Source of the DNA: Vicinamibacterales bacterium | GTDB taxonomy: Bacteria; Acidobacteriota; Vicinamibacteria; Vicinamibacterales; SCN-69-37 | Assembly: GCA_030827135.1 (NCBI GenBank) | Contig: JAURFE010000001.1 | Coordinates: 152,569 to 216,568 of the forward strand | Reading direction: 5' to 3' | Length of the DNA: 64,000 nucleotides | Part shown: positions 1-64,000 of the stretch, in pieces | How positions within the stretch are numbered: the first letter of the stretch is position 1 | Layout: the number at the start of each line of letters is the position of its first letter | Translations under genes and position numbers: made by a program | The notes under the pieces: generated by a model | What the model was told of the DNA's origin: nothing | Databases searched by the model: none | Seen by the model: only the letters and a program-made list of their open reading frames with translations

Positions 1-564
1 CTCGGCGATCTCCCGCTTGAGCGCGGCGATCCGGTGGCGGATGCGGCGCCGATCCGTTTCCAGTTTCGTTTCACCGGGACCACGGGTGCCAATGCCACCG
101 CCAAGGCGCGACAATGCCTCGCTCGAGCCGACGAGCCGAGGCAGCAGGTACTGCAGTTGCGCGAGCTCCACCTGCAACTTGCCTTCCCGCGTGCGCGCGC
201 GGAGGGCAAAGATGTCCAGAATCAACTCGGTGCGGTCAATGACGCGGCGGCCAAAGACGCGCTCGAGGTTGCGCGCCTGTGCCGGCGACAGGTGATGGTC
301 GATGATGACCACGTCGGCCTCGGCCGTGCGGCATGCGAGGGCAATCTCCTCCGCTTTGCCTTTGCCGAAGACCGTGGCCGCATCAGGCGTCGGGCGCTCC
401 TGCATCGCCCGAAGCACGACCTCCGCGCCGGCGGCCTGCGCCAGCCCCGCGAGCTCATCAAGGGACGCCTCGGGATCCACCGCGCGCGTCGCGCGGGTGG
501 TCAGCGTAAGCAGCGCCGCGCGCTCGACGGTGGACTTTCTCGTCGTGCCACGGCCAACAGTCAT
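1..564 (-). CDS. hflX: GTPase HflX, N-terminal 188 residues (cut by window edge)
   Basis: Ribosome-associated GTPase of the Obg-HflX superfamily that splits or rescues stalled 70S ribosomes in the cytosol. The visible part holds the HflX N-terminal domain, with VFGKGKAEE near residue 66 and a basic coiled segment around FALRARTREGKLQVELAQL. It ends with the family hallmark GPGETKLETDRR just before the G domain, which lies outside the window. The ATG start overlaps the TGA of the upstream Sua5-type gene (ATGA), so the two are translationally coupled at the end of a leftward run. The 3' end is missing only because the window stops; nothing suggests a broken gene. Confidence 0.93.
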   Translation of the reverse strand, partial: MTVGRGTTRKSTVERAALLTLTTRATRAVDPEASLDELAGLAQAAGAEVVLRAMQERPTPDAATVFGKGKAEEIALACRTAEADVVIIDHHLSPAQARNLERVFGRRVIDRTELILDIFALRARTREGKLQVELAQLQYLLPRLVGSSEALSRLGGGIGTRGPGETKLETDRRRIRHRIAALKREIAE

Positions 565-1202
565 GGGTAGAGCGATTCTACCACGCGGCTCCAGGCAATC
601 GCGCCGTCACGAAGGCAGATCGGCTGCGTGCCGCGCACATCCACGAGCGTCGACGGTGCGCCGCCCGACGTCGCACCACCATCGATGACAAACACACGGG
701 GGTCGTCGGCCAACGCGCCGAGGTCCTCCACCCGAGGGGCGGCGGGTTCGCCCGAGCGGTTCGCACTTGTCGCCGCAATGACGCCCCCGAACGCGTCCGC
801 GAGCGCGCGCGCCACGGGATGGTCCGGCACCCGAATCGCCACCGTGCGATGCCCGCCGTGCACTTCCACCGGCATCCACCCCGGCGCATCGCGGACGATC
901 GACAACGGCCCGGGCCAGAATGCGCGCGCCAGTCGCGCTTCCCGAGCGGACAACGCGCCCGTCGCCGCAGTCACCTGGGCCAGCGACCCGGCCACGAGGG
1001 GCAACGCCGCCCGCGCCGAACGCCCCTTGAGATCAAACACCCTGCGCACCGCCACGGCATCTCTCACGTTGACGGCCAGCCCGTAGAACGTGTCCGTCGG
1101 AAACGCGACGATGCCTCCCGCAGCCAGCCACGCCACCGCCGGTCGCAGGTCCTCGGTCCGACACGTCTGCGGATCCACCGTCAGACGACGCCCACCCGTC
1201 AT
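561..1202 (-). CDS. Threonylcarbamoyl-AMP synthase (Sua5/YrdC/TsaC family)
   Basis: Makes threonylcarbamoyl-AMP from threonine, bicarbonate and ATP, the first step of the t6A modification at position 37 of ANN-decoding tRNAs. The 213 residues are a single YrdC domain, so it is TsaC-length without the Sua5 C-terminal domain. FPTDTFYGL near residue 30 and SANRSGE near residue 145 are the usual nucleotide and substrate motifs. The ATG at 1202 was chosen because it overlaps the TGA of the upstream MFS gene (ATGA) and removes a long, unlikely N-terminal extension. It overlaps HflX in the same way downstream, so both neighbours are translation related or co-transcribed. Confidence 0.9.
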   Translation of the reverse strand: MTGGRRLTVDPQTCRTEDLRPAVAWLAAGGIVAFPTDTFYGLAVNVRDAVAVRRVFDLKGRSARAALPLVAGSLAQVTAATGALSAREARLARAFWPGPLSIVRDAPGWMPVEVHGGHRTVAIRVPDHPVARALADAFGGVIAATSANRSGEPAAPRVEDLGALADDPRVFVIDGGATSGGAPSTLVDVRGTQPICLRDGAIAWSRVVESLYP

Positions 1203-2386
1203 CGCATCCTCCGGATCCCCCAGGCCACCAGGGCCATCCCCATCGCATCCACCACAAACACTCCACGCATCGTCACCGCGCCGAGCACTCCGGCCACGAC
1301 GGGACTGACGGCCAACCCGGTCAGCGAGGCGGTGGTCAGATAGCCAAACGCCACACCGCGGGAGGCCGACGGCACCCGCTGGCCCGCAATCGTGTACATC
1401 GTGGTGAAGCCCACACCCAGCCCCGCACCAAACACAGCCGCCGCGCCGACCAGCCATGGCGTCGCGGGCCCGAGGCCGAACACCAGCGCCGCCACACCAG
1501 CCGCCGTGGCGCCCGCGGCCACCAATTGGGGCGCCGCGACAAAACGCAGCAACCAGTGACACAACTGATTGCCCACCGCGCCCGCGCCTGCGGCGACAGT
1601 GAAGATGAGTCCCGTCAGCACCGGCACCTGGGTCACCGAGACGCCGATTTCCCGCAAGTACAGCGGCAGCACGGGGCCAAAACTGCGGTCGACCATCTGC
1701 AGCGCAAAAATAGTCACGAGGAACATGCCGAAGTACGGGACGGTCAACAACTCGCGCAGCGTCACACGCACCGGGGGCGGCTCATCCTGATTCGGCGCCC
1801 GCCTCGGCCCCTCGCGATACCCGACCAGCACCAGCAGAAACGCACCGAGGAACATCACGGCGGCCCCAAGGAACGCCATCCGCAGGCCCACGGCATGGGC
1901 CAGCGCGCCCCCGATCACCGGACCGAGCGCCGGCCCGAGCCTCTGCGCCGTCTGCACCCACCCGATCGCACTGGCCATCTGCGCCTCCGGCGCGGATTCC
2001 GCCGCCATCGTCAGCGCGAGCATGCCGTATCCGGCAAAAAACCCCTGGATGCCGCGCAGGGCCACGACATGCCAGGGTTCGGTCACAAACGCCATCGCCG
2101 CCATGATGACGACGAAGCTGAACAAGGAGCGCGCCACCATGAGCTTGCGCCCATACCGCTCGGCCACGCGGGCCCACACCGGCGCCATGACGGCGGTCAC
2201 CGCAGGCGTGATGCCGAGCGCAAGACCGGCCCAGATGGCAATCGCCCCCGTGTCGGTCAGTCCGAGTTGTTCGAGATACAACGGCAGGAACGGCATCACC
2301 AGCGTGAAGCCGGTGAAACCGATGAAGGTCGCCACAGTGACGGCGGCGAGATTGCGCCGCCAATCGAGAGCGCCGTCAGGAGGCAT
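1199..2386 (-). CDS. MFS transporter, DHA1-like
   Basis: Inner-membrane major facilitator protein of 395 residues with about 12 hydrophobic segments. A motif A-like loop (ARVAERYGRK) follows the second membrane segment and a long polar loop (about residues 190-208, RRAPNQDEPPP) separates the two halves. These features match DHA1-type drug/H+ antiporters, but the substrate cannot be told from sequence. It starts 15 bp after glpX and overlaps the downstream Sua5-type start (ATGA), so it sits in the same leftward operon. No unusual residues were seen. Confidence 0.85.
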   Translation of the reverse strand: MPPDGALDWRRNLAAVTVATFIGFTGFTLVMPFLPLYLEQLGLTDTGAIAIWAGLALGITPAVTAVMAPVWARVAERYGRKLMVARSLFSFVVIMAAMAFVTEPWHVVALRGIQGFFAGYGMLALTMAAESAPEAQMASAIGWVQTAQRLGPALGPVIGGALAHAVGLRMAFLGAAVMFLGAFLLVLVGYREGPRRAPNQDEPPPVRVTLRELLTVPYFGMFLVTIFALQMVDRSFGPVLPLYLREIGVSVTQVPVLTGLIFTVAAGAGAVGNQLCHWLLRFVAAPQLVAAGATAAGVAALVFGLGPATPWLVGAAAVFGAGLGVGFTTMYTIAGQRVPSASRGVAFGYLTTASLTGLAVSPVVAGVLGAVTMRGVFVVDAMGMALVAWGIRRMR

Positions 2387-2401
2387 GCCGGGTGCGCAGG
2401 C

Positions 2402-3385
2402 TCAGAACCGGATGCGCAGATCGTCGCCACGCTCGGTGACGTGAATCGTGTCGATGAAACGAATCTGATGCGGTTCGTTCTGCATGACGATTGAGCTGGT
2501 GCGTGTGCCGTGGCCGAAAAACCGCACACCCTTCATGAGCGCGCCGTCGGTGACGCCGGTCGCCGCGAACGTGATGTTCTGCCCGGCGGCCAGATCCTCC
2601 GCCGAGTAGATGCGCCGGAAATCCTCGATGCCCATCTTGCGGCAGCGTTCTTCGTCTTCCGGCTTCTTGATCACCAGCCGAGCGAGAATCTCTCCGCCCA
2701 GGCACCGCATGGCGGCGGCGGTCAGGACCCCTTCGGGCGCGCCCCCGGTGCCCATCACGGCATGGATGCCGGAGCCATCAACGGCCGCCGCGATGCTGGC
2801 CGACAAATCGCCGTCGCCAATCAGTTTGATGCGCGCCCCGGCCGACCGGATGTCGCTGATGAGTTTCTCGTGACGGGGCCGATCGAGCACGATGATGACG
2901 AGGTCGTCGACGTCGCGATCAAGCGCCTTGGCAATCGACTTGAGGTTGTCCTTGGTCGACCGGTCGAGGCTCACGGCGTGTTTCGCTCGGGGACCCACCA
3001 CCAGTTTTTCCATGTAGAGATCGGGGGCGTGGAGCATGCCGCCCTTGCTGGCGGCCGCCAGCACCGCAATGGCGTCATTGGTGCCCAGCGCGCAGAGATT
3101 CGTGCCCTCAAGCGGGTCCACCGCGATGTCGACCTCCGGCAGCCCCTTCACACCCGATGCGCCGAGGCCGACCTTTTCACCGATGAACAACATCGGGGCT
3201 TCGTCCCGTTCCCCTTCGCCGATGACGATGGTGCCGTCGATCGGCACGCTGTCGAGCGTCTTGCGCATCGCTTCAACGGCGGCCCGATCGGAGCCGTGCC
3301 GGTCACCCTGCCCCATCGTGTGGGCGCAGGCGATGGCCGCTTGTTCAGCGACGCGGAGGAGTTCGAGCGACAGGTCCGTAGCCAT
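2402..3385 (-). CDS. glpX: Class II fructose-1,6-bisphosphatase
   Basis: Removes the 1-phosphate from fructose-1,6-bisphosphate for gluconeogenesis. The 327 residues cover the whole lithium-sensitive phosphatase fold: [12 protein letters not shown] near residue 55, the metal site [10 protein letters not shown] near residue 92, and GDGDLSASI near residue 190. Length is typical for GlpX. No glycerol genes are nearby, so the role is more likely general gluconeogenesis, consistent with glycogen synthase encoded 6 kb away. A TATTCT box ends 7 nt before the ATG, so it may have its own, possibly leaderless, promoter in addition to read-through from upstream genes. Confidence 0.94.
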
Positions 3386-3392
3386 GCTGTAA

Positions 3393-3398
3393 AGAATA
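3393..3398 (-). promoter_or_regulatory. Candidate -10 box (TATTCT) for glpX
   Basis: On the minus strand TATTCT lies 7 nt before the glpX ATG, which would put the transcription start at or next to the start codon. No convincing -35 hexamer was found. It belongs to a series of similarly placed boxes in this window. Confidence 0.35.
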
Positions 3399-3406
3399 CC
3401 CCGGGG

Positions 3407-4201
3407 TCAGACTTTGCCAACGATGACCGGCGCCCCGACCGTCACCGCCAGGGCCTCGGCGGCGCTGCTCGCATGGGCCGCACATTCCAGATGATCGGTG
3501 CTGCCGTACAGCGCACAAATCTCGCCGGCACTGATGTCGGAGAATGTGGACACGAGACGCGAAACCGTCTGGCCGGCGATGGTGATGGCCAGCGGCTCGC
3601 CCGCAGGCGCCAACCGCTCGCACAGCTTCCGGTCAATGTTCGTGACCACGTTCCCGAAGCGGTCGATCCGCACCACCTCGCCACGAATTTCCCCCGCCTC
3701 CACCTGCGGCTGCGCCAACACGATCTGCACATAGTCCGCGACGGGGCGCCCCAGCGCCGGCAGCTGGATCCCCTTGGCCAGCCACGCGCCGGCCGGCGCA
3801 AACCGGTCGCGGCCCTCGAAGGTGCGGCTGACCGTCGGACGCGCGTACCGGCGCTCCGTCAGTTCCACGACTTTCTTCGGAGGCGCGTCCTGGAACACCG
3901 CGGTCAACACCCCGTTGTCCGGCGCGACGAACTTCCACTCCCCCACCTCAGCCGCGATCCCGCGACGCGCCGACCCCACACCGGGGTCCACGACGACGAC
4001 GAAGATGGTGCCGGCGGGGAAATACTTGTAGGTCGCCGCCAATTCGAGTGCGGCGAATGGAATGTCATGCGCCGGCAAATCGTGCGACACATCGACCAGC
4101 ACCGCGTCCGGACAAATCGACAACACGACGCCCTTCATCACGCCGGTGTAGTGGTCCCGGGTGCCAAAGTCACTGAGGAGCGCAACGATAGGTTTGGCCA
4201 T
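3407..4201 (-). CDS. SAM hydroxide adenosyltransferase (DUF62 family)
   Basis: Member of the DUF62/fluorinase-chlorinase superfamily. Non-halogenating members hydrolyse S-adenosylmethionine to adenosine and methionine. The 264 residues show the N-terminal signature LLSDFGTRDHYTGVMKG, DPGVGSARR near residue 93, APDNGVLT near residue 112, and the C-terminal barrel motif DRFGNVVTNI near residue 190. No halide-loop insertion typical of fluorinase is evident. It lies 21 bp before glpX and 18 bp after a methyltransferase-like gene, inside a leftward run headed by bactofilin. The physiological role of this family is unsettled, so linkage to the neighbour is only suggestive. Confidence 0.88.
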   Translation of the reverse strand: MAKPIVALLSDFGTRDHYTGVMKGVVLSICPDAVLVDVSHDLPAHDIPFAALELAATYKYFPAGTIFVVVVDPGVGSARRGIAAEVGEWKFVAPDNGVLTAVFQDAPPKKVVELTERRYARPTVSRTFEGRDRFAPAGAWLAKGIQLPALGRPVADYVQIVLAQPQVEAGEIRGEVVRIDRFGNVVTNIDRKLCERLAPAGEPLAITIAGQTVSRLVSTFSDISAGEICALYGSTDHLECAAHASSAAEALAVTVGAPVIVGKV

Positions 4202-4219
4202 GCTGCGACGATATCGCAG

Positions 4220-4867
4220 TTAGGCGCGTCGAAACAGGGTTTCCCGGGTGCTGCTCTTGAGCAGGACGGACTCAGAGACGCTCAGCCCTTCAAACATCTT
4301 CGTGATGTCGCGGGTGAGCAGCACCGTGCGCTTCACCGGTGTTGCCGGGCTGTGCTGCAGGCGGAAGCGGCTCTCGGATTCGATCACGTAGCGCGTGTAC
4401 TGGCGCAGTTCGATCGGCGTGGTCCCAAAGAAGCCATACACCACACCGCCGGGTTTCAGCAGGCGGGCCAATTCGCCGGCCAGCGCCTTGCCGGTCCTGG
4501 CGTCAATGAAGTCGAAGAGATCCCAGCAGAGGATGCCGTCGAACATGTCGCCGGCCAGCGCGAGACGCTTCAGGAAGGTCTCGGCCAGCCCCGCGGTGCT
4601 GCCGCTGCGCATGGCCTGCTCCAGGTCGTGATAGAGGTTCTCGATGTAGATTTTGCACGCCAGCCGGTCGCCGAAGAACTCGACGTTGGGCCCCACGACG
4701 GGCCCCAGATCAAGAATCACCGGTCGTGACGCCTGTGCCTGCTGCGCCACGGCGGCCAGGAAACGCGGAAACACCTTCGAGGTGGTCGCGACCTCGTCAA
4801 GGGCCACCGGAGACGGCGAGGGTGCCGTCTCCGCGGCAGGCTTCTGGCTCCAGGAAAACACAGCCAC
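4220..4867 (-). CDS. Class I SAM methyltransferase-like protein
   Basis: 215 residues with a Rossmann methyltransferase outline: a motif I region VILDLGPVVGPNVEFFG near residue 50, an acidic strand around KIYIENLYHDLE, a motif IV-like DGILCWDLFDFID near residue 111, and RLLKPGGVVYGFFG after it. The glycine-rich loop is atypical (DLGPVVG instead of DxGxGxG), so activity is uncertain. The N-terminus is polar and Pro/Ser-rich. It sits 16 bp behind the bactofilin gene and 18 bp ahead of the SAM-cleaving DUF62 gene. Substrate unknown. Confidence 0.65.
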   Translation of the reverse strand: MAVFSWSQKPAAETAPSPSPVALDEVATTSKVFPRFLAAVAQQAQASRPVILDLGPVVGPNVEFFGDRLACKIYIENLYHDLEQAMRSGSTAGLAETFLKRLALAGDMFDGILCWDLFDFIDARTGKALAGELARLLKPGGVVYGFFGTTPIELRQYTRYVIESESRFRLQHSPATPVKRTVLLTRDITKMFEGLSVSESVLLKSSTRETLFRRA

Positions 4868-4883
4868 GAAGGCGCCGGATCTC

Positions 4884-5384
4884 CTACCGGGTCGTCGCCG
4901 GTTCCGGAGCGCCGGCCGGTCTGGTGTCCGGGGGGGCCGGCTTCACGCCCTCCCCGGGGTTCGCCCCGGCCTTCTGCATATCGATCGAGCCGCGGAAATG
5001 GGCGCCCTCGGAGATGGCGACCCGCGGGGCCACCACATCACCGTCCACGGACCCGGACTCGCGCAGATCAACCTTTTCGGTCGCGGTGATGTTGCCGTGG
5101 ACCTCGCCCTGCACAATGACAACCTTCGCGAACACCTGCGCTTTGATCCTGCCGTTGGGCCCAATCGTCAGCACATTCTGCCGGAGTTCGATCTTGCCCT
5201 CGACGGTGCCTTCGATCGTGAGATCTTCGGACCCGCTCAGTTCACCTTTGATGATCACGCTTTTACCGATGTTCACCATGTCCCTCTCAGTTGCACGACC
5301 CGCTGTGGCGACTGGCGCGTTTGGAGGCTGGGCGCCGGAGGGGGTCGTTGTCGGTGGCCGTACGGCCTCGTCTCGCTTAAACAT
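4884..5384 (-). CDS. Bactofilin (polymer-forming cytoskeletal protein)
   Basis: Bactofilins self-assemble into filaments that organise cell shape, stalks or cell-wall enzymes. The 166-residue protein has a disordered Pro-rich N-terminus (about 1-40), a central beta-helix of short hydrophobic/Gly repeats (about 42-140, beginning at NIGKSVIIKGELSGSEDL), and a Pro-rich C-terminal tail. The start at 5384 is preferred over one six codons upstream because GGAGG lies 8 nt before it. It is the first gene of the leftward run through the methyltransferase-like protein, DUF62, GlpX, MFS, Sua5-type and HflX, and is divergent from the cysteine desulfurase. Confidence 0.88.
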   Translation of the reverse strand: MFKRDEAVRPPTTTPSGAQPPNAPVATAGRATERDMVNIGKSVIIKGELSGSEDLTIEGTVEGKIELRQNVLTIGPNGRIKAQVFAKVVIVQGEVHGNITATEKVDLRESGSVDGDVVAPRVAISEGAHFRGSIDMQKAGANPGEGVKPAPPDTRPAGAPEPATTR

Positions 5385-5489
5385 GTCTTGAACCTCCACC
5401 ACACTGACCGCTCTGTGGAGTTGGGGAGTCAGGTAGTCCGGCAGTATATCGCGGCCCGCGCCGAATCCGGGCTAGCATGGGACGACGTC

Positions 5490-6656
5490 GTGCGTATTTA
5501 TCTCGATTACAACGCCACAGCCCCGGCTGCGCCGGGTGTAGCCGACGCGGTGTGCCGTGTACTCACCGAAGAACCTGGCAACCCGTCGTCGATCCATGCC
5601 TACGGGCAGCGCGCGAAGGCCCGCCTGGACGACGCACGTGCCGGTGTGGCCGCGCTGATCGGGGCCGCGCCGAGCGACGTCGTGCTCACCGGGGGCGGCA
5701 CCGAATCGATCAACCTCGCCCTGCGCGGGGCGTGTGACGCGCTGGCGGAGTCGGGACGGCGTCATCTGATCGCGTCCGCCATCGAACACGAAGCCGTGTT
5801 GATGACCCTGAAGGCGTTGGAGCGCCGTGGCTGGCGCGTCACCCTGCTGCCGGTGGACCGGACCGGCATCGTCGCCCCCGCCGATCTGGACGCGGCGCTC
5901 GATGCGGAGACCGCGCTCGTGTCGATCATGCACGCGAACAATGAGATCGGGACCGTGCAGCCGGTGGAGGCGCTCGCGCGGCTGGCACGATCGCGTGGCG
6001 CCCTGTTTCATAGCGATGCGGTCCAGAGCGCCGGAAAAATATCCGTGCAGGTGCAGGCCCTGGGTGTCGACCTGCTGTCGATTTCCGGACACAAGTTCGG
6101 CGCACCGAAAGGCACCGGCGCCTTGTGGGTGCGACGTGGCGTGCGACTGATCCCGCAGCAGACCGGCGGCCGCCAGGAGCGCAGCCGGCGCGCCGGCACG
6201 GAAAACACCGCGGGCCTCGCCGGACTCGGCGTCGCCGCGCGGCATGCGGCCGCCACGATGGCCGACGCGGCCCCGCGCGTGGCTGCGCTGCGCGACCAGC
6301 TTGAGGCGGCGATTCTGCGTGATATCCGCGGCACGGCGGTCAACGGCAGTCCGGATGCGCGAGTCCCGAACACGACCAATATCAGCTTTGACGGCATCGA
6401 GGCCGAGTCCCTGTTGATCGCTCTCGACCTGGAAGGCGTGGCCATCTCCACGGGGTCCGCCTGCTCATCAGGCACGCTCGAACCGTCGCACGTGCTGCAG
6501 GCGATGGGCCTGCCGGCGGCCCGCACCCGTAATTCGCTGCGGTTCAGCCTAGGGCCTGACACGACCGCCGCCGACATTCAGACGGTCGCGGCGAAGATGC
6601 CGGCGCTTGTCGAGAAACTGCGCAGGCTCACCCGCCGCGTCGTGGAGGTGCGCTGA
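5490..6656 (+). CDS. Cysteine desulfurase (NifS/IscS family)
   Basis: PLP enzyme that takes sulfur from cysteine as an enzyme-bound persulfide. Of 388 residues, SGHKFGAPKGTGALWVR carries the PLP lysine and STGSACSSG carries the catalytic Cys (Cys325). The GTG at 5490 was chosen because it gives the usual MRIYLDYNAT N-terminus; TAGCAT 11 nt upstream is a possible -10. The stop overlaps the mnmA start (TGATG), so the two genes are coupled, as in organisms where a dedicated desulfurase feeds tRNA thiolation. No scaffold or Fe-S assembly gene is adjacent, which favours that role over general Fe-S assembly. Confidence 0.93.
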   Translation: MRIYLDYNATAPAAPGVADAVCRVLTEEPGNPSSIHAYGQRAKARLDDARAGVAALIGAAPSDVVLTGGGTESINLALRGACDALAESGRRHLIASAIEHEAVLMTLKALERRGWRVTLLPVDRTGIVAPADLDAALDAETALVSIMHANNEIGTVQPVEALARLARSRGALFHSDAVQSAGKISVQVQALGVDLLSISGHKFGAPKGTGALWVRRGVRLIPQQTGGRQERSRRAGTENTAGLAGLGVAARHAAATMADAAPRVAALRDQLEAAILRDIRGTAVNGSPDARVPNTTNISFDGIEAESLLIALDLEGVAISTGSACSSGTLEPSHVLQAMGLPAARTRNSLRFSLGPDTTAADIQTVAAKMPALVEKLRRLTRRVVEVR

Positions 6657-7729
6657 TGCGCGTCGTCGTCGCCATGTCGGGCGGCGTGGACTCCTCGGTC
6701 GCGGCCGCGCTGATGGCCGACGCCGGCCATGAGGTGATCGGGTTGTCGATGCAGTTGTATGACCAGCGTGCCACCGTGGATGGCGCGCCGGCGTTTGGAT
6801 CGTGCTGCAGTCTTGATGACTTGCACGACGCCCGCCGCGTCGCACACCAGATCGGCATTCCGCATTACATCGTGAACTTCGAACGGGAGTTCCAGGCCAC
6901 GGTGGTCAGCAATTTTGTTTCGGAATACGCCGCTGGACGCACGCCCATCCCCTGTGTGCATTGCAACGCCGACCTGAAATTCGCCACGCTCGTGGAACGG
7001 GCGGCGGGCCTGGATGCGGCCGCCGTGGCCACCGGGCACTACGCTCGCGTTCACTACGATGAAGGCCTCCGCCGGTACCGACTGCTCCGTGGCGTGGACG
7101 GCGGCAAGGATCAGTCGTATTTTTTGTTCACCCTCACCCAGGATCAGTTGGCGCACGCGCTGTTTCCCGTGGGCCACCTGAGCAAACCCGAGGTGCGCGC
7201 GTACGCGGAGCGGCTGGGCCTGTCGGTCGCCGACAAGCCGGACAGTCACGAAATCTGTTTTGTGCCCGATGGCAACACCGCGAAGTTTGTGGAACGCCAG
7301 CTGGCCACCACGCCGCCGTCAGGCGAGATTGTGAACAGCGACGGCCAGGTGCTTGGGGAACACAGCGGACTTCATCATTTCACCGTCGGCCAGCGGAAGG
7401 GCCTCGGGCTCAGCACCGGCAAGCCCATGTACGTGCTGAAGCTGATCCCGGCTGAGCAGCAGGTCATCGTGGGTGCGCGTGAAGAACTCGGCGGACTCAC
7501 ACTCGACGCGACGGGCGTCAACTGGATCGCCGGCCCTGCCCCCGCGGGGCCCACGCGGGTCACGGCCCGCATCCGGCACCGCCATCAGGACGCGCCGGCG
7601 ACGGTCGAGTCCACCGGAGACGCCACCGCGCACCTGGTCTTCGACGAACCCCAGACCGCAATCACGCCTGGACAGGCGGTTGTCTTCTATCAGGGTGACG
7701 ACGTCGTGGGCGGAGGGTGGATTCGCTGA
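6656..7729 (+). CDS. mnmA: tRNA 2-thiouridylase MnmA
   Basis: Thiolates U34 of Lys, Glu and Gln tRNAs; genes for tRNA-Lys(UUU) and tRNA-Glu(UUC) are both in this window. The 357 residues include the PP-loop SGGVDSS at residues 8-14, the first catalytic Cys in TPIPCVHCN, ATGHYAR, KDQSYFLF, the second catalytic Cys in SHEICFVP, and the C-terminal HFTVGQRKGLG region. Length and order are standard. It is coupled to the upstream cysteine desulfurase and ends just before a large inverted repeat that separates it from the convergent trxB. Confidence 0.96.
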   Translation: MRVVVAMSGGVDSSVAAALMADAGHEVIGLSMQLYDQRATVDGAPAFGSCCSLDDLHDARRVAHQIGIPHYIVNFEREFQATVVSNFVSEYAAGRTPIPCVHCNADLKFATLVERAAGLDAAAVATGHYARVHYDEGLRRYRLLRGVDGGKDQSYFLFTLTQDQLAHALFPVGHLSKPEVRAYAERLGLSVADKPDSHEICFVPDGNTAKFVERQLATTPPSGEIVNSDGQVLGEHSGLHHFTVGQRKGLGLSTGKPMYVLKLIPAEQQVIVGAREELGGLTLDATGVNWIAGPAPAGPTRVTARIRHRHQDAPATVESTGDATAHLVFDEPQTAITPGQAVVFYQGDDVVGGGWIR

Positions 7730-7749
7730 CGCGTTCGCGTCAGCGCCTG

Positions 7750-7920
7750 ATTGAGGATTGAGGAATGAGGATTGAGGATTGGCAATTTCTCGATTGCGGG
7801 ATTGGATGATTGATTGAGAGATTGAGGGATTGAGAGATTGAGGGATTCAATCCCTCAATCAGCAATCCGGGACGTCCACCTCAATTGCCAATCCTCAATC
7901 CTCATTCCTCAATCCTCAAT
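7750..7920. repeat. Word array with a perfect 38-bp inverted repeat
   Basis: Arms 7750-7787 and 7883-7920 are exact reverse complements built from heptamers such as GGATTGA. Between them GATTGAGGGATT at about 7840 forms a second perfect 12-bp hairpin with a one-base centre. The right arm covers the last codon and the TGA of trxB. It lies between the convergent mnmA and trxB genes, where a transcript hairpin would act on both strands. Confidence 0.9.
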
Positions 7921-8839
7921 AACTCGAACTCTCCAAATACCGTTCCGCGTCGAGCGCGGCCATACAGCCAGAACCGGCCGCCGTGATCGCCTGCCGGTAC
8001 ACATGATCCTGCACGTCACCGCAGGCAAAGACGCCTTCGACGCTCGTGCGTGATCCGTGGTGGGTGATGAGATAGCCGGTCTCATCCATATCCAGCTGGC
8101 CCTTGAAGAGCGCCGTATTCGGCGTATGGCCGATGGCGACAAACACGCCGTCGACCGGGATCGTCTTCTCGAGTCCTGTCTGAGTGTTCCTCACCACGAT
8201 GCCTGATACGACGCCGGCCTCGGGATCGAGCACCCGCATCACTTCCGCGTTCCATTCGAAGACGATTTTCGGGTTGGCCATCGCCTTGTCCTGCATGATC
8301 TTGGACGCCCGCAGCGAATCGCGACGATGGATCAGGGTCACCTGCGAGGCGAACCGCGTGAGGAAATTGGCCTCCTCGAGCGCCGAATCGCCGCCGCCAA
8401 CCACCGCGATGGGCTTGCCCCGGAAGAAAAACCCGTCGCATGTCGCACACGTCGAGACGCCGTGGCCCATCAACTGCCGCTCACTGGGCAGACCGAGCAA
8501 CTTCGCGGATGCGCCCGTGGCGATGATCAGGGTCTTTGTCTCGACCGTCTCATCGCCCATCGTGATGCGGAAGGGCCGCACGGACGTGTCCACCGCGGAC
8601 ACATGGCCGCGGACGATCTCGGCGCCGAAACGTTCCGCCTGTGTGCGCATGGCGGCCATGAGATCGGGCCCCATGATGCCGTCGGCAAATCCTGGAAAGT
8701 TCTCGACGGCCGTCGTCAGCATCAGCTGACCACCGGCCTCCAGTCCTTCAATGACAAGCGGTTTCAGATTGGCGCGCGCGGCGTACACCGCGGCTGTCAG
8801 TCCGGCCGGTCCGGACCCGATGATCGTCACATCACGCAC
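7916..8839 (-). CDS. trxB: Thioredoxin-disulfide reductase
   Basis: FAD/NADPH enzyme that reduces thioredoxin. The 307 residues show the FAD motif [10 protein letters not shown] (8-17), the redox pair CATC at Cys131/Cys134, the NADPH motif [12 protein letters not shown], and the C-terminal FAD motif VFACGDVQD. It is followed 8 bp upstream in the operon by thioredoxin, forming a complete trxA-trxB pair transcribed leftward. The C-terminus ESSSY and the TGA fall inside the right arm of the 38-bp inverted repeat, so the end of the protein may have been set by that element. Confidence 0.96.
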
Positions 8840-8847
8840 GGAACACC

Positions 8848-9177
8848 TCAGAGGTGGCTGTCGAGTTTGGCCTTGAACTCGTTCTTGTCGGCCAGGCCCA
8901 CAATCGTCTCGACGACCTGCCCGCCCTTGAAGACCATCACGGTCGGGATGCCCCGCACCATGTACTGCATCGTGATCTGCGGATTCTCGTCGACGTTGAG
9001 TTTGCCAATCGAGACCCGGCCGGCATATTCCGCGGCCAACGCGTCAATGGTTGGCCCCAACGCGCGGCACGGACCGCACCACTCCGCCCAGAAATCCACC
9101 AGCACCGGCGTGCTCGACTTCAACACGCTCGCATCAAAATTGCTGTCCGTAAACGTCGCGACCTTCTCCGAAGCCAT
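8848..9177 (-). CDS. trxA: Thioredoxin
   Basis: Small cytosolic disulfide reductase of 109 residues with the active site WCGPC at Cys34/Cys37 and the cis-Pro motif GIPT near residue 74. The start at 9177 is chosen over an upstream GTG-type extension because it gives the normal length and has a purine-rich GAGAGGA about 8 nt ahead; the extension would translate an intergenic word array. It lies 8 bp ahead of trxB in the same transcript and 72 bp after glgA. Confidence 0.95.
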
Positions 9178-9196
9178 ACCGTCACTGTCCTCTCTT

Positions 9197-9241
9197 CCAA
9201 CCGCCCAACAACCCGACCCAACTGCCCATCCGCCCATCCAC
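9197..9241. repeat. Short word array between glgA and trxA
   Basis: Imperfect repeats of an 8-10 base word (ACCGCCCA, ACTGCCCATCC, GCCCATCC) fill the gap. The GCCCATCC word is the same one that forms a six-copy array at 31392. Confidence 0.7.
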
Positions 9242-9249
9242 CGAGCGAA

Positions 9250-10773
9250 TCAGCCCTCACCCCACCGCTGCGCGGCCTGATGACGAGCCCGTCGATACAC
9301 TTTGACATACTCCCGGGCCGACGTGTCCCACGAGTGATCCTGTCCCAGGCCCTGCCGCATCAACCGCGTCCAGACCTCACGCTGGCGATAGACCCGCAAC
9401 GCCTGGCGCAGGGTCTGCACCAGGGCCTCGGGCGACGCCTCCCGAAACTTGAACCCGTTGGCCTTCTTCGCCCGCACCGAAAACGCCTGCACCGTGTCTT
9501 CAAGTCCCCCCACAGCCCGCACCACCGGTACCGTGCCGTAGCGCAGGCTGTACATCTGATTCAACCCGCACGGCTCAAACCGCGAGGGCATCAGGAACAG
9601 ATCGGCGCCAGCTTCCACCAGATGCGCCAAGCCCTCATCAAACCCGATGTGAACCGCGACCCGCGACGGATACGCCTCCGCCAGCGCCCGCAATTGCGCC
9701 TCATACCGCGCGTCGCCGCTGCCCACAAATACCCAGGTCGCGTCCAGGTCCAGCCAGCGCGGGGCCGCCGCCAGCACCAGATCAATGCCCTTCTGATCCA
9801 CCAACCGGGAGACCAGCCCGACCGCCGGACGGTCCAGCGCATCATCGCCGATGGGCAGTCCGCACCGGGCCAGTAATGCCCGCTTGCACGCACGCTTCCC
9901 GGACAGGTCATCCGCCGTGAAGTGCGCCGGCAGATAGGGGTCAGATGCCGGGTCCCACACCGAGGTGTCAATCCCGTTCAGGATGCCGAGATAGCGATCG
10001 CCCAACGCGCGCAAGACGCCGTCGAAGCCTGCGCCGTGTTCGGGCTGCACGGTCTCCAGGGCGTATTGGGGACTGACGGTGGTAATGACATCACTGAACG
10101 CGAGGCCACACTTGAGAAAACTCAGTTGCCCCCAGAATTCGCCGGTTTCCATCGTGAAGGCCTGCCACTCGAGGCCGACCTGCGGTACCACCTCTCTGGG
10201 AAACGTGCCCTGATACGCCAGATTGTGGACGGTGGCGACCAGTCCGGCCCGCGCGACACGGGGCCAGCGCTCGGGCTGCGTCCGCAGGAGCGCCGGGACC
10301 AGTCCGGCCTGCCAGTCGTGGACGTGCACGATGTCGATCCGCCCAGCGTCGGGTGTGTCCTGTGCCCAGGCCAGGGCGGCGTGCGCCAGCCCCGCAAACC
10401 GTGCCGCATTGTCCGGGTGATCCACGGCGCCCACCCCGTAGAGGCCGTCGCGGTCGAACCACTCCGGCACATCGACAAACACCGTGCGCCGCCGGGGGGA
10501 ATGGATGAGTTCGCGCCAGACGCCGTGCCGCTGAATCCCGGCGATGTCGACCACAAAGGGACGGCCGGCTGCGTCACCAACGTCGACCCCGCGATACCGC
10601 GGCGTGACCGTCACCACACGGTGCCCGAGGGCTTCCAGGGCGCGTGGCAGCGCCGCCACGACGTCGGCAAGACCTCCGGTCTTTGACCAGGGCGCGACCT
10701 CGGAGGCGATATGCAGAATGGTCAGCCGCGGTGTGCGGCCAGCGAGCGGCGATCGGGTATGTGGTGCAGGCAC
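9250..10773 (-). CDS. glgA: Glycogen synthase (ADP-glucose type)
   Basis: GT5 glycosyltransferase that extends alpha-1,4-glucan from ADP-glucose. The ADP-glucose-binding KTGGLADV is at residues 31-38, HVHDWQAG lies near residue 150, and the E-x7-E type motif is in PSRFEPCGLNQMYSLRYG near residue 415. The GTG at 10773 gives 507 residues, close to the family norm; the open frame extends further upstream but into the preceding gene. It lies 13 bp after a D-Ala-D-Ala carboxypeptidase gene. No branching enzyme or GlgC is in the window. Confidence 0.92.
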   Translation of the reverse strand: MPAPHTRSPLAGRTPRLTILHIASEVAPWSKTGGLADVVAALPRALEALGHRVVTVTPRYRGVDVGDAAGRPFVVDIAGIQRHGVWRELIHSPRRRTVFVDVPEWFDRDGLYGVGAVDHPDNAARFAGLAHAALAWAQDTPDAGRIDIVHVHDWQAGLVPALLRTQPERWPRVARAGLVATVHNLAYQGTFPREVVPQVGLEWQAFTMETGEFWGQLSFLKCGLAFSDVITTVSPQYALETVQPEHGAGFDGVLRALGDRYLGILNGIDTSVWDPASDPYLPAHFTADDLSGKRACKRALLARCGLPIGDDALDRPAVGLVSRLVDQKGIDLVLAAAPRWLDLDATWVFVGSGDARYEAQLRALAEAYPSRVAVHIGFDEGLAHLVEAGADLFLMPSRFEPCGLNQMYSLRYGTVPVVRAVGGLEDTVQAFSVRAKKANGFKFREASPEALVQTLRQALRVYRQREVWTRLMRQGLGQDHSWDTSAREYVKVYRRARHQAAQRWGEG

Positions 10774-10786
10774 ACGGCCCCGGGCC

Positions 10787-11788
10787 TTACCGGTCGATCG
10801 TCTCGTCACCACCGTCCAGGCCGTTGGTGCGCCCCACGACCCAGTTGAACAGATGACGAACCTCGGCAAAACGCAGCGTGCTGTTGGAGGCGCCCAGCAC
10901 CACGACCGCCACCTGGCTGCCGTGCGGAATCTGCAGCAACGTGGCAAGGCAATAGCCGGCCTTGCTGATGAACCCGGTCTTGCCGCCCACCACGTCGACG
11001 CCCGTACCGAACAACTTGTTGAGGGTGCTGCGCACCGTCACCACGCGCCGGTTGGTTCGGACTTCATGAGAGGACTTGCGCATGATGGGCGCCAGAGTGT
11101 CGTTGGCGCTGGCGTAGGAAATCAGATGCGAGATGTCGTACGCGGACGCGACGTTGTCGGCATGCAGTCCTGAGGGGTCGGTGAAACGGGCACTTGTCAG
11201 GCCCAGTTGGAGCGCCGTCTCGTTCATGCGCCGGATGAACGCGGACGACCCGCCCTCCGATGTGCGCGCCAGCACGCGGGCGGCGGCGTTGTCCGAGGCA
11301 ATTAGCGTCAGATGCAGCACGTCCCGCAGCGTCACCACATCCCCGGTTCGCAGATACGTGACCGAGGCGGCCCGCGTATCCGCGCGCACAACCGTCACCT
11401 TGCGATTCATGTCGGGCTCGTCGGCGATGAACGTCAGCGCGGTCATCAGCTTCGTCAGACTGGCAATGGGGCGACGATCGTGGGAATTGGCCTCCCACAG
11501 GACCTCATTGGTCTGGGGATTAAAGACAATCGCCGCCGCAGCCCGGACGTCAGGCACCAGGTTGCCGAGAATGTCGGTCTTGAACTTCGGGGTTTCGGCC
11601 TCGCGCACCAGACGGGCGGCGGCCGCAGCGCGGGCCTGGGCGGCAGCCCGGGCGCGGGCCGCGGCCGTACGGGTGGTCGTCGTGGGCTTCTTGGCCGCCT
11701 GCGCGGCAGCCACGACGGGCGTGAGCGCAAACACGCCGGCCACGGCCAACGCAAAAACAGTCTTATTCAGTCGGCCGAGTCCGAGCAC
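10787..11788 (-). CDS. D-alanyl-D-alanine carboxypeptidase (S11 family)
   Basis: Low-molecular-weight penicillin-binding protein that trims peptidoglycan stem peptides in the periplasm. The 333 residues comprise a signal peptide (about 1-29), an unusual Ala/Arg/Lys/Thr-rich linker (31-62), and the S11 domain with Ser110-x-x-Lys113 (SLTK), SDN at 165-167 and KTG at 270-272. The usual C-terminal beta domain is short or absent. The GTG start at 11788 has AGAGG about 7 nt upstream. The basic linker could bind the cell wall or nucleic acid; this is inference from composition. Confidence 0.9.
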   Translation of the reverse strand: MLGLGRLNKTVFALAVAGVFALTPVVAAAQAAKKPTTTTRTAAARARAAAQARAAAAARLVREAETPKFKTDILGNLVPDVRAAAAIVFNPQTNEVLWEANSHDRRPIASLTKLMTALTFIADEPDMNRKVTVVRADTRAASVTYLRTGDVVTLRDVLHLTLIASDNAAARVLARTSEGGSSAFIRRMNETALQLGLTSARFTDPSGLHADNVASAYDISHLISYASANDTLAPIMRKSSHEVRTNRRVVTVRSTLNKLFGTGVDVVGGKTGFISKAGYCLATLLQIPHGSQVAVVVLGASNSTLRFAEVRHLFNWVVGRTNGLDGGDETIDR

Positions 11789-11865
11789 GTCTAATACCTC
11801 TGGCGCTGAAAATAATCGTGAAACCTGGCGGATAGTACCACACCGCCGCTTAAACTATCGGACGC

Positions 11866-12438
11866 ATGACCACTCCCCTGCAGTCCCACCCGCACAGAAC
11901 CGAGGAATTCGCGGCCCTCCGGGCCACGATTCGGGAGCGCGGTACTCGCCGGGTGACCCTGGTGGTCCTCGCCATAATCGCCTGGGCGGCCCTCTGCCTG
12001 GCCACCGAAATCTGGATTGCGACGCCGGTCGCCACCCTGGTCCCCCTCCTCGTCCTGGCGGCGGGATTTGAGGCGGCCTTCGCCCTGCACGTGGGTGTTG
12101 AGCGAATCGGCCGGTACCTTCAGGTCGAATACGAGGGCGCCCCGGAGGGCCCCGCCTGGGAACACACCGCCATGCGGTTGGGCACCGCGACCGGCCCGGC
12201 CGCCGGCACAGTCGACCCCCTGTTCTCAAGCCTCTTCATCTTCGCAACCGCCCTGAACATCGTCCCCGCGGTGCTGTCAACCGTCGGCGTGGAGGGTGGC
12301 GCCCTTGAGCTCGGCGTCTTTGGCCTGGCACACGTCGCCCTGATCGTCCGGATCCTCCGCGCCCGATCCTACGCCGCCAGGCAGCGCGCCCTCGACCTCG
12401 CAGCACTCACGTCTCACACCTCCCCCCACACACCCTGA
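11866..12438 (+). CDS. Small integral membrane protein, function unknown
   Basis: 190 residues, not assigned to a family. It has two adjacent hydrophobic segments near 30-50 and 52-72, a charged soluble stretch (80-125), then two more near 125-148 and 152-172, suggesting four membrane passes. The last residues (SHTSPHTP) are low complexity and lead into a C-rich word array. It is divergent from the carboxypeptidase. TAAACT ends 9 nt before the ATG and could be a -10 of a near-leaderless transcript. Confidence 0.6.
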   Translation: MTTPLQSHPHRTEEFAALRATIRERGTRRVTLVVLAIIAWAALCLATEIWIATPVATLVPLLVLAAGFEAAFALHVGVERIGRYLQVEYEGAPEGPAWEHTAMRLGTATGPAAGTVDPLFSSLFIFATALNIVPAVLSTVGVEGGALELGVFGLAHVALIVRILRARSYAARQRALDLAALTSHTSPHTP

Positions 12439-12728
12439 CCCACCCTTACCCAACCGACGCTGGCCGCCTCAAACCCAGGCGACCCTACGTACCCAACCTC
12501 ACCCCACCCTCTCCAACTTTTTGGTGTCAAGAATCCAACATTCGTTGCGAATTCGACACACGTGTGCAACACCATCGCGGCAGTTGTACTGCACGAACCA
12601 CAGAGTTCGGCCGATTACTTCAAAGAGCGCCTCACAAAGCGCGAACTGGGAACTCGGCGGAAGTCGGGTACGTCGTTTGCATCGCAGGGAATTCACGGAA
12701 ACATTTTCCGGAGTTGGAGGTCACGGTC
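12439..12728. other. Non-coding stretch with a C-rich word array
   Basis: The first 80 bases carry ACCCAACC / CCTCACCCC words like those at 53884. The rest (about 12520-12728) is of lower GC and contains an ACACGTGT palindrome near 12559. I see no convincing gene here; it may be the promoter and leader region of the small protein that follows. Confidence 0.5.
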
Positions 12729-12935
12729 ATGAGCCTGGTTCGTTTGTTGGGGTTCACCACGCTGACCTGTGGGTGTGTCACCGGCCGCTACCGCGAAGTA
12801 GGCAGCGAACGGGAAATCACCTACATCGAGGAAAAAGGCACCGTGTGTGCCACCTCGAGTCACGTCAGGAATCAGCCGGTGAGCGCCGATCGAGTCGCAC
12901 ACGGGTTTACTCCGACTGTGGCGGTACGCGCGTAA
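12729..12935 (+). CDS. 68-residue Cys/His-containing small protein
   Basis: No function is known to me. The ATG has GGAGG 8 nt upstream within GGAGTTGGAGG, a strong ribosome site. The protein has TCGC (Cys14, Cys16), GRYREV, a Cys40, His45 and the segment VRNQPV. The spacing Cys-Gly-Cys ... Cys-x4-His could bind a metal, but a half site is also possible. There is no signal peptide or membrane segment. It is one of few translated features in a long gap and precedes the DNA methyltransferase by 55 bp. The strong start site and ordered composition argue that it is real. Confidence 0.6.
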   Translation: MSLVRLLGFTTLTCGCVTGRYREVGSEREITYIEEKGTVCATSSHVRNQPVSADRVAHGFTPTVAVRA

Positions 12936-12990
12936 GAGTTACATCACGGGGTCTGTACTTCCGACCCTGAACGACCGAGAAGCCTGTCAC

Positions 12991-13911
12991 ATGGCTCTCG
13001 CGCTTCGGTCCACTACCCGCCCGGTCGCCCGGCGCTCCGCCCGACCGGCCCTCCGTTCCCTCAATGGTCCCCGCCACCAATTTGTGATTGGCCGGTCGAC
13101 CTTCCGTTTTTATCTTGGCGACTGTGTGCCGGTGATGGGGCGTCTCGCCCCACACAGCATCGACGCCATCGTCACGTCCCCGCCGTACAACCTCGGCATC
13201 AAATACCGCACCTACGAGGACGACATGCCGCGGGCCGAGTACCTGGGGTGGACGGACCAGTGGCTGCGCGCCGCGGCACGCCTGAGCGGCCCTGAGGCGT
13301 CCCTCTTCCTGAACGTCGGCGCCAAGCCGACCGACCCCTGGATTCCCCTCGAAGTGGCCCAGGTGGCCAGACGCTACTACAAACTGCAGAACACGATTCA
13401 CTGGGTCAAGTCGATTGCCATCGACAAGGAGTCCACAAGTGACGCCTCCGGCATCGACCGCGACCTCGCAGTCGGCCACTACAAACCGATCAACAGCGAT
13501 CGGTTCGTGAACGACTGTCACGAGTACATCTTTCATCTGACCCCGGCCGGCACGACCAAACTGGACCGGCGCGCGGTCGGAGTCCCCTATCAGGACAAGT
13601 CGAACGCGGCCCGCTGGGCGACCGGCGGCGACGGCAAACGCTGCCGCGGCAACACCTGGTTTATCCCCTACGAGACCATCCAGAGTCGCGACCGCGACCG
13701 CCCGCATCCGGCGTGTTTCCCGCCAAAGGTGCCCGAGCAGTGCCTGCGCCTCCACGGCGTGGACCGCGTCACGACCGTGCTCGACCCGTTCCTCGGCCTC
13801 GGCAATACCGCGATCGCCGCGGGCCGACTCGGTCTCAATTTTGTGGGGATAGAACTCGATGAGCACTATCTCGAAGAGGCGGTCTCCCGAGTGCGAGAAG
13901 CGCTCGCCTGA
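12991..13911 (+). CDS. Site-specific DNA methyltransferase (TSPPY type), orphan
   Basis: 306-residue amino-methyltransferase of the beta class: the catalytic TSPPYN (62-67) comes first and the SAM-binding motif DPFLGLGNT (265-273) is near the C-terminus. SPPY is the form usual for N4-cytosine enzymes, though some N6-adenine enzymes share it. The middle (about 100-230) is the likely target-recognition region. No restriction endonuclease is adjacent, so it is either a solitary regulatory methylase or a remnant of a system. It is convergent with the large TonB receptor and shares a bidirectional terminator. Confidence 0.85.
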   Translation: MALALRSTTRPVARRSARPALRSLNGPRHQFVIGRSTFRFYLGDCVPVMGRLAPHSIDAIVTSPPYNLGIKYRTYEDDMPRAEYLGWTDQWLRAAARLSGPEASLFLNVGAKPTDPWIPLEVAQVARRYYKLQNTIHWVKSIAIDKESTSDASGIDRDLAVGHYKPINSDRFVNDCHEYIFHLTPAGTTKLDRRAVGVPYQDKSNAARWATGGDGKRCRGNTWFIPYETIQSRDRDRPHPACFPPKVPEQCLRLHGVDRVTTVLDPFLGLGNTAIAAGRLGLNFVGIELDEHYLEEAVSRVREALA

Positions 13912-13936
13912 TTCGAAGTTCCGAAGTCCAAAAGAA

Positions 13937-13970
13937 AACGCCCCGACCAGCTTTCGCTGATCGGGGCGTT
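13937..13970. terminator. Bidirectional intrinsic terminator
   Basis: AACGCCCCGA pairs with TCGGGGCGTT around a short CAGC/GCTG inner stem. It is followed by a T-rich run on the plus strand and preceded by an A-rich run that reads as T-rich on the minus strand. It lies between the convergent methyltransferase and TonB receptor genes. Confidence 0.85.
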
Positions 13971-13985
13971 CGTGTTTTCAGGCCC

Positions 13986-14021
13986 CAGGACTCCTGGACC
14001 CTGGACTTCTGGACTGGACTA
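13986..14021. repeat. CTGGACY word array at the end of the TonB receptor gene
   Basis: CTGGACC/CTGGACTT/CTGGACT repeats run up to position 14021, and the receptor's TAG stop is made from the last word. The same words recur at 25151 and 60722. Confidence 0.8.
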
Positions 14022-17000
14022 GAAGCGCAAGCGCCCACCCAGCTGCATCTGCCACCGCGAGCGGAGATCGTCGCGGTTGTAGCGACGGAAGCTCGAGCCC
14101 GTAAGGAAGCTGATGTTGTACGCCGAGATCTGACCACCCGAGAGGGTCGCCGTCACCGGGGCGATGGAGTTGAACGTCGTGTACTCCTGAATGCCCCAGC
14201 CACTATTCATGAGGTTGAGGATGTTCAGGACGTCCAGCGTGATTTCCGCCTTCACGCGCTGGAACGGCAGGCCCACCTTGAACGCGAAGTCCATCTGGTT
14301 CTGCCACGGCGCGCGGCACACGTTGCGCGGAATGATCTGGCCGACGAAGGCATCCAGACAGCCTTCTTCCTGCATGAAGTTGATCAGGTTCTGGTAGGTC
14401 CCGCCCGTGAACGTCACTTCCGACGCGCTGGCCGGAATGTAGAGGAGGTCGCTTGTGCGGCCGTCGCCGTTGACGTCGTTGAAGAACCGCAGCGTGTACG
14501 GCCGGCCCGACTGGCCGGAGTAGTAGATTGACGCGGTCGCGGTGGCATCACCAAACAGGCCAAACTCCTTCGACGCCGTGAACGACACGCGATGCCCCGG
14601 GTCATACACGGAGGTCGCCAGTTCCGGTTCGTTCGGGTTCGTGCGAATCAGGGTGTTGCCCCAGTTCGACGCCGCCTGGCTCGACGTGCCGTCCATGATC
14701 GACTTGGAGCGGCCGTAGAGGTACGAGCTCGAGAAGAACCAGCCATTGCTGAACGGACGACGCAGTTCGGCGACGCCGCTCCAGCTGTAGCCCTCATCCG
14801 AGTTGGTCAGGAAAATGACGTCGCTGAGCGTCGTCACCTTGCGCGTGTACTTCGGAATGTTGCCGACCGTGTTGGCGTTGCCACCCGTGCAGGCCGCGGT
14901 GCCCGCCGTGCCGCAGGGCACGTAGTTGAGGTTCTGGTACTTGACGTCCTGCAGGTCCTTGGTGAACAACCCTTCCACCGAGCCAACCAGGCCCCACGGC
15001 AGTTCACGCTCGTACGCGAGGTTGCCGCGCAGGAGCGACGGGTACTTGTAGTCGGGGTCGATGAGGTCGATTTCGTTCGTAAACGACGACCCGCTTGCGC
15101 CCGTGACCGTCCTGGGCTGACCCGCCGCGTTGGTCACGTACGGGATGCGGTTGTTGCCGTTATTGGAGGCGCCAATGCGCTGGAACTCGATGCCCGTGTT
15201 GCCGTACTGGTTCGACAGCCACACGTAGGGCGTGCGGCCGGAGAACATGCCGACGCCGCCACGCACCTGCTGCTTGCCATCGCTGTTGATGTCCCAGTTG
15301 AACCCGATGCGCGGCGAGTAGTTCAGACCGCCGGGCGTTTCGTCGGTCGCGAGCCCGAAGTTGGCGACCGAGATCGGGTTGGCGGTCGGCTTGTCAGGGA
15401 ACAGCGGCATGTCCACACGCGCGCCCATCGTCAGGGTCAGGTTCGGACGCACGCGCCACTGGTCCCCGATGTAGAACCCGAGTGAGCGGACGGCAAACGC
15501 GGCGGCCGGCTTGCTCGGATCGACCGGATAGCTGTGGTCGAACTGCTGGGCCAGCCCCTGATCGAAGAAGTCGAGGCTGTTGAAGGTGTAGGTGCCGAAG
15601 TTGTCACGGATGAACAGGTTCCGGAACTTGAACAGTTCGTTGTGCGTGCCAATCGTGATCGTGTGCTTGCCGCGCACCATCGTGAAGTCGTCGTGGATTT
15701 CCACGATGTCCTGGTCGAGTTCGTTGGCGGTCGAGAAGTTCTCACGGCCGACCGTGATCTGCAGACCGCTGGCGATGCGCACGGTTGTGCGCGGGAACGC
15801 CTTCGGCTCGAAGTCCTGCCCGGCGCGACGATCACGGACACGCGTGTAGGACACGCGGAACTCGTTCACGGCATTGCCGAAGGTCGAGTTGAGCTGAACC
15901 ACCGAGCTGTTGGTCTTCGAGCGGATGCGGTAGAAGCCGTCCGGCGTGGTGTAGGACGTCAGACTGGTGCCACCGATGTCATTGAGACCATCAACGTAGT
16001 TGTGACGGACCGTCAGGCGGTGCTGATTGCTCAGGTTGATGTCGACCTTGCCGAGGAACTTGTCGGAGTCGGTCGTGCGGCTGAACCCGTCCCGCGCGTT
16101 TGGGATGGTGTAGCCGTACTTGGTCTCGAGAATGCTGAAGAACCGGTTCACGTCGGCCGGCGCACCCGAGAACGTCTGGCCGCAGCCGGTGATGCAGAAC
16201 CCGGTCGGCGTCGAACGACGACCCCAGTCGGCGCTACCGAAGAAAAACGCCTTGTTCGCGATCAGGCGCCCACCCACGGTGAAGCCCATCTGCTGATCCT
16301 TGAAGTTCGAGACGGCCGTGTTCGTGATGCCCTTGCCGATCCAGTCCTGGTTGCGGCCGAAGTAGAACGCGGTCCCGCTGTACTGGTTCGAGCCGCTCTT
16401 GGTCACGGCGTTGATGCCGCCGCCAGAGAATCCCCCCTGCCGCACGTCATACGGCGACACGACCAGCTGAATCTGCGAGATGGCGTCGAAGCTGATTGGC
16501 TGCGTGTCGGTCTGGCCGCCGGGGGTGCCAGACTCCGCGAGACCGAACAGATCGTTGTTCACGGCACCGTCAATCTGGATGCTGTTGTAGCGGGCGTTCC
16601 GCCCCGCCACCGAGACGGCCGTGACCGTGTTGTTGGTCGTGATCGCGTTGAAGTACGGGTTGATGCGGACGACGTCGATCAGGCTGCGCGAGATCGTCGG
16701 CAGGTTCTCCTTCACTTCCGCCGCAATGTTCGCCGAGGTGCCCGCGCGCATCGTATCGATCGCCGGGGCCGCGCCCGTGACCGTCACCGTCTCGGTCACG
16801 GATTCGAGTTTGAGTGAGAACGCCACGGCACGCTCTTCGCCGAGGTTGACCATGATGCCGGTCTTCTCGTCCTTGCGGAAGCCGGACATGGTAACGGACA
16901 CCGTGTACGGTCCCCCTGCACGCACGTTGAGCAGCTGGAACCGGCCGTCGGCCTGCGTCACGCTCTCATACGTCGTTCCGGTCGGCACGTGTACGGCCAC

Positions 17001-17156
17001 GACCGTTGCGCCGGGCAGCACACCGCCCTGCGGGTCGACTACCGCACCAGAAATCACGCCGGTCGTCACGGTCTGCGCGGCCGCAGGAACCGCAGCGGCC
17101 AGCGCCAGACCCAGCATCAGGCTGAAACACAGCGTTGCCTTGCTCAACAACTTCAT
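14019..17156 (-). CDS. TonB-dependent receptor with carboxypeptidase-regulatory domain (Oar type)
   Basis: Outer-membrane transporter or adhesin of 1045 residues. It has a signal peptide (about 1-28), a carboxypeptidase-regulatory-like beta domain (about 33-110, GAVVDPQGGVLPGATVVAVH), a plug domain (about 115-250) and a C-terminal beta-barrel that ends in aromatic residues (RLRF). Such Oar-like receptors are expanded in Acidobacteriota. The start at 17156 is chosen from GGAG about 8 nt upstream and the normal signal peptide. The substrate is unknown. An extended -10 next to a perfect palindrome lies about 80-130 bp upstream, and the stop lies in a CTGGACT word. Confidence 0.93.
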   Translation of the reverse strand: MKLLSKATLCFSLMLGLALAAAVPAAAQTVTTGVISGAVVDPQGGVLPGATVVAVHVPTGTTYESVTQADGRFQLLNVRAGGPYTVSVTMSGFRKDEKTGIMVNLGEERAVAFSLKLESVTETVTVTGAAPAIDTMRAGTSANIAAEVKENLPTISRSLIDVVRINPYFNAITTNNTVTAVSVAGRNARYNSIQIDGAVNNDLFGLAESGTPGGQTDTQPISFDAISQIQLVVSPYDVRQGGFSGGGINAVTKSGSNQYSGTAFYFGRNQDWIGKGITNTAVSNFKDQQMGFTVGGRLIANKAFFFGSADWGRRSTPTGFCITGCGQTFSGAPADVNRFFSILETKYGYTIPNARDGFSRTTDSDKFLGKVDINLSNQHRLTVRHNYVDGLNDIGGTSLTSYTTPDGFYRIRSKTNSSVVQLNSTFGNAVNEFRVSYTRVRDRRAGQDFEPKAFPRTTVRIASGLQITVGRENFSTANELDQDIVEIHDDFTMVRGKHTITIGTHNELFKFRNLFIRDNFGTYTFNSLDFFDQGLAQQFDHSYPVDPSKPAAAFAVRSLGFYIGDQWRVRPNLTLTMGARVDMPLFPDKPTANPISVANFGLATDETPGGLNYSPRIGFNWDINSDGKQQVRGGVGMFSGRTPYVWLSNQYGNTGIEFQRIGASNNGNNRIPYVTNAAGQPRTVTGASGSSFTNEIDLIDPDYKYPSLLRGNLAYERELPWGLVGSVEGLFTKDLQDVKYQNLNYVPCGTAGTAACTGGNANTVGNIPKYTRKVTTLSDVIFLTNSDEGYSWSGVAELRRPFSNGWFFSSSYLYGRSKSIMDGTSSQAASNWGNTLIRTNPNEPELATSVYDPGHRVSFTASKEFGLFGDATATASIYYSGQSGRPYTLRFFNDVNGDGRTSDLLYIPASASEVTFTGGTYQNLINFMQEEGCLDAFVGQIIPRNVCRAPWQNQMDFAFKVGLPFQRVKAEITLDVLNILNLMNSGWGIQEYTTFNSIAPVTATLSGGQISAYNISFLTGSSFRRYNRDDLRSRWQMQLGGRLRF

Positions 17157-17236
17157 CCTCGTCTCCAATGGTGAAAGTAACGAATCCGGAATTTGCCTGC
17201 CCGCAGGCGCCCTTACTGCCCAGGCAAGCACCCGGC

Positions 17237-17242
17237 ATTATA
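17237..17242 (-). promoter_or_regulatory. Perfect extended -10 (TGGTATAAT) upstream of the TonB receptor
   Basis: On the minus strand TGGTATAATG occupies 17236-17245, about 80 nt before the receptor ATG. A 16-bp palindrome begins only 6 bp upstream of it and covers the expected -35 region, so the promoter may be controlled by a protein or structure there. Confidence 0.6.
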
Positions 17243-17250
17243 CCATTACC

Positions 17251-17286
17251 CCCCGGTAACCCGGGATGGGTCCCGGGTTACCGGGG
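17251..17286. repeat. Perfect 16-bp inverted repeat with 4-base loop
   Basis: Arms 17251-17266 and 17271-17286 (CCCCGGTAACCCGGGA and its complement) flank TGGG. No T-run follows on either strand, so it is not a standard terminator. It lies between the VWFA gene end and the TonB promoter, so it may be an operator or a processing hairpin. Confidence 0.9.
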
Positions 17287-17316
17287 CGGTTAAATCTGTG
17301 CCGGATGCGGGCCCGT

Positions 17317-18633
17317 TCAGCGCCGGCGCGGAATCGGCAACGCCCACTGGGTGCGATGCACGACATTCACATCGTCGCGGTTGACCTTGACCTCGATATT
17401 CCGGACCCGGCGGAGGGGATCCGGGTTGCTCGAGTAGTACCGGAGGAGGTAGTAATCACTGGTTTCGGCATCAATCCGCTCCAGCCCGCGCTTGAAGTCA
17501 TTGGAGTTGCAGATGCAGAACCCGCCGGTCAGATCCGCGATGGTCTTCAGCGAATCCACGGTGGTCTGCACGTACTTGCGCCACTCGGCCGTCGTCAGCG
17601 TCTGGTTGTTGATGTCCGGCCCGGCGATGAGCCCGCGGGGGTCGATTGTGTAGAACGTCGCGTTCGCCCGGTTGGCTGCCCGGGTGAGCTCTGCGAGCTG
17701 CGACACCAGGTCTGACTGGGCAAACCCGAAACTGCCGCTGTCAAACGGGTTGATCGTGTTGCTGCTGTTGGTCGAATCCAGCGGCCGTTCGTTGGTCACG
17801 CCATCCGTCTTCGGATCGGGCCGGGCATACCGCTCCTGTTCCTGCTTCCAGCGCGAGTCGGCAAACGGGTTGAAGTCATACCCGGCACTCAGATAGACAA
17901 ATGCTTTCCGCCGCGTATCCGACGTCTTCATCTGCTCCAGCAGGTCGTACGCCGTGGAGAACGCGACGTTCACGCGATGGCGAATCTCCTGGGGACCCGC
18001 CATCGACGACGGCGCCAGGAGGATGTCCTCGACCGACATGCCGTTGCCCATCACCTTCTTGATGGCCTCGGTCAGCCGGCTCCGGTCGTACGTCGGATTC
18101 ACCTCGATCGACGAGGGGCCTGTGGACACGACGGCAAAGAGATCGCCGTCATGAATCAGGGTGTTCGTGATCTGCGTGAGCAGATTGCGGACCCGCGGCG
18201 AATCGGACGCCAGCAGGTGCAGGTCGTCGATGAAGACGATGAACACGCGCCCGGCCACATCCGCCACGGGCCGCGTCGGCGGCAGGATCATGCCCTCCGG
18301 GGCCGCCGTCGGGGCGTTGACGACCTCAACCGCCAACTCGCGCCCGCCGTACATCAACCGAAAGTCCGCCACACTCTGGGGGACGCCGTCTTCAAGAATG
18401 GTGAAGTCCTCGCGCTTCAGAACGGGGACAAACTGCCCGTTCCTGTCGCGCACGATGACGTCCAGACTGACAAGGTCAACCTGGCTCGTGAACGTCGGCC
18501 GCTGCGGGCTCTGGGACGTCGGCGCCTGCGGCGTCGGAGGTTGAGGCGGCGCCTGCCGGGCGCTCAGACTGACCGTCGCCAGCACCGTCAGCAGCAAGAG
18601 AGGCAGGGATAGCAGTGGTGTTCTCGCGTTCAT
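17317..18633 (-). CDS. VWFA-related exported protein (acidobacterial type)
   Basis: Exported protein of 438 residues: signal peptide (about 1-26), Pro/Gln-rich linker, then FTSQVDLVSLDVIVRDRNGQ and EDFTILEDGVPQ, the entry to the VWFA-related domain found mainly in Acidobacteriota. FIVFIDDLHL near residue 140 is the metal-site region; DxSxS is not conserved in its classical form. Function is unknown; related domains bind proteins or metal at the cell surface. Its first 158 bp overlap the 3' part of the upstream gene in another frame, while the clear signal peptide supports this start. Confidence 0.85.
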   Translation of the reverse strand: MNARTPLLSLPLLLLTVLATVSLSARQAPPQPPTPQAPTSQSPQRPTFTSQVDLVSLDVIVRDRNGQFVPVLKREDFTILEDGVPQSVADFRLMYGGRELAVEVVNAPTAAPEGMILPPTRPVADVAGRVFIVFIDDLHLLASDSPRVRNLLTQITNTLIHDGDLFAVVSTGPSSIEVNPTYDRSRLTEAIKKVMGNGMSVEDILLAPSSMAGPQEIRHRVNVAFSTAYDLLEQMKTSDTRRKAFVYLSAGYDFNPFADSRWKQEQERYARPDPKTDGVTNERPLDSTNSSNTINPFDSGSFGFAQSDLVSQLAELTRAANRANATFYTIDPRGLIAGPDINNQTLTTAEWRKYVQTTVDSLKTIADLTGGFCICNSNDFKRGLERIDAETSDYYLLRYYSSNPDPLRRVRNIEVKVNRDDVNVVHRTQWALPIPRRR

Positions 18634-19279
18634 CGGTATGATCTCGTTCCCCGATTATGACATCGGCGGGTGCCGCCTGGTCTGGACCGCCTGTTTCCGG
18701 CTCGTCCCCGCGTCCACCACGGCGACCGCGGCGCCGCTTTGGCAACTGGGCGGCAACGGCGTCCCAGACCCTGTCGGCGCCCCGCGCCTGCTGCCGAATA
18801 ACATCAGCCCCTGCCCACGCATCCGGGTTGACGCCGGACAATTCGCCCATCAACCGGTCGCGCTCTTCGGGGGTCCGGGCGCGGCGCCCGACGCGCTGCA
18901 CCAGTTCGGCGTAGCGTTGGCGAAGGCGCGCGGCCTCCACTGCCCCAAGCGCCTGCCCCAGCGCCGAGTCATCCTCCGGCACTTCCGGACGCGGCGGCGC
19001 TGGCCGCTCGGTCCGCGCCGGCTTCTGCCCGCGCGCCGTGCGGCCGCGATTCGCGCGGTCCCGGGGGTCATGGGGGTCGGTCCTCGGCTGGCGGGCCGGC
19101 GCAGGACTGTCGCGCAGCAGCCCGTTCCAGTCGAAGGTCAAGTCAGGGTGGGTGTGCTCAAGCGCCTCACGCACCTCAGGGTCGAGCGGCTTGCGCCCAA
19201 TCTGGACATGCGACGGCGACCGAAACATGTAGAGCAGTTTCGTGCGCGCCGGTCCGGCTCCAGGCCGGGGCGCGTGCAT
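18476..19279 (-). CDS. Conserved hypothetical protein with disordered C-terminal tail
   Basis: 267 residues of unknown function. The N-terminus has MFRSPSHVQIGRKPLDPEV and DLTFDWNGLL. A charged linker follows, then a helical region (about 105-180, RLRQRYAELVQRVGRRA ... NPDAWAGADVIRQQ) and a basic stretch KRRRGRRGGRG. The last roughly 75 residues are acidic, low in complexity and run into the VWFA gene, overlapping it by 158 bp. The core probably ends at the basic stretch and the tail may reflect loss of an earlier stop. The start could instead be the ATG at 19228. Confidence 0.6.
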   Translation of the reverse strand: MHAPRPGAGPARTKLLYMFRSPSHVQIGRKPLDPEVREALEHTHPDLTFDWNGLLRDSPAPARQPRTDPHDPRDRANRGRTARGQKPARTERPAPPRPEVPEDDSALGQALGAVEAARLRQRYAELVQRVGRRARTPEERDRLMGELSGVNPDAWAGADVIRQQARGADRVWDAVAAQLPKRRRGRRGGRGDEPETGGPDQAAPADVIIGERDHTDERENTTAIPASLAADGAGDGQSERPAGAASTSDAAGADVPEPAAADVHEPG

Positions 19280-19336
19280 CACATACGTGCAGTCATACCC
19301 ACGTTTGTCGTGAGCGTGGCGAATGAACGGCAGAAC

Positions 19337-20326
19337 TTACCTCTTCTTCGGCTTGGCCTTCGCCTTGGACTTGGGCTGGGGCTTTGGCTTTGGCTTTGGC
19401 TTCGCCTTCGGCTTTGGCTTCGCCTTCGGCTTCGCGGCCTGCACCTTCTTCGCGGGTTTCACCGGCTTGGCCGCTTTCCTGGCCGCTTTGGCCGGGGCCG
19501 CCTTCCTGACCGGCGCCGCCTTCTTCGCCACCGCCTTCTTCGCCACCGGCTTCGCCACAGGTTTCTTGACGACCGGCTTCACGGGCAGTGGTTTCTTCTC
19601 CGGTTTCGGTGCCGGCGCGGGTTTCTCGGGTGTCGCAGGCTTGACCGGTGCGACGGCCTTCGGCGCCGGAACCGGCTTGGGTGGCGGACTCGGCTTCGCC
19701 ACCGGCGTCGGAACCACCGACTTCACGATCGTCTTCACGCTGGGGCGGGCAGCAGCTTTTGCTGCAGCCTTGGCCGCCTCGCGACTGCCAATCTTGGCGA
19801 GAATCTCTTCAACAGCCTCAATTGCCGGCTCCGACCGAGGCACTTCGGCCACCTTCGGCATGGCCACGACTTTCGCCATCGGCCCCTTGCCGGACTTGGC
19901 CACGGCCTGCGGGTCGTGAAACACCCGCACCAAATCAAAACCATTCATGAGCGGCCGGTACGTCCAAATCTCGGCCACCGTCACCTGGTGCATCTCGCAG
20001 AAACGGCGCGCCGCGTCATACATGAGTACTGGCACAAACAGGTGGAACGGCACCTTGGCCTTGCCGAAGTGGACCCACTGCGCCAACGCCTCAAGGTTGT
20101 TGGTCGACTCCGCCGTCTCGATCTCAATGACGCCGACAGGCTTCTTGGCCTCCTGGAGAATCAGGTCCGGAAAGTAGGTGCCGGCCCCAACCTTCAGGGC
20201 AAAGTCCTTCGACTCGCCCTTGTTGATAAGGACTTCACACTTCTTCTGATACTTCGCCTCGAGAAACAGGATCAGGCGGTCGTGCTCTGCCTGTTCTCTG
20301 GCGGGTCGAATATAAATGGGCGACAC
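19337..20326 (-). CDS. Nuclease-like domain fused to a histone-H1-like Lys/Pro/Ala tail
   Basis: 329 residues, function unproven. The N-terminal half (about 1-150) contains KGESKDFALKVG, YFPDLILQEAKKP and VGVIEIETAES. This D...(E)xE/K pattern resembles PD-(D/E)XK nuclease-like domains. From about residue 190 to the end the protein is nearly all Lys, Pro, Ala and Val in KPxAK and PKAK units, like eukaryotic-type H1 tails in bacteria. The GTG at 20326 is chosen because GGAGG lies just upstream; a TTG 14 codons earlier is the alternative. A DNA-binding tail with a possible nuclease fold suggests a nucleoid or repair role. Confidence 0.6.
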   Translation of the reverse strand: MSPIYIRPAREQAEHDRLILFLEAKYQKKCEVLINKGESKDFALKVGAGTYFPDLILQEAKKPVGVIEIETAESTNNLEALAQWVHFGKAKVPFHLFVPVLMYDAARRFCEMHQVTVAEIWTYRPLMNGFDLVRVFHDPQAVAKSGKGPMAKVVAMPKVAEVPRSEPAIEAVEEILAKIGSREAAKAAAKAAARPSVKTIVKSVVPTPVAKPSPPPKPVPAPKAVAPVKPATPEKPAPAPKPEKKPLPVKPVVKKPVAKPVAKKAVAKKAAPVRKAAPAKAARKAAKPVKPAKKVQAAKPKAKPKPKAKPKPKPKPQPKSKAKAKPKKR

Positions 20327-20442
20327 GAGGCCTCCGACGCCGTTAGGGCGCACGCCAGATCGAGCCAACTGCCCACAGGGCAGTAAGATAACGGCGGCCG
20401 TATCGTAACACTAATCCTTCGGTGTAATCCCACCGACCCCTG

Positions 20443-20448
20443 TAGAAT
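20443..20448 (+). promoter_or_regulatory. Candidate -10 box (TAGAAT) for the receiver protein
   Basis: TAGAAT ends 7 nt before the GTG start, predicting a leaderless or nearly leaderless mRNA. No strong -35 was seen. Confidence 0.45.
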
Positions 20449-20455
20449 CGTCTCC

Positions 20456-20827
20456 GTGGCGCACATTCTCATCGTCGACGACGACCAGGTGGTTGGCGAG
20501 ACGTTTGCGCGGATGCTGACACTGGAAGGCTACCGGGTCACGTCGGTCCAGGACCCCCAGGCGGCCATGGACGCCGCCGGAAGTGACCCGCCGGACGCCA
20601 TGATTCTGGATATGCGCATGCCGGTGGTCAGCGGCCTCGACTTCCTCCGCCAACTCCGCCGTGATGCCCGACTGCGCGAAACGCCCGTGGCCATCGTGAC
20701 CGGCGACTATTTTCTGAACGAACCCGTCCTGGCTGAGATGCGGTCCCTGGGCGCCACGGTGCGATACAAGCCGCTGTGGATGGACGACCTCACGGCGCTG
20801 GCGCAGTCGCTGCTGGCACGTGATTAA
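20456..20827 (+). CDS. Single-domain response regulator (receiver only)
   Basis: 123-residue receiver domain without an output domain. The acidic pocket is VDDD near residue 8, the phosphoacceptor Asp is in MILDMRMPVVSG (about residue 52), the Thr/Ser switch is in IVTGDYF, and the conserved Lys is in RYKPLW. Partner kinase not in the window. It starts with GTG and lies 18 bp ahead of the exported methyltransferase gene, so these may be co-transcribed. Confidence 0.85.
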   Translation: MAHILIVDDDQVVGETFARMLTLEGYRVTSVQDPQAAMDAAGSDPPDAMILDMRMPVVSGLDFLRQLRRDARLRETPVAIVTGDYFLNEPVLAEMRSLGATVRYKPLWMDDLTALAQSLLARD

Positions 20828-20845
20828 GCGACAGGAGTGACGACG

Positions 20846-21499
20846 ATGTTCAAGAGCGCCGGAATTCTGGTATTCAGTGCGTGTGTGGTCGCGATTGCCG
20901 CAGTCGCAGTGGGACAAGAGGGCCGTCCGCCGGCCCACGTACCTGCCGCCGTGGATGTCGGGCCGATTCTCAACGACATCAAAGCGAAGGACGCCGGGAT
21001 GCTGGCGATTTCCGAAGCGGATGGGCAATTCCTGCGTGTGCTGGTGGCCACTCGGGGCACCAGGCGCGCCCTCGAAATTGGCGGGGCCAGCGGCTATTCC
21101 GGCATCTGGATCGGCCAGGGGCTGCGGGAGACCGGAGGGACGTTGATCACGATTGAATACGACCCGGTCCGGGCCCGCGAAGCGGCCGACAACATCGCCC
21201 GCGCGGGATTGTCGGACATCGTGCATGTCGTGGCGGGCGACGCGTTCGCAGAGATTCCGAAGATCGACGGCACGTTCGACATGATCTTCCTCGATGCGTG
21301 GAAACAGGACTACAAACGCTTTTTCGAGATGACGTTTCCGCGCCTGAATCCGGGTGGTGTCTTCCTTGCCCACAACGTCGTCAATAAACGTGAAGACATG
21401 GGCGATTTCCTGGATGCGATCTGGACCCACCCCGGCGCGTGGTCCTCGGTCATCGCCCCGTCGGGCGAAGGCATGTCGCTCACGTACAAGGCCCGATGA
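20846..21499 (+). CDS. O-methyltransferase family protein with signal peptide
   Basis: Class I SAM methyltransferase of the caffeoyl-CoA O-methyltransferase type, 217 residues. Motif I is ALEIGGASGYSGIWIGQ, followed by ITIEYDP, and a motif IV-like MIFLDAWKQDY with Asp and Lys that fit the metal/catalytic positions of the family. The N-terminus (MFKSAGILVFSACVVAIAA) is a typical signal peptide or anchor, which is odd because SAM is not expected in the periplasm. The ATG at 20846 has AGGAG 8 nt upstream. The stop overlaps the arginase start (ATGA). Confidence 0.8.
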   Translation: MFKSAGILVFSACVVAIAAVAVGQEGRPPAHVPAAVDVGPILNDIKAKDAGMLAISEADGQFLRVLVATRGTRRALEIGGASGYSGIWIGQGLRETGGTLITIEYDPVRAREAADNIARAGLSDIVHVVAGDAFAEIPKIDGTFDMIFLDAWKQDYKRFFEMTFPRLNPGGVFLAHNVVNKREDMGDFLDAIWTHPGAWSSVIAPSGEGMSLTYKAR

Positions 21500-22413
21500 C
21501 CCGACGCACCGTTCACATCCTCGGAGTGCCGCTGGACCTGGGCGGCGGGCGGCGCGGGGTCGACATGGGCCCCTCGGCGGTGCGTATCGCCGGGCTGGGC
21601 GAACGGCTCGCCGGCATGGGGTGCGTCGTCGTGGACAAGGGCGACCTGCCGGCCCCGATCCCGGAGACACAGACGGCCCGTGACCCGCAGAAGCGGTACA
21701 TCAAGGACATCGCGCGCGTGTGCCAGCGCGTCTACCAGCACACCTGGCAATCGCTGAGCGAAGGCGCGGTACCGATCGTGATCGGCGGTGACCACTCGGT
21801 CGCCGCAGGGTCGGTCGGCGCGTCGGCAGACTTTGCCGCCGCCCACGGCGGCGCACTCGGCGTGTTGTGGATCGACGCCCACGGCGACATGAACACGCCG
21901 GCCACGACCACGAGCGGCAACGTCCACGGGATGCCGCTCGCCGCGCTCATCGGTCCGGAGCCCTCGGAACTGGCGCGCCTGGGCACGGCCCGCTCCCCGA
22001 AAGTCCGCGCGGACAAGGTCGTGCTGATCGGCATCCGGAATCTGGATGACGGCGAAAAGCGCCGCATCCGGGAATCGGGGGTGCACGTGTTCACGATGAA
22101 AGACATCGACCGGCACGGCATCGCGGTCGTGATGAAACGCGCGCTCAAGATCGCCACGACGGGCACGACCGGACTGCACGTGTCTTTTGATCTGGATGTG
22201 TGTGATCCCGCCATTGCGCCTGGTGTCGGCACGCCGGTCAAGGGCGGCCTCGACTACCGCGAGGCGCATATGGTGATGGAGATGATCGACGACTCCGGCA
22301 AACTCACCGCGCTCGACCTGGTCGAGATCAATCCCATCCTCGATCACCAGAACCAGACGGCGGTGCTGGGCACGGAACTGGCGCTCTCCGCGCTCGGGCA
22401 GGAAATTCTCTGA
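21496..22413 (+). CDS. rocF: Arginase
   Basis: Mn-dependent hydrolase that converts arginine to ornithine and urea. The 305 residues show the metal motifs GGDHSVAAG near residue 97, DAHGDMNTP near residue 124, GNVHGMPL and SFDLDVCDP near residue 232, and EINPILD near the end. The start overlaps the stop of the upstream methyltransferase gene (ATGA). Urease and ornithine aminotransferase are not nearby. Agmatinase is an alternative, but the N-terminal ILGVPLDLGGGRRGVDMGP is of the arginase type. Confidence 0.92.
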   Translation: MTRRTVHILGVPLDLGGGRRGVDMGPSAVRIAGLGERLAGMGCVVVDKGDLPAPIPETQTARDPQKRYIKDIARVCQRVYQHTWQSLSEGAVPIVIGGDHSVAAGSVGASADFAAAHGGALGVLWIDAHGDMNTPATTTSGNVHGMPLAALIGPEPSELARLGTARSPKVRADKVVLIGIRNLDDGEKRRIRESGVHVFTMKDIDRHGIAVVMKRALKIATTGTTGLHVSFDLDVCDPAIAPGVGTPVKGGLDYREAHMVMEMIDDSGKLTALDLVEINPILDHQNQTAVLGTELALSALGQEIL

Positions 22414-22424
22414 AGCGGCGGTGT

Positions 22425-22430
22425 TACAAT
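22425..22430 (+). promoter_or_regulatory. -10 box (TACAAT) of tRNA-Lys
   Basis: TACAAT lies 14 nt before the mature 5' end of tRNA-Lys, a normal distance. It serves as an internal reference for the -10 sequence used by this genome. Confidence 0.55.
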
Positions 22431-22444
22431 CGACGGTCTTGGCG

Positions 22445-22519
22445 GGGCCGCTAGCTCAGTGGTAGAGCACCTGGCTTTTAACCAGAGGGTCGGTGGTTCG
22501 ATCCCACCGCGGCCCACCA
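22445..22519 (+). tRNA. tRNA-Lys (anticodon UUU)
   Basis: Full cloverleaf: acceptor GGGCCGC/GCGGCCC, D arm GCTC...GAGC, anticodon loop CTTTTAA, T arm GGTGG-TTCGATC-CCACC, and encoded CCA. The anticodon TTT reads Lys codons and is a substrate of MnmA. Confidence 0.97.
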
Positions 22520-22549
22520 ACTTCCCCTTCCGGTAGACTTCCCCTTCAC

Positions 22550-22783
22550 ATGGCCACCTGTCCCAAGTGCCGCGGGCACCTCACCACGGGACACCGCTGT
22601 CGTCGTACGGCCCGTCAACAGACCTTGGACCTGGCGCTTGCCGGCGTGGCCGGCGGGCTCACCGCGCTGGTCATGACCGCCGTGTTTGATCCCCAGCAAG
22701 TGGTCTCCGAGTACGACGGCTACATCATGGCCGGCGCTATCGCGCTTGCGATGCTCACGCAGTCGCTCATGCAGCAAGACTAG
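22550..22783 (+). CDS. Small zinc-ribbon membrane protein
   Basis: 77 residues. The N-terminus has CPKC (Cys4, Cys7) and HRC (His15, Cys17), a plausible zinc ribbon. Two hydrophobic segments follow (about 26-45 and 56-72) with the polar link FDPQQVVSEYDGY between them. Function unknown. It is 30 bp downstream of tRNA-Lys and may be transcribed from the tRNA promoter; it is convergent with the aminotransferase gene 8 bp away. Confidence 0.65.
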   Translation: MATCPKCRGHLTTGHRCRRTARQQTLDLALAGVAGGLTALVMTAVFDPQQVVSEYDGYIMAGAIALAMLTQSLMQQD

Positions 22784-22791
22784 CCGGCCCC

Positions 22792-23937
22792 TCAGGTCCG
22801 GCTTCGAATCGCGTCGAGGCACCGCCCCGCTTCGGCGAGGCCTGCCGCAAAGATGTCGGGCCGTTGTCCGATGCCCAACCGCAAATGATGTTCGTATCCA
22901 AAGGCGGACCCCGGAGCCAGCATCACGGAGTGATCAATCGCCAGATGGTCCGCGAGCTCAAGTGAAGGCATGGGCAGGTCGTATTTGAGCAGGGCGAGCA
23001 GGCCGCCGCGCGGCGCCGTCCACGAGAGATAGTCGCGCCGGGCCTCGACCCACTGCTGTGCAGCGGAGAGATTGGCCTGGATGATGTCGTGGTTGCGCGC
23101 GACGATGCGGTCGTGATGACGCAGGGCGAGACACGCCAGTGCATCGTTGAGTTTGCCGGGGCTGAGCGTGATGTAGTCGCGAAGCCCCCAGCAACGCTGG
23201 ACGATCTCGGGCGGCGCGGCCATCCACCCGATGCGCAATCCAGGCAGGCCATAGGGTTTCGACAACGTGCCGACGCTGATGCCGCGGGGCCCCTGCTCGA
23301 TCATTGGCTTTGCGAACGGCGCGCCATTGGGCACCGCAAGCCAGCGGTAGGCCTCGTCGCCCAGCACCCACGCGCCGACGTGTTCGGCCAGCGCATACAC
23401 GCGCGCCGCCGCCTCGGGCGACAACATTGCGCCCGTCGGGTTGTGCGGCGTGTTGACGATGATCAGTCTGGTCTTCGGGGTGATCAACTGCTCGAGGCGA
23501 TCGACGTCGTACTGATAACGCGTCTCCGGGCCCACCGGCCATAACGACACCTCGCAGCCGATCGCCTTCGGCACGCTGTAGAGCTGCTGATATGCAGGAA
23601 AGGGCGCGATGACGTGATCACCGGCGTCGAGCAGTTCATGAAACAGCAGGTAGTTCGCCTCGATGGCCCCCGTGGTCACGAGGATCTGCTCGGCGTTGAC
23701 GTTGGCGTACGTTGCTGCGAGCGCTTCGCGCAACGCGACGGTGCCTCTGGCCTCGCTGTACCCGAGCGGCAGCTGCAGGAGGGCGTCGAGGGTGGCGGCT
23801 CTGGCCTCGGGCGTGGTCTCAAAATTCAGGAGGTCCTGCGTCGAGAGCGGCAGGATGCCGCTTTCCGCGATGTCGTACTTCACATGCGTCTCGTGACGCG
23901 TCATCCAACGCTCGAGGAGAAACGGTTCAATCTTCAT
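22792..23937 (-). CDS. Class I/II aminotransferase
   Basis: PLP-dependent fold-type I enzyme of 381 residues with VNTPHNPTG near residue 165, DEAYRW near residue 200, and the PLP-lysine motif GTLSKPYGLPGLRIGW near residue 230. Substrate cannot be fixed from sequence; related proteins act on amino or hydroxy-amino acids. It begins 2 bp after the TGA of the upstream MgtE-like gene, so the two are co-translated. The start MKIEPFLLERW at 23937 is supported by that spacing. Confidence 0.87.
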   Translation of the reverse strand: MKIEPFLLERWMTRHETHVKYDIAESGILPLSTQDLLNFETTPEARAATLDALLQLPLGYSEARGTVALREALAATYANVNAEQILVTTGAIEANYLLFHELLDAGDHVIAPFPAYQQLYSVPKAIGCEVSLWPVGPETRYQYDVDRLEQLITPKTRLIIVNTPHNPTGAMLSPEAAARVYALAEHVGAWVLGDEAYRWLAVPNGAPFAKPMIEQGPRGISVGTLSKPYGLPGLRIGWMAAPPEIVQRCWGLRDYITLSPGKLNDALACLALRHHDRIVARNHDIIQANLSAAQQWVEARRDYLSWTAPRGGLLALLKYDLPMPSLELADHLAIDHSVMLAPGSAFGYEHHLRLGIGQRPDIFAAGLAEAGRCLDAIRSRT

Positions 23938-23939
23938 GG

Positions 23940-24902
23940 TCACACCAACTGGGCGGCAAGGTTGAAATAGATCAGCAACGTGCAGAGATCGGCACTGGCA
24001 AGCACGATGGGGCCGGCCGCGATCTTCGGGTCCCGGCGGGCGGCATGCAACAGGGTCGGCAGCAGCATGCCCAGCACGGCTGCGGTAATCATGGACGCCG
24101 TGATCGCGCCGCCGACAGCCAGCGCGAGCGTGCCGCTGCCCTTCCATGCCCCGGCGATGCCGCCGACGAGACCGCCGCACCCGAGCCCCAGCAGGCCGGC
24201 GGTCATGAACTCGCGGCGCAGCGCAGGCCCGACCAGCGCCCAGCTGGCTCCCGTCGAGTGCAATCCCTGGAGCGTCAGCGTGACCGACTGGATGCTCACG
24301 CTCTCTGCGAGCGCCAGCACCACCGGGATGAACAAGGCCAGCACCACCACCACATCCAACAGACCTTCGTACCGGCTGGCGATCCAGGCGCAGATCAGGC
24401 CGCCGGCGACGTTGGTGAGCAGCCAGGGGAACCGGTCCAGAAACCCCGTCCACGCCGTGCGGCCCTGCGTGGCATGGACGCCGATGATCTGGAAAATGTC
24501 GTCGAACGATCGCCGCGCGTGCGAAATCACTTCGTCGGTGAACACCGACACATCCACCTGTCCCACCAGCACGCCATCGCCGTTGACGACGGGAAACGCG
24601 AGGAACTTCTTGCTGGCGAAATATTCCGCGGCGATCAGCACGGTGGCCCAGTCGGGAATGGCCACGACGTCCGGCAGCATGATGTCGGCCAGCACCGTCT
24701 CCGGGCCCGCCGACAGCAGCGCCCGCGTCGGCACGACGCCAGCGAGATGCCCGTCGTCCTCCACCACGTAGAGGTACAACACATCGGTCTGTGTGCCCCG
24801 CGCACGCAGGGTCTGAAGGGCGTCACCAACCGACTGTGTGGGCGTCAGCGTCACGGGATCCCGTTGAACGCAGGTCAGAACGGAGGCGTGCAGGTCGAGC
24901 AT
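23940..24902 (-). CDS. Short MgtE-like magnesium transporter
   Basis: 320 residues. A CBS-domain pair occupies about 5-130 (VLTCVQRDPVTLTP; AVVNGDG-type second CBS) and five hydrophobic segments about 150-318. The MgtE N-terminal domain is missing. The pore motif normally written PxxxxxGGNxGxQ reads PVVLALAESVSIQS here, a variant form. The C-terminal Asp region (AGPIVLASADLCTLLIYF) is kept. Magnesium or cobalt transport is inferred from the fold; the altered motif means ion choice is uncertain. It is co-transcribed with the downstream aminotransferase. Confidence 0.8.
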   Translation of the reverse strand: MLDLHASVLTCVQRDPVTLTPTQSVGDALQTLRARGTQTDVLYLYVVEDDGHLAGVVPTRALLSAGPETVLADIMLPDVVAIPDWATVLIAAEYFASKKFLAFPVVNGDGVLVGQVDVSVFTDEVISHARRSFDDIFQIIGVHATQGRTAWTGFLDRFPWLLTNVAGGLICAWIASRYEGLLDVVVVLALFIPVVLALAESVSIQSVTLTLQGLHSTGASWALVGPALRREFMTAGLLGLGCGGLVGGIAGAWKGSGTLALAVGGAITASMITAAVLGMLLPTLLHAARRDPKIAAGPIVLASADLCTLLIYFNLAAQLV

Positions 24903-24941
24903 TGCTGGAAATGGTACTTCAGCCGGCCCGGTTGAATCTGC

Positions 24942-24947
24942 TACACT
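24942..24947 (+). promoter_or_regulatory. -10 box (TACACT) of tRNA-Glu
   Basis: TACACT lies 20 nt before the tRNA 5' end. TTCAGC 18 bp upstream is a weak -35 candidate. Confidence 0.45.
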
Positions 24948-24967
24948 TGTCAGGTTTCGCCTCCGGA

Positions 24968-25043
24968 GTCCCCATCGTCCAGAGGCCTAGGACGCGGCCC
25001 TTTCAAGGCCGAGACCGGGGTTCGAATCCCCGTGGGGACGCCA
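24968..25043 (+). tRNA. tRNA-Glu (anticodon UUC)
   Basis: Cloverleaf with acceptor GTCCCCA/TGGGGAC, anticodon stem CGGCC/GGCCG, loop CTTTCAA, T arm CCGGGG-TTCGAAT-CCCCG, and encoded CCA. It stands alone on the plus strand and is convergent with the octaheme cytochrome gene. Confidence 0.97.
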
Positions 25044-25150
25044 AATCATCTGACATCTGGCAATCGGAAAGCGGTCATCGGGATTGCCAATCGGCAACCT
25101 CGAATTGCTATCTGCAATCGGCCCCGCACCCCGGCACCATCGGACCCGAA

Positions 25151-25182
25151 CCCTGGACCCTGGACCCTGGACCCTGGACCCT
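25151..25182. repeat. GGACCCT heptamer array
   Basis: Four and a half direct copies of CTGGACC end 1 bp before the TAA of the octaheme cytochrome gene. The bases 25055-25120 carry a second word (GCAATCGG / GATTGCC) in both orientations. Confidence 0.85.
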
Positions 25183-25183
25183 C

Positions 25184-26404
25184 TTACGGCTTCGGCAAAC
25201 TCCGAATCTTCAGTCCCAGTGTGAGCAGGAATCCAAGAATCGCGAGTGTCGCCAGGCCCAGGCCACGCCGCCGGAACGAGAGTTCCTCGAGCGCCGCCTC
25301 TCCGGCCGCCTGTGCGCGTGTCGTCGCGGCCAGCCCCTCCGCGAGTGATGCGTTGAAAGGCGCCTCAGCAAAGGAGTGTACGAGCACGCGGAGGCCCACG
25401 CGACTTTCCTGCGCATCCCGCAACGCCGTCATGCCGTCATCGACCAGCATGCCCGCTTCCTCTGCACGGGTCAGCACTTCCTCAGCCGCGTGAAAGTCCC
25501 TGTTGAGCTGGTCGAAGCCGGCGCGCATTGTGCGGATGACCGGCGCACCCGGCGTGTCCGCCTCGTGGCAGGTGGCGCACAACGCCGGCTCCTTGAAGTC
25601 GATCCACGCGTCGGTCGGATGCACGATCTTGTGGTTGGAGTGGCACGTGAGACACGCGGGCATCTCCATGGCCTCAAACGCGGTGCGTTTCGAACTGGCT
25701 TGATACAACTCGGCTTCGCGTAGGTGACACGTCGAGCAGACGTTGGCCACCGAATCGATGCCTGGAGGCGTGGCGCCGTGACTGCCGTGACACGTGCTGC
25801 AGGTGGGCGCCGACGTATCTCCGCGTTCGAGCAACGCATCCGCGTGCACCGAGTGCGACCAGTCGTCAAAGACCGCCGGGTCGCGATTAAACGGGGTCAT
25901 GCGATCGGCGCTGGCGTGACACGTCGCACATGTCGCCGCCACGTTCGCCGGCGCCACCGGCGAACGCGTGTCACGCACGGGCAACACGCCATGCGCTTTG
26001 TGGCAATCGCTGCAGGTGGCCACGCGGGTCTCCCCCTTGACCATCTGCTGTCCGTGCACACTCGTCAGATACTGCGCATGCTGGTCGGTGCGCACCTGCG
26101 GGCGGAACCTCCGCATGAAGGTCGGATCGCTGTGGCAGGATGCACACATCGCCGCAATCTTCGTGCGATCGACGGGGCCGGGTGTCCCAGCCCCATGACA
26201 GGACTCACACGTGACGCCATTCTGCTGATGCACGTCTCCCTGGAACGCCACCGCCGGATCCTGCACGTTTGCCGTTCCGGACGTCGCTGCGGGAGCTGGT
26301 GCCGGTGCCGCGGCTGGCTGCCTGGCGATCACCACCCACCCGGTCGCGCCGAGCCACGCGGCAAGGCCTCCCATCACTACTGCGTGCCGCATGCGTGGCG
26401 TCAT
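25184..26404 (-). CDS. Octaheme c-type cytochrome, membrane anchored
   Basis: 406 residues exported for periplasmic electron transfer. Eight CxxCH heme sites are visible (CESCH, CASCH, CSDCH, CATCH, CSTCH, CSTCH, CLTCH, CATCH). An N-terminal hydrophobic segment (about 8-28) and a C-terminal one (about 378-398) would anchor both ends. A Pro/Ala-rich linker follows the signal. The start has GGAGG 6 nt upstream and overlaps the cytochrome b stop (TGATG), tying it to the bc complex. Probable role: electron acceptor or exit module of the complex. A free-standing multiheme reductase is less likely given the coupling. Confidence 0.9.
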   Translation of the reverse strand: MTPRMRHAVVMGGLAAWLGATGWVVIARQPAAAPAPAPAATSGTANVQDPAVAFQGDVHQQNGVTCESCHGAGTPGPVDRTKIAAMCASCHSDPTFMRRFRPQVRTDQHAQYLTSVHGQQMVKGETRVATCSDCHKAHGVLPVRDTRSPVAPANVAATCATCHASADRMTPFNRDPAVFDDWSHSVHADALLERGDTSAPTCSTCHGSHGATPPGIDSVANVCSTCHLREAELYQASSKRTAFEAMEMPACLTCHSNHKIVHPTDAWIDFKEPALCATCHEADTPGAPVIRTMRAGFDQLNRDFHAAEEVLTRAEEAGMLVDDGMTALRDAQESRVGLRVLVHSFAEAPFNASLAEGLAATTRAQAAGEAALEELSFRRRGLGLATLAILGFLLTLGLKIRSLPKP

Positions 26405-27477
26405 CACTCGCCTCCCCAATACGCCAGAATCGTCATTACGGTCATGAAGAGCAGTGCCGCTGAGGCGAACCAGCTGCCCATGCGCCTTGAGCGTGCCGTG
26501 TTGGGATCGAGGAACGGCAAGAGCAGAATGCCGAGCGCGCCGACGCTGAGCACTGAAATGGCGACCAGTTCGCCTTCGAGTCCGAGGACGTGTCCCGGCA
26601 CCATCTTGAGGGCCTGGAACGACCACAGGAAATACCATTCGGGCCGAATCCCGGCGGGCGCGGCCGCAAACAAATCAGCTTTCTGTCCCAGCTCCCAGGG
26701 CAGATACGCCGAGAGCCCGGCCAGCAGCGCCAGCGCGACCATCCAGCCGAACAGATCCCGCAACGCGAAGTGCGGCACAAACGGCATGGTGGGCACGGGC
26801 CGCCCCATCCGGGCGGCCTCGGCTTCGATCGACGGCGGCACACTCATGCCGTGATACTGCACGAGCACCAGATGGAGCCCGAGCACCACGGTCGTAATTG
26901 CCGGCAACACGGCGACGTGGATGCCAAAAAATCTGGTCAATGTCGCGCCGGTCACGTCGGGCCCCCCGCGCAGAAACGTCACGACCCAGTCGCCAATCAC
27001 CGGAATGGCGCCGGGAATATCCGTGCCGACCCGTGTGGCAAAAAACGCGAGCTCATTCCACGGCAGCAGATACCCGGTGAAACCGAAGGCCAGAGTCACG
27101 AAGAGCAGCACCATGCCGGAGAGCCATGTGACTTCGCGCGGTTTTCGGTAGGCCTTCAGATACAGCACGCTGAACAGATGGATGAACGCCGCAGCCACCA
27201 TCAGGTTGGCCGACCACGAATGCAGCGACCGGATCAGCCAGCCGAACGGCACACGGGTCATGATGAACTGCACGCTGTCGTACGCCTCGGCCGACGACGG
27301 GCGGTAATACAACAACAACAGGATGCCGGTGGCGACCTGCACACCGAAGAAGAACAACGTCATCCCACCGAAGTAGTACCAGAACGAGTGCCGATGCATC
27401 GGCACGGTCTTATGGTCAATCGCGGCCTGCACCGCGTCTATCGGGAGCCGTTCCGCCAGCCACGTTCTGATGCTCAT
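26404..27477 (-). CDS. Cytochrome b of a bc complex (fused b6-type and subunit IV)
   Basis: Quinol-oxidising membrane subunit of 357 residues. The first heme-His pair (LHSW...FIHLF) has 13 residues between histidines and the second (GIHVAV...GLHLV) has 14, the spacing seen in b6f-type proteins. The C-terminal half carries the quinol-site motif PEWY in [13 protein letters not shown]. It is thus a fusion of b6- and subunit IV-like parts with about 7-8 membrane segments. It follows the Rieske gene by 7 bp and overlaps the octaheme gene. Confidence 0.93.
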
Positions 27478-27484
27478 ACGGGTC

Positions 27485-27931
27485 TCACGTGCGTCGCGAA
27501 ATCACGATCTCGTCCCCTTGTTCGTGCGCATCGTACGAGTCGAGCGGTCGTGGCGGCGGGCCGGAGATATTGCGTCCCGTCAGGTCGTAATGGCCGTTGT
27601 GGCACGCGCACCAGATGTGCTCAAGGTCAGCGCGATACTGCACCGTACACGCCAGATGCGTGCATGTGCCGGCAAAGGCGCGTAATTCGCCGTTTTTGAG
27701 CCGCACCACCAGGGCCGGTTTCTGCCCGAACGGCACCAGACGCCCCGTATTCGGCGCCAGTGTCGCCGCCGGGCCGGCTTTGACGGTCAATGTCGGTGGT
27801 TCACTGACCTCAGGGGGACTGAGATAACGCATCACCGGAAAGAACACGGCGCCGCACACGCCCGCAAACCAGGACCCAAGGACCCAGTCAAGCCAGCGGC
27901 GACGGTCGGGGTTTGTGGGTGTGGCCGACAT
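27485..27931 (-). CDS. Rieske iron-sulfur protein
   Basis: 148-residue subunit with an N-terminal anchor (about 12-35) and a soluble Rieske domain. The cluster ligands are in CTHLAC (box 1) and CACHNGHYD (box 2). It carries electrons from quinol to the cytochrome c of the complex. It sits between the cytochrome c and cytochrome b genes, 7 bp from each, in a compact operon. Confidence 0.95.
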
Positions 27932-27938
27932 GAGACTC

Positions 27939-28286
27939 CTATTTGAGCGACAACATATACGCGACGAGGTGATCGAGGTCCGCGCCCTTGACCTTCACGG
28001 CCGGCATCTTGTTCTTTGGGTTCTCCGCCTTCGGGTCCGACAGGTACTTGTGCAGCCAGGCCTGGTCGCGGGTCGCCCCGACCTTGGTCAACTCCGGGCC
28101 CATCTTGGCACCGGCAGTGCCGATGCGGTGGCACATCGAGCACTTCTGGGCCTTGTAGATCGCTTCGCCCTTGGCCTTGTCACCGGCCGGCGCCTGCGGC
28201 GCCGCGTCGGTCCGCGCGGTCACGGCCGCAGACAGTCCAAGGGTCATCACCAACGCCACACCAAATACGCTCATTTTCTTCATCAT
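27939..28286 (-). CDS. Monoheme cytochrome c of the bc complex
   Basis: 115 residues: a signal peptide (about 1-25) and one c-type heme site CSMCH, with an axial Met likely in KMPAVKVKG. It is the first gene of the bc operon. The ATG at 28286 was taken because AAGG lies 7 nt upstream; GTG at 28292 and ATG at 28283 are close alternatives. Likely the c1-like partner or a mobile electron carrier. Confidence 0.88.
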   Translation of the reverse strand: MMKKMSVFGVALVMTLGLSAAVTARTDAAPQAPAGDKAKGEAIYKAQKCSMCHRIGTAGAKMGPELTKVGATRDQAWLHKYLSDPKAENPKNKMPAVKVKGADLDHLVAYMLSLK

Positions 28287-28461
28287 CTGCACACCTTACC
28301 CCCTCCGGGTGTCCTGCGCCGTTGCAACTTCGATGCCACGGCACACCGGCGCCAAGTGGTCCTCAGATAGGCTGTTGTTTCTCGGAATATTCCGCACCTC
28401 AAGGAAACTTGGGGAAAAATCTCGGAACCGGACAGAGGATACTGTGCGCCGAGGTTGCCTG
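28287..28461. other. Divergent promoter region between bc operon and amidase
   Basis: 175 bp with lower GC around 28370-28440. No word array is present. I cannot place a clear -35/-10 pair, although the region must hold promoters for both directions. Confidence 0.5.
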
Positions 28462-30024
28462 ATGACGATGCGTCCGCTTCTGCCCCTCTTCCTTGTAGTG
28501 CTTGGTTCGCTGCCGATCCACGCGACTCCCCAACGGTCGGTCGATGTCGTCGAACTCTCCATCGCGCAGATCCAGACGAGCTTCCGCGCGAGGACGCTGA
28601 CCTGTCGTGCGCTCGTCGAGGCGTATCTCGCGCGCATCGCCGCGCACGACGCAGCCGGCGCGCGGCTGAATGCCATCACCGTCACGAACCCCCAGGCGCT
28701 GGTCGACGCCGATGCGATGGACCGAGACTTTGCCGCAGGCCGCCCACGCGGACCGCTGCACTGTGTGCCGATGATCGTCAAGGACAACTTCGAAACCCTC
28801 GGCATGCAGAGTGCCGCCGGGTCACTCGCCCTCGAAGGATTCGTTTCGGATCGCGACGCCTTCCAGGTCGCGCGCATCAAAGCGGCCGGCGCACTCGTGC
28901 TGGCGAAATCCAACATGGCGGAGTGGGCCTTCAGTCCCTATGAAACGGTGAGTTCCGTGCACCCCGGCTATACACGCAACCCCTACGACACCTCACGCGT
29001 CACGGCCGGCTCGTCGGGCGGCACGGCGGCGGCTGTGGCAGCCAGCTTCGGCGCCGCCGGTCTTGGCAGTGACACGGGTAACTCGATTCGCGGACCGTCC
29101 GCACATCAGGCTCTCGTGGGTATTCGATCGACGATGGGACTGACGAGCCGGACGGGTGTGGTGCCCCTCAACCTGCAGGCGGACATTGCCGGCCCCATGG
29201 CACGCACGGTGGCTGACGCCGTCGCAATCTTCCAGGTCATTGCCGGCGTCGACCCCGACGACCCCGTGACCGCAGCGGCAGGCGGGCGGACCATCCCGCA
29301 GTATTCGGAGAGCCTCCGCGCCGATGGCCTGAAGGGGGCGCGCATCGGGGTCCTTCGCCAGGCGTATGAGCGGGGTGGTGGGGGTGGCGTGGGTGTTGAT
29401 CCCGAGGTCGCGGCGGTGTTTGCGGCGGCCGTGAACGCGCTGGAGGCCGCCGGCGCGACGGTCGTCGACCCAGCCGCGATCGATTTTTCGACCGTACGGC
29501 GCGAACAGGGCGCGGGCACGTGCGCGGGGTTCCCGTACGATATCGCGCAGTGGTTCGCGCATCACGCCGGAAAGACGCCGGTGTCCTCACTCGCCGACGT
29601 GCTGCGCTCGCGGCGCTACCACCCGTCCGTGCAGTCGCGTCTGCAGTCGGCTGCCGAGGCCAAGGCCACCGCCCCCGATTCGCCGGCGTGTCAGGCCGAG
29701 GGCCGGTACCGCGCCGCGTACGGCGCGGCGATCACCGCACGCATGGATGAACTGAAGCTCGACGCGTACGTGTATCCCACGTGGAGTTTCCCGCCGCGAC
29801 TGATCGGGGATCTCAACACGCCGCATGGCGACAACAGCCAGGTGTTCTCCCCTACGTCCGGCTTCCCCGCCATCAACGTCCCGATGGGCTACACCCGCGG
29901 CAACCGCCTGCCGGCCGGCATCACGTTTTTTGGTCGCGCCTGGGATGAAGCGACGCTCATCCGGCTCTCATACGCCTACGAGCAGGCGACCAGGCACCGA
30001 AGGGCGCCTTCAATGGGGCAATGA
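28462..30024 (+). CDS. Exported amidase (amidase-signature family)
   Basis: Hydrolyses an amide; the substrate is unknown. The 520 residues start with a signal peptide (about 1-21). The Ser-cisSer-Lys triad is visible: Lys107 in IVKDNF, Ser184/185 in TAGSSGGTAA, and the nucleophile Ser208 in GSDTGNSIRGPS. GAGG lies 7 nt before the ATG. The final residues SMGQ and the TGA are encoded by the first CAATGGGG words of the adjacent array, so the C-terminus appears to have been replaced or extended by the repeat. Export makes a role in peptide or wall amide turnover plausible. Confidence 0.9.
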   Translation: MTMRPLLPLFLVVLGSLPIHATPQRSVDVVELSIAQIQTSFRARTLTCRALVEAYLARIAAHDAAGARLNAITVTNPQALVDADAMDRDFAAGRPRGPLHCVPMIVKDNFETLGMQSAAGSLALEGFVSDRDAFQVARIKAAGALVLAKSNMAEWAFSPYETVSSVHPGYTRNPYDTSRVTAGSSGGTAAAVAASFGAAGLGSDTGNSIRGPSAHQALVGIRSTMGLTSRTGVVPLNLQADIAGPMARTVADAVAIFQVIAGVDPDDPVTAAAGGRTIPQYSESLRADGLKGARIGVLRQAYERGGGGGVGVDPEVAAVFAAAVNALEAAGATVVDPAAIDFSTVRREQGAGTCAGFPYDIAQWFAHHAGKTPVSSLADVLRSRRYHPSVQSRLQSAAEAKATAPDSPACQAEGRYRAAYGAAITARMDELKLDAYVYPTWSFPPRLIGDLNTPHGDNSQVFSPTSGFPAINVPMGYTRGNRLPAGITFFGRAWDEATLIRLSYAYEQATRHRRAPSMGQ

Positions 30025-30151
30025 GGCAATGGGGCAATGGAATTCCCGTAATGAGGCAATTACTGAATGCAATTCTCAGAATTCCCGGAATTCCATCGCC
30101 TCATTGCCTCATTGCCCCATTCCATTGCCCCATTGCCTCATTGCCCCATTG
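30011..30151. repeat. CAATGRGG word array with perfect 33-bp inverted arms
   Basis: Arms 30011-30043 and 30119-30151 are exact reverse complements composed of CAATGGGG and CAATGAGG. Further copies continue to about 30170. The left arm supplies the last codons of the amidase. It lies between the convergent amidase and porin genes. Confidence 0.9.
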
Positions 30152-30174
30152 CCTCATTGCCTCATTACTGAACG

Positions 30175-31266
30175 TCAGAACGTAATGAGCGCGTGGACGC
30201 TGAACTTGCGATCGGTGGGTTTCGAGACCACTCCGCCGCGGTAGCTGAGCTGTTCGACGTTCGCCAGCAAGGCGGCTGTCGCTGCACCCGGCTTCGGGAA
30301 CCAGTAGGCCACGCCGGTAATCAGGCGCCGCTGCGACCCGGCCACGTCCACGTTCGGATCAAAGAAGTCCATGCGCAGCAAACCTTCGAGGCCGCGACCC
30401 TTGCGATCGAAGAACGGCGTCACAAACACTGAGAGTCCCTCGCCGGTGACCTTGGTCGCGGTCGGCAGTGGCTGGTCAACCTTCTTCAACAGGTCCAGTC
30501 CTGCGTTGAAACGGGCGTGTTCAAACCAGACCGTCCCCATCGCCCGCGTTCGCGGCGCATCCTTCACATAGGCATCCGCGTGGTAATACCCCGTCAGACG
30601 CAGTCCCTTGGCCACGCTGTGGTCGGGCAACGGACGCACGGTCACACGCGCCATGAGCGCCTTCTGTTCGTTCACTTCGGCCTTGTTGTAGCCCTCGCCG
30701 TTGTAGACACCCACGTGGACGTCGCCGTACTTCCCGAGTGGCGCGCGCCAGGACACGCCGATATCGGCGGACGCCAGCGCGGCATCACGCTCGCTGAAGG
30801 ACAACCCCTGAAAGCGATACCGGTAGACGCTCTCCTGGCCGTCGACAAACGGCGTCTGCTGCATGCCCGCACGGACGCTCATGTCGTGCGGCAGCGCCAC
30901 GTTGAAGTAGGCGAACTTCAGGCGGAACATCAGCGACCCTGCGACGCTGGTGTCGTTCTGCATGACGATGTCGGGCGTCACGCGGAAGGTGATGCGGTCG
31001 GTGACCGACCCGGTCACGTTGATGTAGCTGCGCATCAGATTAAACGCGTTTCCGGTGACCGTGCGGCCGGCCGCGTCCCGGACCTTTGGCGCGTCCACCA
31101 CCGTGTAGTCGGCAAAGATGGTCGCCCCCACCCGGATGGACGGCACCGACGGCGCCGCACTACTGGCGGCCGGCTGCGCCGTTGTCTGCACCGCCGCCTG
31201 CGCCGCCGCCCAGACCGGGCTCAGCACCACCATTGTTCCCGTGACCCACCCTGCGATTCTGCCCAC
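30175..31266 (-). CDS. Porin-like outer-membrane beta-barrel protein
   Basis: 363 residues with a signal peptide (about 1-24, ending AAAQA) and a C-terminal half rich in alternating aromatic strands, ending in Phe (HALITF) as outer-membrane barrels do. Segments such as RSYINVTGSVTDRITFRVTP and MQQTPFVDGQE resemble the O/P-type porins, some of which pass phosphate. The GTG at 31266 is preferred because AGGGGG lies 6 nt upstream. It is divergent from the TonB receptor module and might share its regulation. Confidence 0.75.
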   Translation of the reverse strand: MGRIAGWVTGTMVVLSPVWAAAQAAVQTTAQPAASSAAPSVPSIRVGATIFADYTVVDAPKVRDAAGRTVTGNAFNLMRSYINVTGSVTDRITFRVTPDIVMQNDTSVAGSLMFRLKFAYFNVALPHDMSVRAGMQQTPFVDGQESVYRYRFQGLSFSERDAALASADIGVSWRAPLGKYGDVHVGVYNGEGYNKAEVNEQKALMARVTVRPLPDHSVAKGLRLTGYYHADAYVKDAPRTRAMGTVWFEHARFNAGLDLLKKVDQPLPTATKVTGEGLSVFVTPFFDRKGRGLEGLLRMDFFDPNVDVAGSQRRLITGVAYWFPKPGAATAALLANVEQLSYRGGVVSKPTDRKFSVHALITF

Positions 31267-31391
31267 GTCATCCCCCTTCACATCCGACGATTTCGTCGCG
31301 TCCTCGCGACACGACCGTTACACCGTAGTGAACGATGCAACCGTCATGTTTCCACAACACGACGCCGGTGTTAATTCCATGTGACAAGTCG

Positions 31392-31439
31392 GCTCATCCG
31401 CCCATCCGCTCATCCGCCCATCCGCCCATCCGCCCATCC
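31392..31439. repeat. Six-copy octamer array (GCYCATCC)
   Basis: GCTCATCC/GCCCATCC are repeated six times in direct orientation, in the divergent promoter region (31267-31551) between porin and TonB receptor. No stop codon or gene end is involved here. Confidence 0.9.
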
Positions 31440-31551
31440 ATTTAACCGCGTTGTAACGTCCGCGTCGTCTTCCGATCACAGCCCCTCTCTAGCCTCAGTG
31501 CTCGTAGGACACGGCCACGTGGGCGGGTCGTGCATTTGGAGGACTGGACAC

Positions 31552-34302
31552 ATGAATTTTTTCTGTCGCGCGGCACTCGTTCTGGCCGTCATGGCGGTGA
31601 GCGCCCTGGGCGTCCACGCGCAGGCCCCGCAGCAAGGCCGGGTCACCGGCCGGGTGCTGGATGGCATCAACGCGTCGCCGCTGCCCGGCGTGACGGTCGA
31701 GGTGGTCGGCTCCACCTATGCAACCGTCACCGATCTTGATGGGAAGTATGCCCTGCTGCTGCCGCTCGGCAGCCATCAGATCCGGATCGGCCTGTCGGGT
31801 TTCGCTGACAAGGTGGTCACGGTCGACCTGAACACCACCGCGGCGCGGACGCTCGATGTGACGCTGGCGCTGGCCGGGTTCTCCGAACAGGTCAACGTCA
31901 CGGGACAGCTTCAGACGGAGGCGACGTCGAGCGCGTCGACCCAACTGCTCGAACGGCGCCGGGCCACGACCATCAACGACAACATGGGCGGCCAGGAAAT
32001 GAAGGCGAACGCCGACGGCGACGCCGCCGCCGCGTTGCAGCGCGTGACCGGCCTGTCGGTGGTGGATGGACAGTATGTGTTCGTCCGCGGCCTCGGGGAA
32101 CGCTACAGCAACACCACGCTGGGGGGCGCCGTGTTGCCCTCGACCGAGCCGGAGCGCAAGGTGGTCGCACTCGACATGTTCCCCGCGAGCCTGCTCGACA
32201 GCGTCCAGGTCGTGAAGTCCTTCACGCCTGATCGCTCGGCGGAATTTGCCGGTGGCCTCGTCGAAATCAACATGTCGAAGCTGCCGAACCGCCCGACGTT
32301 TGATCTCTCGGTCAACGGCGGCATGAACTCGCTGGTGTTCGGCAAGACGGTGCTCGACCACGCCTCCGGCGATCGCGACTACCTCGGCCTCAGGAACTCC
32401 AACCGCGCCCTGCCGGCCATCTTCCCCACCACCCGCCTGATTCGCGGCGGCATCTACACCCCGGAAGTCGGCGAACTGGTCACCGACCTCGAACGGTATG
32501 GTGAAGCCCTCCCGAATGTCTGGACCCCCGAATCCCGCGACGGTCGCGCCAACACCGGCTTCGGTCTGTCATTCGGCCAGCGGTTCGGACGCCTCGGCGT
32601 CTCGGCGAGCCTGAACCAGTCCTACAAGTCCAGTTTCACGGATGAAGACCAGGTCTACTACGCGCTCGAAGGCAGCACCCTGACGCCGTTCTCGACCTAC
32701 AACTACAAGTCGGGCTCGACCACCGGGTCACTCTCCGGCCTTGTGAACCTTGGCTATCAGCTCTCCCAGAGCCATCGTGTGGGCTTCCAGGGCTTCTCGA
32801 CCAACCGCGGCACGCGTGAGACGCGCACGTTCGAAGGGTACAACGATGACGCCGGCCGCAACCTGCGGAACGCGCGGCTCCTGTGGCTCGAAGAAGAGCT
32901 GCGCAGCGGGCAGGTCACCGGTGAACACTTCTTCCCCGCCATCTCGAACAGCCGCATCGACTGGCGCGTCACTGTGTCCCGATCGCAGCGGAACGAGCCG
33001 GACATTCGCGAAACCCTCTACCAGCAGATTGGCGCGAACTACGTGCTCGCCGATGAATCCCAGAGCGGTCTCCGCATGTTCAACACCCTGCAGGAGGACG
33101 TCGTCGACGTCGCCACCAACTGGAGCGTCGCGTTTGCCGGGCCCCAGGGCATGCCGGCCCTGCTGAAGTTCGGACCGAGCTACAGCACGCGCGAACGCGA
33201 CTTCGATTCGCGCCGCTTCCGCTTCATCCCGCTCAACACCACCCGCTTCGACCTGACCCAGACGCCGGAGCGGCTGTTCACCCCTGACAACATCGGCACG
33301 CGGTTTGAACTGCGCGAAGAAACCCGCGCGACCGACTCCTATGACGCGGAACAGGAAGTCATCGCCGGCTACGGCATGCTCGACCTTTCGGTCAATCCGC
33401 GCCTCCGGTTCATCGCGGGCGCCCGCGTCGAGAAATACACGCAGACGGTCAACACGTTCGACCTCTTCGGCACCGACGTATTCGGCAGCCAGGACGTCAT
33501 CACCGGCAAGATCGCCTCGACTGACTTCTTCCCGGCCTTCAACGTGGTCTACGCCACACGCCAGGATCAGAACCTCCGCGTCAGCTTCAGCCAGACGGTC
33601 AACCGCCCCGACTTCCGTGAACTCGCGCCCTTCGAATTCACCGACATCGTCGGTGGCCGCGCGGTCATCGGCAACCCGGACCTCGAACGGTCGCTGATTC
33701 AGAACTATGACGTGCGCTACGAATGGTTCGGCGACGCCGAGGAAGTGTTGTCGGCGGGCGTCTTCTACAAACGCTTCGACCAGCCGATTGAACGCTTCGT
33801 CGAGCCGACGGCGCAGCTGCGCACGTCGTTCACCAACGCCGACGCCGCCCGCAACTTCGGCCTGGAACTCGAAGCTCGCAAGCGCCTGTCCGAGTACCTC
33901 CTCATCGGCGCCAACTACACGTTCGTCGACTCAAGCATCACGCTCAACGCGTTCCAGACGAACGTCCTCACGTCGCTCAAGCGCGCCCTCGCCGGCACCT
34001 CCAAGCACATCGTCAACGGCCTGATCGAAGCGCGCCTGCCGCTCTTCACCGCACGCGTGCTGGTGAACAGCTTCAGCGAACGGATCGCCGAAGTCGGGTC
34101 ACTCGGTCTCCCCGACATCTTTGAAGAGGGCCGCACCACGGTGGATGCCGCGATCTCGCGCCGCCTCGGCCGTTTCAGCCTGCGCCTCTCCGGCGAAAAC
34201 CTCACGGACGTTGCCGTCCGTTACCTGCAGGGTCCACAGACCCATCGCGAGTTCAAGCTGGGCCGCACCTTCGCGTTCCAGGTGGGCTTTTCGGCTTTCT
34301 AA
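31552..34302 (+). CDS. TonB-dependent receptor
   Basis: 916-residue outer-membrane receptor: signal peptide (about 1-24), a carboxypeptidase-regulatory domain (about 30-105), a plug with INDNMGGQEMKANADGDAAA and VRGLGERYSNTTLGG (about 145-250), and a long barrel ending FQVGFSAF. GGAGG lies 9 nt before the ATG. It is followed by a surface protein (27 bp) and a lipoprotein gene, forming a three-gene module. The plug differs from the Oar-type receptor at 14 kb, so it probably takes a different ligand, which cannot be named. Confidence 0.93.
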   Translation: MNFFCRAALVLAVMAVSALGVHAQAPQQGRVTGRVLDGINASPLPGVTVEVVGSTYATVTDLDGKYALLLPLGSHQIRIGLSGFADKVVTVDLNTTAARTLDVTLALAGFSEQVNVTGQLQTEATSSASTQLLERRRATTINDNMGGQEMKANADGDAAAALQRVTGLSVVDGQYVFVRGLGERYSNTTLGGAVLPSTEPERKVVALDMFPASLLDSVQVVKSFTPDRSAEFAGGLVEINMSKLPNRPTFDLSVNGGMNSLVFGKTVLDHASGDRDYLGLRNSNRALPAIFPTTRLIRGGIYTPEVGELVTDLERYGEALPNVWTPESRDGRANTGFGLSFGQRFGRLGVSASLNQSYKSSFTDEDQVYYALEGSTLTPFSTYNYKSGSTTGSLSGLVNLGYQLSQSHRVGFQGFSTNRGTRETRTFEGYNDDAGRNLRNARLLWLEEELRSGQVTGEHFFPAISNSRIDWRVTVSRSQRNEPDIRETLYQQIGANYVLADESQSGLRMFNTLQEDVVDVATNWSVAFAGPQGMPALLKFGPSYSTRERDFDSRRFRFIPLNTTRFDLTQTPERLFTPDNIGTRFELREETRATDSYDAEQEVIAGYGMLDLSVNPRLRFIAGARVEKYTQTVNTFDLFGTDVFGSQDVITGKIASTDFFPAFNVVYATRQDQNLRVSFSQTVNRPDFRELAPFEFTDIVGGRAVIGNPDLERSLIQNYDVRYEWFGDAEEVLSAGVFYKRFDQPIERFVEPTAQLRTSFTNADAARNFGLELEARKRLSEYLLIGANYTFVDSSITLNAFQTNVLTSLKRALAGTSKHIVNGLIEARLPLFTARVLVNSFSERIAEVGSLGLPDIFEEGRTTVDAAISRRLGRFSLRLSGENLTDVAVRYLQGPQTHREFKLGRTFAFQVGFSAF

Positions 34303-34329
34303 ACGTCGAGCAACTGGAGACATTCATTC

Positions 34330-35682
34330 ATGAAACCCTTCCTCAGACTCCTGCTGGTTCTCAGTGCACTGACGGCGCTGACGGCCACGCTGGTCCCCGC
34401 GCCTGTGCACACGCAGACGGTCGGCCAGATCGGCAACCCGGTGACGGTGCCGGGTCTCGACAAGCCGGTGCGCGTCATCCGCGGCCGGTTCACAAGCAAC
34501 GTCACCCTGACCAGCGACACCTACTGGGTGCTGCGTGGTGCGGTGTTCATCGGCGCCGGCGACGGCACCAGCAGTGCGGTCCTGACCGTGCAGGCCGGCA
34601 CGCGCATCGTCGGCGAAACGGCGACGCGCGGCACGCTCATCATTGAGCGCGGAGCGCGCATCATCGCGAACGGCACCGCTGCGGCGCCGATCGTCATGAC
34701 GTCAGACCAGCCCGCAGGCCGCCGTTTCCGCGGCGACTGGGGCGGCCTGATCATCAACGGCCGCGCGCCACTCAACCTGCCGGGTGGCGTGGGCATCGGC
34801 GAAGGCCAGACGGGGGTCTACGGCGGCAACGACCCCAACGACAACTCGGGCATCCTGCGCTTCGTGCGCGTCGAATTCGCCGGCATCGAGTTCAGCCCGG
34901 ACAACGAACTGAACGGTATCGCGTTCCAGGGTGTTGGCCGCGGCACGATCGTCGAGAACATCCAGGTGTCGTGGAACAAGGATGACGGGATCGAAATGTT
35001 CGGTGGATCGGTGGACATCAAGCGCGTCGTCCTCACCAACATCGGTGACGACAGCATTGACTGGACGTTCGGCTGGAACGGCCGTATCCAGTACGCGGTC
35101 GTGCAGCAGCGCGGTGACGACACCGACCAGGCCATCGAGGCCGACAACAACGGCAACAACCACAATCTGCTGCCGCGGTCGTCCCCCACGCTCTACAACA
35201 TCACCCTCGTCGGCGACCCGACGCAGGAGTTCGGTCCCGAGAGCACCAACGGCATGCGTCTGCGCGTGGGCACGGCCGGCATCATCCGCAACTTCATCGT
35301 GATGGGCTTCAAGGACCGCGGCATCGACGTCCGTGACGCGGCCGCGCTGCCGCTCATCGCGAACGGCACACTGGCGGTCACCAACGGCATCATCTTCCAG
35401 ACGGGATCCGGCGGCACGGGCTACTGGGGATCGTCAGCGCAGTCAGCCGCAGGCCGCGCCGCGTGGGGCTCCACCATTGCGGAAGGCCAGGACCCGCAGC
35501 TCGTCGCACCGTATAACCGCACCGCGCCAGACTGGCGCCCGGTGGCCGGGTCCCCCGCGCTGACGCGCACCCCCGCGGTGCCGCCCAACGACGGGTTCTT
35601 CGAGTTTGCAAACTTCATCGGCGCGCTGGGTCCGGACCTGGCGAACGATTGGACACGCGGCTGGACGTTCTACGGACGATGA
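34330..35682 (+). CDS. Exported beta-helix-like protein paired with the TonB receptor
   Basis: 450 residues with a signal peptide (about 1-29). The body has stacked hydrophobic/Gly segments (VLTVQAGTRIVGETATRG, GTLIIERGARIIANGTAA, RGDWGGLIINGRAPLN, DDGIEMFGGSVDIKRVV) that suggest a right-handed parallel beta-helix. Such proteins occur next to TonB receptors in several phyla, with unknown function; ligand capture at the surface is plausible. The stop overlaps the start of the downstream lipoprotein gene (ATGA), so all three genes of this module are probably expressed together. Confidence 0.8.
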   Translation: MKPFLRLLLVLSALTALTATLVPAPVHTQTVGQIGNPVTVPGLDKPVRVIRGRFTSNVTLTSDTYWVLRGAVFIGAGDGTSSAVLTVQAGTRIVGETATRGTLIIERGARIIANGTAAAPIVMTSDQPAGRRFRGDWGGLIINGRAPLNLPGGVGIGEGQTGVYGGNDPNDNSGILRFVRVEFAGIEFSPDNELNGIAFQGVGRGTIVENIQVSWNKDDGIEMFGGSVDIKRVVLTNIGDDSIDWTFGWNGRIQYAVVQQRGDDTDQAIEADNNGNNHNLLPRSSPTLYNITLVGDPTQEFGPESTNGMRLRVGTAGIIRNFIVMGFKDRGIDVRDAAALPLIANGTLAVTNGIIFQTGSGGTGYWGSSAQSAAGRAAWGSTIAEGQDPQLVAPYNRTAPDWRPVAGSPALTRTPAVPPNDGFFEFANFIGALGPDLANDWTRGWTFYGR

Positions 35683-36173
35683 TCCGGTTTCTTCTTGTAG
35701 TGATCTGTGTCGGCGTTGCGAGCTGTTCCGCAACGCCGACAGCCATTCCGTTGACGCCCAGCTACGCGTCGAAGGATGCGGCGGTCACGGCGTTCCTTCA
35801 GGCGCTCGCCGCGCGCGACACCGACACCCTCGCGCAGTTGGTCGTGAACCAGAACGAGTTCCTCAAGCACATCTGGCCGGCCCTGCCCGCCAGCCGGCCC
35901 GCTGTCGGCATGCCGGCGGACCGCGCGTGGGCAGAACAATCCCAGCGCAACGCCGCCTTCCTGGCACAGACACTGGCGGAGCACGGCGGGCGACGGTACG
36001 AGTTGGTCGCCGTGAGCTTCGGGGCACCCGCCACGACCTACGGCGCCTTCACCCTCCACCCGGAGGCCACGCTGGACGTGCGTGAGACGGGAGGTGTCCG
36101 CGAACTGCGTCTGTTCGGGTCGATGATCGAAAGCGGCGGGCGCTGGAAAATCTACAGCTTCGTGGTGGACTGA
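35679..36173 (+). CDS. Lipoprotein of the TonB module
   Basis: 164 residues with lipobox VASC at about residues 13-16, so it should be lipidated and anchored in a membrane. The mature part has the look of a small alpha+beta fold (DAAVTAFLQALAARDTDTLAQ ... GRWKIYSFVVD) like NTF2-type domains. It overlaps the end of the beta-helix-like gene, which supports a shared role in the TonB uptake module. No enzymatic motifs are seen. Confidence 0.75.
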   Translation: MIRFLLVVICVGVASCSATPTAIPLTPSYASKDAAVTAFLQALAARDTDTLAQLVVNQNEFLKHIWPALPASRPAVGMPADRAWAEQSQRNAAFLAQTLAEHGGRRYELVAVSFGAPATTYGAFTLHPEATLDVRETGGVRELRLFGSMIESGGRWKIYSFVVD

Positions 36174-36177
36174 CTGT

Positions 36178-36228
36178 CGAGGTTCCGGATGCCGAAGTGC
36201 CGGAGTGCCGAGGTTGCGCAGGGCCGAG
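36178..36228. repeat. GTGCCGRA word array
   Basis: CCGAGGTTCCGGA, TGCCGAAG, TGCCGGAG and TGCCGAGG form imperfect 9-10 base repeats between the lipoprotein and DUF4301 genes. It begins 5 bases after the lipoprotein stop. Confidence 0.7.
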
Positions 36229-36254
36229 AGCGAGTTTCCCCCAGGGGTCAGCGA

Positions 36255-36260
36255 TAGAAT
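36255..36260 (+). promoter_or_regulatory. Candidate -10 box (TAGAAT) for the DUF4301 gene
   Basis: TAGAAT ends 6 nt before the GTG start, predicting a leaderless mRNA. Confidence 0.45.
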
Positions 36261-36266
36261 GCTCAC

Positions 36267-37796
36267 GTGGCTCTGAGGGATCTCACCGCAGCCGACCTCG
36301 CCCAGTTGGCGGCGGTCGGCATCACTCCGGAAGCCGCCGCTGAGCAGCTGGCCCTCCTGCGCCGGCCTCCGGCGCCGATTCGGCTGGTCCGAGCCGCAAC
36401 GATCGGTGACGGCATCGAGCAATTCACACCCACGCGGCACGCAGAGATCACCGGACTGATCGATCGGGGCGACGCCGCCGCCTCAGCCGGGCGCGTGCTC
36501 AAGTTCGTGCCGGCGTCGGGTGCCGCCTCGCGCATGTTCAAGGATTTGATCAGTGCCCTGCACGGCGACCGCCGGCCGTCGGACACGACCGCGGCCAGGG
36601 AGTTCTTTGCGCGACTTGATGCGTTCCCATTCTCGGGTGAGCTTCGTCAACGATCCGGGCTCGACCGGACGCCGGCCACGGAAGCCGAGGAACGGCTCAT
36701 GTTGCGTACGCTGCTGGTCGACATGCAGATGGCTGCGCTCCCCAAGGCGCTGGTGCCGTTTCACCGCAGCGACCGCATCCGCACCGCGTTCGAAGAACAG
36801 CTGCTGGAAGGCACACGCTACGCCCGCGACGCCGACGGGGTCTCACGGCTGCACTTCACCGTGCCGGCCGGCATGGTCTCGCGGTTTGAATCCACACTCG
36901 CCGCGCTGCGCCCGCAGGTGGAATCGGATCGGCGAGGCACGCGGCTGTCGGTCAGCTTCTCCACCCAGTTGCCGGCCACCGATACGCTGGCACTCGACGA
37001 CACGGGCGCCCCGTCCAGACACGCGGATGGCACACTGCTGCTGCGTCCCTCGGGCCATGGGGCCCTGTTGTCGAACCTCGAGGCGTGCCACGGCGACCTC
37101 GTCGTCATCAAGAATATCGACAACATTCTTCCCGATGAATCGAGTGAGGAGGTCGTCCGGTGGAAACGCCTGTTGATTGGCTGCCTCGCCGGTCTGCAGG
37201 AGGAGGTGTTCACGCATCTGATGGCGGTCACGGGGCCGTCGCCGTCACGCGCGGTCCTGGATGCCGCACGCGCGTTCGCGGCGGCGCGGTTTGCGCGCGT
37301 GCTGCCCGCCGATGCAGGGCCCGACGCCATCACGGCCGCGTTGCACCGGCCGCTGCGGGTCTGCGGTGTGGTGCGCAACGACGGCGAACCGGGGGGCGCG
37401 CCCTGCTGGGTGCGGGACGCCGACGGCCGCGAAAGTCTGCAGATCGTGGAGCCCGCGCAGGTGGCGCTCGACGACCCGGAGCAGGCCCGCCTGTTCGGCG
37501 GCGCGACGCACTTCAATCCCGTCGACCTGGTGTGCGGCCTTCGGGGGTACGACGGCAGGTCGTTCAACCTGGCACCGTTTGTCGATCCGGAGACGGCCTT
37601 TGTCACGCGCAAGACCGCCGACGGGCGCACCTTGACCGTGCTGGAGCGTCCGGGTCTGTGGAATGGCAGCATGGCCGGCTGGAACACCGTGTGTCTGGAA
37701 GTACCAGCGGAGACGTTTGCGCCAGTGAAAGTCGTGTTCGACCTGCTGCGCCCGCAGCACCAACCGGCGCGCCAGGCACCGGCGCATCCTCACTGA
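36267..37796 (+). CDS. DUF4301 family protein (nucleotidyltransferase-like)
   Basis: 509 residues. FVPASGAASRMFKDL near residue 80 resembles the G-x-G-x-R loop of sugar-nucleotide transferases. HFTVPAGMVSRFESTL, FSTQLPATDTLALD and GHGALLSNLE are also typical of DUF4301. The reaction is unknown; NTP-sugar transfer is the usual guess for this fold. The GTG start follows a TAGAAT box directly. The last residues (QHQPARQAPAHPH) are low complexity. It stands alone between the TonB module and an EamA transporter. Confidence 0.82.
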   Translation: MALRDLTAADLAQLAAVGITPEAAAEQLALLRRPPAPIRLVRAATIGDGIEQFTPTRHAEITGLIDRGDAAASAGRVLKFVPASGAASRMFKDLISALHGDRRPSDTTAAREFFARLDAFPFSGELRQRSGLDRTPATEAEERLMLRTLLVDMQMAALPKALVPFHRSDRIRTAFEEQLLEGTRYARDADGVSRLHFTVPAGMVSRFESTLAALRPQVESDRRGTRLSVSFSTQLPATDTLALDDTGAPSRHADGTLLLRPSGHGALLSNLEACHGDLVVIKNIDNILPDESSEEVVRWKRLLIGCLAGLQEEVFTHLMAVTGPSPSRAVLDAARAFAAARFARVLPADAGPDAITAALHRPLRVCGVVRNDGEPGGAPCWVRDADGRESLQIVEPAQVALDDPEQARLFGGATHFNPVDLVCGLRGYDGRSFNLAPFVDPETAFVTRKTADGRTLTVLERPGLWNGSMAGWNTVCLEVPAETFAPVKVVFDLLRPQHQPARQAPAHPH

Positions 37797-37849
37797 AGAG
37801 TCGCTGGATCGGGAATCGGTGGTGTCACCAGGCACAAGCGGGTCTACGC

Positions 37850-37855
37850 GATAAT
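37850..37855 (+). promoter_or_regulatory. Candidate -10 box (GATAAT) for the EamA gene
   Basis: GATAAT ends 8 nt before the GTG start, again with no room for a Shine-Dalgarno site. Confidence 0.4.
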
Positions 37856-37863
37856 GACGCGCC

Positions 37864-38772
37864 GTGACCCAGCCCGCCCTCATCACCCTGGCGCTGCTGG
37901 GGTTCGCCGCCAACTCGCTGCTGACGCGCGGCGCGCTGGGCGGCGGGCTCCTCGACCCGATGACGTTCATGGTGGTGCGTCTCGTGAGCGGCACGATCGT
38001 CCTGGCGCTCCTGGTCCGGTTCAGGCCGACGGGCCGTCGCGGCCGCGGGTCGTGGCTCATGGCCGCCGCCCTCGCCGGATACGCGGTGGCCTTCACCCTG
38101 GCCTACACGCGCATCGCCGCCGGGGCGGGCGCGCTCCTGCTCTTCGCCGCCGTCCACCTCACTATGGTCACGGCAGGACTCGCCAGAGGCGAACGTCCGT
38201 CGACGCGCGGGCTGATCGGCACCGCGCTTGCCGTGGTTGGCCTCGTCGTACTGACCATGCCTGGACTGTCGGCGCCGGATCCGGCTGGTGCCCTGCTGAT
38301 GCTTGCGGCGGGCGCCTGCTGGGGCATGTATTCACTGGCGGGGCGACGGAGCACCGATCCCCTTTCGACCACCGCCGACAATTTTCTGCGCGCGACGGCC
38401 ATGAGTCTGCCCGTCGCATGGCTTGCGCTGGAGCCCCCGGTCATTACGACGACGGGGCTGACGCTGGCTGTCGTGTCGGGCGGTCTGGCGTCGGGACTCG
38501 CCTACGCCGTCTGGTATGCGGCGCTGCCCCACCTCGCAGCGTGGCGCGCCGCGCTGCTGCAACTCGCGGTGCCCGTCATCACCGCGCTGGGCGCGGTCGC
38601 GTTCCTCTCGGAACCGATGACGGCACGACTGTGGCTATCGCTCGCGCTCGTAGTTGGCGGCATTGGGATGTCGGTCACCGAAACAGCGCGGCCTCAACCG
38701 CCAGCCCCGGCCCGAAGCCAATCGCGACACACGGGCGCGACGCGTCACGGCGACGCAGGCGATCCAGGATGA
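37864..38772 (+). CDS. EamA/DMT family transporter
   Basis: Inner-membrane drug/metabolite transporter of 302 residues with ten hydrophobic segments and the two EamA repeats (about 5-130 and 145-275; second repeat starts AGALLMLAAGACWGMYSLAG). Substrate unknown. The last 32 residues, after the final membrane segment, are Pro/Arg/His-rich and are read from DNA that also encodes the end of the polyketide synthase on the other strand; the 98-bp tail-to-tail overlap is unusual. Confidence 0.85.
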   Translation: MTQPALITLALLGFAANSLLTRGALGGGLLDPMTFMVVRLVSGTIVLALLVRFRPTGRRGRGSWLMAAALAGYAVAFTLAYTRIAAGAGALLLFAAVHLTMVTAGLARGERPSTRGLIGTALAVVGLVVLTMPGLSAPDPAGALLMLAAGACWGMYSLAGRRSTDPLSTTADNFLRATAMSLPVAWLALEPPVITTTGLTLAVVSGGLASGLAYAVWYAALPHLAAWRAALLQLAVPVITALGAVAFLSEPMTARLWLSLALVVGGIGMSVTETARPQPPAPARSQSRHTGATRHGDAGDPG

Positions 38773-39769
38773 AGAGGATCGTTGGGGACGACATATTGCC
38801 GAACTCCCCGAGGACCTCCCGCGAGATCGCGTAATCATCGCGCCCGAGGCCAATGGCCTGGGCGCACGCTTCGAGAATCCGAGGGCCGCCCGGGTGCAAT
38901 GCCCAGGTGGCGATCTGCTCCACGGCGGTGCCCTGCGAGGACAACCACTCGTCCAGCCATGGGCGCAAGGCGCGCTCAATGACGCCAGGCACCCGCGGGG
39001 ACAACGCCATTTCGAATCCATGATTGCCGATCCGCCACGACATCAGCTCAGCGGAATCCTCGAGCAGTGCGGCGCCACTGGCCACCAGGGTCCAGTCACC
39101 GGACGAAGCACCCGGTGCGCTTGCCCCCACAACGGCCGCCGCACCGTCCGAGAAGATCGCATTCGACACCAGCCACTCGACGTGCCAGCCGTACTGGAAA
39201 TGCAGGGAACACAGTTCCACCGCACACACCAGCACACGCGCCTCGGCCGAGGTCTCTGCCAGCCCCTGTGCCACACGCAACCCGTTCAGCGCGCCGTGAC
39301 ATCCCATGAATCCCACGTGCGTGCGGGCCACAGTCGGACGGAGCCCGAGTCTCCGGATGAGGCCCACGTCCACACTGGGCGCCGCGAATCCCGTACACGA
39401 CACGGTCACCAGATGGGTGACGGTGTCGGCGGCCCATCCGGCATCAGCGAGCGCTGCCGCAGCCGCCCGCGCGGCCAGCGGGGGTGCGTCCGTCTCGTAC
39501 CGCGCCATCCGTTCGGCGGTGGTCGGTCCCCGATCCTCGTCGTGCTGCATCGGCGGAAAAAACGCGTGCGCCGGAAACCCGTCACGACTATCAGAGTCGA
39601 GCAGCACGCTGGACCTCGACCGCACCCGCGTCAGCCGATACAACGCCTTCATCTGTCGCCGCTGTTCGTCGGTGACGCAGCCGTAGGCACCCGCCAGCTG
39701 CACGGCGTGTTCCTGCGAGATGGAGAACTCTGGCGAGGCCGTTCCAATGCCGTGAATGCGAAAGCTCAT
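38675..39769 (-). CDS. Type III polyketide synthase
   Basis: Homodimeric ketosynthase that extends an acyl-CoA with malonyl-CoA to give alkylpyrones or alkylresorcinols. The 364 residues have the catalytic Cys in VGFMGCHGALNGLR (about residue 155), His in ALHPGGPRIL (about 295) and Asn in GEFGNMSSPT (about 328). It is the last gene of a three-gene cluster with an FAD enzyme and a methyltransferase, joined by ATGA and GTGA overlaps, so the product is probably oxidised and methylated, as in alkylquinone-type lipids. The exact product is not predictable. Confidence 0.93.
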   Translation of the reverse strand: MSFRIHGIGTASPEFSISQEHAVQLAGAYGCVTDEQRRQMKALYRLTRVRSRSSVLLDSDSRDGFPAHAFFPPMQHDEDRGPTTAERMARYETDAPPLAARAAAAALADAGWAADTVTHLVTVSCTGFAAPSVDVGLIRRLGLRPTVARTHVGFMGCHGALNGLRVAQGLAETSAEARVLVCAVELCSLHFQYGWHVEWLVSNAIFSDGAAAVVGASAPGASSGDWTLVASGAALLEDSAELMSWRIGNHGFEMALSPRVPGVIERALRPWLDEWLSSQGTAVEQIATWALHPGGPRILEACAQAIGLGRDDYAISREVLGEFGNMSSPTILFILDRLRRRDASRPCVAIGFGPGLAVEAALFR

Positions 39770-40956
39770 GCGCGTTCCTCATGGGTGGTGTTGCCGGTGA
39801 GTCCGGGCATCAGCACATCGGCCAGTCCGGGATGACGGGAGAGCGCGGCCACCATCAGGTGGGCCACGGCCGGATAGCGCAGCACGCGTGTGACTGCGCG
39901 ACATCGGCGCTGGTGGCGCGTCACGAGCGTGTGACAGAACAGCTGCCACTGCCGTTCGACGCGGTGATCCCAGGTCTGGATCGCGGCCAACGCCACCGGC
40001 ACGAGTGCGTCGGCTGCGGCCAGCGCCCACGCCATCCCCTCGCCTGTGAACGGCTCGACATACCCTACGGCATCACCGACCACGAAGATCCGGTGCGACA
40101 CGGGCGCCGACACGCGCCGGCTCAGCGGCACCGTCCCGAGCCACGTCAGCCCCCCCTCGTCAGGGGCCAGGGTCATGCGCGCTGACGCCAGGAGCCCGCG
40201 CACGGCGGCGGTCGCTCCGCCCGACGCTTTCAGATATGCCGGATCGAGCGCCGCCGCCAGTTGGACACGGCCGTCCTCCACTGCGGCGACACCGACATAC
40301 CCCCCAGTGCCGACCGCCAGCGTGACCGCCCCATCGCCCGCGGTCACGACGCCAGGCCCTGCGACCGTCCCGACACCGACTCGCGCATGCGGAGCCACCA
40401 CATCATGGACCGACGCCACCTCGCGCAACGCCTGGTGTCCCAGGCCGGCGGCGACCACGATCACACGGGCTCTTGCAGACACACGTGTGCGGCCGGACTG
40501 TTCAAGCGTCACACCGCGCCCGGCATCTGCGGTGACCTCACCCTCCACACCAGCTGTCGTCTCGGGGAGGAACGCGCAGCCGGCGGCGATCGCCGCGCGC
40601 ACGAGGACCGCGTCAAGCGTAGCGCGCGTGATGGCCAGGCCGGGCGGCAACGCCAGCACCGCTCGACGGCCGCCGGAGTGAAGGTGAAGGGCCGTCAAGG
40701 GCCGCGCGCCCGCTGCGCGCAGTTCGGCATCGATGCCCCGGCGTGCCAGAAGCGCGACCGCGTGGCTGTTGAGACAGCCGCCACACACCTTGTAGCGGGG
40801 AAACGCTTTCCGTTCGATCAGCAACACCGAACGCCCGGCGGCGGCCAACTGCGCGGCCGCTGACGCGCCGGCCGGACCGGCCCCGATCACGATCACATCC
40901 CAGAGGAGTGACGCCGCGGCATCGAAATCGAGGGTGGCGGGGATCGGCGGTGTCAC
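39766..40956 (-). CDS. FAD-dependent oxidoreductase of the PKS cluster
   Basis: 396-residue flavoprotein of the geranylgeranyl-reductase/hydroxylase superfamily. The FAD Rossmann motif DVIVIGAGPAGASAAAQLA lies near residue 20, PRYKVCGGCLN near residue 55, and the second FAD motif FVVGDAVGYVEPFTGEG near residue 290. The GTG at 40956 was chosen because it overlaps the methyltransferase TGA (GTGA) and gives the right N-terminus. It overlaps the PKS start (ATGA). It probably hydroxylates or oxidises the resorcinol-type product, or reduces its side chain. Confidence 0.88.
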   Translation of the reverse strand: MTPPIPATLDFDAAASLLWDVIVIGAGPAGASAAAQLAAAGRSVLLIERKAFPRYKVCGGCLNSHAVALLARRGIDAELRAAGARPLTALHLHSGGRRAVLALPPGLAITRATLDAVLVRAAIAAGCAFLPETTAGVEGEVTADAGRGVTLEQSGRTRVSARARVIVVAAGLGHQALREVASVHDVVAPHARVGVGTVAGPGVVTAGDGAVTLAVGTGGYVGVAAVEDGRVQLAAALDPAYLKASGGATAAVRGLLASARMTLAPDEGGLTWLGTVPLSRRVSAPVSHRIFVVGDAVGYVEPFTGEGMAWALAAADALVPVALAAIQTWDHRVERQWQLFCHTLVTRHQRRCRAVTRVLRYPAVAHLMVAALSRHPGLADVLMPGLTGNTTHEERA

Positions 40957-41675
40957 GAGGCGTCCCGTGTCCACGTCAGCACGAACCGCTGCGGCCAGCA
41001 CCGCGTGGTCACCGCGGTCGTCAGCCCCGCCACGTGCGCGAGCGCGACGGCCTCGTCCTCGGTGAATGCCGCATGGACCGAGCGCATCCCGTCCACATGG
41101 AACACACGGGAGCGTGACAGCAGACGGCATCCCACCCAGGCGAACACCGCGCCGAGGGCCGTGCGGCGCAGGTCGGACACCAGCACAAGTTGGCCGGCTG
41201 CCTCACCCATTCGCCGCAACACACGTACTGCGTCATCGTCGGAAAGGTGATGCAGAAAGAGCGAACACTGGACGACATCAAATCCCGTCGGCCACGGGTC
41301 ACGCAGGACGTCGAGCTGCGCGAACCGGATGCGCGCGACGCTCCCAGGTCCTGCGACCCGGGTCGTGAGCGCCGTGGCGTACTCGAGTGCGACGGGACTG
41401 ACGTCACACCCGACCACCTCACCGGGGATGCCGGCCCTGGCCATGAGGCGGGCGAGCTCGACCGGCACGTCTCCCCCACCACACGCGATGTCGAGGATGC
41501 GCAGTGGACGGCCGGGCCGGCGGCGCGCCGCGCGCCGGATCGCCGGCCACATCGACGCCGCCGTGCGGCTCACCGCGGCGGCACGCCCGAGCGCGCGCAG
41601 GGCGTGTGCATGGGCCTCTCGGTCGAGGCCCGGGTCGTCCATCAATTCGCCGGTGAGCACCCGCTGCGTCAACAC
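40953..41675 (-). CDS. Class I methyltransferase of the PKS cluster
   Basis: 240-residue SAM enzyme: motif I ILDIACGGGDVPVELA (about residue 60), motif II region VVGCDVSP, and FDVVQCSLFLHHLSD (motif IV). First gene of the three-gene cluster. CATACT ends 7 nt before the GTG start and may be a -10. An ATG at residue 12 (41642) is an alternative start. Likely substrate: the polyketide-derived phenol or quinone. Confidence 0.85.
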   Translation of the reverse strand: MLTQRVLTGELMDDPGLDREAHAHALRALGRAAAVSRTAASMWPAIRRAARRRPGRPLRILDIACGGGDVPVELARLMARAGIPGEVVGCDVSPVALEYATALTTRVAGPGSVARIRFAQLDVLRDPWPTGFDVVQCSLFLHHLSDDDAVRVLRRMGEAAGQLVLVSDLRRTALGAVFAWVGCRLLSRSRVFHVDGMRSVHAAFTEDEAVALAHVAGLTTAVTTRCWPQRFVLTWTRDAS

Positions 41676-41705
41676 TGCCGCCAGTATGACGCCACACGGC
41701 CCGAC

Positions 41706-42218
41706 TCAGACCGCGGCGCGTAACACGCGCACACGCTCGGCCTGCACAAGATGGCGGTGGTTGTGCGCGAGCATGACCATCACCCCGGTGACGACGTTGA
41801 ACGACTGGATGTCGCCGGCGAGTGGATTGGCATAACGGGCCCGCCCGGCATCAATGCGTAGCGCCCGTTCAGCCAGTGCCGAGTGGCGCGACGGGGGCAT
41901 CAGTTCGGGACGCGCAGGCACGCCGAAGCGTACCGGCGGCTCGATCGCCCAGATGAGCAGCCGGCCGAGCAGGTTTGGCGTGGCCGGCGCGCCAGGTGTG
42001 GCAGCCGGCGCGGCATCAATCGCCACGTCGAGCGCCTGCGCATACATCTCCGTCGTCAGCGCCAGGTGATGAAGGCACTGGGCAATGCTCCACTGCCGGC
42101 CGCCGTCCGGCTGCCAGTTCAGCGCGGATTCATCCAGGCCGATGGTCAGCGCCTGCGCGCGCGTGCGAATGGCGGCCAGTTGCTGGCCGACGTTCTCCCG
42201 GGTGAGGGTGTAGTTCAT
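41706..42218 (-). CDS. DinB superfamily protein
   Basis: 170-residue four-helix DinB/YfiT-type protein. The metal-binding His pattern is suggested by CLHHLALTTEMY (about residue 50) and MLAHNHRHLVQAERV near the end. Members often act as metal-dependent thiol transferases, but the substrate here is unknown. Its ATG overlaps the TGA of the upstream HAD gene (ATGA). Confidence 0.82.
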   Translation of the reverse strand: MNYTLTRENVGQQLAAIRTRAQALTIGLDESALNWQPDGGRQWSIAQCLHHLALTTEMYAQALDVAIDAAPAATPGAPATPNLLGRLLIWAIEPPVRFGVPARPELMPPSRHSALAERALRIDAGRARYANPLAGDIQSFNVVTGVMVMLAHNHRHLVQAERVRVLRAAV

Positions 42219-42913
42219 GGGCGCGCCTCCAGCAGCCCGCACACCACCGCGAGCACGTCCTCGGTTGGCGTGAGCGCCCGCAGTTCCGGCACCGATGGGT
42301 CCGGGCTGGTCGTGCCATGGCGATTCAACCACACGGGGCGTATCCCAACGCCGCGTGCGCCATCCACATCCGCCGGCCACGCGTCACCCAGCATCACCGC
42401 GTCGTCAGGCCCGGCATCCACCGTCCCCAGTGCGTGGTGGAAGATCCCGGCGTGTGGTTTCGAGACACCCACCTCTTCGGAAGTCACGAGGTGGTCCACA
42501 AGCTCCGCAAGACCAATGCGGGCCAGCTTCAACCTTTGCTCACTGACAATATTGTTCGTCACGATCACGACCGCCCACCCGAGGTCCCGCACGGCGCGCA
42601 GCAGGGCTGCCGCCCCAGCGACTTCCCGCCAGTCAGTGGTGTACGCTTCCCGGTAGGCCTGTGCCAGTCCCGCGGCGACTCCCCCGCCGACCAGGGTCTG
42701 GAAGCGTTGTTCACGGGCCTTGTCAATGGTCAGCCGTCCGGCAAGGACTTCCTGATGGAACTGCTCCAGCAGTATGTGATGCCGCGCCTTCAGGTCTTCG
42801 AGGGGCCACTGCTGCAGCCGCGGATCCACCGACCGCAAACGCGCCAGCGCCGTACGCGTCGCGTGCTGGTGGTCGAACAGGGTGTCATCAAGGTCGCAGA
42901 GGAGAACAGGCAC
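42215..42913 (-). CDS. HAD-family hydrolase
   Basis: Phosphatase-like protein of 232 residues with the nucleophile motif CDLDDTLFDH (6-15), motif II VIVTNN, the Lys in GVSKPHAGIF, and motif IV MLGDAWPADVDGA. The cap is of the alpha-helical type. Phosphorylated substrate unknown. The GTG start at 42913 is divergent from the bacilliredoxin gene 31 bp away. Confidence 0.87.
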   Translation of the reverse strand: MPVLLCDLDDTLFDHQHATRTALARLRSVDPRLQQWPLEDLKARHHILLEQFHQEVLAGRLTIDKAREQRFQTLVGGGVAAGLAQAYREAYTTDWREVAGAAALLRAVRDLGWAVVIVTNNIVSEQRLKLARIGLAELVDHLVTSEEVGVSKPHAGIFHHALGTVDAGPDDAVMLGDAWPADVDGARGVGIRPVWLNRHGTTSPDPSVPELRALTPTEDVLAVVCGLLEARP

Positions 42914-42944
42914 CGTATACTTGAATCCTATCAGGAGAGTGTGA

Positions 42945-43379
42945 ATGCCTTATCCAGAGTATCTCGTTGCCCCCATGCGCCAGGAACTTGTTGATGTCGG
43001 TGCGCGTGAGTGCCGGACCCCCGCGGACGTGGACGCGGTCGTTGCCACCCCCGGCGTTGTCATGATGGTCGTTAATTCCGTATGCGGCTGTGCCGCCGGC
43101 AAGGCCCGTCCGGGCATCGCCGAAGCGTTGAAACACGCACACACACCCGACGTGGTCGCCACGGTGTTTGCCGGCGCCGACGTCGAGGCCACTGACCGTG
43201 CGCGTCAGTACTTCACCGGGTTCCCCCCGTCCTCGCCGTCGATCGCGCTGCTGCGCGACGGCAAGTTGATTTACATGATCGAACGCCGCGACATTGAGTC
43301 GCGCACGGCCGGCGCGATCGCCGACCAGTTGACGATGGCGTTCGACAAGTTCTGCGCGCCGACAGCGGCGCAGGCGTAA
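42945..43379 (+). CDS. Bacilliredoxin (BrxA/BrxB family)
   Basis: 144-residue thioredoxin-fold protein with the active site CGC (Cys47, Cys49) in NSVCGCAAGKARPG. In Firmicutes it removes bacillithiol from proteins; outside them a general disulfide isomerase or reductase role is possible. AGGAG 8 nt upstream supports the ATG. It is 24 bp ahead of a large exported protein. Confidence 0.9.
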   Translation: MPYPEYLVAPMRQELVDVGARECRTPADVDAVVATPGVVMMVVNSVCGCAAGKARPGIAEALKHAHTPDVVATVFAGADVEATDRARQYFTGFPPSSPSIALLRDGKLIYMIERRDIESRTAGAIADQLTMAFDKFCAPTAAQA

Positions 43380-43403
43380 GACGGCGACGAAGGAGCGGAT
43401 GTG

Positions 43404-46199
43404 ATGACGACGACCCGGAGATGGATGCGTATCGGATTGGTGGCGGCAATCGGTGCCGTGGTGGCGCTGGCGGGTTGGCCGAAGGGGCTTGAAGCCCAGC
43501 AGGCGGCGGACCTCTTCAAGAACCTGACATTCCGAGAAATCGGCCCGACCGCACAGGGCGGCCGGTTTGTGGAGTACGCCGTGGTCGAAGCCACGCCGCG
43601 TGTGTTTTATGCGGCCACCGCCTCCGGCGGTTTGTGGAAAACCGAGAACAACGGCGTCTCTTTCCGGTCGATCTTCGACAACCAGCCGGTGATCTCGATC
43701 GGCGCGGTCGCGGTCTCGCAGGTGAATCCGCAGATCGTGTACGTGGGCACCGGTGAAGCCAACAACTCCCGTAGTTCCTACTGGGGTAATGGTGTCTACC
43801 GCTCCGACAACGGCGGTGAGACCTGGGCCCATCTGGGTCTCCCCGAGTCGCATCACATCGGGCGCATTGTCATCGACCCCAAGGATCCGAACATCGTCTA
43901 CGTCGCGGCGCTGGGCAAGCTCTACTCGCACAACCCCGAGCGTGGACTGTACAAGACCACTGACGGCGGCAAGACCTGGGTGAAGTCACTTGACTACAAG
44001 GTGGACGGGCGCGAAATCGGCGTCGTTGATGTGGTGATGGATCCCCGCAACCCGCAGGTTCTGTTTGCCGCCACGTATGACAAGGTCCGCAAGCCGTGGA
44101 CGTTCGGAGAAGGCGGCCTCGGCAGCGCGATCCACAAGACCACCGACGGCGGCCGCACCTGGACAAAGCTGACGAGCGGACTGCCGATCGGCCTCATCGG
44201 CCGCATCGGCCTGCAGATCGCCCGTCAGGATTCCAACCGGGTGTACGCGGTTGTGGAAAACGCGAACGCGCGCGAAGGCGACGCCAACGAGCGCATCAGG
44301 CGCATGGCCGAAGGGTTCGGCGGCAACACGATCGGTGACGAGTTCTACCGGTCTGATGATGCGGGACGTACGTGGACCAAGATGGCGCCGCAGCCCGTGG
44401 CCGCAGGCGCGGGTGGGCGTGGAGGCGGTGGGGGCTTCGGCGCGAATCCCCCGTACTACTATGGCCAGATTCGCGTGAATCCATCCAACAAGGATCACAT
44501 CTATCTGCTCAGCGTCGGCGTGACCCACTCGACCGACGGCGGCCGCACCTGGTCAGGCGCGTTCAACTACGGCGGCGACAACCACGCGATGTGGATCAAC
44601 CCGAACGATGCCAACCACATGATTCTCGGCCACGACCACGGCATGGGCGTCACGTTTGACGGCGGTCGCACCTGGATCGATCCGCAGAACCTTCCGCTCG
44701 CGCAGTTCTACGCGGTTGGCTACGACATGGACTATCCGTACAACGTGTACGGCGGCCTGCAGGACAACAGCTGTCTCTGGGGACCAAGCACGATGAAGAA
44801 CGGCGGTCCGATTCCGTTCGAAGCATGGGGCGGCATCGGCTCCTGCGGCGACGGCTTCTACGTCGTCCCCGACCCGACCGACAGCCGGTGGGTCTACTCG
44901 GAGGGTCAGTTCGGTGCCATTGGCCGCACGGACAAACGCACGGGACAGAATCGCAACATCCAGTACCGCCGGCCGCAGGGGCAGGAGCCGGTGCGCTACA
45001 ACTGGAACGCGCCGATCGTGATCTCGCCGCACAATCCGCAGACGATTTTTCACGCGGGCCAGATGGCGCTGCGGTCGACCGATCGCGGCGACACGTGGAC
45101 CGAGATCAGCCCCGACCTGTCGGTGAACGATCCGGCCCGTCGCGGCGGCACCGGCAACATCCAGTACGGCACCATCACGTCACTCGATGAATCCACGATC
45201 ACCCCGGGCCTGCTGTGGGCGGGCACTGACGACGGCAATGTGCAGGTGACGCGGGATGCGGGCCGCACGTGGACCAACGTGCGCGACAAGGTGCCGGGAC
45301 ATCCCGGCTACTGGGTCAGCCGCGTGGCCCCGTCGTTCCATGACCCGGCGGTCGCGTATCTGACGGTCACCGGCTACCGCCACGATGACTTCCGTCCGTT
45401 TGTGTGGAAGACCAGCGACTACGGCCAGACGTGGACGTCGATCGCGGCGAACCTGCCGACCGAAGCGGGCATCAACATGATCGTGGAGGATCGGAAGAAC
45501 CCGAACTTCCTGGTCATCGGCACCGAACTCGCGCTGCACTTCTCGCTCGACGGCGGCACGTCGTGGACGAAAGTGCGCGGCAACATGCCGACGACGCCCA
45601 TCTACGATCTGAAGATTCATCCGCGCGAGAATGAACTCATCGTGGCGACGCACGGCCGCGGGATCTGGATTGCCGACATCACGCCGTTCCAGCACCTCAC
45701 CGCGCCGGTGCAGGCGCAGCCGGCGGCGCTCGTGCCGATTCAGCCTGCCATTCAGTGGACCCCGACGCTCAGCACGTTCCGGGCGAACTACAACTTCAAC
45801 GGCCAGAGCCGCCAGCCGGGCGTCCATATCCACTACTACCTGCAGCGCGACGTCACCGGCGACGTGAAGGTGCGCGTGTACGACGGTGCGCGCGTCATCG
45901 CCGAAGTGGACGGCCCGAAGACCGCCGGCATCAACAGTGTGCGCTGGAACATGCAGGCGCGGCGTGAAGCGTCACCAGCCGACGCCGCGGGCGGCCGCGG
46001 TGGACGCGGCGGTGGTGCCGCAGGCTTTGGGGGTCGTGGTGGTGCCGCCGCACCGACCGCGCCGGTCTTCCCGACGGCCGGCGCAGGCGTGGTGCTCGCG
46101 CCTGTCGGCCCGGGCCACTATCGGGTCGTACTCAGTGTCGGCGGCCAGGAGTACACGCAGACCGCGATCATCAGCGAAGACCACTGGTCGAAGCGATGA
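43404..46199 (+). CDS. Exported multi-Asp-box (BNR/sortilin-like) repeat protein
   Basis: 931 residues. N-terminal signal peptide (about 1-32), then a beta-propeller region with about ten Asp boxes of the form SxDxGxTW (SDNGGETW, TTDGGKTW, TTDGGRTW, SDDAGRTW, STDGGRTW, TFDGGRTW, STDRGDTW, TRDAGRTW, TSDYGQTW, SLDGGTSW). A Gly/Arg-rich linker (GGRGGRGGG) precedes a last beta domain ending HWSKR. Such proteins act in glycan hydrolysis or binding, but no catalytic pocket can be confirmed. The ATG at 43404 has AGGAG 8 nt upstream. Its stop overlaps the start of the response-regulator remnant (ATGA). Confidence 0.85.
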   Translation: MTTTRRWMRIGLVAAIGAVVALAGWPKGLEAQQAADLFKNLTFREIGPTAQGGRFVEYAVVEATPRVFYAATASGGLWKTENNGVSFRSIFDNQPVISIGAVAVSQVNPQIVYVGTGEANNSRSSYWGNGVYRSDNGGETWAHLGLPESHHIGRIVIDPKDPNIVYVAALGKLYSHNPERGLYKTTDGGKTWVKSLDYKVDGREIGVVDVVMDPRNPQVLFAATYDKVRKPWTFGEGGLGSAIHKTTDGGRTWTKLTSGLPIGLIGRIGLQIARQDSNRVYAVVENANAREGDANERIRRMAEGFGGNTIGDEFYRSDDAGRTWTKMAPQPVAAGAGGRGGGGGFGANPPYYYGQIRVNPSNKDHIYLLSVGVTHSTDGGRTWSGAFNYGGDNHAMWINPNDANHMILGHDHGMGVTFDGGRTWIDPQNLPLAQFYAVGYDMDYPYNVYGGLQDNSCLWGPSTMKNGGPIPFEAWGGIGSCGDGFYVVPDPTDSRWVYSEGQFGAIGRTDKRTGQNRNIQYRRPQGQEPVRYNWNAPIVISPHNPQTIFHAGQMALRSTDRGDTWTEISPDLSVNDPARRGGTGNIQYGTITSLDESTITPGLLWAGTDDGNVQVTRDAGRTWTNVRDKVPGHPGYWVSRVAPSFHDPAVAYLTVTGYRHDDFRPFVWKTSDYGQTWTSIAANLPTEAGINMIVEDRKNPNFLVIGTELALHFSLDGGTSWTKVRGNMPTTPIYDLKIHPRENELIVATHGRGIWIADITPFQHLTAPVQAQPAALVPIQPAIQWTPTLSTFRANYNFNGQSRQPGVHIHYYLQRDVTGDVKVRVYDGARVIAEVDGPKTAGINSVRWNMQARREASPADAAGGRGGRGGGAAGFGGRGGAAAPTAPVFPTAGAGVVLAPVGPGHYRVVLSVGGQEYTQTAIISEDHWSKR

Positions 46200-46635
46200 A
46201 GTTCCCGAGGTTCGGCTCGTCGAAACCCGCCGCTGTGGCGGCGCCCCTGGTGGACCAAGGCCCCCCGGGGGCAACCGTCGTCCTGCTGGTGGACGACGAG
46301 CCGGCTGTGCGGAACCTGTTCGCGCTGGCGCTGCGGCGTGAGGGGTATCCGTGCTGGAAGCCGGCAACGGCGTCGAGGCGCTGGCGGTCGCGTCCCACCT
46401 GCACCACCTCGACCTCGTGGTGACTGACGTGGTGATGCCGGTGATGAAAGGACCGGAGTTTGCGGCGAAGCTGCGCGAGCGGCTGCCCGACATGAAGTTC
46501 ATCTTCGTGTCGGCGTATCTGTTGACGGATGACCTCGGGCCGAATGCCTATCCGCTCGCGAAGCCCTTCATGCGGCAGGCTCTGGTGAAGAAGGTCTGCG
46601 ACGTCGTGGGCCCGCCGGCCGCGATCAGCACGTAG
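46196..46635 (+). pseudogene. Response regulator receiver protein broken by a one-base frameshift
   Basis: The first frame (46196-46423) gives VVLLVDDEPAVRNLFA...REGYP, and the second (from about 46351 to 46635) continues LEAGNGVEALAVAS, LVVTDVVMPVMKGPEF and AKPFMRQALVKKV. Joined, they make one complete receiver domain; one G is missing near 46350 (a reading CCGGTGCTGG would restore the frame). The phosphoacceptor Asp and the Lys are both in the second piece. It starts inside the stop of the Asp-box gene (ATGA). Real gene loss, a sequencing error, or programmed shifting cannot be told apart from one sequence. Confidence 0.75.
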
Positions 46636-46638
46636 GTA

Positions 46639-46687
46639 CGTAGGGCGCGCTGAACGTGAGCGCGCCGATATGGCCCGCTACAGATCA

Positions 46688-46699
<12 letters not shown>
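46639..46699. repeat. Two REP-like palindromes, opposite orientations
   Basis: 46639-46666 reads CGTAGGGCGCGCTG...GTGAGCGCGCC. 46672-46699 on the minus strand reads CGTAGGGCCCGCTG...AGCGGGCC, with a G to C change on the left arm matched by a C to G change on the right. The same element occurs twice at 53816. Confidence 0.8.
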
Positions 46700-48071
<1,372 letters not shown>

Positions 48072-48089
48072 TCATTCGGTTCGCCCCCC

Positions 48090-49604
48090 ATGATTCACCT
48101 CGACGGCACCTCTCTCACACTCGACGCGTTGTCGTCGATCGCTCTTGGTCATGCGCCTGTGGCGCTCTCGCCGGACGCGGTGGCACGGGTGCAGGCTTCG
48201 CGTGCGGTCGTGGACCGGCATGCGGCCCTGCCGCACGCCGTCTACGGCATCAACACGGGGTTTGGTGCGCTGGCCGAAGTGCCGATCCCCAAGGATCAAC
48301 TGGCGGCGCTGCAGCTGAACCTGCTGCGCAGTCATGCCGCCGGCGTGGGTGACCCACTTTCCATTCCGGAGACCCGCGCGGTCATGGCGCTGCGCGCGAA
48401 CGTGCTGGCCAAGGGCCGCTCGGGGATCCGTCTGGAGACGCTGCAGGCCCTGCTCGCGCTGCTGAATGCGGGCGTGACTCCGCATGTGCCCTCGCGCGGG
48501 TCGGTGGGCGCGAGCGGCGACCTGGCACCCCTCGCACACCTCGCGCTGGTGCTCGTGGGTGAAGGCGCGTGCCGCGCTTCGGGCGGCCCGGAACAGGGCC
48601 GCCAGGCGCTGTCGCGTGCCGGGCTGACGCCCGTCACACTGGCGCCGAAGGAAGGCCTCGCGCTGATCAACGGCACCCAGGCCAGCACGGGTGTGCTGGC
48701 CCTGGCCGTGCTGTCGGCGGCGCGCCTGGCGCGCGCGGCCGACATCGCGGCCGCGATGAGCATTGATGCGCTGCGCGGGTCCGCGCATCCGTTTGATGCG
48801 CGGATTCATGCCGCCCGGCCCGTACCGGGCCAGGCGGCGTCGGCGCGCAATCTGCGCTCGCTGCTTGACGGCAGCGCGATCAATGCGTCGCACGTCAACT
48901 GCGGCAAGGTGCAGGACGCGTATGCGCTGCGCTGCGCCCCGCAGGTGCACGGCTCGGCGCGCGAAGCCATCGGCTTCGCGCACCGGCTCGCCGAGATCGA
49001 AGCGAACTCGGCCACCGACAATCCCATGGTGTTTGCCGAAGAGGGCGAGATCATCTCCGGCGGCAACTTTCATGGCGCTCCGATCGCACTGGCCGCCGAT
49101 ACCCTGACGATCGGCCTGGCGCAGCTGGCCACGATCAGCGAACGCCGCACCGATCGGATGATGACGCCGCACGAAAGCGGGCTCCCGGCGTTTCTCACGC
49201 GCGACTCCGGACTCAACTCCGGCTTCATGATGGCGCACGTCACGGCCGCCGCGCTGACGGCGGAAATCAAGACGCTCTCGCACCCCGCCGCCGTGGACAC
49301 CATTCCGACGTCGGCCGGGCGCGAGGATCACGTCAGCATGAGCATGGGCGCGGCGCTCAAGGCCGCACGTGTCCTCGAACTCGCCACCCAGGTGATTGCG
49401 ATCGAACTCATGGCCGCCGCGCAGGCCATTGATTTGCTCGCACCACTGGCCACCAGCCCTGCGCTGGCGGCCATCCATGCGGCGATTCGCGCGGACGTTC
49501 CGATGCTCGGTGACGACCGCCCACCGTCCCCCGAGATCACAACCATTGCCTCGATGGTGATGACCGGCGCACTCGAGCGCGCCTGCCCACTGCAATTGGC
49601 CTGA
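48090..49604 (+). CDS. hutH: Histidine ammonia-lyase
   Basis: Deaminates histidine to urocanate. The MIO prosthetic group forms from Ala141-Ser142-Gly143 in SVGASGDLAPLAHLAL; YGINTGFGALA and HVNCGKVQDAYALRCAPQVHG are also typical. The ATG at 48090 (MIHLDGTSL) gives 504 residues, as usual; an in-frame ATG at 48063 is less likely. It is followed by hutU at 78 bp. HutI and HutG are not in the window. Confidence 0.95.
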   Translation: MIHLDGTSLTLDALSSIALGHAPVALSPDAVARVQASRAVVDRHAALPHAVYGINTGFGALAEVPIPKDQLAALQLNLLRSHAAGVGDPLSIPETRAVMALRANVLAKGRSGIRLETLQALLALLNAGVTPHVPSRGSVGASGDLAPLAHLALVLVGEGACRASGGPEQGRQALSRAGLTPVTLAPKEGLALINGTQASTGVLALAVLSAARLARAADIAAAMSIDALRGSAHPFDARIHAARPVPGQAASARNLRSLLDGSAINASHVNCGKVQDAYALRCAPQVHGSAREAIGFAHRLAEIEANSATDNPMVFAEEGEIISGGNFHGAPIALAADTLTIGLAQLATISERRTDRMMTPHESGLPAFLTRDSGLNSGFMMAHVTAAALTAEIKTLSHPAAVDTIPTSAGREDHVSMSMGAALKAARVLELATQVIAIELMAAAQAIDLLAPLATSPALAAIHAAIRADVPMLGDDRPPSPEITTIASMVMTGALERACPLQLA

Positions 49605-49682
49605 TGCTGTCAAGCGTTGACTCGGTCCGCATCCTTCTTTAGAGTGACCTCTCCCATTCAGTCGTCCACAGCGATCGCCACC

Positions 49683-51347
49683 ATGCCCGTTTCGTCCAGA
49701 GTCATTCGTGCGCCGCGTGGCGCATCCCTCACCTGCAAAGGCTGGCCGCAGGAAGCGGCCATGCGCATGCTGATGAACAACCTCGATCCCGAGGTGGCGG
49801 AGCGACCCGACGACCTCGTGGTGTACGGCGGCACGGGAAAGGCCGCAAGAAACTGGGCGTGTTTCGACGCGATTGTCGAGACGCTGCAGCGGCTCGAGGC
49901 CGACGAAACGCTGGTGGTGCAGTCCGGCAAGCCGGTCGCGGTGTTCCGCACGCACACCTGGTCGCCCCGCGTGATCATCACGAACGCGATGCTGGTCCCC
50001 GCGTGGGCCACCTGGGCGACGTTCCGCGACCTGGAAGACAAGGGCCTCACGATGTACGGCCAGATGACGGCCGGGTCGTGGATCTATATCGGCACACAAG
50101 GCATTCTGCAGGGCACCTACGAAACGCTAGCGGCGGTGGCGCGCCGGCATTTCGGCGGCACGCTCCGCGGCAGACTCTGCGTGACCGCAGGCCTGGGCGG
50201 GATGGGAGGCGCGCAGCCACTTGCCATCACAATGAACGAAGGTGTCGCGCTGGTCATCGAGGTGGATCCGGCACGCATCGAGCGCCGGCTTGCCACCCGG
50301 TATCTCGACGAGGCGACCGCCTCGCTTGAAGAGGCGCTCGCCAGAGCCGCGCAGTATCAGCGCGACGGCGTCGCGCGGTCGATCGGCCTGGAAGGCAACG
50401 CGGCCGAGATCCTGCCGGCCCTCGTGGCCCGGGGCCTCACGCCCGATGTGCTGACGGACCAGACCTCGGCCCACGATGCCCTGGTCGGCTACGTGCCGGT
50501 CGGCCTGTCGCTCGCCGAGGCCGCGGCGCTCCGGGAATCGGACCCGGCCGACTACGTCCGCCGTTCGATGGCGTCGATGGCCACCCACGTGCGCGCGATG
50601 CGCACCCTGCAGGATCGCGGCGCGGTGACATTCGACTACGGCAACAACATCCGCGCGCAGGCGCAGCAGGCCGGCGTGGACGACGCCTTCACGATTCCGG
50701 GGTTTGTGCCCGAGTACGTGCGGCCGCTGTTCTGCGAAGGCAAAGGGCCCTTCCGCTGGGCTGCGCTCTCGGGAGACCCGGCCGACATCGCCGCGACCGA
50801 TGCCCTGGCGCTGCAGATGTTTGCGCACGACGCGCCGTTGTGCCGCTGGATTCACATGGCGCGCGAACGCGTCGCGTTCCAGGGGCTTCCCGCGCGCATC
50901 TTCTGGCTCGGCTACGGCGACCGCGCAAAGTTCGGCCTGGCGCTCAACGACCTCGTGCGCCGCGGTGTCGTGTCGGCGCCGATTGTGATCGGGCGCGACC
51001 ATCTCGACGCCGGATCCGTCGCCTCCCCGAACCGTGAGACAGAAGCGATGCGCGACGGCAGTGATGCCATCGCGGACTGGCCCATTCTCAACGCGCTGCT
51101 CAACACCTCGTCGGGCGCGACGTGGGTCTCCGTCCATCACGGCGGCGGCGTCGGCATTGGCTACTCGATCCATGCCGGCATGGTGGTGGTGGCCGACGGT
51201 TCCGCAGAGGCCGACGAAAAATTGTCCCGCGTCCTGACGTGCGACCCCGGCATGGGGGTCGTCCGCCACGTGGACGCCGGATATCCGGCGGCGATTGAGA
51301 CGGCGGACGCACGTGGAATCGACGTACCCATGAGGCGGCGCCCGTGA
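49683..51347 (+). CDS. hutU: Urocanate hydratase
   Basis: NAD-dependent hydratase, second step of histidine degradation. The 554 residues carry [17 protein letters not shown] near the start, [14 protein letters not shown] (NAD region, near residue 175), [12 protein letters not shown] and a C-terminal [17 protein letters not shown]. The ATG at 49683 gives the usual N-terminus; the longer frame has no good start. The stop overlaps the GTG of the next gene (GTGA). Confidence 0.96.
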
Positions 51348-52495
51348 TCGTCGAACGCCCGGCGCTCGAACGCCGCGTCCTCGAATCGCTCGACGCGGGG
51401 CGCATCCCCGTGGTGCTCGGCGGATGCGCCGCGGGCCGCACCTCGCTGCTCCTGCGGCTGCAGTCGTTGTTTGGCGCCGACCGCGCGCAGTACATCGATT
51501 TTGCCGCAGCGGCCACCACGCCCGAGCGCTGTGTCGCGGCGGTGATCGGATCGGGACCAGCGGCCGCGCGTGCGTCGGGCACACCACCGGCGCCGCGCAG
51601 CGCCAAGGCCGCGTTCGACGGACTCACCCACTACTTTGCGGCGGCCACAGGCGACGCCAGGGTGCCCATGACGTTCCTCATCGATGAAGTACTCGATGTG
51701 CGGACGTTCGAGAGTTTCCCCGGCCTTCGCCATGTGCAGCGCGACCTGGTCACGCGCATCGCGGCCAGCCCCAACGCCTTTGTGCTCGCGTCACGGTTCA
51801 CCGCACGCGCCCATCGTCTGCTGCGGGATGCGCCCGCGCGATTCGAAGTCATCCACATGCCGCCGCTCGGAGCGGAGGACGTCAATCTGCTCGTGCGGCA
51901 GAGCAACGACGACACCGCGTGGCCGGCGGCGCTGGCCGCCGACGTGGCCACGCTCTCGGGCGGACGCGCCGGCTACGCGCGCCTGCTCGTGGAATCGGTG
52001 CTGGCCCAGCCCCTGCATCGGCGCAATGTGCCGCTCGCGCTCGCCGCCGCACTCAGTCCGGATGGCGCGCTCACCGCCCGCTGCCGCGAGAGCTACGAGC
52101 TCCGCCTCCACCGCGCCCGCGGGTACGGCGCGCTCAAGGCGATCCTTGGTGTGCTCGCCGACCAGGAAGGGTTGACGCTCACCGAGATCAGCCAGCGCCT
52201 CCATCGCACGCCCGGCTCGACCAAGGACTATCTCTCCTGGCTCGAGGACGTGGACCTCGTCACGGTACACCGCAAGCGGTACACCTTCGACGACCCCCTC
52301 CTCCGTCTCTTCGTGCGCCTCCACGCGCAGCCCGTCCCGCCAACAGCCGACGACGTCACGCGCGAAGTCACGATCTTTGCCAACGGGACTTCGGCGCCTG
52401 CTCTCTCGGCGACACCCGCGAGCCCTGCGCCTGCTCCGGAAGCCAAGACTCCGGTGGCCGTGGCGGATCGGTCTGGGATTATTGAGATTGACTGA
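51344..52495 (+). CDS. AAA-type ATPase with Arg in the Walker A motif and a C-terminal helix-turn-helix
   Basis: 383 residues related to the archaeal-type STAND/AAA ATPases. Walker A reads GGCAAGRTS (26-34), with Arg32 where Lys is standard. A Walker B-like FLIDEV is near residue 108. The C-terminal third has a winged-helix look ([30 protein letters not shown]) and a disordered Pro/Ala tail follows. Function unknown; it is coupled to hutU by a GTGA overlap but is not a known hut gene. ATP hydrolysis may be weak or absent. Confidence 0.65.
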
Positions 52496-52500
52496 CCGGC

Positions 52501-52522
52501 GTTCCGAAGTTCCGAAGTTCCC
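52501..52522. repeat. Left CCGAAGTT word flank
   Basis: GTTCCGAAGTTCCGAAGTTC begins 5 bp after the ATPase stop. It is the inverted partner of the flank at 52834-52860; with the enclosed ORF they fill the whole gap between the convergent genes. Confidence 0.75.
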
Positions 52523-52571
52523 CAGTCCTCTTGCTGACCAGTGAATTCGTTGCACAAGTCACAAGACCGCA

Positions 52572-52838
52572 TTGGCAGAATCTGCCACGGCGCCACGGTG
52601 TGACCATCTGCTGATTCGCGCGACGCCTCGTGCTTTCGGCGACGTCGAATGGCGCAAACAAGTCTTTGATGCGGCGATGGGAGTCGAGAGTCACGTCGCA
52701 GAAGGCTGGGCCTACACCACCGAAGGGTGCCGCGCACTGCTCGTGCACGAACGAATCTGTGGCGCCGCCCTCCGCCGGCTCAGCGAAAGCCTCCAGCGCT
52801 TCATTCCCGATCCTCCTCCACCCCGCAAATGCCGGTAA
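52572..52838 (+). pseudogene. Degenerate small ORF resembling a four-helix-bundle (S23/Avd-like) protein
   Basis: The 88 codons from a TTG include FGDVEWRKQVFDAAMGVESH and HVAEGWAYTT, resembling the 'R-x-Q-(I/V)-x-x-A-(A/S)...(N/H)-(I/V)-(A/S)-EG' core of PF05635-type four-helix-bundle proteins. The first helix is missing; upstream DNA in another frame reads TSEFVAQV, which would fit it, so frameshifts may have broken the gene. The C-terminus is Pro-rich and runs into the word array. No ribosome site is visible. The match is by eye and short, so an unrelated ORF remains possible. Confidence 0.35.
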
Positions 52839-52860
52839 CTTCGGAACCTCGGAACTTCGC
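52834..52860. repeat. Right CCGAAGTT word flank (inverted)
   Basis: GGTAACTTCGGAACCTC followed by GGAACTTCGC; its reverse complement has the same GTTCCGAGGTTCCGAAGTT word as the left flank. It ends at the TAG of the RNase III gene. Confidence 0.75.
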
Positions 52861-53807
52861 TACTGCGCTGTCTTCAGCGCATGCAGAGCGAGCTTCGCCG
52901 CCTGTTGCTGCGCGTCCTTCTTGGATCGCCCGTCGGCGCGGCCGACGACGACACCCGCGACGAGCACTTCGACATCAAAACGTTTGCGGTGATCAGGACC
53001 GTCCGTGGATGCCATCTGGTAGATCGGCAGGCCCTTGTTGTTGGCCTGCAGCCATTCCTGGAGCGCGGACTTCCAGTCGTCGGTGAACGATGCTTCGGCG
53101 ACCTGGTCGCCTCCTGAGGTGATGAGCGGTCCGAAGATCGACACGATGAACGCGCGCGCGGCGTCGATGCCGCCGTCAAGGTAAATCGCGGCGATGAGGG
53201 CTTCGAAGCAGTCGGCGAGGATCGCGTACTTCGCACGACCACCGGTCTTCTCCTCGCCGCGGCCGAGCAGCAGGAAGCGCCCGAGGTCGATGCCGGCGGC
53301 AAGTCTGGCCAGCGAGGCCGTTGAGACAATCGACGCCTTGATCTTGGACTTGTAGCCCTCGCTGTGCGTCGGGAACCGCTGGAACAACATGTCCGCGACG
53401 ACGAACCCCAGCACGGCGTCACCGAGGAACTCGAGAGACTCGTTGTCGATGACCCCGCCGGACGCATCTTCGTGCGCGCGCGACCGGTGCGTGAGCGCGT
53501 GTTCGAGCAGGCCGAGGTCGCGAAAGTGGTACCCGATGCGGTCCTGGAGCGGTCCCATGTCTTCGCCGAGCCGCGCGACCTCGGCCGCCGCGGCTTCGTC
53601 GAGATGACTCGCAATCAGGGCAAGGGCACGCTCCTCCTGCCCGTCGGCGACCGTGACGGTGAACGCCGCCTGCCCGCCGAATCGCAGGGGAAACAGTCCG
53701 GGTGCGAGCGTGGACGACACCTGCGCCGGCAGCCCATGCGCCGCGAGCAACCCGCGGACCACTTCGGCTTCAATCGACAGATGACTTCGAAACACGCCAA
53801 CACTCAT
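52860..53807 (-). CDS. rnc: Ribonuclease III with N-terminal DUF2007-like domain
   Basis: 315 residues, longer than the usual 220-250. Residues about 80-225 are the RNase III domain with the signature NESLEFLGDAVLG and the second acidic site DCFEALIAAIYLDGG. About 240-312 is the double-strand RNA-binding domain (DWKSALQEWLQA ... SKKDAQQQAAKLALHAL). Residues 1-72 (VFRSHLSIEAEVVRGLLAAHG ... ALALIASHL) resemble DUF2007, a putative signal-transducing fold not normally fused to RNase III. The ATG at 53807 is used; GTG at 53813 is the other start. The TAG stop lies at a word-array edge. Confidence 0.88.
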   Translation of the reverse strand: MSVGVFRSHLSIEAEVVRGLLAAHGLPAQVSSTLAPGLFPLRFGGQAAFTVTVADGQEERALALIASHLDEAAAAEVARLGEDMGPLQDRIGYHFRDLGLLEHALTHRSRAHEDASGGVIDNESLEFLGDAVLGFVVADMLFQRFPTHSEGYKSKIKASIVSTASLARLAAGIDLGRFLLLGRGEEKTGGRAKYAILADCFEALIAAIYLDGGIDAARAFIVSIFGPLITSGGDQVAEASFTDDWKSALQEWLQANNKGLPIYQMASTDGPDHRKRFDVEVLVAGVVVGRADGRSKKDAQQQAAKLALHALKTAQ

Positions 53808-53815
53808 AGACACTC

Positions 53816-53877
53816 ACTGGCGCGCTCACAGCCAGCGCGCCCTACGACTGGCGCGCTCACAGCCAGCGCGCCCTGCA
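53816..53877. repeat. Two REP-like palindromes in tandem (31-bp units)
   Basis: Each unit holds GGCGCGCT-loop-AGCGCGCC followed by CTRC(G). On the minus strand the unit reads CGTAGGGCGCGCTG, GCT, GTGAGCGCGCC, matching the element at 46639 except for three loop bases. Confidence 0.85.
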
Positions 53878-53883
53878 GGCCCC

Positions 53884-53910
53884 TACCCAACCTCACCCAA
53901 CCTCACCCAA
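53884..53910. repeat. GGTTGGGTGA decamer array at the end of the RsbU-type gene
   Basis: Minus-strand decamers TTGGGTGAGG repeat two to three times; the TGA stop of the phosphatase gene lies in one unit and the last codons (LGEVG) in another. Confidence 0.8.
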
Positions 53911-56004
53911 CTTCTCGATCTTGACGATGACCATCGTCATGTCGTCATGGGGCTCAGCGTCGCCCACAAACGCATGCACGTCGCGTAGGACACGCTCACG
54001 GACGCCTGTCGCGTCGAGGCCGCGATGGGCATGGACCACACGGCCCAGGGACTCATCTCCGAACAGGTCGCCGTTGACGTTCATGGCCTCCGTGATGCCG
54101 TCCGTGTAGAACACAATGACATCCCCCGTCTCGAGCGGCAACGTGTGTTCGTCCAGCAGCGATTCGAACCGACCGGTGGCGCCGGGCAGACGCAGCCCGA
54201 GCACCATCCCGTTGGGGACGATGACTTCGGCGCCCTGCGTGCGGCGGCCGGACACGACGATCAGCGGCGTGTGGCCGGCCCGCGAGTGGGTCAGGGTGCG
54301 CGCGTCGAGATCGATGACGCCGTAGGTCATGGTGATGAAGCTGCGGTTGTCGAGGTGGTCCGCCAGCAGGAGATTGACCCGCGTCAGCAGTTTCTTCGGC
54401 GAGCGTTCCTCGTGGCTGAGGGCCAGCATCAGGCCCTTGAGTTCGGCCATGTAGAGCGCGGCTGACGTGCCTTTCCCGGAGACGTCCGCCACCAGCAGAC
54501 CGAGACATCGCGGCCCCAGTTCGAAGAAGTCGTAGTAGTCGCCCCCCACTTCCCTGGCAGGGACACAGAGGTCCGCAATCGACAGGCCGTCGTACGCCGG
54601 CGGGCATTTGGGCAACAGCGACATCTGGATTTCGTGGGCGATCCGCAATTCGTCGTCGAGCCGCTGCTTCTCCCGCTGCACGTGCAGGGAGTGCTCCATG
54701 CTGGCGCTCATGAGGTTGAACTGTTTGCCGAGCGCGCCGAGCTGGTCGTCGGACTCCATCCTGATGCGATGGGTGAAATCGCCCCGCTGGATGCGCTCGG
54801 TCCCTTCGAACAACTCGTGGACGGCCGCCGTGATCTGGCGGATGAGCGAGACGCCGAAAAAGAGGGCCACGCCCTGCACACTCAGCAACAGCACGGCGAG
54901 GACCGCGAGCACCGACAGCAGGTTGTCGGCGAGATCGCTCGACTGCACGGACAGGATGCGGCCGTAGACCTTCTCCAGCGGCGCATCGAGCCCGATCGAG
55001 ACACGCCCCGCGCCGCCGGTCCTCCAGTCGGTGAAGTCCACCATCAGCACCGTCCGGCGGAACAACCCCAGCCACCCGCGCAGGTCCTCGTCGTCTGCCG
55101 CCAGCGTACGGTCGGCGACGGGTGAGACCAGGGCGGGCACCGGCTGGGCCCCGCCGTCTTCCTGGACGGTGACCGCCACGCTGTTGAGGCGAATCGTTGT
55201 CTGTTCATCGAGCCGCGCGGCGATGTCGGTGTCCACGGGCAGGTCGACGATCACCACGTGGCCGGCGTCAGGCAGCGGCACCGTGGCCCGGATGAGCAAC
55301 TGTTCCGCATCGGTCTCGTCGGCCTGGACACCGGCGGGCACCATGGTCAGCAGTCCCTGAAACGGGGCGAGCACGACCCACGGCGGTGCGGCGTCGGGCG
55401 CGCGCATATGACGCCAGGCGCCGGCCGTCGCCACCGGGGACGTGGAAGGCTGCCCGGGGTCGCCCGCCACGGGAACCACCGCCAGGGAGAGGCTGCGATA
55501 CTGCGTCGCGACCATCGCATACTTCCGCGACAGGACGGCGTCCGAGAGCGGCAGGGCCGAACCGATTTCCGTGGCGGACGCGGCGGCAAGCACGCGTACG
55601 TCTTCGATGATGTCGTCCAGGCCGTCACGAAACAGGTACCCAGACACGTTGGCGTGGAGAATGAACCCCCCGGCCAGCACGAACAGGCCGATCAGCACCA
55701 CCGGAACGAATCCCAGAAAGACGTAGGACAGGATCAGTTTCCGTCGCACGCGCCAGAGGAATGCGCGGCGCTGCCGGACCACGATCAGGGCAGCCATCCA
55801 CAAGAGCGAGACGCGCGTGGCAAGGGAGACGACTTTGCGGAATGCTTCCACGGGCGCCGGCAGGGTCACGACCTGCTGCAGCAGCCACAGCACGAGGAGG
55901 GAGCCCCCGGAGAGGATCAGCAGGCGGCCTGGCAAGGTCCGAAACGGATTCAGCTGTACCGGAGCAGGCGCAGAAGCGTGGCGCGGCGAGGGGGCGGAAG
56001 CCAT
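53893..56004 (-). CDS. RsbU/SpoIIE-type PP2C phosphatase, membrane bound
   Basis: Serine/threonine phosphatase of the stress or partner-switch type. The 703 residues have an N-terminal membrane segment pair (about 30-85), a third near 95-120, an extracytoplasmic sensor region (about 125-330), another membrane segment (about 345-370), a HAMP domain (about 372-420, ITAAVHELFEGTERIQRGDF), a short coiled coil, and the PP2C domain (about 440-700) with GGDYYDFFEL, LLVADVSGKGTSAAL and HDDMTMVIVK. The ATG at 56004 gives the best N-terminus. Partner anti-sigma proteins are not in the window. Confidence 0.9.
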   Translation of the reverse strand: MASAPSPRHASAPAPVQLNPFRTLPGRLLILSGGSLLVLWLLQQVVTLPAPVEAFRKVVSLATRVSLLWMAALIVVRQRRAFLWRVRRKLILSYVFLGFVPVVLIGLFVLAGGFILHANVSGYLFRDGLDDIIEDVRVLAAASATEIGSALPLSDAVLSRKYAMVATQYRSLSLAVVPVAGDPGQPSTSPVATAGAWRHMRAPDAAPPWVVLAPFQGLLTMVPAGVQADETDAEQLLIRATVPLPDAGHVVIVDLPVDTDIAARLDEQTTIRLNSVAVTVQEDGGAQPVPALVSPVADRTLAADDEDLRGWLGLFRRTVLMVDFTDWRTGGAGRVSIGLDAPLEKVYGRILSVQSSDLADNLLSVLAVLAVLLLSVQGVALFFGVSLIRQITAAVHELFEGTERIQRGDFTHRIRMESDDQLGALGKQFNLMSASMEHSLHVQREKQRLDDELRIAHEIQMSLLPKCPPAYDGLSIADLCVPAREVGGDYYDFFELGPRCLGLLVADVSGKGTSAALYMAELKGLMLALSHEERSPKKLLTRVNLLLADHLDNRSFITMTYGVIDLDARTLTHSRAGHTPLIVVSGRRTQGAEVIVPNGMVLGLRLPGATGRFESLLDEHTLPLETGDVIVFYTDGITEAMNVNGDLFGDESLGRVVHAHRGLDATGVRERVLRDVHAFVGDAEPHDDMTMVIVKIEKLGEVG

Positions 56005-56010
56005 CCGAAA

Positions 56011-56039
56011 TTGAAACTTCGATGATAACAGACTATCGT
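56011..56039 (+). promoter_or_regulatory. Promoter of the cystathionine enzyme gene (TTGAAA-17-TATCGT)
   Basis: TTGAAA at 56011 and TATCGT at 56034 are 17 bp apart, a good sigma70 layout. The -10 ends 8 nt before the ATG at 56048, so the mRNA would be nearly leaderless. Confidence 0.6.
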
Positions 56040-56047
56040 GCTTGGCT

Positions 56048-57202
56048 ATGACGCTCCCGCCGAACGCCCGGTTCGAAACCATCTGTCTGCATGCTGGTCA
56101 ACGCCCTGATCCCACGACGGGCGCCATCATCACGCCGATTTACCAGACATCAACCTATGTGCAGGACGCCCTCGGGCAGCACAAGGGATACGAATACGCC
56201 CGGACACAGAACCCGACGCGCGCGGCCCTTGAGGCAAATCTGGCGGCCATCGAAGGCGGGAAGGCGGCATTTGCGTTTGCGTCCGGCATGTCCGCCATCC
56301 ACGCGATCGTGACTCGCCTCTCGGCCGGCGATCACGCGATCGTGACCGACAACACATACGGCGGCACGTTCCGGCTGTTCGACAAGGTGATGACGCGTTT
56401 GGGACTCTCCTTCAGCTTTGTGGACACGTCGGACCCGGCGGAAATTGACAAGGCGTTCACGCCGGCGACGAAGATGGTCTTCATTGAAACGCCGACCAAT
56501 CCCGTCTTGCGGCTGACCGACATCGCGGCGTCTGCGGACATCGCCCACAGGCACGGCGCCTTCCTCGTCGTGGACAACACGTTTGCGAGCCCCTGCCTCC
56601 AGCGCCCGATTGCGATGGGGGCGGACATGGTCGTGCACAGCACGACGAAATATCTCAACGGACACTCCGACTCCATCGGCGGCGTCGTCATCGCCGTCCA
56701 TGACGAGCACATCGAATGGCTGAAGTTCATTCAGAACTCCGCCGGCGCGATTCTGAGTCCGATGGATTCGTCGCTGATTCTGCGCGGCACCAAGACCCTG
56801 TCCCTCCGCATGGCGCAGCACACGGCGAACGGGCTCGCCCTCGCAGAGTTCCTGTCGGAGCAGCCGAAGGTGACGAAGGTCATCTACCCCGGCCTGCCCA
56901 GTCATCCGCAGTACGACCTGGCGCGACGCCAGATGCCGAATGGCTGCGGCGGCATGTTGTCGTTCGAGATGGGGTCGCTTGAAGACGCGCGCGTCGTGCT
57001 CAACAAGTTCCGCCTCATGGCGCTGGCCGAAAGCCTCGGCGGCGTCGAAACGCTCGTCTGCCATCCGGCCTCAATGACCCACGCCTCGGTCCCGCCCGAA
57101 CGACGCGCGAAGATCGGGCTGAGCGACAGCCTGATCCGGATCTCTGCCGGGGTCGAACACATCGAGGACCTCAAAGACGATCTGCGGCAGGCCCTGTCGT
57201 GA
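56048..57202 (+). CDS. Cys/Met metabolism PLP enzyme (cystathionine gamma-synthase or lyase type)
   Basis: 384-residue PLP enzyme: YEYARTQNPTR near residue 50, FIETPTNP (about residue 145), and the PLP Lys201 in HSTTKYLNGHSD. It acts at the Cys-Met junction; synthase, beta/gamma-lyase or homocysteine-forming activity cannot be separated by sequence alone. The ATG at 56048 is preferred over TTG at 56042. The stop overlaps the next gene's GTG (GTGA). Confidence 0.92.
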   Translation: MTLPPNARFETICLHAGQRPDPTTGAIITPIYQTSTYVQDALGQHKGYEYARTQNPTRAALEANLAAIEGGKAAFAFASGMSAIHAIVTRLSAGDHAIVTDNTYGGTFRLFDKVMTRLGLSFSFVDTSDPAEIDKAFTPATKMVFIETPTNPVLRLTDIAASADIAHRHGAFLVVDNTFASPCLQRPIAMGADMVVHSTTKYLNGHSDSIGGVVIAVHDEHIEWLKFIQNSAGAILSPMDSSLILRGTKTLSLRMAQHTANGLALAEFLSEQPKVTKVIYPGLPSHPQYDLARRQMPNGCGGMLSFEMGSLEDARVVLNKFRLMALAESLGGVETLVCHPASMTHASVPPERRAKIGLSDSLIRISAGVEHIEDLKDDLRQALS

Positions 57203-57801
57203 TCGCGAAAATCCGCAGTTGGATCCGCGGCCTCTACGACTGGACGATGAAGTGGGCGGACTCCCCTCAGAGCCTGTTGGCCCTGTTTCTCATCGCGATC
57301 GCGGAGTCGTCGGTGTTCCCGATTCCGCCGGACGTGCTGCTGATCGCCATCGTCGCGGCAAACACACACCGCTGGCTGAGCGCCGCACTGCTGTGCAGTG
57401 CCGGATCGGTGATTGGCGCGGCGATCGGCTATCTGATTGGAGCGGTGGCGTTTGACGCCCTCGGCCAGCCCATCATCGATTTCTATCAGGCGCAGGACGC
57501 CTGGAATACCGTGGTCGCCACCTACAACAGTGATGTCGGGATTTGGTTCCTGCTGGCCGCGGCGTTCACACCGATTCCGTTCAAGGTCGCCACGATCGCG
57601 GCCGGCGCCACCGGCATGGCGTTCTGGCCCTTCCTGGTGGTCAGCCTGTTTGGGCGATCGGCCCGGTTTTTCCTGGTGGCCGCCATGCTGCGGATCTTTG
57701 GCGCCCCGGTGCGCGCCCTGATCGAGAAACACTTCGACGCCTTCGCGCTCGCGTTTCTCGTCCTGCTCATCGCGGGCTTCATGGCCATTCGGTTGTTGTA
57801 G
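57199..57801 (+). CDS. YqaA/DedA-type membrane protein
   Basis: 200 residues with the SNARE-associated/VTT domain layout: membrane segments near 28-52, 60-85, 112-135, 140-165 and 180-200, and re-entrant motif FPIPPDVLL plus FTPIPFKV. Related proteins move lipid carriers or affect membrane potential. GTG start overlapping the PLP gene stop; its last 23 bp overlap the end of cutA on the other strand. Confidence 0.85.
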   Translation: MIAKIRSWIRGLYDWTMKWADSPQSLLALFLIAIAESSVFPIPPDVLLIAIVAANTHRWLSAALLCSAGSVIGAAIGYLIGAVAFDALGQPIIDFYQAQDAWNTVVATYNSDVGIWFLLAAAFTPIPFKVATIAAGATGMAFWPFLVVSLFGRSARFFLVAAMLRIFGAPVRALIEKHFDAFALAFLVLLIAGFMAIRLL

Positions 57802-58105
57802 CGCGAACCCAGGCCAGGTACTCGGCACTGCCCGCGGTGACCGGAAGGACCAGAAACTCCGGCACCTCGTACGGGTGAGCCCCCTTCACCGCAGCTTCCA
57901 ACGCGGCGACCCTGGCGAGGGTCGTCTTGATCGTCACCGGGCGTTCAGTCGCCGACTCCACCGCCCCCTGCCAGCGGTACGTCGACCGCGCGGACGGACC
58001 GAGCGTGACACACGCGGCGACGCCCTCCTCGACCAGTGTGCGAGCCAACGCGTCGCCGTCAAGATCCTCAGGTATGGTTGTCAGAACGATCACGACATCA
58101 GTCAT
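57779..58105 (-). CDS. cutA: CutA divalent-cation tolerance protein
   Basis: 108-residue trimeric ferredoxin-like protein. CVTLGPSARSTYRWQGAVE and HPYEVPEFLVLPV are the family hallmarks. Linked to copper tolerance in some bacteria, with debated function. Tail-to-tail overlap of 23 bp with the YqaA-type gene. The ATG has no clear ribosome site. Confidence 0.92.
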   Translation of the reverse strand: MTDVVIVLTTIPEDLDGDALARTLVEEGVAACVTLGPSARSTYRWQGAVESATERPVTIKTTLARVAALEAAVKGAHPYEVPEFLVLPVTAGSAEYLAWVRATTTEWP

Positions 58106-58121
58106 ATGTCCTATTTTGTGC

Positions 58122-58150
58122 TTGTACTTCGGCCGAAATGTTGGTACAAC
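58122..58150 (+). promoter_or_regulatory. Promoter of the FtsB-like gene (TTGTAC-17-TACAAC)
   Basis: TTGTAC at 58122-58127 and TACAAC at 58145-58150 are 17 bp apart. The spacer has a TTCGGCCGAA palindrome. The start codon is 14 nt downstream. Confidence 0.65.
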
Positions 58151-58164
58151 ACTCCAGCGCGTTT

Positions 58165-58560
58165 ATGCGGACACCCAGCCCGTCGACCGACACGCCTACT
58201 GAGACCCCGCAGGCCGCTCCGGCGCGCCCGCGTGACCGGCGGCGTCCGCGGTCGGGCCCTGAGATTCGCGAGCGGCGCCGGCGCATGCTCCGGTATGCCC
58301 TCTGGATCGTCTCCGGAGTGCTGATGGTGAATGCGCTGGTCGGCGAAAAAGGCTACCTGGCCAGACTGCAGGCACGGCAGGAGCAGTCGAAGGCGGAAGA
58401 CAACCTCCACCGCCTCCGCGCCGACAACGCCCGCCTGCGGGTCGAAGCCGAGCGGCTGCGTCGCGACCCGGCCATGCTCGAATCAGTCGCCCGCGAAGAG
58501 CTCGGCCTGATCCGGCCTGGCGAGACACTCATCACGCTCCGCGACCGCCCGAAGCAATAA
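58165..58560 (+). CDS. FtsB/DivIC-like septum formation initiator
   Basis: 131 residues: a Pro/Arg-rich cytoplasmic N-terminus (1-45), one membrane segment (about 50-65, LWIVSGVLMVNALVG), a coiled coil (about 72-110), and the C-terminal motif REELGLIRPGE typical of DivIC/FtsB. It would join the divisome FtsQ-FtsL-FtsB complex. The ATG at 58165 is supported by the promoter just upstream; earlier starts lie inside the promoter. Confidence 0.83.
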   Translation: MRTPSPSTDTPTETPQAAPARPRDRRRPRSGPEIRERRRRMLRYALWIVSGVLMVNALVGEKGYLARLQARQEQSKAEDNLHRLRADNARLRVEAERLRRDPAMLESVAREELGLIRPGETLITLRDRPKQ

Positions 58561-58579
58561 CAGCAGCGACGAAGCCGCC

Positions 58580-58897
58580 TCAGCCCTTGCGCTGGCCGGC
58601 GACAAGGAGACCAAGCCCCACGACGATCGCCGCCCCGCTGGCGAGCGGCGAGATCGGGATGGTCTTGGTTTCATCGCTCGTGTTGCCGAGGACCCGCGCC
58701 TCGACGACACGATCAACAGTGACGGCAGATTCGCTGGTGGGGAAACGGCTGCTGGTCTGTCCACGGACGACCAGTGCCGCTCCGCGGGGCGCCACAAGGG
58801 CGTCGGGTACGAGCCAGAAGTCGTGGGCGCGCACCGAGAGTGTGGCGCCGACGAAGAGAGTGGCGGCCAGGCCCAGGCGGACGGTCGCAAGTGGCAT
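58580..58897 (-). CDS. Truncated DUF4198-like exported protein with C-terminal anchor
   Basis: 105 residues. Signal peptide (1-24) followed by HDFWLVPDALVAPRG and VRGQTSSRFPTSESAVTVDRV, the opening of DUF4198 proteins, which usually exceed 200 residues. Here the domain stops near residue 72 and is replaced by a membrane segment (about 85-100). Either a minimal variant or a deletion product. It lies 6 bp after a DUF1775 gene, which suggests a shared metal-related role. Confidence 0.7.
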   Translation of the reverse strand: MPLATVRLGLAATLFVGATLSVRAHDFWLVPDALVAPRGAALVVRGQTSSRFPTSESAVTVDRVVEARVLGNTSDETKTIPISPLASGAAIVVGLGLLVAGQRKG

Positions 58898-58903
58898 CGG
58901 CGC

Positions 58904-59329
58904 CTACTCCCAGGTTGCGGCCACCAGCTTCGTGCTGGGGGTCCATTCGCTCGTGCTGCCGTCGGCGAACCGTTGGGTGACCTTCCAGATGAGGGCGGTC
59001 CCGTCCTTCGGGTTCCTGGCGTTGAACGCGAACTCGCCGAAGTGCGCGGGTGGAATCTGCACCTTCCATGAAATGCCGACAATGCGTGTACCGTCGCGCC
59101 GCAGTTCGCTCGTCCAACCACCGGAGGCCTGGACGTAGGACACCGTGACCCCGTCGGGGACGGCGAGGTCCACCCCGACGGTCGCCACGTCACCTTCAGT
59201 CGGAACGCGGAGGGTATACCGCTCGGAGGCGCCCAGTTTTGATTCCGCTGGTCCGATCGAGGCATGACCGCTCAGGACGGCAATCGCTGCGGTAATAAAG
59301 ACGGCGGCAACTACTGGTCGATGGCCCAT
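58904..59329 (-). CDS. YcnI-like DUF1775 exported protein
   Basis: 141 residues: a signal peptide (about 1-22), after which the mature N-terminus begins with His (HASIGPAESKLG), as in YcnI-type proteins where that His helps bind copper. GTRIVGISWKVQIPPAHFGEFAF and LIWKVTQRFADGS are typical of the domain. The C-terminal anchor found in many members is missing here; the neighbour supplies one. GGAG lies about 7 nt before the ATG. Confidence 0.82.
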   Translation of the reverse strand: MGHRPVVAAVFITAAIAVLSGHASIGPAESKLGASERYTLRVPTEGDVATVGVDLAVPDGVTVSYVQASGGWTSELRRDGTRIVGISWKVQIPPAHFGEFAFNARNPKDGTALIWKVTQRFADGSTSEWTPSTKLVAATWE

Positions 59330-59460
59330 GGTGGGTGCTCCAGAAAGTGACGGTTCGTGTCTGTACGGGTGTCGTATGGTGCCACGGATTGCCGGTCAGG
59401 CGCAGGGAAACTCCCGGTCCGGGCGACCGCCAGCCGTCCGCAACCCGGACGCAGCCAAAC

Positions 59461-59494
59461 GAAAAACGGGTTACAGCAAAAGGCCGTAACCCGT
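59461..59494 (-). terminator. Intrinsic terminator of the initiator tRNA
   Basis: On the minus strand ACGGGTTAC pairs with GTAACCCGT around an 11-base loop and is followed by TTTTT. It begins 9 nt past the tRNA CCA end. Confidence 0.9.
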
Positions 59495-59502
59495 TGAGAA
59501 AT

Positions 59503-59580
<78 letters not shown>

Positions 59581-59593
59581 ACAAGGAAACCGT

Positions 59594-59599
59594 ATTCTA
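59594..59599 (-). promoter_or_regulatory. -10 box (TAGAAT) of tRNA-fMet
   Basis: TAGAAT lies 13 nt before the tRNA 5' end on the minus strand. The same hexamer occurs 6-7 nt before start codons at 20456 and 36267. Confidence 0.6.
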
Positions 59600-59647
59600 G
59601 TCCGGATCGCTTACCTATCGCAACGTAGGCACCACCAACTCTGGTCC

Positions 59648-59697
59648 AGGAACCCAGAACGGCACCCTGAACCCTGAACCGATGAATCATGAACCTA
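59648..59697. repeat. GAACCCT word array ending in the dcd stop
   Basis: GAACCC, CACCCTGAACC, CTGAACC and ATGAACC words fill the gap; the dcd TAG is formed at the last word. Confidence 0.7.
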
Positions 59698-60249
59698 GAT
59701 CTTCGGCAGCGTCACGCCGACCTGCTTCTGATACTTGCCCTTCTTGTCGGCGTAGGACCGTTCACACGGTTCGTCACTCTGGAAGAACAGCACCTGGGCC
59801 AGGCCCTCGTTGGCGTAAATCTTGGCCGGCAGGGGCGTGGTGTTTGAGATTTCGAGCGTGACGTAGCCTTCCCACTCGGGCTCAAAGGGCGTGACGTTCA
59901 CGATGATCCCGCACCGCGCGTAAGTGGACTTGCCGAGACAAATCGTCAGGATGTCGCGAGGGATGCGGAAGTACTCGATCGTCCGCGCGAGCGCGAACGA
60001 GTTGGGCGGCACGATGCAGACGTCCGACTTGATGTCCACGAACGACCTGGGATCGAAGTTTTTGGGGTCGATCACCGTGGTGTTGATGTTCGTGAACACC
60101 TTGAATTCGTCGGCGACGCGAATGTCGTACCCATAGGACGACAACCCGTACGACACCACCCCGTCGCGGATTTGCCCATCCACGAAAGGCTCGATCATCC
60201 CGTGGTCACGGGACATCTGACGAATCCAGCGATCCGACTTGATCGCCAC
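59695..60249 (-). CDS. dcd: dCTP deaminase
   Basis: Deaminates dCTP to dUTP for thymidylate synthesis. 184 residues with [19 protein letters not shown] and the downstream catalytic Glu in [22 protein letters not shown] near residue 40 and EGLAQVLFF near residue 150. The GTG at 60249 follows the ndk stop after one base and gives the usual length. An upstream extension is unlikely. Confidence 0.93.
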
Positions 60250-60250
60250 C

Positions 60251-60667
60251 TTAGAGTTCCATGCCCCTGAAGAAATACCCCAGTTCAAACGCCGCCGTCT
60301 CGGGTGCATCGGACCCGTGCGTGGCGTTGTTGCCGATCGAGGTGCCGAAGTCGCGACGCAGCGTGCCTTCCGCCGCCTTGGCCGGATCGGTCGCGCCCAT
60401 CGTGTCGCGCCACTTGAGAATCGCGCCCGGCGCTTCCAGGCACAGGAGCACGCACGGGCCGGACGACATGAACTCGGTCAGTTCGCCGAAGAACGGGCGC
60501 GCCGCGTGCACCGCGTAGAAGCCTTCGGCTTCACGCCTGGAGAGGTGCTGCAGGCGCATGGCCCGCACCGTGAATCCTGCGCCTTCGATGCGGGCGAGAA
60601 TCTGGCCGGCCTTCCCGGCCTTCACGGCGTCGGGCTTGATGATCGCGAACGTTCTTTCTGTAGTCAT
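60251..60667 (-). CDS. ndk: Nucleoside-diphosphate kinase
   Basis: 138-residue phosphotransferase that equalises NTP pools. N-terminal [10 protein letters not shown], the catalytic His in [14 protein letters not shown], and GTLRRDFG are all present. Followed after 1 bp by dcd, grouping nucleotide metabolism; the CTGGACY word array separates it from the oxidoreductase genes. Confidence 0.96.
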
Positions 60668-60685
60668 AAGTTCAGTGTCTCTATC

Positions 60686-60751
60686 GGTCCAGGGGTCCAG
60701 TGGTCCAAGGGTCCGAACTCGGGACTCCTGGACTCCTGGACTTCTGGACTA
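60686..60751. repeat. Inverted CTGGACY word array
   Basis: The left half (60686-60714) has GGTCCAG words and the right half (60722-60751) has CTGGACT words, opposite in direction, making an imperfect hairpin of about 28 bp. The TAG of the oxidoreductase beta gene is in the last word. Confidence 0.85.
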
Positions 60752-61774
60752 CATCAAACTGTTCATCAGGTCATTGAGCACGGCCTTCGACGGGCGCGTG
60801 CGTTCGGTCGGGAGAAATGCCAGCGGTTCCGGCACCATGTTCAGCGAACCGACGAAGTCTTCCTTGTCGGGCTCCAGATAGAGGATGCCCGTCGGGAATT
60901 CGCCCCGGCGCGTGGTCTCGTGAATCAGCCGCATCGCGGCGAGTTTGTCGCTCGGGTCGTAGTCCTCGGCAATCTTCTTGAGGAACAGGTGGGACCCGTC
61001 GTGCATCTTCACCTGGGTCGTCGACCCCGGATCGTAGTCGACGTTGATGTCCTCGAAGAACGGCACGAACGTCACTTCGCCCAGCGCTTCGTCATGGTCC
61101 TTCACGTAGGCATAACTCTTCGTCGATCCCTCGTGATCGTTGAACGTGACGCACGGGGAGATGACGTCGATCATGCAGGTGCCGCGGTGCGACAGGGCCG
61201 CCTTGAGAATGCTCAGCAGCTGCTTCTTGTCGCCCGAGAATGACCGCGCGACAAACGACGCGCCAAGCTCGATGGCCAGTGCGCAGGTGTCGATGGGCGG
61301 CAGGTCGTTGACCACGCCGTTCTTCGCCTTCGATCCGAGATCGGCCGTCGGCGAGAACTGCCCCTTCGTCAGGCCGTAGCAGCCGTTGTCTTCAATGATG
61401 TAAATCAGCGGCAGATTCCGGCGCATCGTATGCACGAACTGGCCGATGCCAATCGCGCCCGTGTCGCCGTCACCACTGACGCCGATTGCCATCATCGTGC
61501 CGTTGGCCAGCATCGCGCCGGTCGCCACCGACGGCATGCGGCCGTGGACCGAGTTGAACCCGTGTGACTGATTCAGGAAGTAGGCCGGACTCTTGCTCGA
61601 GCAGCCGATGCCCGAAAGCTTTACGACCTTCTTCGCATCCACGCCCATTTCGTAGCAGGCGTCGATGATGCGCTCCGTGATGGCATTGTGGCCGCAGCCG
61701 GCACACAACGTGGTCTTGCTGCCGCGATACGACGCGAGTTCGAGGCCCAGGCGATTGGTTTTGACGGTGGACAT
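60749..61774 (-). CDS. 2-oxoacid:ferredoxin oxidoreductase, beta subunit
   Basis: TPP-binding subunit of 341 residues. LCAGCGHNAITE and GIGCSSKSPAYF supply Cys positions, GDGDTGAIGIGQF is the TPP/Mg site, and CYGLTKGQFSPT follows. With the alpha subunit it converts a 2-oxoacid, probably 2-oxoglutarate, to acyl-CoA with ferredoxin reduction. 4 bp separate the two genes. Substrate judged from the sucD neighbour, so 2-oxoglutarate is likely but not proven. Confidence 0.93.
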   Translation of the reverse strand: MSTVKTNRLGLELASYRGSKTTLCAGCGHNAITERIIDACYEMGVDAKKVVKLSGIGCSSKSPAYFLNQSHGFNSVHGRMPSVATGAMLANGTMMAIGVSGDGDTGAIGIGQFVHTMRRNLPLIYIIEDNGCYGLTKGQFSPTADLGSKAKNGVVNDLPPIDTCALAIELGASFVARSFSGDKKQLLSILKAALSHRGTCMIDVISPCVTFNDHEGSTKSYAYVKDHDEALGEVTFVPFFEDINVDYDPGSTTQVKMHDGSHLFLKKIAEDYDPSDKLAAMRLIHETTRRGEFPTGILYLEPDKEDFVGSLNMVPEPLAFLPTERTRPSKAVLNDLMNSLM

Positions 61775-61778
61775 TGAT

Positions 61779-63611
61779 CTACTTCTCCTGCGCCAGAATG
61801 CTGTCGGTCACGCTGTGGGCGTCGATCGGAAGCCCGCTGTAATGCCGCACGCTCCGCAGTTTCATCGAGAGCGCCGGATCGAGATCCATCCGCAACAGGC
61901 TCAACATCTGCCCGTCGCGGTTCTGCTCCACGACATACACGCGGTCGTGGCGTGCGATGTACTCGGCCACCGCATCCGAGAACGGGTATGCCCGCAACCG
62001 GAGGTAGGACGTCGCCACGCCGGCCGCCTTGAGCTGGTCCCGCGTCTCGAGAATCGCCCAGTGCGTGGAGCCGAAGGCGATAATCCCGACCGAGGCGCCA
62101 GGCTCAGCCGTCTCGATCGGTCCTGGCACCAGCGTCTTCGCAGTCTCGAACTTCTTCGAGAGGCGGTCGAGGTTGTTCACATAGTCGTCGGCGCGTTCGG
62201 TGTACTGCGCCATCGCGTTGTGGCCGGAGCCCCGCGTGAAGAACGCCGGCGTGTTCGTGTCGGGCAACGACCGCCACGGAATGCCGTCGCCATCGATGTC
62301 CTTGTAGCGGCCCCACGACGCGCCCAATTCGCGGACCTTCGCCTCGTCGAGCACCTTGCCGCGATCGAGCGGCTTGGTGGGATAGTCGAACGGGTCGGAC
62401 ATCCAGGTGTTCATGCCGAGGTCGAGATCGCTCATGACATACACGAGTTGCTGAAGCCGTTCCGACAGATCAAACGCCTCGCCCGCCATGTCAAAACACT
62501 CGGACATCGATGACGGCAGCAACATCGGGTGCCGTGTGTCACCGTGCGAGTTCACCGCCGTGAACAGCAGATCGCCCTGCGCCGTGCGCGTCGGCAGGCC
62601 CGTGGAGGGCCCCACACGCTGAATGTCGAAGACCACGCCGGGCACTTCGGCGTAGTAGGCCAGACCGGCGAACTCGGACATCAGCGACACCCCGGGGCCT
62701 GACGTGGAGGTCATGGCCCGGGCCCCGGCCCACGACGCGCCGATCACCATGCCGATGGCCGCAATCTCATCCTCCGCCTGCACGATGGCGAACGTGGCCT
62801 TCCCCGTCTCCTTGTCCATGCGGTACTTCCGCATGTACCCGATCAACGACTCAGGCAGCGATGACGACGGCGTGATCGGGTACCAGGGGACCACCGTCAC
62901 GCCGGCAAACATGCAGCCCATCGCCGCGGCCGCATTGCCTTCCACGAGGATCTTCCCCGCCGTCGCGTTCATCCGCTGAATCCGGTACGGATGTTTAATC
63001 TCGGTGAAGTGTTCCCTCGCATAGGCCGCACCCGCCTCGAGCGCCGCCTGATTGAGCGCCATCGCCTTCGGCTTCTTGCCGAGCTGCTTGGACAGCGCGT
63101 GGATCATCTCCTGCAGATCGATCGACAGCAGGTGCGAGAGCACGCCGTCATAGATCATGTTCTTGACGAGGCGACGCAGCTTCGCGTCCGGACAGACCTC
63201 GGCGACGATCTTGTCAAACGGCACGGAATAAAAAATCAGATCCTGCCGGAGCTCATCCAGCTTCAGCGGCGCGTCGAACACCACCGCGCGGCCCGGCTCC
63301 AGCGTCAGCACGTCCTCACGCGCCGTCTCCGCATTCATCGCCACCAGGAAGTCGACTTCCTTCTTTCGGGCGATGTAGCCCTTGTGATTGGAACGGATGG
63401 TGTACCACGTCGGCAATCCGGCAATATTCGACGGGAACATGTTCTTGCCCGACACGGGCACTCCCATCTGAAAGATGGCGCGCAGCAAAATCATGTTGGC
63501 CGTCTGGGACCCGGATCCGTTGACGGTGGCAACCTGAATGCTGAAGTCGTTGACGACGTGAGACTGGACGGAACGGTCGGCCTGATCGGCCGTGGCAAGC
63601 GGCGAGGACAT
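61779..63611 (-). CDS. 2-oxoacid:ferredoxin oxidoreductase, alpha subunit (fused gamma-alpha)
   Basis: 610 residues. The N-terminal part (about 20-200) is the gamma domain (GSGSQTANMILLRAIFQMG) and the rest is the pyrimidine-binding alpha domain with PITPSSSLPESL, ATFAIVQAEDEIAA and TSTSGPGVSLMSEF. The start at 63611 is chosen because the longer frame reads through a word array. Operon order sucD, alpha, beta, then ndk, dcd. Part of a ferredoxin-linked TCA step. Confidence 0.93.
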   Translation of the reverse strand: MSSPLATADQADRSVQSHVVNDFSIQVATVNGSGSQTANMILLRAIFQMGVPVSGKNMFPSNIAGLPTWYTIRSNHKGYIARKKEVDFLVAMNAETAREDVLTLEPGRAVVFDAPLKLDELRQDLIFYSVPFDKIVAEVCPDAKLRRLVKNMIYDGVLSHLLSIDLQEMIHALSKQLGKKPKAMALNQAALEAGAAYAREHFTEIKHPYRIQRMNATAGKILVEGNAAAAMGCMFAGVTVVPWYPITPSSSLPESLIGYMRKYRMDKETGKATFAIVQAEDEIAAIGMVIGASWAGARAMTSTSGPGVSLMSEFAGLAYYAEVPGVVFDIQRVGPSTGLPTRTAQGDLLFTAVNSHGDTRHPMLLPSSMSECFDMAGEAFDLSERLQQLVYVMSDLDLGMNTWMSDPFDYPTKPLDRGKVLDEAKVRELGASWGRYKDIDGDGIPWRSLPDTNTPAFFTRGSGHNAMAQYTERADDYVNNLDRLSKKFETAKTLVPGPIETAEPGASVGIIAFGSTHWAILETRDQLKAAGVATSYLRLRAYPFSDAVAEYIARHDRVYVVEQNRDGQMLSLLRMDLDPALSMKLRSVRHYSGLPIDAHSVTDSILAQEK

Positions 63612-63640
63612 ATCAGCACGATTATCTCGGCAAATGCACA

Positions 63641-63708
63641 AATGGGCAACTGAGCACCTGCCCAATAGCCCACCTGCCCAACCGCCCAGCGGCTCAGTTA
63701 CCCAGCTG
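63641..63708. repeat. CACCTGCCCAA word array with inverted ends
   Basis: ACCTGCCCAA, GCCCACCTGCCCAA and ACCGCCCAG words. The outer 12-mers at 63643 and 63693 are inverted with one mismatch. It lies between sucD and the oxidoreductase alpha gene. Confidence 0.7.
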
Positions 63709-64000
63709 TCAGGCGCGCAGCGCCTGCATCATCGCCGCCCCGATATCCGCGGGACTTTTGACGACGTGCACGCCGGCCGCCGTGAGGGCCGCCATCTTCT
63801 CGGCCGCGGTGCCCTTGCCCCCGGCGATGATCGCGCCGGCGTGTCCCATGCGGCGACCGGGCGGCGCCGTCTGACCGGCGATGAAGCCGACGACGGGCTT
63901 CGTGAAGTGCGCCTTGATCCAGGCCGCGGCCTCTTCTTCGGCCGATCCGCCGATCTCCCCGATCATGACGACCGCTTCGGTCTCCGTATCCTGGCCGAAG
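63709..64000 (-). CDS. sucD: Succinyl-CoA ligase alpha subunit, C-terminal part (cut by window edge)
   Basis: The frame runs from the window edge: [21 protein letters not shown] is the family's Phe-...-IGEIGG region, followed by [27 protein letters not shown] and ending near [14 protein letters not shown]. The start lies outside the window. It makes succinyl-CoA or ATP in the TCA cycle; next to the oxidoreductase this couples 2-oxoglutarate to succinate. Confidence 0.95.

Follow-up and report, generated by a model that had tools for sequence, protein, structure and literature searches.

Why should the short gap between two convergent genes, one for an ATPase and one for RNase III, hold a small open reading frame (ORF) enclosed by inverted arrays of a short word? 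The question arises from the window, a stretch of 64,000 nucleotides from a Vicinamibacterales bacterium. An earlier note had seen a resemblance of the decayed ORF to S23/Avd-like (PF05635) four-helix-bundle proteins and had proposed that such proteins, if they recur inside word arrays, could be the mobility or expansion factor of the repeats, the ORF then being a dead copy. We consider it probable that a mobile element has left a dead copy here. Its sole gene would code for an S23/IVP four-helix-bundle protein, and at its ends stand inverted tandem arrays of a 7-8 nt word, G-rich inward and capable of forming a hairpin. Such an element would be a REPIN/RAYT-like system built on an S23 protein, and would correspond, in intergenic DNA, to the intervening sequences (IVSs) of 23S rRNA.

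Structure of the element in the window

The element is a 364-base stretch bounded by inverted CCGAAGTT arrays (Table 1). The ATPase ORF ends at 52495, the left array begins five bases after the ATPase stop, at 52501, and the right array, ending at 52859, abuts the RNase III stop (complement of 52860-52862). The arms 52501-52522 and 52834-52855, 22 nt each, are 91% complementary, and their alignment score is 17.0 versus 14.5 for the best among 5000 shuffles. CCGAAGTT occurs seven times in the window against 1.6 expected, a count reached in 0 of 100 shuffles. The inverted arrays that the earlier note had placed at the ends of the two genes are thereby borne out. The arms are short, with two to three word units each, and the window pair alone is modest evidence; the case for the arrays is strong because of the relatives described below. 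The word of the element has 8 nt; a period of 7 prevails across the family.

Table 1. Positions in the window of the element, its parts and other word arrays
Feature	Positions	Strand	Basis
Whole element, occupying all the space from the ATPase stop codon to that of RNase III	52496..52859	.	Comparison with relatives
Left word array, GTTCCGAAGTTCCGAAGTTCCC, 8-nt word CCGAAGTT	52501..52522	+	Inverted repeat I1, 22 nt, 91% complementary; 0/5000 shuffles reach the score
Right word array, the left one in inverted orientation, up to the RNase III stop codon	52834..52859	-	Inverted repeat
Putative decayed S23/four-helix-bundle (PF05635-type) gene	52572..52838	+	blastp/phmmer against PF05635 proteins of sister genomes
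Gene-less element, ATTGAGG word family, termini as in the intact PF05635 element L003	7746..7923	.	
Gene-less inverted element, CAATGGGG word family, as at PF05635 locus L005	30011..30166	.	
Array, GGTCCAGG word family, as at PF05635 locus L002	25150..25182	+	
Array, TGGGCGGA word family, as at PF05635 locus L004	31395..31439	+	
Array, GGACTCCT word family, as at PF05635 locus L002	60722..60750	+	

Two further repeats lie nearby. The palindrome GCAGAATCTGC is situated at 52574-52586, between the left array and the gene, likewise ~150 bases upstream of the PF05635 domain of locus L006, and also at locus L238 of genome G005; as a general feature it was rejected, with one occurrence among 206 upstream regions. 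Repeats of the form CTGGCGCGCTCACAGCCAGCGCGCCCTAC at 53813-53880, just upstream of the RNase III gene, resemble the REP repeats flanking the RAYT gene L349.

The enclosed gene

The direct profile search of the ORF (52572-52838) against Pfam and NCBIfam gave no match even at E<=10, so the PF05635 resemblance in the earlier note is not recovered in that form. Frame +1 of 52440-52900, on the other hand, matches the proteins of loci L013 (blastp E 1e-10), L021 (7e-8), L014 and L002, the E values being those of a small database of 46 sequences, PF05635 proteins of the same bacterial family. These four proteins themselves match PF05635, and L002 matches TIGR02436 as well; all four loci have GGTCC-type words. 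The homology falls into two blocks, about 52605-52712 and 52704-52802, between which residues 129-159 of L013 (~31 residues) are missing. The two-block match with this deletion therefore identifies the ORF as a broken S23/four-helix-bundle gene, a decayed PF05635-type gene that appears only through its relatives and not by direct HMM search. Loss of the gene core agrees with the description of the copy as dead.

PF05635 loci within inverted word arrays

If the arrangement in the window is that of a family, intact PF05635 genes should lie between such arrays, as the earlier note had supposed. In the genome of the window, all six PF05635 genes lie between inverted word arrays by inspection, each with its own word, L002 being slightly under the automatic threshold (z 4.2; arrays were called at z>=5). 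Across the phylum, among loci with full flanks, 48 of 53 PF05635 loci exceed that threshold versus none of 26 ParE toxin loci taken from the same order (Fisher p 3e-16). A set of named loci, spanning candidate phyla, Firmicutes, Bacteroidota, Proteobacteria, Chloroflexi, Spirochaetes and ANME-1 archaea, has inverted word arrays in 57 of 73 cases, while 0 of 257 displaced controls score 18 or more; all ten plasmid loci (nine cyanobacterial, one Riemerella) have them too. These loci are partly non-independent, some viral contigs being near duplicates. Arrays were not recognised at L017, L024, L034 and L055, and 16 of the 73 named loci fall below z=5, so that recognisable arms are absent from about one tenth (phylum set) to one fifth (named set) of PF05635 loci. 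Rfam searches of 16 relative loci, mostly array-poor, gave no rRNA and only one tRNA. We also note that at L241 and L245, on cyanobacterial plasmids of two genera, an S23 gene with its arrays is found between cas6 and cas4 of CRISPR operons.

Properties of the arms and their relation to the protein

Of 136 arms, 107 repeat with a period of 7 and 21 with a period of 8, and the G-rich strand is directed inward in 125 of the 133 arms that have skew. The heptamer consensus is loosely AG(G/T)NWGT, with 4.2 bits versus 3.3 for shuffled words. Mismatches between arms show no excess of G.U (146 vs 165). Because of the missing excess, a role of the arms as an RNA fold is without support and pairing at the RNA level was rejected; a role as DNA is not thereby proven.

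Word and protein go together. Among protein pairs with a relative score of 0.7-0.8, 92% have a common word 6-mer, versus 14-19% of pairs below 0.4, and a Mantel test of word against protein relatedness was reached by 0 of 500 permutations. Related S23 proteins carry related words even at unrelated sites, for among 232 protein pairs at >=0.6 with unlike outer flanks, 125 have word 6-mers in common.

Gene-less arrays

Arrays without a gene were surveyed in the window plus 400 kb of contig C22 of the same genome. Outside L003, 45 of 48 arrays match words of the seven PF05635 loci of the genome, the window element included; when foreign elements were taken instead, in sets of 21 with a comparable summed length, a mean of 9.7 and a maximum of 20 arrays matched. 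The ATTGAGG family comprises ~18 distinct copies that by inspection have one set of termini, CGNGTTATTGAGG...CCTCAATAACNCG. A gene is borne by L003 (677 bp) alone, the other copies being mostly 120-200 bp long, and the left and right arms are more alike within a copy than between copies (0/5000 permutations).

The window's own word family consists of scattered arrays for which no master was found. CCGAAGT dimers number 11 in the genome of the window and 10 in G011, some adjoining tRNA-Leu genes, and none of twelve CCGAAGT loci inspected encloses an intact gene. CCGAAGTT arrays adjoin a tRNA-Leu gene in both sister genomes, at L355 (G000) and L356 (G011), and at L357 (G000:C11:845739) a CCGAAGTT array is apparently in frame within a gene read by eye as rlmN.

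Genes and arrays do not always coincide. G154 has two arrays and no detected PF05635 gene, and G003 has two genes and no arrays in 100 kb. Array density, compared by presence or absence of PF05635, was 2 in 379 kb versus 11 in 300 kb, a suggestive difference drawn from few genomes and confounded by kinship.

The main rival explanation is that the arrays are themselves the mobile or self-expanding part, by means of replication slippage and repair in the host alone, and that the S23 gene is a passenger gaining from a protected hairpin, or a mere regulator or stabiliser. It is consistent with an S23 protein lacking any known enzyme motif, with gene-less arrays far outnumbering genes, with the arrays of G154, and with polymerase slippage as an explanation of heptamer repeats (cited in PMC4679880). 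A passenger is not required, however, to co-vary in lineage with words at unrelated sites, nor to match the words resident in its genome, and we regard this explanation as unlikely.

Occupied and empty sites

The window element is absent from the ATPase/RNase III site in seven relatives. In G011, which belongs to the same genus and has a 96% identical RNase III, the gap is ~40 bases with a small hairpin; in G008, G010, G012, G002, G003 and G004 it ranges from a few to ~70 bases. That hairpin, together with the position between two convergent stop codons, would suit a terminator of the convergent genes with a spurious ORF. The two-block S23 homology, the size of the element and the family-wide pattern argue against such a terminator, which we consider very improbable.

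Other spacers also differ between genomes. The L256 copy of the ATTGAGG family is absent in G011, which at further sites compared has shorter copies or arrays of other words. The orthologous spacer of L006 and L033 holds related S23 genes in opposite orientation with different words, as if the element had been inverted and its word changed. From the shorter copies, changed words and flipped gene, spacers appear to be often re-occupied or rewritten. No target-site duplication is visible at the one empty/filled pair compared, where the flanks have diverged.

Comparison with known systems

The IVSs of 23S rRNA in Coxiella and Leptospira are small elements with an S23 ORF whose complementary ends form a stem; they have been called selfish, reside in rRNA helices and are excised by RNase III, and the Coxiella IVS ORF is also decaying (PMC4990558). 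The window element resembles them in having a decaying S23/PF05635 ORF bounded by complementary ends. It differs in its site, between the ATPase and RNase III genes rather than in an rRNA helix; the present elements lie between protein genes, their arms are tandem word arrays, and they have dispersed gene-less partners.

A second resemblance, at the level of the family with its prevailing period of 7, is to the short tandem repeats (STRR) and G-rich heptamer repeats of Nostoc and Xanthomonas. These are intergenic tandem arrays of G-rich 7-nt units, many of them arranged as convergent inverted pairs. For the GGGAATC heptamers of Xanthomonas, Rehm et al. 2015 (PMC4692102) counted 70-75 such pairs in each genome and reported no association with mobile elements; S23 or helix bundles are not mentioned there. 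A link is provided by X. cucurbitae, which has 244 GGGAATC dimers and whose S23 locus has GGGAATC arms. Four of five other genomes searched have no GGGAATC dimers, and the genome of the window has six, GGGAATC being the word of L006 there.

In REPIN/RAYT systems, one gene with flanking inverted short repeats is accompanied by many gene-less inverted pairs of the same repeat. The gene-less inverted copies of the ATTGAGG family likewise carry the repeat of the gene-bearing copy. In contrast to REPIN/RAYT (PMC3116915), the gene is S23 and not a Y1 transposase, and the repeats are tandem words that vary by locus. The two systems coexist in the genome of the window with different repeats: its two Y1_Tnp (RAYT) genes are both flanked by palindromic REP-like repeats of their own, no word arrays are present at these two loci, and the Y1 tyrosine transposase is not in the element. 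These two genes and the identical layout invite the reading that another host transposase, above all RAYT, moves the arrays, which is improbable given that the RAYT loci bear other repeats and the genes inside the arrays are S23; RAYT as mobiliser was therefore rejected.

The earlier note had also drawn a connection to diversity-generating retroelements (DGRs) through Avd, a distant relative of the S23 protein in fold and sequence. The locus could accordingly be a DGR remnant with the protein as Avd, and the distant homology of Avd and PF05635 (PMC10053308) and a score of 31 bits to NF033474 (Avd) for a canonical family member speak for it. That score is well below the cut-off of 80, and no RVT_1 is present in the genome. 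Genes for Avd adjoin a reverse transcriptase and are accompanied by direct repeats of the TR/VR type, not by inverted word arrays. The weak viral matches L190-L206 serve as a built-in negative set, in which inverted arrays are missing wherever direct repeats are strong; four that were checked are DGRs, because RVT_1 adjoins the gene, and these have direct repeats and no inverted arrays. With the reverse transcriptase missing and the repeats of the wrong type, a functional link to DGRs is not supported and the connection is one of distant homology only; a DGR remnant, contradicted by the missing reverse transcriptase, is scarcely credible.

We know of no recognised motif of a known transposase or nuclease in the S23 protein family. 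PDB 2gsc (XCC0516, Xanthomonas campestris) is a solved member of the family (E 4e-39), deposited as an uncharacterised protein with no link to DNA given, and 2rld is also solved. An X. campestris member is described as a homopentameric ring in the Coxiella IVS paper (PMC4990558). Within the open-access journal literature, no report tying S23 to word arrays was found, and a prior description is possible.

Proposed mechanism

The S23-in-word-array architecture recurs across prokaryotes, gene-less copies carry words and termini that match those of gene-bearing copies, and elements are present or absent at orthologous sites; in these sequence comparisons mobility finds its support. Against it stand the absence of an observed transposition, the missing clean duplication at the one empty site compared, the protein's want of a known catalytic motif, the PF05635 loci that have no arrays, the two array-less genes of G003 and the arrays of G154. 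Since the RAYTs have their own repeats, RVT_1 is absent and S23 is without a known motif, we infer that the S23 protein recognises the word and aids copying by host replication or repair, much as in REPIN/RAYT although the two proteins are unrelated. It is still the presumed, rather than the observed, driver of mobility and expansion, yet the words co-vary with the protein and the scattered arrays match resident loci.

For the S23-based mobile element, the following course may be envisaged. A ring-forming S23 protein would bind its own word where the DNA is single-stranded or folded as a hairpin, and would thereby allow the replication or repair machinery of the host to copy the folded element to other intergenic positions. 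The arrays would lengthen by slippage, and the two arms would stay alike through hairpin templating. Pairs without a gene would spread in trans, on the model of REPINs and RAYT. In the window, the master would have lost its gene core, with the word surviving as about ten scattered arrays.

Implications

More tentatively, and with some doubt, these elements could be a prokaryote-wide class of mobile element that has neither transposase nor reverse transcriptase. A four-helix-bundle ring protein would recognise the heptamer belonging to it and drive the copying of hairpin-ended elements by host replication, and the class would be the common source of scattered heptamer repeats and rRNA IVSs.

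S23/IVP proteins, though structurally solved, have to our knowledge been assigned no role, nor has an origin been settled for the heptamer word repeats in cyanobacteria, Xanthomonas and others. The tie between S23 and the repeats gives both a testable function, the protein being a partner of the repeats that is specific for their word. If it is true, the rRNA intervening sequences would be one branch of a broader family of elements with hairpin ends, and the fast turnover of intergenic spacers would be accounted for. The architecture found around most sampled S23 genes, in bacteria and some archaea, may explain where the short-word repeats dispersed through many bacterial genomes originate.
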